Source: Promethearchaeota archaeon (lineage in GTDB: Archaea; Asgardarchaeota; Lokiarchaeia; Sigyniarchaeales; SOKP01). From it: 33,571 bases of DNA. Below are positions 1 to 33,571 of the stretch, in pieces (within the stretch, counting starts at the first letter, position 1; the number at the start of each line of letters is the position of its first letter). The position numbers and the translations under genes were made by a program. Under the pieces are notes generated by a model. It saw nothing but the letters and a program-made list of their open reading frames with translations. It was not told the origin of the DNA and searched no databases. The stretch spans positions 1-33,571 of the forward strand of contig RDOA01000042.1 in the NCBI GenBank assembly GCA_011364925.1. Direction: 5' to 3'.

Positions 1-1028
1 TTATATCTTCGTTGATTAAAAAGTATAATGAAATGTATGAGTTAGGTGTTAGTAATGGTGTACCTTCAGAATTATGTTATGGAATAAACGCTCTATATGG
101 AATGCATAAATCTAAGGGAAAGAATGTAGATGCAAATCTTAACTTCGCCATGCGATGTGGTAGATGGAACAATTTCTATGAATCACTAAAAACCACTGTT
201 CCAAGTCAGATTCTAATTGATATTCCTTCTGAAGGTTCATTCAATAAAGAAGAAGTGCTTAAACAAATGGTTAATAACATCAAGGAAGGAATAAGCGAAT
301 TAGAACGCATCACAGGAAATTTCGTGTCTGATAATAGTTTACAAAAGCAATTTCGAATAGGAAATCAGGTAAAGCGATTTTATAAGACTATCCTATACGA
401 AATCAGTAACTCGGATTTCTATCCCTGTAACCCCGCTACATTTGCTGAAATCCTAGCTCTTCTAACAATTACATTCCAAGATTATAACTCTAATCCTCAA
501 AGATATTTAGAGAACATGAGCCAGCTCGTTAAAGAAATGAGAGAACGAATAAAAAAAGGCATTGGTATGGATGTATCTCAAATGCCAAGATTATTATTTG
601 CTCCAATGTATCAAGGATGGGAACCAGAAATACACGAAATTATCTATAAATTAGGAGGAAGAATAATTTATGCTGATTGGGATGTGTTGGGTTTCTTAGA
701 AGAAATTTCCATTTCAAATCATTCTGATCCAATTGAAGAATACGCTCGTTTTTTGTTGAATGCATCAGGAAGGGGGATTGGATGTGACGACGAAAATATG
801 ACAAGCTCATATTTATTAGCTGCCGAAAAAATGAATATTGATGGTTTAATTTTCAACCAAGTATTTGGTTGCCCTTCATTATCGAAAACTTACGATAAAT
901 TAAAAGAAAAACTAAAATCTGAATTGGGTATCCCTGCAATTGTCATTAACTTCAAAAAAATTGGAGAAAACATAGAACAAGCCAAAACGCGCATGGAACC
1001 TTTTATGGAAAGATTAAAAAGTGTTTAG
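1..1028 (+). CDS. 2-hydroxyacyl-CoA dehydratase D-component-like subunit (5' partial)
   Basis: The reading frame is open to the left edge of the window, so the true start lies outside; a TTG at 12 is the first possible start inside. About 340 codons are present against roughly 380-430 for the family, so the N-terminal segment is missing. The C-terminal half shows family style: an 'MPRLLFAP' strand, a cysteine in 'GIGCDD', a 'DGLIFNQVFGC' cysteine segment, 'GIPAIVINF', and a final 'TRMEPFMERL' matching the usual tRxxAFxE ending. Known members carry a [4Fe-4S] cluster and, after ATP-driven electron injection by an HgdC-type activator, dehydrate 2-hydroxyacyl-CoA in amino-acid fermentation; benzoyl-CoA reductase subunits are close relatives. 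The activator and partner subunit are not visible here and may lie upstream. Substrate cannot be assigned. It converges with the next gene across an 11-base gap. Confidence 0.8.
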   Translation, partial: ISSLIKKYNEMYELGVSNGVPSELCYGINALYGMHKSKGKNVDANLNFAMRCGRWNNFYESLKTTVPSQILIDIPSEGSFNKEEVLKQMVNNIKEGISELERITGNFVSDNSLQKQFRIGNQVKRFYKTILYEISNSDFYPCNPATFAEILALLTITFQDYNSNPQRYLENMSQLVKEMRERIKKGIGMDVSQMPRLLFAPMYQGWEPEIHEIIYKLGGRIIYADWDVLGFLEEISISNHSDPIEEYARFLLNASGRGIGCDDENMTSSYLLAAEKMNIDGLIFNQVFGCPSLSKTYDKLKEKLKSELGIPAIVINFKKIGENIEQAKTRMEPFMERLKSV

Positions 1029-1039
1029 CTAATAGATGC

Positions 1040-1609
1040 TTATTTTTTGAATAAGTCACTTGGTTTCATTAAATGAGGTTCATCTTCCTCTTCGTTCTTT
1101 TTCTTCTTCTTAGGAACGTATCCAAACACATCACTTTCTGGTGACATTGTTGGCTGTATTCCAGTAGAAGGCGGCATATTGATATTCGCTGTTATTGGCT
1201 CTGGTTTAGGAGTCATGGGGCTAGTCTGGGAATTAAAAGGTGGTTGCATATCAGGTGTTGTTGCTTTTAATACTTTTAGTTCACTAAGAACTTTTTCCAA
1301 ATTCATTGATTGCACGCTTTTATTCATCGTGTCCATGATTTCTTGAAGGGATTTTGAAGTTTCTCTAAGTCCTTTAGGATTTATACCTGTTAATAATGAA
1401 TCTAGATTTGTGTTAATGTTATCGTTTAATTCTTTTAGAGAATCTAATACTGTGGACCAGTGTTTATTCATTTGAGATTCGATTGCGCTAATCATTTTAA
1501 TCGTTTCGTTCATAAAATTCACATGGGCTTCGTATCGTTCTTCATCCTTAGCCCGAAGGTCGGATATGAGCATTATTAACTTTCGAATCGCATCCTTCTC
1601 TTCACTCAC
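1040..1609 (-). CDS. Coiled-coil protein with proline-rich linker and charged tail, unknown function
   Basis: I do not recognise this 189-residue protein. It begins with GTG; an in-frame stop lies just upstream, so no longer start is available. Residues about 1-115 are charged and heptad-like and should form a long helical or coiled-coil rod. Residues about 118-157 are rich in proline, threonine and methionine and look disordered. The last 30 residues hold a short hydrophobic patch (FGYVP), a lysine run, an acidic run and a final 'MKPSDLFKK'. There is no signal peptide or membrane segment, so it is probably cytoplasmic. The rod-linker-short-motif layout suggests an adaptor or scaffold, but that is inference. 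An AT-rich stretch (about 1655-1680) upstream of its start and before the GH13 gene could serve either gene. Confidence 0.75.
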   Translation of the reverse strand: MSEEKDAIRKLIMLISDLRAKDEERYEAHVNFMNETIKMISAIESQMNKHWSTVLDSLKELNDNINTNLDSLLTGINPKGLRETSKSLQEIMDTMNKSVQSMNLEKVLSELKVLKATTPDMQPPFNSQTSPMTPKPEPITANINMPPSTGIQPTMSPESDVFGYVPKKKKKNEEEDEPHLMKPSDLFKK

Positions 1610-1799
1610 TTTCTGAACTCACTTCTTTTATAATTCGTTATTAAACATATGATTATCTACTAATTTATATATATTTCTTTTTAAAAAACTTAGTAAAAAA
1701 GGATATTTTAGTATCCGTACAATCTAATTTTTCCAAATTGGTTCCATTTTTTAAAATAAACGATATAATTATTAATAATTGCTTGAACTAGAATTAATT

Positions 1800-3290
1800 A
1801 TGTCAAAAAGAAAACTTACTTGGCCTAACCATCCTAGGATACTGGAAATTAACACATGGCCTTGGTTAACAAACTTGTCTGATAAACTCGGGAAGGATAT
1901 TAAATTAAGCGATATACCCATTGATTTGTTATACCAAGAAATATCAGTTTTTGATGTTGTTTGGTTAATGGGAGTTTGGGAACGTAGTCCGATGGGAAAA
2001 GAAATAGCTATGAATAACGAGAATTTACAAGAGGAATACCGAAAAGCAATAAGATATATTAGCAATCAAGATGTTGTAGGCTCGCCCTATTCAGTTTATT
2101 ATTACCACGTTAGCTCTCAATTAGGCGGTTCGGAGGCGCTAAAATCTCTCCGAGAAGACTTAGCAAAACGTAGTATACTACTAATATTGGATTACGTACC
2201 TAATCATGTTTCAATTGATCATCTCTGGACTCTCGAGAAGTCTGACCTATTTATAAGAGGGACATTGAATGATCTGATGACAAAGCCGTACGACTATTTT
2301 TCAGTAGGAGATAGAGTTTATGCGCATGGAAGGGATCCTAATTTTCCACCTTGGACAGACACAGTTCAAATAAACGCGTTTTCTAAAGAGGCACGCTCAA
2401 AAGCTATTAATACTTTACTCTCAATAGCTCAACTTTGCGAAGGTGTTCGCTGTGACATGGCAATGTTAATGACAAACAGCGTGTTTAGCAAAACTTGGGG
2501 TGAAAAAGCTGGTTCACCACTTGAAAAAGAGTATTGGGATGAAATAATTTCAACTGTAAAAGAGAAACATCCTAATTTTAAATTCATAGCGGAAGTGTAT
2601 TGGGATATGGAAATGGATTTAATTCAGCAGGGATTTGATTATTGTTATGATAAGAAACTGTATGATTATTTGACGCATTTTAATGTTATCAAAATAAAGA
2701 GCTATTTAGACTCCGATTTGCAATATCAAAGCAAACTTCTTAGATTTATTGAAAACCACGACGAACCACGAGCAATAACCATATTCGGTCACGAAGCATC
2801 TAAAGCTGCGTCTGTAATAGCTACTACGCTACCTGGCGCAACTTTGATTTATGAAGGTCAAACCAGAGGATCTAAAATAAAACTCCCAGTACAATTGAGT
2901 AGGGGACCTATCGAGGAAGATGACGAAGATATAGTGGAACATTATAACAATTTATTAAGAATAATCCCTGGAAGAGAGTACGATAACGCGATGTGGTCAT
3001 TATGCGAAGTGAAACCAGTTGGTCCAAACGATAGTTCTTATAACAAGATTATATCTTATCAATGGCTAGTAGATAATCAAAGGTTATTAATTATAATTAA
3101 CTACAGTTCTATTCTCTCTAAAGCGCATATAATCTTAAATGATATAAGTTACGAGACCTTTAATTGGAGGTTTATCGATCTTTTAAATAAGAAGGAGTAT
3201 ACATATAAAGGAGAAGACCTAACGAAATATGGGTTATATGTTGAGTTAGATGGCTGGAGGAGCCATATCTTTCGCGTAGAGAAAACTTAA
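1800..3290 (+). CDS. GH13 alpha-amylase-family glycosidase, cytoplasmic
   Basis: The start is taken at the ATG at 1800, giving 496 residues; a TTG at 1779 in frame would add seven residues of no family character. The four GH13 core motifs are present: 'DYVPNHV' (D131), 'GVRCD' with nucleophile D219, 'FIAEVYW' with acid/base E265, and 'ENHDEPR' with D321. The enzyme should therefore be a catalytically competent retaining alpha-glucan-active hydrolase or transglycosylase. The N-terminal pattern 'WPNHPRILEINTWPWL' and 'VWLMGVWERSP' belongs to a GH13 group common in bacteria whose substrate is poorly defined. There is no signal peptide, so it acts inside the cell, perhaps on storage glucan or oligosaccharides. 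A C-terminal beta domain follows from about residue 390. It converges with glmS, eight bases away. Confidence 0.9.
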   Translation: MSKRKLTWPNHPRILEINTWPWLTNLSDKLGKDIKLSDIPIDLLYQEISVFDVVWLMGVWERSPMGKEIAMNNENLQEEYRKAIRYISNQDVVGSPYSVYYYHVSSQLGGSEALKSLREDLAKRSILLILDYVPNHVSIDHLWTLEKSDLFIRGTLNDLMTKPYDYFSVGDRVYAHGRDPNFPPWTDTVQINAFSKEARSKAINTLLSIAQLCEGVRCDMAMLMTNSVFSKTWGEKAGSPLEKEYWDEIISTVKEKHPNFKFIAEVYWDMEMDLIQQGFDYCYDKKLYDYLTHFNVIKIKSYLDSDLQYQSKLLRFIENHDEPRAITIFGHEASKAASVIATTLPGATLIYEGQTRGSKIKLPVQLSRGPIEEDDEDIVEHYNNLLRIIPGREYDNAMWSLCEVKPVGPNDSSYNKIISYQWLVDNQRLLIIINYSSILSKAHIILNDISYETFNWRFIDLLNKKEYTYKGEDLTKYGLYVELDGWRSHIFRVEKT

Positions 3291-3298
3291 GCGAACTT

Positions 3299-5155
3299 CT
3301 AATGAACAGTAACGGTTTTTGCTAGATTAAGTGGTTGATCAGGATCAAGATTGTGTTTTAATGCAGCGTAATAAGATAACAATTGCAATGCTGGAATAAA
3401 AGTTATAGGACTAAAAATGCTATAATATTTATTTCCCGGTTGTGGAATTCTTATTGTTGCATCACTTAAGTTAGTTATGACTTCATCGTCATCAACTACA
3501 ACCGATATTATTTTTCCTCCTCGTGCTTTAAATTCCATTACATTCCCTACAAGTCTTTGATAAGTCTCGTCAGGAGGTGCAATAAAAATAATTGGGAATC
3601 CTTCTCTGACTAAAGAAATTGGACCATGTTTTGCATGAGCAGCAGAATAACCTTCGATAAAACGACATGCTACTTCTTTTAATTTCAATCCACCTTCTTT
3701 GGCAGTAGCAATTGATATCCCTCGAGCGAGGAAGAAGAAATTATGGCTTTTTTCTAAATTATCAACTACATTTTTAATCAGATCGCTATTTCTGCCTATA
3801 AACTCTTCAATAATATTTGGTGTACTAAATAATGCTTGGTAATATTTTTTAAGGTCTTCGTCGGAGAGTATCTTTCGAAAACCTGCTATTTTTAGTGCGA
3901 TCAAACTTAATGTGAGGACTTGAGTACAATATGTCTTGGTTGCTGCTACACCAATTTCGGGACCTGCTTGTGTAACTATCACATGGTCAGAATATCTCGT
4001 AAGTGATGATCCAACGACATTAGTGATGCTCACAATCTTAATTTTTTTTTGCAATTTATCTTTTGCCCATCTTATTGCTTCTATGAGATCAACCGTTTCT
4101 CCCGATTGTGAAACAGCTATAATAACAGAATCTTCTTGTAGAGAATCTCCCAATTGAATTTGAAATTCAGAACATTCAATTGCTTCTATGTATTTGCTTA
4201 GGAATTTAGTGATAATAAATTTTCCAGCTAATGAAGCATAGAATGAAGTCCCAGCTGCTGTAATATAGATGTGTTTTGCTCCCCAAATTACTCTTGCAAG
4301 CTCCGCGATCTTTTCATCAGGAATCTTTAGTGTTCTCCTCAAAGCTACAGGTTCTTCATGTATTTCTTTCAACATGAAATGGTCGTAACCTCCTTTTTCA
4401 GCAGCATCTATACTCCACTCAATATTTTGGAGTTCTTTATCCTTAGGTTTTGATAAGTCATCTAATTCGTAGAATTCAACATCTCCGGCTTTTAAAATCG
4501 CAATTTCATCGTCATCCATTATGTAGCAAGAACGTGTATAGGGAAGGAATGCAGGAATATCAGAAGCACAATAAGAAGTTTTTCCTTTTTCGATCCCAAT
4601 TACTATTGGTGATTCTTTTCTAACAACAATAAAATAATCTGGACAATCAGCATGACATATTGCTATGCCATATGCTCCTTCGCATCTTTTTATCGCTTTA
4701 GCAACAGCTTCTTTAAAGTCTAACTGAGAAGACATATAATCTTCAATCAGATGGGAGATAACTTCAGTGTCAGTGTCCGATGTGAAGATATGACCTTTCA
4801 TTTTTAATTCTGCTTTTAATTCAAGAAAATTTTCAAGAATTCCGTTATGAATTACTGCGATTTTTTTGTTGCAATCTAGATGAGGATGAGCATTTAATTT
4901 CGTAGGTGGTCCATGTGTAGCCCATCTTGTGTGGGCTAACGCTAATTTGGCGTCAATAGGAAAATCATCTAACTTAAGTTTCTTATGTATCTCATCTATT
5001 TTTCCCGCATCCTTTTTCACCAGGAGTTGGGAGTTGTAGTGGACTACTATTCCGCAAGAATCATAACCTCTATATTCTAAGCGTTTTATTCCTTCTAAGG
5101 CTACCTTTCCTAATGAAAGTTTTTGATTAGTTATTATTCCAAATATGCCACACAC
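3299..5155 (-). CDS. glmS: Glutamine--fructose-6-phosphate aminotransferase (isomerizing)
   Basis: GlmS makes glucosamine-6-phosphate from fructose-6-phosphate and glutamine, the entry step to UDP-GlcNAc. The protein is 618 residues, a normal length. Residues 1-225 are the class II glutaminase domain beginning 'MCGIFGI', where the cysteine after the removed Met is the nucleophile. Two SIS domains follow (about 290-420 and 460-600), with 'SQSGETVD' and the C-terminal 'LAKTVTVH', whose lysine (613) is the conserved sugar-binding lysine. The start codon is GTG at 5155: the Cys must be residue 2 and an in-frame stop lies four codons upstream, so this start is fixed. The 224-base gap to the divergent SIS gene at 5380 should hold both promoters. 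It converges with the GH13 gene. Confidence 0.97.
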   Translation of the reverse strand: MCGIFGIITNQKLSLGKVALEGIKRLEYRGYDSCGIVVHYNSQLLVKKDAGKIDEIHKKLKLDDFPIDAKLALAHTRWATHGPPTKLNAHPHLDCNKKIAVIHNGILENFLELKAELKMKGHIFTSDTDTEVISHLIEDYMSSQLDFKEAVAKAIKRCEGAYGIAICHADCPDYFIVVRKESPIVIGIEKGKTSYCASDIPAFLPYTRSCYIMDDDEIAILKAGDVEFYELDDLSKPKDKELQNIEWSIDAAEKGGYDHFMLKEIHEEPVALRRTLKIPDEKIAELARVIWGAKHIYITAAGTSFYASLAGKFIITKFLSKYIEAIECSEFQIQLGDSLQEDSVIIAVSQSGETVDLIEAIRWAKDKLQKKIKIVSITNVVGSSLTRYSDHVIVTQAGPEIGVAATKTYCTQVLTLSLIALKIAGFRKILSDEDLKKYYQALFSTPNIIEEFIGRNSDLIKNVVDNLEKSHNFFFLARGISIATAKEGGLKLKEVACRFIEGYSAAHAKHGPISLVREGFPIIFIAPPDETYQRLVGNVMEFKARGGKIISVVVDDDEVITNLSDATIRIPQPGNKYYSIFSPITFIPALQLLSYYAALKHNLDPDQPLNLAKTVTVH

Positions 5156-5379
5156 AGTAATGTTTCACTATTATCTTTATTCGAGTTTTTTAGAACATTA
5201 TACAATAAATCTGCTTAAATTTTTAATATTTTATTTTTCTGATTTAATCTTCGTTGAAATATTGTTAATTAAATTAAAAAAAGATAAAATCTATTTTAAC
5301 ATTATTAAAGCTTTTTAGTGTTGTATGTCTTAGCTGGTAATAATTTTATTCTTGTCTAGAAGCGTTTGGTAAAAGAAAT

Positions 5380-6474
5380 ATGGATGAAATTTTATCGTTA
5401 GGTAGATTTACTCAAAAAGAGATTTTTGAAATTCCTTCTTCTTTAAGAAAAATCATTGAGCAAAGAACACTTATAAATAAACTAGCAAAAGTCATTGTTG
5501 AAAAAGAAGTTAAACATATTTTTCTTATAGGTGCTGGTAGTTCCTACCATGCTGGATTTGCAATGTCTTACATGTTCAATAGGATAACAAGTATCCCCAC
5601 ATTTACGGAATTTTCAATGGAATTCCAGTATCTTGTGAAGCCTATATTAGCAAAAGAAGATTGCGTAATTGCAATTTCTCAGAGTGGCGAAACAAAAGAC
5701 ACCATAGAGTCTATTAGGATTGCAAAAGAATTTGGTTGTTTAACGATTGGAATTACTAACAATCCGGATTCTAATTTAGCTAGAATAAGTGATCACACAA
5801 TAAATTTAAATAGTGGGGATGAAAATTCGGTTCTTGCCACAAAAACATATGTTGCACAATTAGGAGCATTAGCAGTCTTATCGCTCGAAATTGCAGAAGA
5901 AAAAAAATCCATTAAAAGTGAAGAAATTAATTCTATTTGGATTGAATTAGTGAGAATTCCAGATAAAGTACACTCAATCTTGCCAATTCTTCATGAAAAT
6001 ATCAAGAAGCATTCAAATTTTTTAAAGTCCACTCGTTTTTGTTTTATTCTTGGGAGTGGTCCCGACTATGCTACTGCCATGGAAGCCGCTTTAAAATTGA
6101 AAGAGGGAGCAAGAATTTACGGTCAAGCCTATTCTACAGCAGAATTCCCTCATGGACCAATTACTCTTGCAGATTCTGATACTTGCATTATAGCAATTAT
6201 TCCACACGAAGAGGATAATAGAAAGGCTCATCTATTACAATTATTAAAGCGAATCAAAGAGAGAAACGCACAAATTCTTGGAGTATACGAAGCTATTAAA
6301 AATGAGAAAATGCCAGAATACCTTGATATTAGCATTAGAGTCCCCAATACAGTTATGGATTTACAACCAATAGTTATGATATTAGCAGTGCAGTTATTAA
6401 CTTTAGAGATTGCGAGAACAAATGGTTTAAACCCTGATGAACCAAAATTTCTAACAAAAGTTAGTAATTTCTAA
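5380..6474 (+). CDS. SIS-domain GlmS-like enzyme without glutaminase (NagB-II/GlmD-type glucosamine-6-phosphate deaminase)
   Basis: This 364-residue protein corresponds to the isomerase half of GlmS: SIS domain 1 at about 45-170 ('GAGSSYHAG', 'SQSGETKDT', 'ATKTYVAQ') and SIS domain 2 at about 215-345 ('GSGPDYATAMEAALKLKEG' with E242, then 'EFPHGP' with H258). It ends 'LNPDEPKFLTKVSNF', close to the LNPDxPxxLxKV ending of the family. With no glutaminase domain it cannot use glutamine. Known stand-alone enzymes of this form in Thermococcus and Shewanella deaminate glucosamine-6-phosphate to fructose-6-phosphate, the reverse of GlmS; others act on fructoselysine-6-phosphate or N-acetylgalactosamine derivatives. 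Its position between glmS and glmM supports a role in balancing glucosamine-6-phosphate. It is divergent from glmS and converges with glmM. Confidence 0.88.
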   Translation: MDEILSLGRFTQKEIFEIPSSLRKIIEQRTLINKLAKVIVEKEVKHIFLIGAGSSYHAGFAMSYMFNRITSIPTFTEFSMEFQYLVKPILAKEDCVIAISQSGETKDTIESIRIAKEFGCLTIGITNNPDSNLARISDHTINLNSGDENSVLATKTYVAQLGALAVLSLEIAEEKKSIKSEEINSIWIELVRIPDKVHSILPILHENIKKHSNFLKSTRFCFILGSGPDYATAMEAALKLKEGARIYGQAYSTAEFPHGPITLADSDTCIIAIIPHEEDNRKAHLLQLLKRIKERNAQILGVYEAIKNEKMPEYLDISIRVPNTVMDLQPIVMILAVQLLTLEIARTNGLNPDEPKFLTKVSNF

Positions 6475-6490
6475 TATGATTAAGGTTAGG

Positions 6491-7915
6491 TTAAATTAGA
6501 TTTAACTCTTCCATCTTTTCTTTTGCAATTTTGTTGAATTTTATTGTTGTCTTTAAATCTGTTTTTGATTCACCCGAAATTCTAAGATATGGGCTTGTAC
6601 CAGAGCGTCTTATTAAAATCCATCCGTCATCAAAATCAAACCGACACCCATCCAATGTATTAGTTCTATTAATCTTAATTCCTTGATTGTCAAATGTTTC
6701 TTCCATTTTTTTAATTATTTTTTGATAAATCTCCTTGGTGAATGGAACATCTTTCTTCAGCCTGAATTTCTCAGCATGATAAGGGTAATTAGGTATATCC
6801 TTTAATAATAATCGAAGATCTTTTCCAGATTCAACAATCATCTGTAATACTTTTGCTATTGTGACGATAGAATCGGGACCATAATGGAATTCTGGCCATA
6901 TATAGGTACCAGAAGTTTCTCCCCCTAGAAACCCTCCTTGTTCTTTTAATGCGATTGCAACCTTGATATCTCCCACTTCTGTTCGGATAACCTCGCATCC
7001 GAGAGGATTTAAAACGTCTTCAACTAAACTTGAGGAATTGATAGGTGTTGATACTTTCATAGTTTTAGCTATTGAATTCTCTTTATTTTCAAGTAGAATA
7101 AACCTAGCTAAAAGCGTGAGTAAACGAATTGGATCAACGATTGCCCCATCTTCGTCTAAAAAGATCACTCGATCTGCGTCACCATCAAGAGCTATACCAA
7201 TATCTGTGTGAGCGGACATCCTCAAGAACTCAGAAATTTGAGTTAAATTCTCTTCACTTGGTTCAGAAAGTCTTCCGGGGAATCTTCCATCAGGGTTAGC
7301 ATTCAGAGTAACGATATTTGAGTTAAATTTACTTAATAACTTCGGAACTATATCGCAACCACATCCATTTCCCGGGTCAACAATAATATTTAGATCACTT
7401 GCATCAATCATGATCTTACGAGTGATATTTGATATATGGATATCGTTTATATCGTTAACTTGTGTTACCTTACCAACTTCGTACCATTCGATTTTAGCAT
7501 AATCTTTATCGTTATAGATTCGCTCTATTTCATCTTCCTGTTCTGGGGAAAACCCTACTCCAGAAGGATTCCAAAGTTTCAGCCCGATATATTCAGGAGT
7601 ATTATGCGAAGCTGTAATCATTACTGATGCTTGTGCGTTTAAATATCTACAGGACATCGCTAATGTAGGAGTGGTAACAATGCCTAATGTTTTAATATTA
7701 CAACCAGTACTCACCAAACCAGAGATTAAAGCGTATTCTATGGGTAACGCTGAAGTCCGGATGTCCCTTCCAATTACTACAGTGCCTCCTTTTAAATATG
7801 TGCCTAATGCTAAACCAACTTCTAAAGCCATTTGAGGTGTGAATCTTAAGTCTGATTCGGAATAATTTTGGAATACTCTTCTTATCCCTGATGTACCGAA
7901 TATATTGCTTGTCAT
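6491..7915 (-). CDS. glmM: Phosphoglucosamine mutase / phosphohexomutase
   Basis: A 474-residue alpha-D-phosphohexomutase with all four functional loops: the phosphoserine loop 'TASHNTP' (S103), the metal loop 'DGDADRV' (D244, D246, D248), the sugar-specificity loop 'GGETSGTY' (E333, S335), and the phosphate-binding loop 'RRSGTSPYLR' (R437-T440). It should interconvert glucosamine-6-phosphate and glucosamine-1-phosphate. Archaeal enzymes of this type may also act on mannose or glucose phosphates, so glmM is chosen partly from context: glmS and a SIS-type hexosamine-phosphate enzyme are adjacent. The ATG at 7915 opens directly on 'FGTSGIRR', the expected N-terminal motif. Its 3' end faces the SIS gene across 16 bases. 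Confidence 0.92.
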   Translation of the reverse strand: MTSNIFGTSGIRRVFQNYSESDLRFTPQMALEVGLALGTYLKGGTVVIGRDIRTSALPIEYALISGLVSTGCNIKTLGIVTTPTLAMSCRYLNAQASVMITASHNTPEYIGLKLWNPSGVGFSPEQEDEIERIYNDKDYAKIEWYEVGKVTQVNDINDIHISNITRKIMIDASDLNIIVDPGNGCGCDIVPKLLSKFNSNIVTLNANPDGRFPGRLSEPSEENLTQISEFLRMSAHTDIGIALDGDADRVIFLDEDGAIVDPIRLLTLLARFILLENKENSIAKTMKVSTPINSSSLVEDVLNPLGCEVIRTEVGDIKVAIALKEQGGFLGGETSGTYIWPEFHYGPDSIVTIAKVLQMIVESGKDLRLLLKDIPNYPYHAEKFRLKKDVPFTKEIYQKIIKKMEETFDNQGIKINRTNTLDGCRFDFDDGWILIRRSGTSPYLRISGESKTDLKTTIKFNKIAKEKMEELNLI

Positions 7916-8169
7916 AGAAAATCACAGTTAAATAGGTAATGCTTTTTCAAATTTAATTTAAAATCAATAAAGACTGTTGATTAGGAATTTACTATAGATA
8001 TTAAAGTTAATTTAACTAAAAAATAAAATCTATATTTTCTTGAATTGGACAATAGGTTTCTTTTTTTTTATTATAATAAACTTTTAATTTTTTTTCTTAC
8101 ATATAACTATTAAAGAAATACTGCTACAATCAAAAACTAATTATAAATTAAATATTGGAGTAGCTATCA

Positions 8170-9642
8170 ATGATATTTCAAGGATTACTGAATATTTCTA
8201 GTTTATACTTAGATAATGAAGATTACTTATTTAATCAATTAGATCATTATTTTCATGAAAAAATTAATGAAGTTATAGGAACTAATCTTGAAAATGAAGA
8301 TTTGAATAGTCAATTTAATAAACTTATAGAATTTATCAAATCTGAATTAGGAACTCTTGGATTTAATAAGCAAAGCTTAGAATTCATTTTTTTAGATCCA
8401 TTCGTCGAACTTGATGACATCAATCAAAATTCTACGATCCATCACATCTATGATTTAAAAATAGCACCAATATTATATGAAATTTTTCTCGAGATACTCG
8501 TTAAATATTTAGTCGATAGTGATAATGTAAATCGAATCATGTTAAATTTAAAATCCTCTAATTTTCTAAGCTTAGAACTCATTGTAGAGCTTAAAAACTT
8601 AAAGGATTTAATTGATAGTTATCCAGAAAAAAAGGAGAATTTAAAGAAGTATATTCAGATACATACACTATTTGAGGATAAATTAATTTTAAAGAAAAAT
8701 AGGGTTGAATTGTTAGAGGATATACCAGATCCTCAGGAAAAACTTCAACTTTTGTATCTGATTTACCGAATAATTAGTGCGTTTCATTTAGAAAAGAAAT
8801 TCGATTTTTCTCACTTAAAGGGTTATATTTCAGATCATTTGGAGGAATGGCTAATTACCATTCCTTTAGTTACATTAAAAAATCCCGATCTTTATTATTG
8901 TGGACTATATTTAGCTGATGCATTTGGTATAAAATTAGATGAAGAGAAAGTTAAGAATTTCTTATTAGATTTATACGAAGAAGGTATAGATGAGTTTGAA
9001 GCTCCGCTAGTTCAAGCTACTGATGGATTATATTATCTTCTCAAAGCTACAGATTACATGAAGCTATGGCTAACAAGATCGCAATTAATTAGATTAATTG
9101 AAACAGATCCAGAATACTTTCAGCCTTCTTATCTTAAAACTCTTGAAACGTCACAATTAGTTGTTATTCTGAAAATATATAACCTTATTAATGCTAGAAA
9201 TGTAGAAGACAATGTAAACGCCATACTAGATGAATTGGAGCTGAGGATTACACCTGAAGGAATAAAACAATCTAGAGACGGGTTTATTACTTCAGAAGCG
9301 ACATACTATGTTTTATTTTGTAATTATATGAGGAATTCACTAGATAAATTACAAGAATATAACCTCTTAGAAAGTACTGTATCAATTATTTACAGAAATT
9401 TGGAATTACTAGAAGTTTCAGAAGATACTAATTTCGATTTAATTTCTGAGTTACTCTATGCGTTCGAAATCTTAAAATTATTTAATTGTATTGAAACTCG
9501 TGAAATGATAATAAAATTAGCCGAATATTTGTTCCCACCAGAAGTGGTAGCGAAGATATCAACAAGTCCCGAGTTAACAAAAACAAAAGCTCGATTTAGG
9601 CATTTAAAAGTGAATAAAGTTACAGGAGAAACAATGTATTAA
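8170..9642 (+). CDS. All-helical protein, possibly an alpha/alpha-toroid (prenyltransferase/cyclase-like fold), unknown function
   Basis: No family is recognised with certainty. The 490-residue product is almost wholly helical, acidic, leucine- and isoleucine-rich, and has no signal peptide or membrane span. From about residue 230 it shows loosely repeated helix pairs with 'NPDLYYCGLYLADAFG', 'ATDGLYYLLKATDYM' and 'SEATYYVLFCNYMRNSL'. This 'xxYYxLxLxxxLG' style occurs in prenyltransferase and squalene-cyclase (alpha/alpha)6 toroids, so that fold is a guess. The zinc ligands of protein prenyltransferases (Asp, Cys, His) and the DxDD acid of cyclases are not evident, so catalysis is doubtful and a binding role is possible. 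A GGAG sequence at 8157-8160 lies nine bases before the ATG and supports this start. A TATA-like stretch lies at about 8139-8152. Confidence 0.8.
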   Translation: MIFQGLLNISSLYLDNEDYLFNQLDHYFHEKINEVIGTNLENEDLNSQFNKLIEFIKSELGTLGFNKQSLEFIFLDPFVELDDINQNSTIHHIYDLKIAPILYEIFLEILVKYLVDSDNVNRIMLNLKSSNFLSLELIVELKNLKDLIDSYPEKKENLKKYIQIHTLFEDKLILKKNRVELLEDIPDPQEKLQLLYLIYRIISAFHLEKKFDFSHLKGYISDHLEEWLITIPLVTLKNPDLYYCGLYLADAFGIKLDEEKVKNFLLDLYEEGIDEFEAPLVQATDGLYYLLKATDYMKLWLTRSQLIRLIETDPEYFQPSYLKTLETSQLVVILKIYNLINARNVEDNVNAILDELELRITPEGIKQSRDGFITSEATYYVLFCNYMRNSLDKLQEYNLLESTVSIIYRNLELLEVSEDTNFDLISELLYAFEILKLFNCIETREMIIKLAEYLFPPEVVAKISTSPELTKTKARFRHLKVNKVTGETMY

Positions 9643-9763
9643 GCAGATTTATCATACGGTACTTCTTTCTTCTAATTTTCACAGAGATTTCTAGAAATAG
9701 TAATTTTAATTTAATTCTTATCATATACTAAGTTATTAGAATTAGAAATGGTTTTGATCTCCC

Positions 9764-11242
9764 ATGAATATAGACGATTTTGAATTAATTTATAAGAATA
9801 ATCGTAAAGAAATAAAAAATAAAACATTAATAAAAACTGAATTGAGTGAATTTCTTGGAGAAAAGAATGTTTCAATAAAAAATGCTGATTTACTTGCTTA
9901 TACAAGAGATTCAAGTCTTATTGCTTTAAATTGGACAATCCAAGGAAAAATTGCAGGCTTACCAGATTTCATTACTTGGCCAGAAACTAAAGAACAGATT
10001 TCCAAGATTTTAAAGCTTGCGAATAAGGAGAAGATTCCTGTAATCCCCTACTCTGAGGGATCTGGAGTTGTTGGAGGATCTATTCCAATTTATGGTGGAA
10101 TCATTATCGATATGAAGAAATTTAATAAAATATTAGAAATAAACGATAAAAACCTCACAGTTACGGCTCAAACAGGGATAAATGGGATGAATTTAGAACG
10201 ATATTTGAATTCTAAAGGTTATACTAGTGGTCATATACCCCAATCGCTTTATACATCTTCTTTGGGTGGGTGGATCGCGCATAGAGCTGCGGGTCAGTTT
10301 TCAACGAAATACGGAAAAATTGAAGATATTGTTATGGGTATGGAGGTTATTTTACCCCTAGGTGAAATTATCAAGTTTAAACCTATTGCGAGAGCGGCTA
10401 CAGGTCCTCAACTTGATAAAATGTTTATAGGAGGGGAAGGTACGTTGGGAATTGTAACAGAAGCAACGTTAAAAATTTGGCCCTATCCAGAAAAAAGAAC
10501 ATTGATCTCTTATTCTTTTCCAACAATAGAAGATTCGTTTAATGCAACGAGAGAAATCCTTAGAGAAAATGTCTATCCCGCAGTGATAAGAATCTATGAT
10601 GTACACGAAACTGACAGGCATTTTTCTGAAGTTGAAAATGCGAAGAAAAGAGTAATGACAGTTTTTGTGTGTGAAGGAAATAAAAAGCTAGTTGATGTAG
10701 AGGAAGCAATAACAAGAGAGATGTGTGAAAAAAATGCGGGGATTAACTGTGGAACTGGTCCTGTGGAGCATTGGTTTGAGACAAGATTTAGAGTAACTGA
10801 AACATCTACTATGTCGCCCTACAAATTAGTGTATGATACGGTTGAAGTTGCCTCGTTATGGGATAGAGCTGCGAGAATCTATCACTCTGTTGTAGAAGCT
10901 ACTGATAGGATTAAAGGAAATTTGTTAATTACTGCTCATGTTTCACATTTTTATGCTAATGGTGTTGGTACTTACTTCACATTTGGTGGCGTACCTCCAA
11001 AAGGAGTGTCTGATCTTGAATTTTACCAAGAGTGTTGGGATTCAATTATTAAAGCTGTTTTAGAAGCGGGTGGTTCTATTGCACATCATCATGGAATAGG
11101 TATTAATCGAGCTCATTGGATGAAAAAAGAATGGGGAACTGCAATAAATGTGATGAAAGATATTAAAAAATTGCTAGATCCTAGTAATATTCTCAATCCT
11201 GGCAAAATTTACGAGGATATATGGAAAGGAGGTGTTGAATAA
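9764..11242 (+). CDS. FAD-binding oxidase/transferase of the GlcD / alkyl-DHAP synthase (VAO) family
   Basis: A 492-residue flavoprotein. Residues about 66-243 form the PCMH-type FAD domain: 'PVIPYSEGSGVVGG', 'SSLGGWIAHRAAG', 'YGKIEDIV' and 'FIGGEGTLGIVTEA'. The C-terminal domain carries a 'HVSHFYANGVGTYFTF' segment (residues 392-407) and 'GSIAHHHGIG' (H441-H443), ending 'LDPSNILNPGKIY'. The HHH triplet and the YFTF tyrosine are hallmarks of alkyldihydroxyacetonephosphate synthase (AGPS), where they take part in catalysis. Simple lactate or glycolate dehydrogenases usually lack them. However, the operon partners (Fe-S/CCG protein, sugar or polyol kinase) are those of an electron-transferring dehydrogenase. 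The reaction is therefore open: AGPS-like ether formation, or oxidation of a polyol phosphate or 2-hydroxyacid. It is the first gene of a three-gene operon. Confidence 0.88.
   Translation: MNIDDFELIYKNNRKEIKNKTLIKTELSEFLGEKNVSIKNADLLAYTRDSSLIALNWTIQGKIAGLPDFITWPETKEQISKILKLANKEKIPVIPYSEGSGVVGGSIPIYGGIIIDMKKFNKILEINDKNLTVTAQTGINGMNLERYLNSKGYTSGHIPQSLYTSSLGGWIAHRAAGQFSTKYGKIEDIVMGMEVILPLGEIIKFKPIARAATGPQLDKMFIGGEGTLGIVTEATLKIWPYPEKRTLISYSFPTIEDSFNATREILRENVYPAVIRIYDVHETDRHFSEVENAKKRVMTVFVCEGNKKLVDVEEAITREMCEKNAGINCGTGPVEHWFETRFRVTETSTMSPYKLVYDTVEVASLWDRAARIYHSVVEATDRIKGNLLITAHVSHFYANGVGTYFTFGGVPPKGVSDLEFYQECWDSIIKAVLEAGGSIAHHHGIGINRAHWMKKEWGTAINVMKDIKKLLDPSNILNPGKIYEDIWKGGVE
11228..11234 (+). 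promoter_or_regulatory. Strong SD of the Fe-S gene
   Basis: GGAGGTG ends eight bases before the ATG at 11243 and lies inside the end of the flavoprotein gene. It matches the archaeal anti-SD (AUCACCUCC) and fixes this start. Confidence 0.7.
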
Positions 11243-12517
11243 ATGGGTGCTTTTGAAACATTGAAAAAGTATAAATGGATGATTCCTCTTCTTAATAAAG
11301 CAGATAGGGACATTAAATCAATACTTATGAAAAACATGCGCTCGAAAGAAAAGAATTTTTACCCAGAAGGAGAATATAAAGCTGATGTAGATAACCTAAT
11401 TAAATGTATGTTATGTCCAAATATGTGTCGATTCGATTGCGGCACACTTCAAGCTTCGCAAACTGAAAGCATGAGTCCCTCGTATAAAGCGAGAATAGGA
11501 TACTATCTAACAATTGGTAAGATTGACCCAACCAAGGAAGAAAATAGTGATTTCATTGACTTTATGTATAAATGCTCCAATGAGGAAAACTGTAAGATTT
11601 GGTGCCCATTTGGATTTTCAGTAGTATCATTATTAGAAACTGTAAGAGACGATTTAAACAGCAAAGGACTTACGCCCGATTATTGTAAAGAACAAATTAA
11701 AAAGTTAGAAGAATCAAACACAATAGAAGGTTATAATATCTACGATACTTACAAAGAACATGGTATTGAAAACATCGAAACCGAAGGGAATGACGATGTG
11801 TTTTATTATATTGGTTGCGAATCGATGAAATTTCCCGATGTAATAAAAGCTAATATTAGTATCCTACAAAAAGCTGGAGTTAAATTTTCAACGAATCTTG
11901 AGAAAAAGGTTTGCTGTGGGGGGCCATCATTTAACATAAGAGATTCTGATACAGCAGAAAAATTTGCTAAAAAAAATCAAGAACTGATTGAATCTACTGG
12001 AGCTAAAATCATTGTATCCGATTGTCCTGGTTGCGTTCTGACACTCACAAAAAGGTATGAAAGTATAGGTATAAAAATAGAGAAAAAAATAATTCACATT
12101 GTAGAATACATCAAACAATTGTTAGAAGAGGGAAAGATAAACCCTACTAAAAATGTACCTGTTGAATTGAAAAAGGTGACAATTCATGATCCATGTCTCA
12201 TAGCCAGAAATTTAAATGATACTGCTTCAATTAGGGCCATACTAGGTAGAATTCAAGATTTAGAAATAGTTGAGCCGATTTATAATAAGGAATATGTCCA
12301 TTGTTGCGGATGGAGCGGTACTGCTCATTGGGCTGACAGAGTACTAGCTATTAAGGAAGCTTCAAATAGAATAGATGAATTACGGGAAACAGGAGCTGAA
12401 GTTTTTGTATCAGCATGTCCTTTGTGTGAATTAGGATTGAATTATGGGATTAACCCAGAAGAGAAAGAAAAGTTTAAAATACTAGATGTATCTGAATTAT
12501 TAGTAAAAAGCCTTTAA
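11243..12517 (+). CDS. Fe-S oxidoreductase with two CCG domains (GlpC/GlcF/HdrB-like)
   Basis: A 424-residue electron-transfer subunit. The N-terminal part has cysteines C55-x2-C58-x3-C62-x3-C66 and C111-x5-C117-x3-C121-P, a ferredoxin-like region with unusual spacing. Two complete CCG (cysteine-rich) domains follow: C192, C224-C225, C261-x2-C264 and C318, C354-C355, C392-x2-C395. In HdrB such domains bind noncubane [4Fe-4S] clusters. There are no membrane spans, so it is soluble or peripherally bound. It starts one base after the stop of the flavoprotein gene, with a strong SD (GGAGGTG, 11228-11234), so the two should be made together. It most likely takes electrons from the flavoprotein, as GlpC does from GlpAB or GlcF from GlcDE; the final acceptor is unknown. 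Confidence 0.9.
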   Translation: MGAFETLKKYKWMIPLLNKADRDIKSILMKNMRSKEKNFYPEGEYKADVDNLIKCMLCPNMCRFDCGTLQASQTESMSPSYKARIGYYLTIGKIDPTKEENSDFIDFMYKCSNEENCKIWCPFGFSVVSLLETVRDDLNSKGLTPDYCKEQIKKLEESNTIEGYNIYDTYKEHGIENIETEGNDDVFYYIGCESMKFPDVIKANISILQKAGVKFSTNLEKKVCCGGPSFNIRDSDTAEKFAKKNQELIESTGAKIIVSDCPGCVLTLTKRYESIGIKIEKKIIHIVEYIKQLLEEGKINPTKNVPVELKKVTIHDPCLIARNLNDTASIRAILGRIQDLEIVEPIYNKEYVHCCGWSGTAHWADRVLAIKEASNRIDELRETGAEVFVSACPLCELGLNYGINPEEKEKFKILDVSELLVKSL

Positions 12518-12524
12518 AGGTGAT
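12516..12524 (+). promoter_or_regulatory. SD of the FGGY kinase gene
   Basis: AAAGGTGAT starts within the upstream stop codon and ends three bases before the ATG at 12528; the core AGGTGAT matches the anti-SD. Confidence 0.6.
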
Positions 12525-12527
12525 AAG

Positions 12528-13991
12528 ATGAGCGATTTAATATGTGTATTTGATGTAGGTACTACTGGAACAAGAACAGTGATCTTCGATAACAATGGAA
12601 AGGAAATAGCCAGAGCTTATGAAGAATATGTAATCCCCTCTCAACCAGTAGGAATCTCGGAGCAAGCCCCTCAAGTTTGGTGGAATGCAATAAAAAATAC
12701 TTCAAATATAGTTATGAAGAGTGGAAAATTCGACCCGAATGATATTGTGGGAATTTCAGCTTCATTTGCTAGGGGAACTACAACACTAATAAATAAAAAT
12801 AGAGAAGTCTTGCACCCAGCATTAACCTGGATGGATGAGAGAGAATTAACTGATGCAAAGGGATTTAACGAAGAGTTAACTTGGAGGAATTCAATTCCGA
12901 AATTGTTATGGTTAAAGAAAAACAAACCAGACTTATTTTCTAAAGCTTTTAAAATTGTTTGTCCCGATTCATATACTTATATGAAGTTATGTGATGAAAT
13001 TGTAACAGATCCAACAAATGCAATCAATGGAATTTTAAATTTAAGAACTCTAAAATTAGATAATGAACTTGCAGAAGCATATGAGATTCCACTAGAATTA
13101 TGGCCTGAGGTACATCGTCCTGGTGAAGTGATTGGTGAATTATCTAACAAGGCAGCGAATGAATTAGGAATTAATAGAAATATTCCTATATTTTTAGGTG
13201 GTGGAGATCAACAATGTGCTTCTTTAGGGCTTGGTGTAATTGAAAATGGAGATGCAAAAACAACAACAGGCACTGGTACTATTGTAGAACTTGTTGTTGA
13301 TGAACCAATAAGAACATCAGGAGAAATACCAATATTCACTTTTCCACATTTGATTGAAGGTAAATGGGTTCTTGAGGGTGTAATGCCTGGTACGGGAACG
13401 ATGTTTCAAACATATGCAAGAAACTTTTCACAATTACAACTGAAAGAATCTGAGGAATTAAGCACAAGTGTTTACGATATATTGACCAAAGAAGCTGAGC
13501 AAGCCCCTCCTGGTAGTAATGGTTTATTGTTCGTTCCTCTCTATATATTTAGGAAAGGAACAATACATGGATTAGGTTGGCACCATGGTAGACCACATTT
13601 TGCCAGAGCGATAATGGAGAGCGCTGCATTATCTGCAAATATGTATTTAGGTATGCTTGAGGCTATAGCAAGAGTAAAAACCACTGAAGTAAAGGTAGAT
13701 GGAGGTGGAATGCATAGCGATTTATGGGGACAAATATTTGCGGATATAATGGATAGGAAAATTTTAATCCCTGAAAATAAAGATGGAGGAGCACTTGGCG
13801 CAGCGATATTAGGCTTTTATGGTGCTAGAACATATAACACAATAAAAGATGCTATTAATAGCATGAGCAGATTTGTCTCTGAGAAGAACCCAATAAAAGA
13901 AAACGTAAAAGCTTATAAGAAACTTGTAAGGCTATTCATGCCTACTGTTCTCGAAACTAATGAAAAGAAAAGAGTTACAAAAGATTTATAG
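12528..13991 (+). CDS. FGGY-family carbohydrate/polyol kinase
   Basis: A 487-residue FGGY kinase with the N-terminal phosphate-1 loop 'FDVGTTGTR', the catalytic-base motif 'GGGDQQCASLG' (D227), the adenosine-side 'GTGTIVE', and the C-terminal 'VDGGGMHSDLWGQI' and 'GGALGAAILG'. It phosphorylates a sugar or polyol with ATP. The GDQQ motif resembles glycerol kinase, but the glycerol-binding Arg-Glu pair of GlpK (usual 'RETT') reads 'ARGTT' here and 'TWMDER' resembles xylulokinase-type enzymes. Substrate is therefore unassigned and naming it glpK would be unsafe. It is the third gene of the operon, ten bases after the Fe-S gene, with an SD (AAAGGTGAT) overlapping the upstream stop codon. The order suggests the kinase product or a derivative is the flavoprotein substrate. 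Confidence 0.9.
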   Translation: MSDLICVFDVGTTGTRTVIFDNNGKEIARAYEEYVIPSQPVGISEQAPQVWWNAIKNTSNIVMKSGKFDPNDIVGISASFARGTTTLINKNREVLHPALTWMDERELTDAKGFNEELTWRNSIPKLLWLKKNKPDLFSKAFKIVCPDSYTYMKLCDEIVTDPTNAINGILNLRTLKLDNELAEAYEIPLELWPEVHRPGEVIGELSNKAANELGINRNIPIFLGGGDQQCASLGLGVIENGDAKTTTGTGTIVELVVDEPIRTSGEIPIFTFPHLIEGKWVLEGVMPGTGTMFQTYARNFSQLQLKESEELSTSVYDILTKEAEQAPPGSNGLLFVPLYIFRKGTIHGLGWHHGRPHFARAIMESAALSANMYLGMLEAIARVKTTEVKVDGGGMHSDLWGQIFADIMDRKILIPENKDGGALGAAILGFYGARTYNTIKDAINSMSRFVSEKNPIKENVKAYKKLVRLFMPTVLETNEKKRVTKDL

Positions 13992-14238
13992 TTCAATTTC
14001 AAGAAAAAATGGGACGAATTCCTTAGAAGAAATCCTAGATCAATTAGTTCTATATACTTTTTCATTTAAAAGCACGAAATTATGTGAAAAAAATTCAGTA
14101 ATTTTTACATTTTAGTTTCTAATTAGTAGAATATTTTCAAAGAAAATAAAAGAAAACCTAAAGGGTGTTCATTTTAGAAAAGTATTTCTTGACTCTTTTA
14201 TTTAAAAATTTAAACCCAAGAAATTAATTTGTGATACC

Positions 14239-15075
14239 ATGCCCTTCTTTAGAAACCAAGAAGGATACAATTTATATTACGAAGATATCAATGGAGAAAT
14301 TAAGGAGCAGACCAAAGGTACGATAATCTTGCTTCATGGTTTCGCCTCCTCAGCTTCATTTTTCAAAGGGCAAATAAAAATGTTAAAAAATTCTTATCGC
14401 ATTATTGCTTTCGATGCGTTAGGGCATGGTAAAAGCGATCATCCCATAAAGTTGAATCTTTCTAAAAATTTACGGTATGATATTATTAGAGATTTGGAGG
14501 ATTTGTTAAAGCATTTAGGAGTCGACGAAAATTTTGGAATTATCGGTCATTCGTTAGTAGGTGGTATGATTGGTCAACTAATTAGTATAGCTCACCCTGA
14601 AAATGTTGATTTTCTCATTTTACTTAATTCAGGATATATCATGATTGATAATGTAATTAGAAATATATTTTACAATCTACTCCCGTATTTTATTAGGATA
14701 AATTTCTTAGACGTTGTTGCCAATTCTGTTGAAACTATCTTAGATAAAATTATACCTTACATCCTAACTTCATTAGCGGACTCTATAAATGGGATGAAGT
14801 TAACGAAAGATGAATTGTATATGCTTATAGAAGACCAAATCTTCGGAATGATTAAGGAAATTAATGAGTATGACCCCTCCGGAATTAATTGCCCGACACT
14901 TATTATTGCTGGTCGATTAGATAATTTCGCTCCAGAACAAATGTCTGAAGAACTGCATAAGAAAATTCCAAACTCTCGTTTGGAAATATTGGATATGGCA
15001 GGACACTTCGCACCAGCTCAACGAAAGGAGGTAATTAACGAGTTAATATGCGATTTTATAAAAGATCTTGATTAA
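14239..15075 (+). CDS. Alpha/beta-fold hydrolase
   Basis: A 278-residue serine hydrolase with a full catalytic set: oxyanion 'LLHGFASSASFF' (about 32-42), 'FDALGHGKSDHP', nucleophile elbow 'GHSLVGG' (S105), acid D227 in 'IAGRLDNFAP', and H255 in 'DMAGHFAP'. A helical lid region occupies about 135-210. It has no signal peptide, so it is cytoplasmic. Substrates of this fold range from esters to C-C bonds, and nothing here narrows that. An AT-rich box (about 14200-14214, TTTAAAAATTTAAA) sits roughly 25-39 bases before the ATG and suits a short-leader promoter. The gene is 42 bases before the MazG-like gene on the same strand and may be cotranscribed with it. Confidence 0.9.
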   Translation: MPFFRNQEGYNLYYEDINGEIKEQTKGTIILLHGFASSASFFKGQIKMLKNSYRIIAFDALGHGKSDHPIKLNLSKNLRYDIIRDLEDLLKHLGVDENFGIIGHSLVGGMIGQLISIAHPENVDFLILLNSGYIMIDNVIRNIFYNLLPYFIRINFLDVVANSVETILDKIIPYILTSLADSINGMKLTKDELYMLIEDQIFGMIKEINEYDPSGINCPTLIIAGRLDNFAPEQMSEELHKKIPNSRLEILDMAGHFAPAQRKEVINELICDFIKDLD

Positions 15076-15117
15076 TATGACTTAATACCTAATTACTTTT
15101 TGAGTTTTTGCTTGTTT

Positions 15118-15486
15118 ATGAATCCAATCGTAGATGATGATAATACTTCCATTTCTTTTTTCAAACAGAAGGTTCAAAAATTTGTGAGAGAAAGAAATTG
15201 GACTACGTATCATACTCCTATAAATTTAATTCAAGCGCTGAGTATTGAAGTAGCCGAATTATCCGAAATTTTTTTGTTTAAAGACCTTTCACTAGAAAAT
15301 ATAAAAAGTGACAAAAATCTTTTGGAAAATATCTCTGATGAGATTGCCGATGTTTTTATCTACTTAATTAGCCTTGTAAATAGTGTAAATCTAGATTTAA
15401 CTAATGCTTTCACTAAAAAGATGGAAAAAAACGAATTGAAATATTCTTTAGACGATTTTCATAATGGATCTTATCAAAAGTTGTAG
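15118..15486 (+). CDS. MazG-like nucleotide pyrophosphohydrolase (dCTPase / RS21-C6 type)
   Basis: The ATG at 15118 (122 residues) is preferred over an in-frame TTG at 15100, which would add only a short hydrophobic stub. The metal-binding set of all-alpha NTP pyrophosphatases is present: E44-x2-E47 in 'SIEVAELSE' and E75-x2-D78 in 'SDEIADVFIYL'. 'FVRERNWTTYHTPINL' at the N-terminus matches the 'rdeRdWxxfHxPxNL' pattern of dCTP pyrophosphatase 1-like proteins. It probably hydrolyses a (d)NTP to the monophosphate plus PPi, as house-cleaning or pool control. Exact base preference cannot be read. It lies between the hydrolase and the purine genes but has its own 90-base gap before purC. Confidence 0.85.
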   Translation: MNPIVDDDNTSISFFKQKVQKFVRERNWTTYHTPINLIQALSIEVAELSEIFLFKDLSLENIKSDKNLLENISDEIADVFIYLISLVNSVNLDLTNAFTKKMEKNELKYSLDDFHNGSYQKL

Positions 15487-15577
15487 TTGCCGTAATTTTG
15501 ATTTTATTTTAGGGTTAATAAATGTTATTTAAATTCAATAATAAGAATTTTTATGCTTTTTCCTCTTAATTAAAACA

Positions 15578-16555
15578 ATGGTATCAGAAAATTTAGATGA
15601 GATAATTAGAAAACAGTTTGATAAAACATTAGAAAGCACAGATTTTACATCCTTAGGAGATTTCTATAAAGGAAAAGTTCGAGATAATTATATAATGGAT
15701 GATTTCAGAATCATAATTGCCACAGATCGGCTATCTGCTTTTGACCGAGTTATCACAACAATTCCTTTTAAAGGTCAAATCTTAAACCAAATTTCGTCGT
15801 TCTGGTTTGAAAAGACGAAAAACATTGTTAAAAATCACATAATATCGATTCCGGATCCTAATGTTGCAGTTGTACATCAGTGTGAAATGATTCCAGTAGA
15901 AATGATCGTAAGAGCTTATATAACGGGATCTGCTTGGAGGGCTTATTCTAAAGGAGAGATCACCTCAGGGGTTATTCTTCCGAATGGATTGAGGAAAAAT
16001 CAGAAACTAGCAGATATTATTTTAACTCCTTCTACTAAAGCAGAGAGTGGACACGATATTTATATTTCAAAAGAAGAAATTTTAAAAAATAAGATGGTAG
16101 ATAGAACAGTTTATTCGCAGATGGAAGAAGCTTCAATAAAATTATTTAAATTTGGCCAAGATTATTGTCAGAAAAACGGGCTTATATTAGTTGACACAAA
16201 ATATGAGTTTGGAATAAAGGATGGAGAACTGCTAGTAGCTGACGAGATTCATACTCAAGATTCTTCCCGATTTTGGATTTCTGATGGCTATGAAGAAAAA
16301 TTCGAAAGAGGGGACGATCCTGAAATTTTAGACAAAGAGATATTTCGAGGGTGGTTAATGGACACATACCCGGATGTATTTCCGAATATTGCACCGGACC
16401 AGGATATTCCTCCTATCTCGCCAGGGATTAAGATCGAACTTGCTAAACGATATATGAAGAGTTATCAAAAAGTTACAGGAAACGCTTTCAAACCAGAAGT
16501 TTCTGATGTAAAAGAACGAATAATTAATAACCTTAGGAAAGCTAATTATCTATAA
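15578..16555 (+). CDS. purC: Phosphoribosylaminoimidazole-succinocarboxamide (SAICAR) synthase
   Basis: PurC joins CAIR and aspartate with ATP in IMP synthesis. The 325-residue protein shows 'YKGKVRDNY' (nucleotide-binding loop), 'ATDRLSAFDRV', 'PVEMIVRAYITGSAW', 'KDGELLVADEIHTQDSSRFW' and 'SPGIKIELAKRYMKSY', all characteristic. It is of the roughly 300-residue SAICAR-synthetase form rather than the shorter B. subtilis type. It is the first gene of a purine block on the plus strand (purC, a small membrane protein, purS, purQ, purL). The other de novo steps are not in this window. Confidence 0.96.
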   Translation: MVSENLDEIIRKQFDKTLESTDFTSLGDFYKGKVRDNYIMDDFRIIIATDRLSAFDRVITTIPFKGQILNQISSFWFEKTKNIVKNHIISIPDPNVAVVHQCEMIPVEMIVRAYITGSAWRAYSKGEITSGVILPNGLRKNQKLADIILTPSTKAESGHDIYISKEEILKNKMVDRTVYSQMEEASIKLFKFGQDYCQKNGLILVDTKYEFGIKDGELLVADEIHTQDSSRFWISDGYEEKFERGDDPEILDKEIFRGWLMDTYPDVFPNIAPDQDIPPISPGIKIELAKRYMKSYQKVTGNAFKPEVSDVKERIINNLRKANYL

Positions 16556-16569
16556 CTAATTAGAAAAGA

Positions 16570-16577
16570 TTTAAATA
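16570..16577 (+). promoter_or_regulatory. TATA-like box of the small two-TM gene
   Basis: TTTAAATA lies 26-33 bases before the ATG at 16603, suggesting a leaderless transcript separate from purC. Confidence 0.5.
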
Positions 16578-16602
16578 AGATTCAACAGTATTTTTTATAA
16601 TT

Positions 16603-16806
16603 ATGCTTGCGTTTATTCTTTTGATTTGTGTTTTTGGGCTTTTTATGGCTTCCGTTACTTCCTTAATTATAGATTTTACATCATCTAAAAGAAACGCGAA
16701 TCGATCCGCCGACGAAAAATTGCCGAAGCTTGGTAAGTACAGCTTTCTATTTAATCTTATTGCGCTTCTACTCTTAGTGTTTGTAAGCTTTTCATATGCT
16801 TATTAA
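16603..16806 (+). CDS. Small two-TM membrane protein between purC and purS
   Basis: A 67-residue protein of unknown function. Residues about 2-25 and 46-66 are strongly hydrophobic and predicted to span the membrane; the loop (about 29-45) is basic and polar ('SSKRNANRS', 'KLPKLGKY'), which by the positive-inside rule would be cytoplasmic, with both termini outside. A TATA-like box (TTTAAATA, 16570-16577) sits 26-33 bases before the ATG, the spacing expected for a leaderless archaeal transcript, which supports the start and independent expression. It is placed between two purine genes, yet the gaps on each side (47 and 131 bases) are wider than within purSQL, so a purine role is only a possibility. 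Confidence 0.65.
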   Translation: MLAFILLICVFGLFMASVTSLIIDFTSSKRNANRSADEKLPKLGKYSFLFNLIALLLLVFVSFSYAY

Positions 16807-16937
16807 ACTTATTTCAATTTGTTTAATTTAAATGTAAACAGATAAGAACTTTGCCTTTCTTGTCGCATTTTATCAATGAAAATTATTTATTAATTAATAA
16901 GAACTATTAAAATTATTACTCAATTTTCTTTTTACAA

Positions 16938-17207
16938 ATGGCGCAAATAGAATTTGAAATAGAAATCTCATTAGAGAATAAGCCTGCCGCTCGAGATCCC
17001 GTTGCTGAAACTATTCAAAGGGATTTACTAGCTAAAAAAGGATACGACCAAGTATCCAAAGTACGTTCTGGTCAGTATTTAAGAATCAACTTGCTAGCAG
17101 ATAGCGAAGAAAAAGCAAAGGAGCTTATAACTAAGATGTGCAACGATCTAAGAATATTCAATCCAGTTACACAGATTCTAAATATTATAAATGTGAATAA
17201 AGTATGA
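16938..17207 (+). CDS. purS: Phosphoribosylformylglycinamidine synthase subunit PurS
   Basis: An 89-residue PurS, the small structural subunit that links PurQ and small PurL in the FGAM synthase complex. The pattern 'RDPVAETIQRDLLAKKGYDQVSKVRSGQYLRINL' and the final 'NPVTQILNIINV' match the family ('DPxGxti', 'vrxGKxxxi', 'NPVIExy'). Usual length is 80-90. An ATTAAAATT box at about 16906-16914 could be its promoter. The stop overlaps the purQ start by four bases (ATGA), so translation is probably coupled. Confidence 0.95.
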   Translation: MAQIEFEIEISLENKPAARDPVAETIQRDLLAKKGYDQVSKVRSGQYLRINLLADSEEKAKELITKMCNDLRIFNPVTQILNIINVNKV

Positions 17208-17914
17208 CTATTAAAATAGCTGTTATTCAATTTCCTGGAGCTAACTGTGATTTAGACGCCGTCCACGTTTTAAATGATGTAATTGGAGTAGAAACGAGTT
17301 TAGTTTGGCATAATTATTTTAAGGAAGCGGATTTTGATGGTGTTGTGCTACCGGGAGGGTTTAGTTTTGGAGATTATTTAAGAGCTGGTATTATTGCAGC
17401 TCATAGTCCCGCATTGGATGAGGCTCGGGTCATGTTGAAAGACGGTCGACCAATCATTGGTATATGCAATGGATTCCAAATATTAATCGAAGCTGAATTT
17501 CTTCCAGGCGCTCTCTTGCAGAACGAATCACTTAAATTTATTTGTAAATGGGTAAACATTAAAGTTATAAACAATAAGACTGCGTTTACTCACAAAATGA
17601 AACAAAACGAAGTTCTTGCGATTCCTATTGCTCATGGAGAAGGACGATACTTTACAGATAATTTAAAAGAACTCGAGGAAAACGACCAAGTAGTTTTCAG
17701 ATATTCAACAGAAACGGGAAATTACGAATCTGCTGCAAACCCTAATGGATCTTTAGACAATATCGCTGGAATTTGTAACCTCGAACAAAACTGTATTGGG
17801 TTAATGCCCCATCCCGAACGTGCCTCCGAGGCTATATTAAGCCCTAAAGGAACGGAACACGGCCGATTGTTTTTCGATTCAATGGTGGAATTTATAAAGC
17901 GGAGGATACGATAA
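17204..17914 (+). CDS. purQ: Phosphoribosylformylglycinamidine synthase subunit PurQ (glutaminase)
   Basis: A class I glutamine amidotransferase of 236 residues that supplies ammonia to PurL. The nucleophile is C88 in 'IIGICNGFQIL', and the His-Glu pair is H203 and E205 in 'MPHPERA'. The N-terminal 'VIQFPGANCDLDA' and 'GGFSFGDYLRAGIIAA' are typical of PurQ. It overlaps purS by four bases upstream and purL by one base downstream (TAATG), the usual tight arrangement for a stoichiometric complex. Confidence 0.97.
   Translation: MTIKIAVIQFPGANCDLDAVHVLNDVIGVETSLVWHNYFKEADFDGVVLPGGFSFGDYLRAGIIAAHSPALDEARVMLKDGRPIIGICNGFQILIEAEFLPGALLQNESLKFICKWVNIKVINNKTAFTHKMKQNEVLAIPIAHGEGRYFTDNLKELEENDQVVFRYSTETGNYESAANPNGSLDNIAGICNLEQNCIGLMPHPERASEAILSPKGTEHGRLFFDSMVEFIKRRIR
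17901..17907 (+). promoter_or_regulatory. SD of purL
   Basis: GGAGGAT lies inside the 3' end of purQ, six bases before the purL ATG, and supports translation of purL from the shared purSQL message. Confidence 0.6.
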
Positions 17915-20157
17915 TGACCAAAGTAAACTTGAGTGGAGAAGAAGTTAATGTTGAAATGACAAAGGAGGAATTCGAAAAAGTTAAGGAATTGCTAAATCGA
18001 GAACCTACGATAACCGAGCTAGGTGGCTTTGACATTATGTGGTCAGAACATTGCTCTTATAAATCATCGCGACCAAAGTTAAAACTATTTGAGGACGCTG
18101 AGAAAGATTATGATTACGTATTGGCTGGTCCCGGACAAGATGCAGGAGTTATTGACATTGGAGATGGATATGCCTTAGCATTTCGAATTGAATCTCATAA
18201 TCACCCATCTGCCATTGAACCTTATCATGGGGCTGCTACTGGGATTGGTGGAATTATAAGAGATATCTTATGTATGGGAGTTAGACCTATCGCTTTGTTA
18301 GATCCCCTCCGATTTGGTCATTTAGAGGGAAATCCACATTCGCAATGGTTATTTAAATATGTAGTAAAAGGTATTGCAGACTATGGAAATTGTACAGGTA
18401 TCCCTACTATAGGCGGTGAAGTCGAATTTGACAGAAGTTTTGAAAATAATTGTTTAGTAAATGTCGCTTGTATTGGTTTAGGAACAATTGAAGACTTCGA
18501 GCACGCTCCTAGTAGAGCGTATAATCCCGGTGATTACGTAGTATTGATGGGGGGTTCAACTGGACGAGATGGAATTCATGGAGTGACATTTGCCTCTCGT
18601 ACTTTAACAGAAATGTCCGAAGCGGACAGACCAGCGGTTCAAATTGGTGATCCCTTTACAAAAAAGATGATCATCGAAGCGACTTTAGAGGCTGTTAAAA
18701 CAGGTTATGTTAGAGGTCTAAAGGATTTAGGTGGTGGAGGCTTAACATGCGCTACTAGCGAACTTACTGGAGATGGAAATACTGGAGCCAAAATAGAGTT
18801 AAGAAAAGTGTTTACGGGAGAGCCAGGGATGACCTCGTATGAGATAATGTTATCAGAATCACAAGAAAGAATGGCTTTTATTGTCAAACCAGAAGGTTTA
18901 GAAACTGTTCTCGATGTATTTAAAAAATATGAAATGACTTTTGCTGTAATAGGGAAAACAGATGATTCGAAAGTGCTAAAAGTGTACGATGGCGAGGAGT
19001 TAGTGGTGAACATCCCCGCTAAAGCTCTTTCAGAATCTCCAACTTTTAGAAGAGCTGAAAAAAGGCCTGATTACTTAGATCATTTACTTGCTCAAAAAAC
19101 TCCAGAACCGACGATTAATCTCGAAGAGGTAATAAAAAAATTAATCGCTTCGGAAAATATATGCAGTAAAGAATGGGTATACCGTCAATATGACCACGAA
19201 GTTGGGGTTAGATCAGTTGTAAAATGTGGAGAAGGCGATTCTGGAGTCTTAAGAATAATAGGAACCGATAAGTTCATAAGTGCCAGTGTGGGGGTGAATT
19301 CAAAACATTGTTATTTAGATCCTTACGAAGGAGCTAAAGGAGGATTAGTTGAAATTTGTGGAAATGTAATTGCCAACGGAGCAAAACCAATGGCAATGGT
19401 TAATTGCTGTAATTTTGGAAATCCTGAGATACCCGAATCTTTTTGGTATTTTTCTAAATCAGTTGAGGGTATGAATGATTTTTGCAGAAAGTTAAGAATT
19501 CCAATAGTTGGTGGAAATGTTTCTTTCTATAACGAAGACGAAGTATCAAAAACTGCTATAAAAGCAACTCCGCAAATCATGATTGTAGGATTAATTCAAG
19601 GGTATGAGAACATAATAACGCTCCCATTTAAACAAAGTGGAAACGATATTCTCATTATAGGTGAAACTAAAGCAGAACTAGGAGGCTCAGAGTATCATTC
19701 TGTTATTCATAAGCTTGAGGGAGGGACACCTCCTAGTGTAGATGAAGAAAAAATCCTAGCACGATGGAATTTCCTATATGAGCTTTATCAAAACAAATTA
19801 ATTAAGGCAAATCACGATGTAAATAAGGGAGGATTCATAATAACGGTTGCAGAAATGTGTTTCAAAAATAAATTTGGAGCAGATATAGATTTAACGGGCT
19901 ATAACTTTAACAATCTAAGAGATGATGAGTTACTATTCAGTGAAACTGTCGGAAGGTTCATTATCGAAACAAGTCCAAAGGATTTCGGCAAGATTGTTGA
20001 CTTGGCTAAAATGTTTAAGGTCTCAGTTAATAAAATAGGAGTAGTAAAAAGTAAACCAGAGATTAGTATAAGAGGCTTGAGTCAAATAGTCAATCTTAAC
20101 ATTAATCAGATGAAACAATTATACGATTCAACAATACCCAACCTTATGGAAATATAA
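17914..20157 (+). CDS. purL: Phosphoribosylformylglycinamidine synthase subunit PurL (small type)
   Basis: PurL converts FGAR to FGAM using ATP and ammonia from PurQ. At 747 residues it is the small archaeal/Gram-positive type, not the roughly 1300-residue fused form, in line with the separate purS and purQ. Key segments are 'WSEHCSYKSS' near residue 45, 'IESHNHPSAIEPYHGAATGIGG' near residue 90 (about 20 residues, the ATP/metal site), 'SELTGDGNTGAKIEL', and a second AIRS-like half with 'GGNVSFYNE' and 'SEYHSV'. An SD (GGAGGAT, 17901-17907) lies inside the end of purQ. A 118-base AT-rich gap follows before the small CxxC protein. Confidence 0.97.
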   Translation: MTKVNLSGEEVNVEMTKEEFEKVKELLNREPTITELGGFDIMWSEHCSYKSSRPKLKLFEDAEKDYDYVLAGPGQDAGVIDIGDGYALAFRIESHNHPSAIEPYHGAATGIGGIIRDILCMGVRPIALLDPLRFGHLEGNPHSQWLFKYVVKGIADYGNCTGIPTIGGEVEFDRSFENNCLVNVACIGLGTIEDFEHAPSRAYNPGDYVVLMGGSTGRDGIHGVTFASRTLTEMSEADRPAVQIGDPFTKKMIIEATLEAVKTGYVRGLKDLGGGGLTCATSELTGDGNTGAKIELRKVFTGEPGMTSYEIMLSESQERMAFIVKPEGLETVLDVFKKYEMTFAVIGKTDDSKVLKVYDGEELVVNIPAKALSESPTFRRAEKRPDYLDHLLAQKTPEPTINLEEVIKKLIASENICSKEWVYRQYDHEVGVRSVVKCGEGDSGVLRIIGTDKFISASVGVNSKHCYLDPYEGAKGGLVEICGNVIANGAKPMAMVNCCNFGNPEIPESFWYFSKSVEGMNDFCRKLRIPIVGGNVSFYNEDEVSKTAIKATPQIMIVGLIQGYENIITLPFKQSGNDILIIGETKAELGGSEYHSVIHKLEGGTPPSVDEEKILARWNFLYELYQNKLIKANHDVNKGGFIITVAEMCFKNKFGADIDLTGYNFNNLRDDELLFSETVGRFIIETSPKDFGKIVDLAKMFKVSVNKIGVVKSKPEISIRGLSQIVNLNINQMKQLYDSTIPNLMEI

Positions 20158-20276
20158 TCATTTTCTTCCTAATTTTCTGTTCGAATATCACGAACAATTT
20201 CAAAAAATAAGCAAAATTTAGATATAATTTTCAATTTTCCTAAATAATAAGATTATACAATTTTTAAGTTTGAATT

Positions 20277-20483
20277 ATGAGAGCTCGGGCATGCATTAAA
20301 TGTAAGGAATATATGGTCATCCATGCAAATAATCCTTTAAACCAAAACAAAATAGACTTTTTTGAAAGAAAACATCATTTACACACACTCATTACTGTAA
20401 ATCTTGATGAAATAAAGGATCAATATACAATAATTAAAAATAATGGTTCAAACGGTCCAACTGAGGAAAATCATAATTCTTAG
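20277..20483 (+). CDS. Small conserved archaeal CxxC protein
   Basis: A 68-residue protein beginning 'MRARACIKCKEYMVIH'. It contains C6-x2-C9, H16 and a histidine cluster (H33, H34, H36) in 'FERKHHLHTLITVNLDEI'. This resembles a short archaeal family of unknown function with the same 'RARACIKCxxY' start and 'HTLxTVxLxEV' core; I recall the pattern but not a function. The single CxxC plus histidines could make one small zinc site. Residues beyond about 52 are polar and probably disordered. It follows purL on the same strand and converges with the HAD gene. Confidence 0.75.
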   Translation: MRARACIKCKEYMVIHANNPLNQNKIDFFERKHHLHTLITVNLDEIKDQYTIIKNNGSNGPTEENHNS

Positions 20484-20514
20484 AACGTAAATTTACTGGT
20501 CCTAAAAATTAGCC

Positions 20515-21300
20515 CTATATCAGTTCAAGAACAGATTTAATTGAATCTATCACCTTATAGGGATTAATATCCTGCGCTAAAGGATCGTATAATTGAGCTT
20601 TTCCAGTTTTTACGAGAATTCCTCGAATGTTCGCATTATTAGCGCCCTGTATATCAGATTCTATATCGTCACCTACAACAACTACCTCATTTGGTAATAG
20701 ATTAAGTTTTTTCAATGCCTGGACGAAATACTCTTTAGAAGGCTTACCGAAAATAGTTGGTTTTACATTTGCTGCCATCGCAATCATTTGTACAAAAGAT
20801 CCCGTATCTATGACTGGTTCTCCATTTCTATCTAAATAATACTTATTTCCTTGCGTTCCAAGCAGTTTTGCATTATATTTTTTAACATACTTAAATGCAT
20901 TGTTAAGTCTATTTACATCCCAATTATCGTGAAAGTCGCTTATAATTACAAAATCCGGTGTTTCAGCTCCTTTTATATGAAGAAAATCCTTAAACTCTTC
21001 TCTAACTTCTTCAGTAGCTACTAAGTAGATTTTTTTATCAAGTTGGTTAGAGAGGTATTCTTTTAAAGCGATAAGTGGAGTAAATATTTCTTCTTCATTT
21101 AACTCAAAACCATAGTTCTTAAGTATAGTGTAGATATGCTTAGGAGTTTTACTATCTGTATTAGTAAAGAATAATAATTTTATATCTCTATCTCGCAACC
21201 AATTGATAGCTTCAATCGCACCCGGAATTGGTTTGCCTTTGAAATACAAAGTCCCATCTATATCTGATAAAATTCCTTTAATGCTGTTCAATAACTTCAC
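20515..21300 (-). CDS. HAD-superfamily hydrolase, NagD / LHPP-like (subfamily IIA)
   Basis: A 261-residue HAD phosphatase of the C2-capped class IIA. Motif I is 'LSDIDGTLY' (D13, D15), motif II 'FFTNTDSKTP', motif III the lysine of 'FGKPSKEYF', and motif IV 'VVGDDIESDIQGA'. Relatives dephosphorylate nucleotides, 4-nitrophenyl phosphate-like compounds, phosphoglycolate or phosphohistidine/phospholysine; specificity cannot be told. The start is GTG at 21300: an in-frame stop lies five codons upstream and the next internal ATG would cut away motif I. It is divergent from the 5'-nucleotidase-like gene at 21603 across a 302-base gap. Confidence 0.9.
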   Translation of the reverse strand: MKLLNSIKGILSDIDGTLYFKGKPIPGAIEAINWLRDRDIKLLFFTNTDSKTPKHIYTILKNYGFELNEEEIFTPLIALKEYLSNQLDKKIYLVATEEVREEFKDFLHIKGAETPDFVIISDFHDNWDVNRLNNAFKYVKKYNAKLLGTQGNKYYLDRNGEPVIDTGSFVQMIAMAANVKPTIFGKPSKEYFVQALKKLNLLPNEVVVVGDDIESDIQGANNANIRGILVKTGKAQLYDPLAQDINPYKVIDSIKSVLELI

Positions 21301-21395
21301 ACCAAAGTTGAACTAATCATAAGAACTAGTTTAGGATACTAAATAAACATTAAGAAGGAGGGAAAAAAAGAAATAATGTTAATTTTGGTTTTATA

Positions 21396-21421
21396 TTAAT
21401 AGTAGAGGTTAATAGTAGAGG
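21396..21421. repeat. Two tandem copies of a 13-base repeat
   Basis: TTAATAGTAGAGG occurs twice head to tail with no spacer in the divergent promoter region. It may be a regulator site or simple replication slippage; two copies alone cannot distinguish these. Confidence 0.6.
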
Positions 21422-21573
21422 AATCAGCTGTTGTTTATTGATTGCCTTATCTTAGGTTTTGTTCATCACCTTCATTTTATAATGTGGGATCAAATTCCCG
21501 TTCTTACGTAAATATTATAGATGTGGCAATATAAATTTTTACACTTTAAGATTTCAAGATTTTAAAAAAAATA

Positions 21574-21581
21574 TTTATAAA
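21574..21581 (+). promoter_or_regulatory. TATA-like box of the nucleotidase-like gene
   Basis: TTTATAAA lies 22-29 bases before the ATG at 21603, the spacing expected for an archaeal TATA box of a leaderless transcript. Confidence 0.55.
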
Positions 21582-21602
21582 AGGATCGCTAAAAGAAATA
21601 TA

Positions 21603-22169
21603 ATGAAAATTGCTATCGATATAGACGGAGTCTTACTAGATATAATCGTAGAGTATTGCAAAATTTATAATGAACGATACGGTACTAACTATCGAAAAAA
21701 AGACATAAAAAGCTGGGATTTCTTTAAGGATTGGAATATAAGCGAAGAGGTTGCTTTTAATATTTTCTACGAGATATACGCTGACTCTATGAATGTTCCA
21801 TTTATAGATGAAAATGCTCCAAAAGTTATGAAAAAACTAAATGAGCTTTACGATGTCGATATCGTCTCAGCTCGATTGCCCGAATATCGATCTTCAATTA
21901 TAAAGAAACTAAATTTTCACGATGTAAGAGAAGGGATTCAATATGTTGAATTGATTTTGTTACACCACAAACCTTACGATATTAAGATGAAACAAAGTTA
22001 TGATATCTATGTTGATGACAACCCTAATTTAGTGGAACCGATTAAAGAACTCGAAGATAGGACTTTATTATTGTTTGATCAACCTTGGAATCAAAATTCT
22101 GTATGTGAAAATAATGTGTACAGAGTTTATGAATGGGAAGAGGTATATGATAAAATAAGAGAATTGTAG
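21603..22169 (+). CDS. 5'(3')-deoxyribonucleotidase-like HAD phosphatase (NT5C family)
   Basis: A 188-residue HAD protein with motif I 'IAIDIDGVLLD' (D6, D8), a helical cap insertion at about 18-75, motif II 'VSARLPEYR', a lysine in 'HHKPYDIKM', and motif IV 'YVDDNPNLV'. The layout and length match the NT5C group (Pfam '5' nucleotidase, deoxy'), whose characterised members remove phosphate from dNMPs. Many prokaryotic members are uncharacterised, so substrate is uncertain. It is transcribed away from another HAD gene and converges with the GNAT gene across a hairpin terminator. Confidence 0.85.
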   Translation: MKIAIDIDGVLLDIIVEYCKIYNERYGTNYRKKDIKSWDFFKDWNISEEVAFNIFYEIYADSMNVPFIDENAPKVMKKLNELYDVDIVSARLPEYRSSIIKKLNFHDVREGIQYVELILLHHKPYDIKMKQSYDIYVDDNPNLVEPIKELEDRTLLLFDQPWNQNSVCENNVYRVYEWEEVYDKIREL

Positions 22170-22180
22170 AGTTTTCCCTT

Positions 22181-22209
22181 TTAGATTATTTTTCCTAATC
22201 ATAATCTAA
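22181..22209. terminator. Hairpin between convergent genes
   Basis: A nine-base inverted repeat TTAGATTAT / ATAATCTAA with an 11-base loop lies between the nucleotidase-like gene and the GNAT gene, which converge here. The flanks are T-rich on the plus strand and A-rich downstream. It could end transcription in both directions; archaeal termination depends mostly on T-tracts, so the hairpin itself may be secondary. Confidence 0.4.
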
Positions 22210-22279
22210 TAATTAGAATCTAAAGTGTTCCTTATCCCATTATCTATGATTATGAATCCAATAATAAAAGCTAAGATTA

Positions 22280-23122
22280 TTAACCTTTGGCATACGTACC
22301 TAGAGCATAGAAGTAATCTAATCTTTGGGATAATCTTTTTCCATAGATCATTTTTAGATTATTTTCGTTTTCCCTTTCGTGTAATTCAATTAAATTGAAT
22401 AGCTTATTAGGAAACTTTATATGTCTTGGGACGATCATGCTGTTCACTCCAAGTGAGATTCCCATGTTAATAAGGTCTACAGCAGTTTCCGAGTTCTTAG
22501 CTATAAGAGGTCCTATTCTTTTTCCAGAAATTAATGCAAAACCCTCTTCTGAAAGAATAATTAATTTTGATCCGTACTTTAGCTTAATTTTTAAGAATTC
22601 AAGCCGATTAAATCCCATTGCTTCTTTATCGAGTTCCGCAACCCATTCAGGAATAGTATTACAAATTTTCACATTTTCATTAAGTTCTTGTGTTTTTCGT
22701 GATTTATCTGGAAATTCATAAACAGCAGTACTATAATTGCTTCGAAAACCGAATTTATGGTAGATAGATTCCCCAAATTTTGATGCGTATAGTAGAAAAG
22801 TTTTACAACCTACTGTTCTTGCTGAACTAATCAGATCGTTAAATATTCTTGTTCCTACGCCTTTATTCCTAAATTCTGGTAAAACGCTCATATATCCGAT
22901 ACTACATACATCCTGAAAAAGGAAAAAGGCTCCTAATCCAAAAATCTTCTTTTCTTTCTCTGCAATAAGAAATTTGGCAATATTTGAGTTAACTAATTCA
23001 ATTAATAATTTTGATTCATTAACTATATCAAAAGGTATTGGTCTATCAAAAGAGCGATACATTACGATGAGAGCTTCGTAGATTTCATCGTTATTTGGTG
23101 CTCGAATTAAATAAGTCTCCAT
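22280..23122 (-). CDS. GNAT-family N-acetyltransferase with extra C-terminal domain
   Basis: A 280-residue protein. Residues 1-135 are a GNAT domain with acetyl-CoA motif A 'IGYMSVLPEFRNKGVGTRIF' (R/Q-x-x-G-x-G loop) and the later 'ESIYHKFGFRSNY'. Residues about 150-280 form a second domain ('WVAELDKEAMGFNRLEFLKIKL', 'GFALISGKRIGPLIAKN') like the C-terminal half of two-domain GNAT proteins such as B. subtilis YitH. The acceptor is unknown. It lies 45 bases downstream of iorB on the same strand and may be the last gene of an iorA-iorB-GNAT unit. Confidence 0.85.
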   Translation of the reverse strand: METYLIRAPNNDEIYEALIVMYRSFDRPIPFDIVNESKLLIELVNSNIAKFLIAEKEKKIFGLGAFFLFQDVCSIGYMSVLPEFRNKGVGTRIFNDLISSARTVGCKTFLLYASKFGESIYHKFGFRSNYSTAVYEFPDKSRKTQELNENVKICNTIPEWVAELDKEAMGFNRLEFLKIKLKYGSKLIILSEEGFALISGKRIGPLIAKNSETAVDLINMGISLGVNSMIVPRHIKFPNKLFNLIELHERENENNLKMIYGKRLSQRLDYFYALGTYAKG

Positions 23123-23167
23123 AATCTTGAACTTAAAATAGGAGTATATAGGAATTAAAAATTTATT

Positions 23168-23764
23168 CTAAGTTTCATATCCCATTAAGAGGGCTTTCAG
23201 ATTTGCATCGATTGCCTTTTTGGGGACCACTTTAGGAACAATTTCTTGTAACTGACTTAATTTAATAGGAAATCCTTCAGTTTTAGCTAAAGCACCTAAA
23301 AGAACTAAATTTGATGTGAGGGGATTTCCTGCTCTCGTTGCTATTTCTGAGGCATCTACAATATGGATATTGCTAGAAACTTTCGTTAATTGCGCTACAA
23401 TAGTATCTATAGTAAGATATGAATTCTCTGGATTCTTTACTCTTTCATCTGTGCTCTGAACAGGTTGCCATCTGTAATTGTTCATTATAATTACTCCTTT
23501 TGGTTTTAGAAATTCGATGTAACGTAGCGTCTCAATCGCCTCCATCCCAAGTAGAGCATCAGCTTCCCCATAGGGTATTAAAGGTGAATATACACCTTCT
23601 CCTACACGGATATGGGTGTAGATTGAACCAGATCTTTGTGCTAATCCATGAGTCTCTGCTGTGCGGATATTTAATCCAAACTCTGCGCATGCAATCCCTA
23701 TAACATTTGAAACTAACATTAATCCCTGTCCGCCTACACCACAAGTCATTAAATTATAAGTCAT
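23168..23764 (-). CDS. iorB: Indolepyruvate:ferredoxin oxidoreductase, beta subunit
   Basis: A 198-residue gamma-type 2-oxoacid:ferredoxin oxidoreductase domain, 'TCGVGGQGLMLVSNVIG' at the N-terminus and 'RTAETHGLAQRSGSIYTHIRVG' near residue 35-55, both typical of IorB. With IorA it oxidatively decarboxylates arylpyruvates to aryl-acetyl-CoA with reduction of ferredoxin. It overlaps the 3' end of iorA by 11 bases and has a strong SD (GGGAGG) inside iorA. Length matches the family. Confidence 0.95.
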   Translation of the reverse strand: MTYNLMTCGVGGQGLMLVSNVIGIACAEFGLNIRTAETHGLAQRSGSIYTHIRVGEGVYSPLIPYGEADALLGMEAIETLRYIEFLKPKGVIIMNNYRWQPVQSTDERVKNPENSYLTIDTIVAQLTKVSSNIHIVDASEIATRAGNPLTSNLVLLGALAKTEGFPIKLSQLQEIVPKVVPKKAIDANLKALLMGYET

Positions 23765-25742
23765 GTCTAACCTCCCTTTGTTTCTCGTGAAATTTGATTA
23801 CATCCTTTTCGGATCTGTTTTCGTGATTTGTATATGGACAAAGAATGGAGCACACTCCACAGCCATCGCATAATTCAGGAGAAATATAAGACGAAAAACC
23901 CTGCCAGAGTTTTCCATTTTCATCGGTATATTGTTTTTCTTGTGAGTCCATACTAATCGCTGGACAATAGAAGTCTTTCATACATGTATGACACTTACGA
24001 CAGACATCTTGATCCACATAGAAGGGTTGTATTTTTTCTCCTCTTGTCCTTTTTCTTCTATCGTTCCATAATGCACATGGACCTCTTGAAATTATCACTG
24101 TTGGACCTGGTTCCTCCAATGCTTTTTTGAAAGATGGAATACAATTTTTCGCGTCAAAACAATCGTTGATAATAATATTTTTAAACCCTATGCCCTTCAA
24201 TACATCTTCAATTTGAATTTTATTCTTAGGATTATTGGGGGGGCTATAACCTGTTCCTGGATTTGTTTGTTGTCCAGTCATAGCAGTAACCGAATTGTCA
24301 AGAACTATTACAATCACATTCTCGTTATGATGACAAATATTAATCATTCCCGGTAATCCTGCATGGAAAAAGGTACTATCTCCGATTACAGAAATAACCT
24401 TCTCGTTTGCTGCTAACGAAATCCCGCTTCCAGATCCAAGCGTAGCACCCATAGATAACATTAGGTCATCTCCATGTAATTTTGGATAGATTTCACTGTT
24501 AAGAAGAAGCATGGAATAACAACCGATATCATTAATAAGTGCAATTTGATTAGATTTTCCTGTTACAGCTTTTTGAAGCGCCCAAAATGTTGCACGATGC
24601 GGACATCCGGGGCAAAAAACAGGAATTCTTACGGGTAATATCGATTTTAATTCATCTGCTCTCGAGACAATAGCGTCATAATCGATTGGAGTTTCAATTT
24701 TATAGATTTCCTTAAAGACATTAAATACGATAGGAATGTTATACTCAAAAGCTTCGCTAAAATGGCCAGATTCTTTACCATATACCTTTAAATTGGGATT
24801 AGAATCCTTTGCTATTGCTTTTAGTTGGATTTCTAGGTAAGGAGATAATTCTTCTACTACAATTACTCCTTCAAGGTCTTTGATAAAAGATGATATTAAA
24901 TTTTTAGGAAGTGGGTACGTTGTTCCTAGTTTTAATATTGGGGGATTGATTTCGAGTTTATTGCTTACTTCACGAACATAGTTATACGACACTCCAGAAA
25001 CGATTACACCAATATTAGCAGTACCCTCAATAATCGTATTAAACTCAGATTCTTCAAAATCTTCTCTGATTCGTTCTCTTCTCTCAAGCATTTTTAGTTT
25101 AAAAGCTCGAGCTTTTAAACCAACAGTAGCGTATTTTCTATTAAATTCTCGAAAACTTGCTTTCCTAAATTCAGTTCTATTTAACGGTTCTAATGGTACA
25201 ACAGTAGATTGATGATTGATTCGTGTAGTAGTTCTCACCAAAACAATAGTTTGGAACTTTTCGGAAATATCGAACGCAGCTTTCGTCATACGCTTAGCTT
25301 CTACAGGATCGGTAGGTTCTAACATTGGGATATAAGAATTAGATGCAAAAAACCTTCCATCTTCTTCGCTTTGAGATGAATGACAAAAAGGATCGTCCGC
25401 AAAAACTAAAACGCAACCTTTGTTTACTCCTGTATATCCTAAGCTGAAAAATGTGTCAGAAGCTACATTTAATCCTACACTCTTCATCGCTATTAAGGAT
25501 CGCTGACCTCCCATTGAAGCACCCGCAACTATTTCAAGCGCTACTTTCTCATTAGTAGCAATCTCCATTTTGATATCAAAATCATTAGAGATTTGATAGA
25601 ATGTATCCAAAATTTCTGATACAGGTGAACCGGGGTAAAAAGCAACAACTTTTACATCGGATTCTAACGCCCCTCGAACAATTGCTTCATTACAAAAAAG
25701 AAAAGCTTGAGTCTTATCTTTTGAGATTACATCAGATAACAT
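23754..25742 (-). CDS. iorA: Indolepyruvate:ferredoxin oxidoreductase, alpha subunit
   Basis: A 662-residue subunit holding the pyrimidine-binding domain (N-terminal, 'FYPGSPVSEILDTF', 'NEKVALEIVAGASMGG'), a central domain, the TPP-binding domain ('CPGCPHRATFWAL', 'NDIGCYSML', 'VIGDSTFFHAGLPG', 'LDNSVTAMTGQQ'), and two C-terminal [4Fe-4S] ferredoxin motifs ('CRKCHTCMKDFYCP' and 'CDGCGVCSILCP'). All parts needed for catalysis are present. The enzyme ferments aromatic amino acids via their 2-oxoacids and supplies reduced ferredoxin. It is the first gene of the iorAB operon; a TATA-like box and an inverted repeat lie directly upstream. Confidence 0.96.
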   Translation of the reverse strand: MLSDVISKDKTQAFLFCNEAIVRGALESDVKVVAFYPGSPVSEILDTFYQISNDFDIKMEIATNEKVALEIVAGASMGGQRSLIAMKSVGLNVASDTFFSLGYTGVNKGCVLVFADDPFCHSSQSEEDGRFFASNSYIPMLEPTDPVEAKRMTKAAFDISEKFQTIVLVRTTTRINHQSTVVPLEPLNRTEFRKASFREFNRKYATVGLKARAFKLKMLERRERIREDFEESEFNTIIEGTANIGVIVSGVSYNYVREVSNKLEINPPILKLGTTYPLPKNLISSFIKDLEGVIVVEELSPYLEIQLKAIAKDSNPNLKVYGKESGHFSEAFEYNIPIVFNVFKEIYKIETPIDYDAIVSRADELKSILPVRIPVFCPGCPHRATFWALQKAVTGKSNQIALINDIGCYSMLLLNSEIYPKLHGDDLMLSMGATLGSGSGISLAANEKVISVIGDSTFFHAGLPGMINICHHNENVIVIVLDNSVTAMTGQQTNPGTGYSPPNNPKNKIQIEDVLKGIGFKNIIINDCFDAKNCIPSFKKALEEPGPTVIISRGPCALWNDRRKRTRGEKIQPFYVDQDVCRKCHTCMKDFYCPAISMDSQEKQYTDENGKLWQGFSSYISPELCDGCGVCSILCPYTNHENRSEKDVIKFHEKQREVRHDL
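23771..23776 (-). promoter_or_regulatory. SD of iorB
   Basis: On the minus strand GGGAGG lies inside the 3' end of iorA, six bases before the iorB ATG. Confidence 0.65.
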
Positions 25743-25769
25743 ATAGAGATAACACTTATTTTTTTACAT

Positions 25770-25778
25770 TTTATTTAT
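25770..25778 (-). promoter_or_regulatory. TATA-like box of iorA
   Basis: On the minus strand ATAAATAAA lies 28-36 bases before the iorA ATG, consistent with a short-leader or leaderless archaeal promoter. Confidence 0.5.
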
Positions 25779-25799
25779 GAGACAGAAATTCACTGTCTC
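25779..25799. promoter_or_regulatory. Inverted repeat abutting the iorA TATA box, candidate operator
   Basis: GAGACAG, seven bases, CTGTCTC: a perfect seven-base inverted repeat directly upstream of the iorA TATA box, where TFB contacts DNA. A protein bound here could block or assist pre-initiation complex assembly. It could equally form a small hairpin; no flanking gene ends here, which argues against a terminator. Confidence 0.45.
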
Positions 25800-25906
25800 T
25801 GATTGTAATTCTGAAATTTCTCTTAAAATCATTTTCATTATTTTTTATAATTCTTTTATTGGAATGTTGGAACTTTTTTTTTATGTATAAAGCTAAAATT
25901 TATTAA

Positions 25907-26026
25907 CTTAAAGAAGTATCGGATGGTTATGTGGTTCGCAAAAAAGAGGGAAAAGTTAAAACTATCCAAATAACTGATGAAGGAATTCTTGAACTGAAGA
26001 AAATTAGAAATTTAATATATTATTAA
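25907..26026 (+). pseudogene. Remnant of a winged-helix regulator gene (C-terminal wing only)
   Basis: An open stretch of 39 codons, with a stop codon immediately upstream (25904-25906) and no credible start, reads '...DGYVVRKKEGKVKTIQIT' followed by 'DEGILELKKI'. This is the wing and last helix pattern of MarR/PadR/ArsR-type DNA-binding domains (GYVxRxxEGKxxxxxITxEGxxxL). The first helices of the domain are not found upstream in any frame. It is interpreted as the decayed 3' end of a transcription-factor gene in the 316-base gap between iorA and the beta-helix gene. The rest of that gap is AT-rich promoter DNA for iorA. Confidence 0.5.
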
Positions 26027-26058
26027 TTTTTTTTTACTTTATAACTAAAATATATTAT

Positions 26059-26652
26059 TTAGTTTAACTGTAAGAAGATGAAAATAATTGCTATTAAACT
26101 TGCAATAATTAAAAAAAAGAAAATTTTTGGTCTTGGAACGATATTTTGTTTCATAAAATTATCAAAGATTTGGTTTTGTTCAGGAAATAAACATTTTTCA
26201 TAACCATTATTATCACTATAATCTCTATAAATTTTTCGAAAGCTTGTTTGATTAAACTGACAATTCTTAACTCGATTTAAATTTAAGATATTAATTTCAC
26301 AGTTAATAATCTGCAAATTTTTGCATCTAGTAATTGTTAATTTCTCAAATTTACAGTTTTCTATTGAAATATTCTTACACCCAAATAAATCAAGTTTGTC
26401 CAAATGATAGTTTCGAAATGCTGAATAAACAGTTATATTAGAAAGAAAATATTCTCTTGGCAATTCAATTTTTTCTATGATATAAGGATTCGATATTGTT
26501 CCTTGCCCTTGAAGTGATTTGTCTTCGATTAATTCTTCAAGTTTCTCATTTGTCTCAATATCGACTCCCCTCTCCATCCGAGAGAAATTAAAGTATTCAT
26601 ACTCTCCCGAATCTAACATTTTTTTCAACTTTTTCCTATCTTCTTCAAACAT
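26059..26652 (-). CDS. Tail-anchored protein with short right-handed beta-helix region
   Basis: A 197-residue protein of unknown function. After a charged N-terminus (1-45), 'GQGTISNPYIIE' (49-60) is the lead-in seen in many archaeal parallel beta-helix proteins. Residues about 92-138 hold 18-residue repeats: 'CKNISIENCKFEKLTITR' then 'CKNLQIINCEINILNLNR', plus a third partial copy, with cysteines (92, 100, 110, 118, 131) in register as a ladder. A single hydrophobic span at 177-195 ends the protein, so it is tail-anchored with the bulk on the cytoplasmic side unless exported by an unseen route; no signal peptide is present. It starts three bases after the stop of the membrane winged-helix gene, so the two are cotranscribed. 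Confidence 0.8.
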   Translation of the reverse strand: MFEEDRKKLKKMLDSGEYEYFNFSRMERGVDIETNEKLEELIEDKSLQGQGTISNPYIIEKIELPREYFLSNITVYSAFRNYHLDKLDLFGCKNISIENCKFEKLTITRCKNLQIINCEINILNLNRVKNCQFNQTSFRKIYRDYSDNNGYEKCLFPEQNQIFDNFMKQNIVPRPKIFFFLIIASLIAIIFIFLQLN

Positions 26653-26655
26653 TTT

Positions 26656-27174
26656 CTATTCATTCCCAGATCTTTTGAAATCTTCCTCCGACCAAACTTG
26701 GAGGGGAGTTTCCAATTCATTAATTTTGATATCTATATAGTCCTGTTTGATATTTCTAATTATAGAATTCTTTCCATATTTTTTTATTAATTTTCTGCCT
26801 AGTAAGGTTAATTGATAACGATTATTTCTTCTTTGGATGTAAGGATATTTCCCATATTCTAATTCGTGAAAGATATCATTAAAGATCTTTAAATCAGATA
26901 TATTATTTCGTTCCAGATTTTCTATGATATAAGCTTTGGTTTTCTTTTTACTATTTGATCTGCTTTGATTCTTAATCGTAAAAAGAGTGACTAGTATCAT
27001 ATTAAAATCTTTTTTTCTTGTGTAGAAACTATAAACCATACTTCCCATAATCAGAGCAGGGATGCCAATAAATGTTAGATTAATTGAAGAAAAATCAACA
27101 AAAATGCTTATATTTTGATATTCAATTCGGAAATTCCCTAATGTGGATAGTAATATAAATTGAAATATGTACAA
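26656..27174 (-). CDS. Membrane-anchored winged-helix protein, candidate regulator
   Basis: A 172-residue protein of no recognised family. Residues about 32-51 ('INLTFIGIPALIMGSMVYSF') form a membrane span, perhaps preceded by a second hydrophobic stretch at 1-12, followed by basic 'TRKKDF'. Residues about 74-135 look like a winged helix: 'KKKTKAYIIENLERNNISDL', then a recognition-helix region and a wing 'YIQRRNNRYQLTLLGRKLI'. This would be a one-component, membrane-tethered DNA- or protein-binding protein. The start is TTG at 27174; the frame opens at 27210 without ATG, so the exact N-terminus is uncertain. It heads a two-gene operon with the beta-helix protein. A 14-base perfect palindrome (27220-27233) sits upstream, between it and the divergent LRR gene. 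Confidence 0.75.
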   Translation of the reverse strand: MYIFQFILLSTLGNFRIEYQNISIFVDFSSINLTFIGIPALIMGSMVYSFYTRKKDFNMILVTLFTIKNQSRSNSKKKTKAYIIENLERNNISDLKIFNDIFHELEYGKYPYIQRRNNRYQLTLLGRKLIKKYGKNSIIRNIKQDYIDIKINELETPLQVWSEEDFKRSGNE

Positions 27175-27219
27175 ACTCTCTGCTAATAAGTTTTCGCGAT
27201 TTTTAATTATTTATACTCG

Positions 27220-27233
27220 ATTGGTTAACCAAT
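27220..27233. promoter_or_regulatory. 14-base perfect palindrome in divergent promoter region
   Basis: ATTGGTTAACCAAT lies 45 bases upstream of the winged-helix gene and 63 bases upstream of the LRR gene. Perfect dyad symmetry in a divergent promoter suggests a dimeric regulator site; the winged-helix protein encoded next to it is one candidate ligand. A second, weaker dyad (GTTTA-AC-TAAAC) lies at 27240-27251. Confidence 0.45.
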
Positions 27234-27296
27234 TTTAGCGTTTAACTAAACTATGACTCAGGTAAAATTTTAAAGCCTTCCTTTTAATATATACAT

Positions 27297-28205
27297 ATGA
27301 GCGATAATAATTCCAAAAGGTTCGTCGTTTTTGACGGCAAAAAAATTCATGTAGAAGAAGGATGCCTTTATCTCGTCGATCGTAATATTCAAAACATCGA
27401 AGATATAGAAGGACTCGCAGATCTCCCCGATTTAAAAAAAATATGCCTTAACCTTAATAATATCTCTGAAATTAACGGTCTTGACTCCCTTGTAAACCTT
27501 GAAGAGTTACAATTGCGTTCCAACAAAATTGAAGTAATATCCGGGCTTGAAAACCTTAAAAGTTTAAAGATTCTTAAACTGGAATACAATAACATCAAAA
27601 AGATTTCTGGACTCGACACACTGGAGAATCTTGAATATCTAACCCTCGGAGCGAATAAAATTACGAAAATTGAAGGGCTCGATAACCTTAAAAACTTGAA
27701 ATACTTGTCCTTTGCTGATTCTGCTGAAGGATATGGCAATTACATAAAAAAAGTTGAAGGATTAGATACTCTGGTTAATCTAGAAACTCTTGATTTAAGT
27801 TGCAACCAAATTGAGTCTATAAGTGGGCTGACTCAACTATCAAACTTGAGAGCGTTAGACCTTTTCGAAAATAACATAACAAGCATTGATGGGTTAGAAA
27901 ACCTCTCAAAATTACAAGACTTAAATCTTAATAATAACCAGATCTTAAGCCTTAATAGACTACAGGGGCTATCAAACCTAGAAATCTTAAGATTATCTGA
28001 AAATAAAATTAGCCAAATCAGAGATTTAAGTAATCTCGACTCGTTAGTTGTTCTTAAACTTAATTACAATTCAATTACTCATGTGAATGATATCAAAGTG
28101 GGGAAAAACTTGCGTGAAATCTATTTTACTGGAAATCCCGTTTCCCATGAAGATCTAGAAGGATTAGGAATTAGAAAAGACGGTAAAGTCGTGTACTTCA
28201 AGTAA
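27297..28205 (+). CDS. Leucine-rich-repeat protein (SDS22-like, 22-residue repeats)
   Basis: A 302-residue solenoid. After an N-terminal cap ('FVVFDGKKIHVEEG') there are ten LRRs of the form LxxLxxLxxLxLxxNxIxxIxG, then a C-terminal cap ('NLREIYFTGNPVS'). The 22-residue unit is that of SDS22/PP1-regulator-like LRRs, which bind proteins with the concave face. Repeat 5 ('LDNLKNLKYLSFADSAEGYG') is 28 residues, carrying a six-residue insertion that would form a bulge on one side. There is no signal peptide or anchor, so it is cytoplasmic. A partner cannot be named. It is followed on the same strand by the PadR gene, but a separate promoter with operators lies between. Confidence 0.92.
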   Translation: MSDNNSKRFVVFDGKKIHVEEGCLYLVDRNIQNIEDIEGLADLPDLKKICLNLNNISEINGLDSLVNLEELQLRSNKIEVISGLENLKSLKILKLEYNNIKKISGLDTLENLEYLTLGANKITKIEGLDNLKNLKYLSFADSAEGYGNYIKKVEGLDTLVNLETLDLSCNQIESISGLTQLSNLRALDLFENNITSIDGLENLSKLQDLNLNNNQILSLNRLQGLSNLEILRLSENKISQIRDLSNLDSLVVLKLNYNSITHVNDIKVGKNLREIYFTGNPVSHEDLEGLGIRKDGKVVYFK

Positions 28206-28225
28206 TTTCTCAACTGATTTTACTC

Positions 28226-28246
28226 GAGATCGAGATATTCGATCTC
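28226..28246. promoter_or_regulatory. PadR operon operator, upstream copy
   Basis: Arms GAGATCGA and TCGATCTC flank a five-base spacer (GATAT). Directly after it comes an ATATATTTATTA TATA-like stretch. The arm consensus with the downstream copy is GARATCGA / TCGATYTC. Confidence 0.6.
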
Positions 28247-28289
28247 CGATATATTTATTAAGGTGTCTTTTCTTATATTAAATATATAT

Positions 28290-28309
28290 GAAATCGAATA
28301 TTCGATTTC
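28290..28309. promoter_or_regulatory. PadR operon operator, downstream copy (20-base perfect palindrome)
   Basis: GAAATCGAATATTCGATTTC is a perfect dyad, preceded by an AATATATAT TATA-like box (about 28281-28289) and 22 bases before the PadR ATG. It lies between the TATA box and the likely start of transcription, the usual place for archaeal repression. Its centre is about 63 bases from the upstream copy, near six helical turns, so both would face the same side of DNA. Confidence 0.65.
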
Positions 28310-28331
28310 GATATATAGGTGAAAATTAAAA

Positions 28332-28988
28332 ATGTTCTTTGGTAAACGATTTAGTGGACATGAAAGTGGAATTGTATCTGGATTAGATATCTTAGTTCTT
28401 TCTATTATAGAAAATTACGACGGTATCTCGGGGTACGATTTGATTAGAAGCATCAACGATAAGTTCGAAAAACTATGGCATGCTTCACCCGGAACCATCT
28501 ATCCTTTGCTTAATCGATTATCTAACCGAGGCTTTATTGAAATGGAGATGGTAGTTAAAAATAATCGTAATCTAAAATTGTATAGGATAACTGAGTTGGG
28601 TAAAAAGAAATTAAAAGAAGTTCTCAAGAGCAACTTAGAACCAAGTATCGACACTCTGGGGGAATACCTCAGAACTATCGTACAGACTTGGAGTCCCAAC
28701 GAAGAGAGAATACATAGTATAATGTCTTGTTTCCCGTACCATCGTGAGCAATTTCATAGACAAATTGATGAAGAAGATTATTCAATTGCAAACATTGAAC
28801 GTGTCGAAAGAATATTAAGTGAACTTAATTTTACTGAAAAAAGGCTTTCAAAAAGACTAGAGCACATTAAAGGTAGAATTTCTCATTTTGAAGGAATATT
28901 AGAGGAATTGAAAAGTAAAAGAGAAGAGAATACAAGAAAGATAGAAATCCTTGACGAAGAAGAATACGATGATTTCAAAAAATTTTAG
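28332..28988 (+). CDS. PadR-family transcriptional regulator with helical C-terminal domain
   Basis: A 218-residue PadR. The winged helix spans about 17-96: 'GLDILVLSIIENYDGISGYD', recognition-helix region 'SPGTIYPLLNRLSNRGFIE', and wing 'LKLYRITELGKKKLKEVL'. Residues 100-218 are helical and charged, with a long coiled-coil-like stretch (about 155-205), probably the dimer arm. PadR proteins usually repress their own operon until an effector binds. Two matching palindromes directly upstream support autoregulation. AGGTGA at 28317-28322 is a likely SD nine bases before the ATG. The Hsp20 gene follows 49 bases downstream on the same strand, so a stress or ligand signal may control the chaperone. 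Confidence 0.92.
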   Translation: MFFGKRFSGHESGIVSGLDILVLSIIENYDGISGYDLIRSINDKFEKLWHASPGTIYPLLNRLSNRGFIEMEMVVKNNRNLKLYRITELGKKKLKEVLKSNLEPSIDTLGEYLRTIVQTWSPNEERIHSIMSCFPYHREQFHRQIDEEDYSIANIERVERILSELNFTEKRLSKRLEHIKGRISHFEGILEELKSKREENTRKIEILDEEEYDDFKKF

Positions 28989-29025
28989 TTTTCACCACCC
29001 ATATCCAACTATAGAATTGAGAAAA

Positions 29026-29030
29026 GAGGT
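29026..29030 (+). promoter_or_regulatory. Ribosome binding site that decides the Hsp20 start
   Basis: GAGGT lies seven bases before the ATG at 29038. This supports that ATG over an in-frame TTG at 28951, which would start inside the PadR gene. Confidence 0.65.
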
Positions 29031-29037
29031 AAAAAAA

Positions 29038-29508
29038 ATGTGTGATGATAGGCATTATGGCCATAGGCAAATGCATGGTTGTTTCTCATTTAGCCCAAGA
29101 GACGTAGCAAGAATGAAGCGAATGGCTCATCAATTCATGGGAAGCTTCATGGGGAGCTATATCCACCATAACATCGAAGATTTAGGAGACGAGTACTTAA
29201 TCACAGTACCACTACCAGGTCGAACTAAGGAAGATGTAACAGTTTCTCTTATTAATAAACATTTAAATATTAAAGCATCAAAGCCAAAAATTCCAGAACA
29301 TGAAAAAGTCAAAAAAGAACCTGAAGAACAAGGATTCCCATTCATGTTTAGAGGCTTCACCTTTATAGATGTAAACATGGATGTCCCACTTCCTGCGGAC
29401 GCTGATGAAAATAAAATTTCGTCTAAAATGGTTAATGGACTTTTAAGGGTTATAATAGGAAAAAAACCAGCAAAACCAATAGATATTAGTGAAGAACCAA
29501 ATAATTAA
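29038..29508 (+). CDS. Hsp20 / alpha-crystallin-family small heat-shock protein
   Basis: A 156-residue small heat-shock protein, an ATP-independent holdase that keeps unfolded proteins soluble. The N-terminal arm (1-45) is rich in Met, His, Phe and Gly ('DDRHYGHRQMHGCFSF', 'MAHQFMGSFMGSY'). The alpha-crystallin domain spans about 48-145 with 'DEYLITVPLPGRTKEDVTVS' and the signature 'SKMVNGLLRVII' (AxxxNGxLxI). The C-terminal 'PIDIS' provides the I-x-I motif used in oligomer assembly. The loop at about 83-102 ('PKIPEHEKVKKEPEEQG') is longer than average. It is the second gene after padR, and a strong hairpin/T-tract follows it. Confidence 0.92.
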   Translation: MCDDRHYGHRQMHGCFSFSPRDVARMKRMAHQFMGSFMGSYIHHNIEDLGDEYLITVPLPGRTKEDVTVSLINKHLNIKASKPKIPEHEKVKKEPEEQGFPFMFRGFTFIDVNMDVPLPADADENKISSKMVNGLLRVIIGKKPAKPIDISEEPNN

Positions 29509-29530
29509 AAATGTATTGGTAATAAAAAGC

Positions 29531-29630
29531 GGAGCACTTTAGATTTAAATTACTTTACAACTGATTAAGAGTTTTCAAGTTAGATTATAACTCTAAAGCA
29601 CTCCAATTAATAATATTTTTTTTCTTTTTT
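29531..29630 (+). terminator. Long hairpin plus T-tract after the PadR-Hsp20 operon
   Basis: GGAGCACTTTAGA (29531-29543) and TCTAAAGCACTCC (29592-29604) pair at 11 of 13 positions, with partial further pairing inside. A T-tract (29616-29630, one C) follows 11 bases later. The 74-base stem-loop resembles a terminator or a small structured RNA. It is not a tRNA: no T-loop or anticodon arm fits. Confidence 0.5.
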
Positions 29631-29766
29631 AATCTTGTTTAATAGCACTTAATTAAATTCAATACTTTAAGGATTTTTTATCACAATTCTGACTTATTTT
29701 TACTTAAAATTTATAATTTTGAAATTTAAAATATTAGTAATTGAATTTAATTTAAACAGATAAATT

Positions 29767-32352
29767 ATGAATAGAAGTAAATTGAAAAAAGTAAAAACTC
29801 ACCCCGTAAATTATGTCCTACTAGCAGTATCTCTTATTATATTTGGATCTTTAGGTTTAATCTTCATAACTCAGATGGAACTTCAACCAGGTTGGTTATG
29901 GGAAGAAGTTAGGAATGAAAATTCAATGACGATGTCAATTATTCGAGCTGACGACCTTAACGAAGAAAAAGACGGGTTTTTAGATATAATAGCCTATAGT
30001 GATGTCAGGTGGCAAGATCACAGAAAAGCAGATGACCCTAATGACATTCCTAATTATGGGAAAATTTTTGCTTTAGATGGTTTAACTGGAGAAAGAATTT
30101 GGGTCAAAGATTGCGAAAATCCAGTGAAAGGTGTATTTGAAGTAATGGATGTAAATGGAGACGGTTACAAAGATTATTTTGCAGACATTGCCTCAGTGGA
30201 GTCGGAATGGGACGATCGCAATCCTAAAATTATTCCTGATGAATTTACTAACATTTTAATTCGTGGCGATAACGGATCGGATATTCCAATACTTACTGGT
30301 GATCATCGTAGTTTTACTAATTTTTTCGTACCCGATTTAGTTTATTTAGAAGATCTAAACGATGAAAAGCCCGATCTAGTAATTATAGAATGCGAAAACA
30401 GGACTAGTGTAGGTAATGAATATTTTATTAATGTATCTAGCTATTTCGTAAATGGAACAAAGTTTAGCACATTCTACATAGACTATAGTTATATTGGAGA
30501 TCTAGAGGCAATACCAGCACTTGAATTATTCCCTTATGGTAATCAAGATCACATCCTATTTTTAGATAAAAATAAAATCATGCTGTTGAATAATAGTGCC
30601 TTAAATTTCTTGAATCCAATATATAATGAAACCGTAATGGATTACACAAGTGAATATTCAGTTTTAGAGGACATAAATGGTGATAATGTCCCGGAAATAA
30701 TAATAACAACGCAAGAGGGAAATGTTACAATAGTAAGCGGAATTGATGGAACTGTTATGAGAACATTCAACCTCCCTCGAGAGTTAGAATACCGGAATTA
30801 CAGAATTGATACAATTGGTTCTAATCCAAGCGATCAAGAAGCAATTGTAATGTTCTGGGCAGAATATGGAGAGGAATTTGTTCCTTGGAGAGAAGCTCAA
30901 ATATTAATCTACACAATAACAGGCACTTTTGAAACACTTTTGCAGGCAATCTATGATCGAACAGAAGAGGACATAATGAGAATCTTCCCATTAGGAGAGG
31001 ATATGAACGGAGATTCTATTGATGAAGTCGTCCTTTTTGAAAGAATTGTACCATACTATGCAACTAACGAAGTTCGACGTTTTAGGATAATCAATATAGT
31101 TGACATGGAAGATTTTGCAGTCATAAATATTGACCAAGGCGGAGAATTTTTCTTACCTTTGCAAGATTTTAACGGAGATGGGAAGGGAGACTTTCTTATG
31201 GCATCTGATGATATAGTCGTTGCCCTAGCTTCTTCAAAACCACAATCGTTGTGGCAATCTCCTTACTTCCCTTTAGGATTTCCGCTTTTTATTATCCTTA
31301 TAGCAATGTTGTGTATTGGAATACTTCTAGTTATCTTAAAAGGTCGGCAATTAAGTTATAGTAGAAAAAAGATTAAGGAACACAAACTAACTGTTGTCGT
31401 AAATGTAGCTGCTGTAGCACTGATTTCACTAACATTTTTAATGTTTCTGATACAACTTAATATTTTTAATAACACTCTGATTCTTGGTCAAAATATGACA
31501 ACAATTGTAATAAGTTTCTTAACAGTTCTAATAACATGGTACGGTGCTTTGCCATTAACTGCGGCACTATACAATCGATTTGCGCCCAGATTTGCCTATA
31601 CATTCATAAAGTTGCGTTCTTTGTTTTTCAAGATATCGAGGAACTACCATACTGACATATTAGTAATCGATATGAAGAACCGTAAAGAAATAGGTACAAT
31701 CATCCAACTAAAAAGAGTTATTTTGCCTTTATTGCTGTCTATAGCAATAGGTTTCTATGCGTATGGATTAATAGCTCCGATTTTTGGTTTTCCTTCAGAA
31801 TTTGAGGTTTTTGGATCAACAGAATTTTTCCAATTCATGAATGGTTATATCCTATGTTGTATTTTTCCGATGATTTTGACATTTCTGATATTTTCCTTCT
31901 TCATTTCAGGTAATTTCCTCTTGGATGATGCTGGAATAGTCTATTTTCGCCAATCCAAAAAATACCGGCAACCGGGAGATATCGAACCAATTAGTATATG
32001 GGCACAATCAATCGTAAAGGGTATAGCAGGAACTTCTGCAATAATAACATTAATCGGATTTTTAACAACGGTAGATTTTACCGGCTTCTTTGAAGATCAA
32101 GACAGTTTCACCGGATTAATCTTAATGTTTTTAATAATCTTAGTTTTCTTCATTGGAATTCCATTTTTAACCGCTTTTTCATATATCCTTTTATCAGGCG
32201 AAGTAATGGAATTTTCTATGGATTTCAACACGCAAAAACTATATTCTTTGATGGAAAAGAAAGGATACGACACGACTCCAAGAGATATTACCAATCTCTA
32301 TCCTGAAGGATTTATTGGACGAAATAATAACACTAACCATCGAGAATTATAA
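29767..32352 (+). CDS. Large membrane protein: FG-GAP beta-propeller ectodomain plus multi-TM domain
   Basis: An 861-residue protein of unknown function. A hydrophobic segment at about 15-37 is a signal anchor. The next 460 or so residues carry FG-GAP/VCBS-like calcium-binding repeats: 'DDLNEEKDGFLDII', 'MDVNGDGYKDYF', 'EDLNDEKPDLVII', 'EDINGDNVPEIII', 'EDMNGDSIDEVVL', 'QDFNGDGKGDFLM', as in beta-propellers, with several N-x-S/T sites. From about residue 500 there are seven further hydrophobic spans with short loops, then a soluble tail ending near 'DITNLYPEGF'. The outside propeller with a polytopic C-terminal domain suggests a surface receptor, adhesin or transporter accessory. Its 3' end overlaps the convergent YdjM-like gene by six bases. 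Confidence 0.85.
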   Translation: MNRSKLKKVKTHPVNYVLLAVSLIIFGSLGLIFITQMELQPGWLWEEVRNENSMTMSIIRADDLNEEKDGFLDIIAYSDVRWQDHRKADDPNDIPNYGKIFALDGLTGERIWVKDCENPVKGVFEVMDVNGDGYKDYFADIASVESEWDDRNPKIIPDEFTNILIRGDNGSDIPILTGDHRSFTNFFVPDLVYLEDLNDEKPDLVIIECENRTSVGNEYFINVSSYFVNGTKFSTFYIDYSYIGDLEAIPALELFPYGNQDHILFLDKNKIMLLNNSALNFLNPIYNETVMDYTSEYSVLEDINGDNVPEIIITTQEGNVTIVSGIDGTVMRTFNLPRELEYRNYRIDTIGSNPSDQEAIVMFWAEYGEEFVPWREAQILIYTITGTFETLLQAIYDRTEEDIMRIFPLGEDMNGDSIDEVVLFERIVPYYATNEVRRFRIINIVDMEDFAVINIDQGGEFFLPLQDFNGDGKGDFLMASDDIVVALASSKPQSLWQSPYFPLGFPLFIILIAMLCIGILLVILKGRQLSYSRKKIKEHKLTVVVNVAAVALISLTFLMFLIQLNIFNNTLILGQNMTTIVISFLTVLITWYGALPLTAALYNRFAPRFAYTFIKLRSLFFKISRNYHTDILVIDMKNRKEIGTIIQLKRVILPLLLSIAIGFYAYGLIAPIFGFPSEFEVFGSTEFFQFMNGYILCCIFPMILTFLIFSFFISGNFLLDDAGIVYFRQSKKYRQPGDIEPISIWAQSIVKGIAGTSAIITLIGFLTTVDFTGFFEDQDSFTGLILMFLIILVFFIGIPFLTAFSYILLSGEVMEFSMDFNTQKLYSLMEKKGYDTTPRDITNLYPEGFIGRNNNTNHREL

Positions 32353-32865
32353 TTTTTTTTCTTTATTTTTCTTTTTGTACTTCATCACTAGATACATAAA
32401 ATATAAGACAATAGCAGCAAGAAAACAATATCCACAGAAATTATAAATGATATTAGATACCAAATCCGATGTGTTTAAGAGTGGATTGAACTTTAAAGGG
32501 AAAAATGGTTGCATATCAGAATACAGTGGAGCATCTAGTAGAAGGTGCGTATAAATTCCAATAATGGAAGCGGCTAAAACTCTCACGAATGAAAATTTTT
32601 GCTCAATTTTAAAAAAAGCCTTAATTGGGTTCAAAATAGGGCTTACTTTATACATAATCAACGAAAGTGGGATAATGACGATTGTTCCTCCTAAAAATGT
32701 ATGAAAAAACCCATGCAAGGGATAATTCAAATTAAAAATTAAAACGAAGAATGGTTCTATATCCAAAATTACGCTTGCGACCAGTAAAGTAGGGAAATCG
32801 AGGTAATATATAAGGATAATACCAATTACTAAAGCTGGTCCTAAATGGAATGGAGTAAATGGCAT
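32347..32865 (-). CDS. YdjM/DUF457-like membrane-bound putative metal-dependent hydrolase
   Basis: A 172-residue protein with about four membrane spans, beginning 'MPFTPFHLGPALVIG' with H7. Histidine/aspartate pairs sit at the membrane edges: 'VILDIEPFF', 'HGFFHTFLGG', and 'GIYTHLLLDAP'. This pattern is that of the YdjM (DUF457) family, often called inner-membrane metal-dependent hydrolases, with relatives linked to phospholipid metabolism. No characterised substrate is known for archaeal members. It overlaps the FG-GAP gene's 3' end by six bases on the opposite strand. A 110-base gap separates it from the next gene on the same strand. Confidence 0.85.
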   Translation of the reverse strand: MPFTPFHLGPALVIGIILIYYLDFPTLLVASVILDIEPFFVLIFNLNYPLHGFFHTFLGGTIVIIPLSLIMYKVSPILNPIKAFFKIEQKFSFVRVLAASIIGIYTHLLLDAPLYSDMQPFFPLKFNPLLNTSDLVSNIIYNFCGYCFLAAIVLYFMYLVMKYKKKNKEKKL

Positions 32866-32975
32866 TAATAATATTAATTCATTTCACCTTTATTAATTTT
32901 TAAACAATTGATATTGAAACTGGAAAGTAATAAAACGAAAAAAGAATATTAAAGTTTAAAAAAATGATTTAATAG

Positions 32976-33571
32976 TTATCTTCTAAGTTTCTTGTTTCTA
33001 ATGATTATGAAAACAATAAGAACTATGCTACCAGCAATCGTAATTATCAAAATTAGATAGAATAACCAGTCTGAATTAGAGCTTGTTATTTGATAAATTA
33101 TATTACCACCCAAGTCTTTTACCGTAAAGGAAGACATCATCCCTTTCGTACCATACGAAATTTCGACAGTATAATTTGTTAAACCATAGCGTTCAATAAT
33201 AAGCGTTGATCCATTTATTGTAGCATTTTCGCATCCAAGTTCGCTAACTAAAGTTTCTAAGTAATCAGTCTGAGGATCAGCGATCGCAAGTCCATGTAAA
33301 GCAAGTAGCCAAAGAAAATCATCTGCACTTACAAATGGGAAGGACGCTGATGTAGTTACGTTTAGTTCCATTGCTAAGTCATTATAATCGTCCAACATTG
33401 TTTTAAAATCTAAAGGATTCTGAAGTACTATTATACCGGCTTGAAGCCTTAGACTCTTAAATGCAATATACATATTAAGAATATTCCTATTGCTTGGATC
33501 TTCTTCGTAATCATTTGTTGTATAATTCCATACCGCTCGTAATCCATACCATAAGTTGTAATAATTTGGAT
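32976..33571 (-). CDS. C-terminal part of a surface protein with a membrane anchor (5' partial)
   Basis: The frame stays open from the stop at 32976 to the right edge of the window, so the gene begins outside. An ATG at 33473 lies inside it, but residues before it ('LWYGLRAVWNYTTNDYEEDP') continue the same protein style, so I treat the gene as partial. The visible part has N-glycosylation-type sequons (NVT, NAT, NGS, NYT), few lysines and a single hydrophobic span near the end ('LFYLILIITIAGSIVLIVF') followed by 'RNKKLRR'. This is a classic outside-facing ectodomain with one C-terminal transmembrane anchor. No family is recognised; it may be a surface or S-layer-associated protein. Confidence 0.75.
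   Translation of the reverse strand, partial: PNYYNLWYGLRAVWNYTTNDYEEDPSNRNILNMYIAFKSLRLQAGIIVLQNPLDFKTMLDDYNDLAMELNVTTSASFPFVSADDFLWLLALHGLAIADPQTDYLETLVSELGCENATINGSTLIIERYGLTNYTVEISYGTKGMMSSFTVKDLGGNIIYQITSSNSDWLFYLILIITIAGSIVLIVFIIIRNKKLRR

Follow-up and report, generated by a model that had tools for sequence, protein, structure and literature searches.

The window, the whole stretch of 33,571 nucleotides that was analyzed, comes from a lokiarchaeal genome of 3.92 Mb and carries three genes on the forward strand encoding a flavoprotein, a predicted iron-sulfur electron carrier, and a kinase. These genes are as tightly packed as described in the first-pass annotation, with intergenic gaps of 0 bases between genes 1 and 2 and 10 bases between genes 2 and 3 across positions 9764-13991. 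The genes and the residues discussed below are as follows:

9764-11242, + strand: gene 1, FAD-dependent dehydrogenase of 492 aa, assigned to the alkyl-DHAP synthase (AGPS) clade (Pfam, PDB matches, AlphaFold/Foldseek, tree)
10241..10243, + strand: Q160 of gene 1, at the position of AGPS D303 (alignments)
10805..10807, + strand: S348 of gene 1, where AGPS has a catalytic Arg (R447 in Dictyostelium, R515 in guinea pig; alignments)
10973..10975, + strand: Y404 of gene 1, aligned with AGPS Tyr578 (Dictyostelium Tyr508; HMMER alignment)
11084..11092, + strand: HHH 441-443 of gene 1, aligned with AGPS His615-617 (HMMER alignment with guinea-pig AGPS)
11243-12517, + strand: gene 2, predicted Fe-S electron carrier of 424 aa with two CCG domains (two Pfam CCG matches, conserved cysteines)
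11816..12034, + strand: first CCG motif of gene 2 (C192, C224/225, C261, C264; motif inspection)
12194..12427, + strand: second CCG motif of gene 2 (C318, C354/355, C392, C395; motif inspection)
12528-13991, + strand: gene 3, FGGY kinase of 487 aa (Pfam, NCBIfam, motif tables)

Shine-Dalgarno-like sites were identified ahead of gene 2 (AAAGGAGGTG) and gene 3 (AAAGGTGAT), in agreement with the internal sites claimed earlier, and no clear site was found upstream of gene 1. Promoter and terminator scans returned signals at or below chance. The operon contains no GlpA-type dehydrogenase; the GlpA-like gene of the host genome lies outside it and reached at best 110 bits against a cut-off of 553, and the G1PDH profile PF13685 gave four weak matches in the genome.

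Pfam annotation of gene 1 identified the FAD_binding_4 and FAD-oxidase_C domains of the VAO-type fold, and the nearest PDB entries were AGPS from Dictyostelium (2uuu, E 2.5e-65) and guinea pig (4bby, E 5e-59), followed by D-lactate dehydrogenase (9e-43) and LctD (2e-38). Foldseek searches with the AlphaFold model (mean pLDDT 88.8) also ranked AGPS first (TMq 0.82-0.85 for the top hits, 0.76-0.85 over the AGPS structures) and D-LDH after it, with TM-scores so close that the predicted fold alone cannot separate the two. In the maximum-likelihood tree, the clade carrying the HHH motif stood apart from the GlcD-like outgroup with support of 100/100, and the gene 1 protein was placed within an archaeal clade of 21 rows (99/97). 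Eukaryotic AGPS, represented by partial sequences from PDB alignments, joined Streptomyces and Sulfitobacter (100/99) and was not sister to the Asgard proteins; plasmid records and E. coli were the sole sources of bacterial relatives, and bacteria are sparsely represented in the tree. An Asgard origin of eukaryotic AGPS was considered and rejected, as the tree puts these partial eukaryotic rows with bacterial sequences. Placement inside the lactate and glycolate dehydrogenases, an outcome raised by the first-pass annotation, did not occur. Further, the GlcD-type motifs GDGNxH and GEHG are absent from gene 1, which has SHFYANG...YF and AHHHG instead, and its match to TIGR00387 (228 bits) falls below the cut-off of 568. 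From sequence, we assign the gene 1 flavoprotein to the AGPS clade, as a relative of the ether-lipid enzyme of humans, and not to the glycolate/lactate dehydrogenase clade.

The AGPS marks in gene 1 are partly kept and partly lost. The reported VAO-family dehydrogenase with an HHH triplet at 441-443 and a tyrosine of a YFTF motif at 404 was borne out by HMMER, which aligned these residues with H615-617 and Y578 of the guinea-pig enzyme. Across a 28-sequence alignment, Y404, H441, and H443 were invariant, and H442 was sometimes Q. R276, equivalent to the catalytic Arg352 of Dictyostelium and Arg419 of guinea pig, is kept as well. According to a review, R352, Y508, and R447 of Dictyostelium ADPS are important by mutagenesis (PMC3509576); gene 1 keeps the equivalents of R352 and Y508 and has Ser (S348) in place of R447, with residue equivalence between the Dictyostelium and guinea-pig enzymes derived here from alignments in which chain and author numbering were taken to differ by three residues. 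The S348 loop is modeled by AlphaFold with low confidence (pLDDT under 50), and in the alignments, the YxRD motif carrying R447/R515 was absent from every Asgard member examined. Also missing is the AGPS insert of approximately 23 residues after R419: the R276-G305 span has 30 residues in gene 1 and 25-32 in all other members except one Streptomyces protein (L181), whereas the span after R419 has 52-54 residues in guinea-pig AGPS, Dictyostelium AGPS, and that Streptomyces protein. The latter has the Arg, D303, and the insert, has no kinase nearby, and groups with eukaryotic AGPS. Compared with AGPS/ADPS (4BBY, 2UUU), gene 1 thus shares the fold, the FAD domain, and the equivalents of Tyr578/Tyr508, Arg419/Arg352, and His615-617, but differs in lacking Arg515/Arg447, Asp303, the insert, and the N-terminal extension and in having kinase and CCG partners. 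As E. coli YgcU also carries both the HHH triplet and the Tyr, HHH and Y404 are not diagnostic of AGPS activity. Gene 1 is probably not AGPS, since the catalytic Arg, D303, and the insert are missing and eukaryotic AGPS groups elsewhere.

Gene 2 matched Pfam CCG in two stretches, along with a sub-threshold Fer4_8, and its 7 N-terminal and 10 CCG-motif cysteines were conserved in 21-22 of 22 relatives, giving it the hallmarks of GlpC/TfrB/HdrB-like proteins, namely, CCG motifs, of which it has two complete copies, and N-terminal cluster cysteines. The nearest NCBIfam models were TfrB, LdhH, and GlpC, all scoring far below cut-off, and no equivalog threshold was reached.

Gene 3 contains FGGY_N and FGGY_C domains, and its NCBIfam matches to XylB (245 bits), AI-2 kinase (214 bits), and GlpK (TIGR01311, 168.5 bits against a cut-off of 590) were all under cut-off. 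The substrates of FGGY kinases are small soluble polyols, and GlpK contacts glycerol through R83, E84, W103, Y135, and D245. In our motif tables, gene 3 retains R83, W103, and D245 (the Asp of GDQQ) and has lost E84 and Y135. The AGPS-linked archaeal kinases, which fall into two lines, likewise keep R, W, and D, have lost Y135, and carry a small or other residue in place of E84, with rare E84 exceptions (L014/L017). The kinase of the host genome with the full glycerol residue set (L135, contig C16) is unlinked to the operon. Because the linked kinases lack E84 and Y135, the kinase substrate is predicted to be glycerol-like and probably not plain glycerol. GlpK-like neighbors as proof of a glycerol substrate had been entertained, a view withdrawn in light of the E84/Y135 loss in the active-site table.

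Gene order was conserved across Asgard genomes; the lack of linkage in relatives, the other outcome that the first-pass annotation would have taken as refuting, did not occur. Among Loki-type loci, all of those whose downstream flank reaches 1.3 kb or more (45/45) have the CCG gene next to the AGPS-type gene, and 30 of the 33 with a downstream flank of 4.3 kb or more have a kinase within 5.5 kb, these loci being related and not independent trials. A 31st kinase-linked locus (L040) is likely and apparently corresponds to the G100 locus, where a GlpK-like gene lies approximately 6.3 kb downstream. The host genome has 7 FGGY genes, and the expected chance that one of them falls within 5.5 kb of a given gene is approximately 2%; the flavoprotein-kinase linkage, observed at 30/33 of these related loci, exceeds chance. 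FAD-CCG pairing is itself general in this genome, since a CCG gene lies no more than approximately 3 kb from at least 8 other superfamily members of the FAD type, as in GlcD-GlcF pairs.

Two different kinase lines occupy the same place beside AGPS-CCG. In one locus (L036), a GlpK-like gene fills the slot of the window's FGGY gene, with downstream genes identical in kind, and both kinases are present in two others (L011 and L012). GlpK-like genes (418-461 bits) were identified beside AGPS-CCG in the Loki genomes G098, G154, G096, G148, G153, G139, G095, and G100, with a GlpK-like fragment in G156. The CCG gene was also present in 35 of 38 other archaeal loci, and Thorarchaeia-like and other Asgard loci show the order FGGY-GlpA-GlpB-GlpC-AGPS-CCG; no kinase was found within about 5 kb at the Asgard AGPS-CCG loci L052/L093, L053, L090, and L092. 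Among non-Asgard archaea, only four genomes of the sample matched at E<=1e-60. Strong GlpA (497-534 bits) was restricted to one genus (g9) of the Loki family, and most Loki genomes also carry a weaker GlpA-like gene. In G096, which is 100% complete, AGPS-CCG-GlpK-like was present and GlpA absent at E 1e-40.

Among bacterial relatives, ygcU of E. coli belongs to the HHH clade and occurs in 5069 of the 5426 genomes of that species. Its neighbors in E. coli are the FGGY kinase gene ygcE, the ETF genes ygcRQ, the G3P-responsive antiterminator gene ygcP, and ygcON. The E. coli YgcU/YgcE/YgcRQ/YgcP/YgcON set resembles the window operon in its AGPS-clade flavoprotein with HHH and Tyr, its FGGY kinase, and its dedicated electron carriers, but it uses ETF where the window operon has the CCG protein, includes an SDR and MFS transporters as extra components, and has a flavoprotein of a separate clade as well as RCC and SDK motifs in YgcE where the window kinase has RG and GDQQ. 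AGPS-like, FGGY, and ETF genes also occur together in Ilyobacter and Enterococcus, kinase-GlpD-AGPS-GlpP in Cupriavidus and Arthrobacter, and GlpD with AGPS-like and kinase genes in Novosphingobium, Microbacterium, and Paracoccus jeotgali. A Paracoccus operon (L184) additionally encodes an aldehyde dehydrogenase, enoyl-CoA hydratases, an Fe-ADH, and a thioesterase. None of the bacterial relatives examined showed a neighboring CCG gene. Because the AGPS-like protein is the sole evident substrate-side flavin dehydrogenase in ETF loci without GlpA/GlpD, it is likely the electron donor there.

We propose that the operon is a substrate-phosphorylation and oxidation module for a glycerol-like polyol, with electrons passing from the AGPS-type dehydrogenase to the CCG protein, and assign this reading a probability of about 0.58. 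The FGGY kinase would phosphorylate a small glycerol-like polyol or glycerol derivative, probably not plain glycerol, and the flavoprotein would oxidize the phosphorylated product by two electrons at the Tyr404/His441-443/FAD site that it has in common with AGPS. The reduced FAD would then pass the electrons to the CCG protein, whose own acceptor would be of the heterodisulfide, quinone, or ferredoxin type. We infer that the substrate is phosphorylated, that the net reaction is an oxidation, and that the CCG protein receives the electrons; the oxidation is proposed mainly because the ETF loci without GlpA/GlpD leave the AGPS-like protein as the obvious donor. Also counted for it was the loss of the Arg that is reported to matter in the non-redox exchange of AGPS. 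Counted against it were the Asgard loci with AGPS-CCG that are kinase-free within about 5 kb and the lack of an adjoining CCG gene in the bacterial relatives examined. Where GlpA/GlpD are also present (Thorarchaeia, several bacteria), the carriers could serve GlpA/GlpD and the AGPS-like protein could perform redox-neutral chemistry, which likewise counts against oxidation. Of the two alternatives offered by the first-pass annotation, a polyol-phosphate oxidation route that supplies a GlpC/HdrB-like carrier has the stronger support, because CCG, ETF, GlpABC, GlpD, GlpK-like, and FGGY genes flank archaeal and bacterial relatives.

The same annotation had drawn a parallel with anaerobic glycerol use by GlpK, GlpA, and GlpC. 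The logic of kinase, flavoprotein, and CCG carrier holds, and GlpABC genes adjoin AGPS-CCG in Thorarchaeia-like genomes, but the window dehydrogenase is of the VAO and not the GlpA family, and the direct glycerol analogy is doubtful with linked kinases lacking two GlpK glycerol residues. Plain anaerobic glycerol use, in which the kinase makes sn-glycerol-3-phosphate and AGPS-CCG acts as a non-orthologous G3P dehydrogenase giving DHAP (or, with G1P, DHAP or glyceraldehyde phosphate), would fit the GlpK-like genes within the AGPS locus of many Loki genomes, the confinement of strong GlpA to one genus, the G096 gene set without GlpA, and the GlpP-type antiterminators flanking bacterial relatives. 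We nevertheless consider it unlikely: E84 and Y135 are lost from both AGPS-linked kinase types, apart from the rare E84 exceptions, the kinase with the full glycerol set is located elsewhere in the genome, and the weaker GlpA-like gene of most Loki genomes (110 bits here) means that G3P oxidation need not depend on AGPS. A conventional GlcD/LctD-type enzyme acting on D-lactate, glycolate, or D-2-hydroxyacids would share the superfamily and the TIGR00387 match, and GlcD-GlcF and LctD-LctBC likewise join a VAO-family dehydrogenase to CCG or ETF proteins; with that match well under cut-off, the GlcD motifs replaced, a separate clade at 100/100, and a kinase linkage that is unexpected for such enzymes and absent from those systems, we regard this assignment as very improbable.

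Cleavage of glycerol ethers or substituted glycerols would have the kinase phosphorylate the substrate and the AGPS-like protein break the C1-O bond, in an oxidative reaction that uses the CCG protein or in an AGPS reaction run in reverse after GlpA/GlpD-type C2 oxidation. Kinase pockets that look opened relative to GlpK through the loss of E84 and Y135 are consistent with this, as are the co-occurrence of GlpA/GlpD with AGPS-like genes in Thorarchaeia, L151, Cupriavidus, Arthrobacter, Novosphingobium, and Paracoccus and the extra enzymes of the L184 operon, which fit the needs of fatty-alcohol disposal. The chemistry is distinctly unlikely here, as the AGPS Arg and insert are absent, FGGY kinases generally use small soluble polyols, and neither the E. 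coli nor the window locus has GlpA/GlpD. A broader and still more speculative extension, which we hold improbable, is that the AGPS clade was ancestrally catabolic. Its archaeal and bacterial members, supplied by substrate-specific FGGY kinases, would act by cleavage or oxidation at C1 of glycerol ethers or other substituted glycerols in phosphorylated form, with archaeal membrane debris as one conceivable source and CCG or ETF carriers as the outlet for electrons; ether-lipid synthesis by AGPS would have arisen as a later reversal in the bacterial-eukaryotic branch. The ether-lipid-type synthase that the first-pass annotation had put forward as its other alternative, a true alkyl-DHAP synthase for ether lipids in Loki, is disfavored and very unlikely. 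AGPS is the closest solved relative in sequence and fold, and Y404, HHH, and R276 are kept, but one of the three mutagenized ADPS residues (R447/R515), D303, and the insert are missing, all three being present in the kinase-unlinked Streptomyces protein that groups with eukaryotic AGPS; in the tree, the Asgard proteins and eukaryotic AGPS are not sisters, and it is not evident what kinase and Fe-S partners would contribute to a redox-neutral exchange.

In the literature searched, with most subscription journals outside its scope, we found no description of this module and nothing on the function of AGPS in archaea or of the ygc genes. An analysis of Loki- and Thorarchaeota lipids treats G1PDH, GlpK, and GlpAD, and its passages on glycerol, ether, and FAD do not mention an AGPS-type enzyme (PMC6737245). 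A 2024 reconstruction lists alkyldihydroxyacetonephosphate synthase among the ether/ester lipid synthesis enzymes recovered for LUCA (PMC11383801). Archaeal and bacterial genes of this clade may be read as alkyl-DHAP synthase, and for archaeal genes of this kind the name "AGPS" probably misleads. Should the archaeal members be dehydrogenases fed by a kinase, and to the extent that the LUCA gene set includes them, the gene would be no evidence for ancestral ether-lipid synthesis, and it would have no bearing on Asgard lipid stereochemistry; the distinction between AGPS and dehydrogenase matters most for the LUCA study (PMC11383801). The proposed phosphorylation and oxidation module would be an archaeal parallel to the uncharacterized, nearly universal ygcU/ygcE locus of E. 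coli, and its function may therefore be testable in E. coli.

FAD-CCG gene pairs are unusually numerous in the genome carrying the window, as 48 matches to the CCG domain (a domain of Fe-S electron carriers) were identified, many adjoining FAD_binding_4-type genes, with such neighbourhoods on contigs C11, C24, C50, C67, C91, and C105. Comparison of relatives of the window's CCG protein (11243-12517) identified the second N-terminal cluster motif, at residues 111-121, as CSNEENCKIWCP in most Lokis and CxxCxxCxxxCP in other Asgard relatives; one cluster ligand in most Lokis seems to be lost or replaced by Glu.

Some Loki genomes, as seen at L114 and L113, encode a second AGPS-like paralogue, 35% identical, with a CCG gene. 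The L114 copy is broken by TAG, with FGGY and GlpA-like genes nearby, and the L113 copy lacks the His triplet (HHH).

AGPS-like genes were located at the following loci.
L114 (genome G128), 5952-8654: second AGPS-like paralogue with CCG gene
L181 (Streptomyces), 6770-8467: AGPS-like protein in which every AGPS mark is present (D303, YxRD, insert)
L134 (E. coli), 4898-17050: ygcE-ygcN locus, near-universal in the species
L184 (Paracoccus jeotgali plasmid), 5160-14981: operon of GlpD-like, AGPS-like, and FGGY genes overlapping end to end
L177 (Methylobacterium nodulans plasmid), 7034-10649: AGPS-like gene adjoining PdxA and a four-carbon acid sugar kinase

The Streptomyces protein clusters with Dictyostelium AGPS and is a candidate true bacterial AGPS. 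The E. coli locus encodes AGPS-clade YgcU, FGGY kinase YgcE, ETF YgcRQ, and G3P-type antiterminator YgcP, and no functional paper on it was found in the literature searched.

The P. jeotgali operon continues with an aldehyde dehydrogenase, 2 enoyl-CoA hydratase-type genes, an Fe-ADH, and a thioesterase, and its overall gene content resembles glyceryl-ether or alkylglycerol catabolism. The genes adjoining the M. nodulans AGPS-like gene suggest a C4 sugar-acid phosphate as the substrate of that branch.
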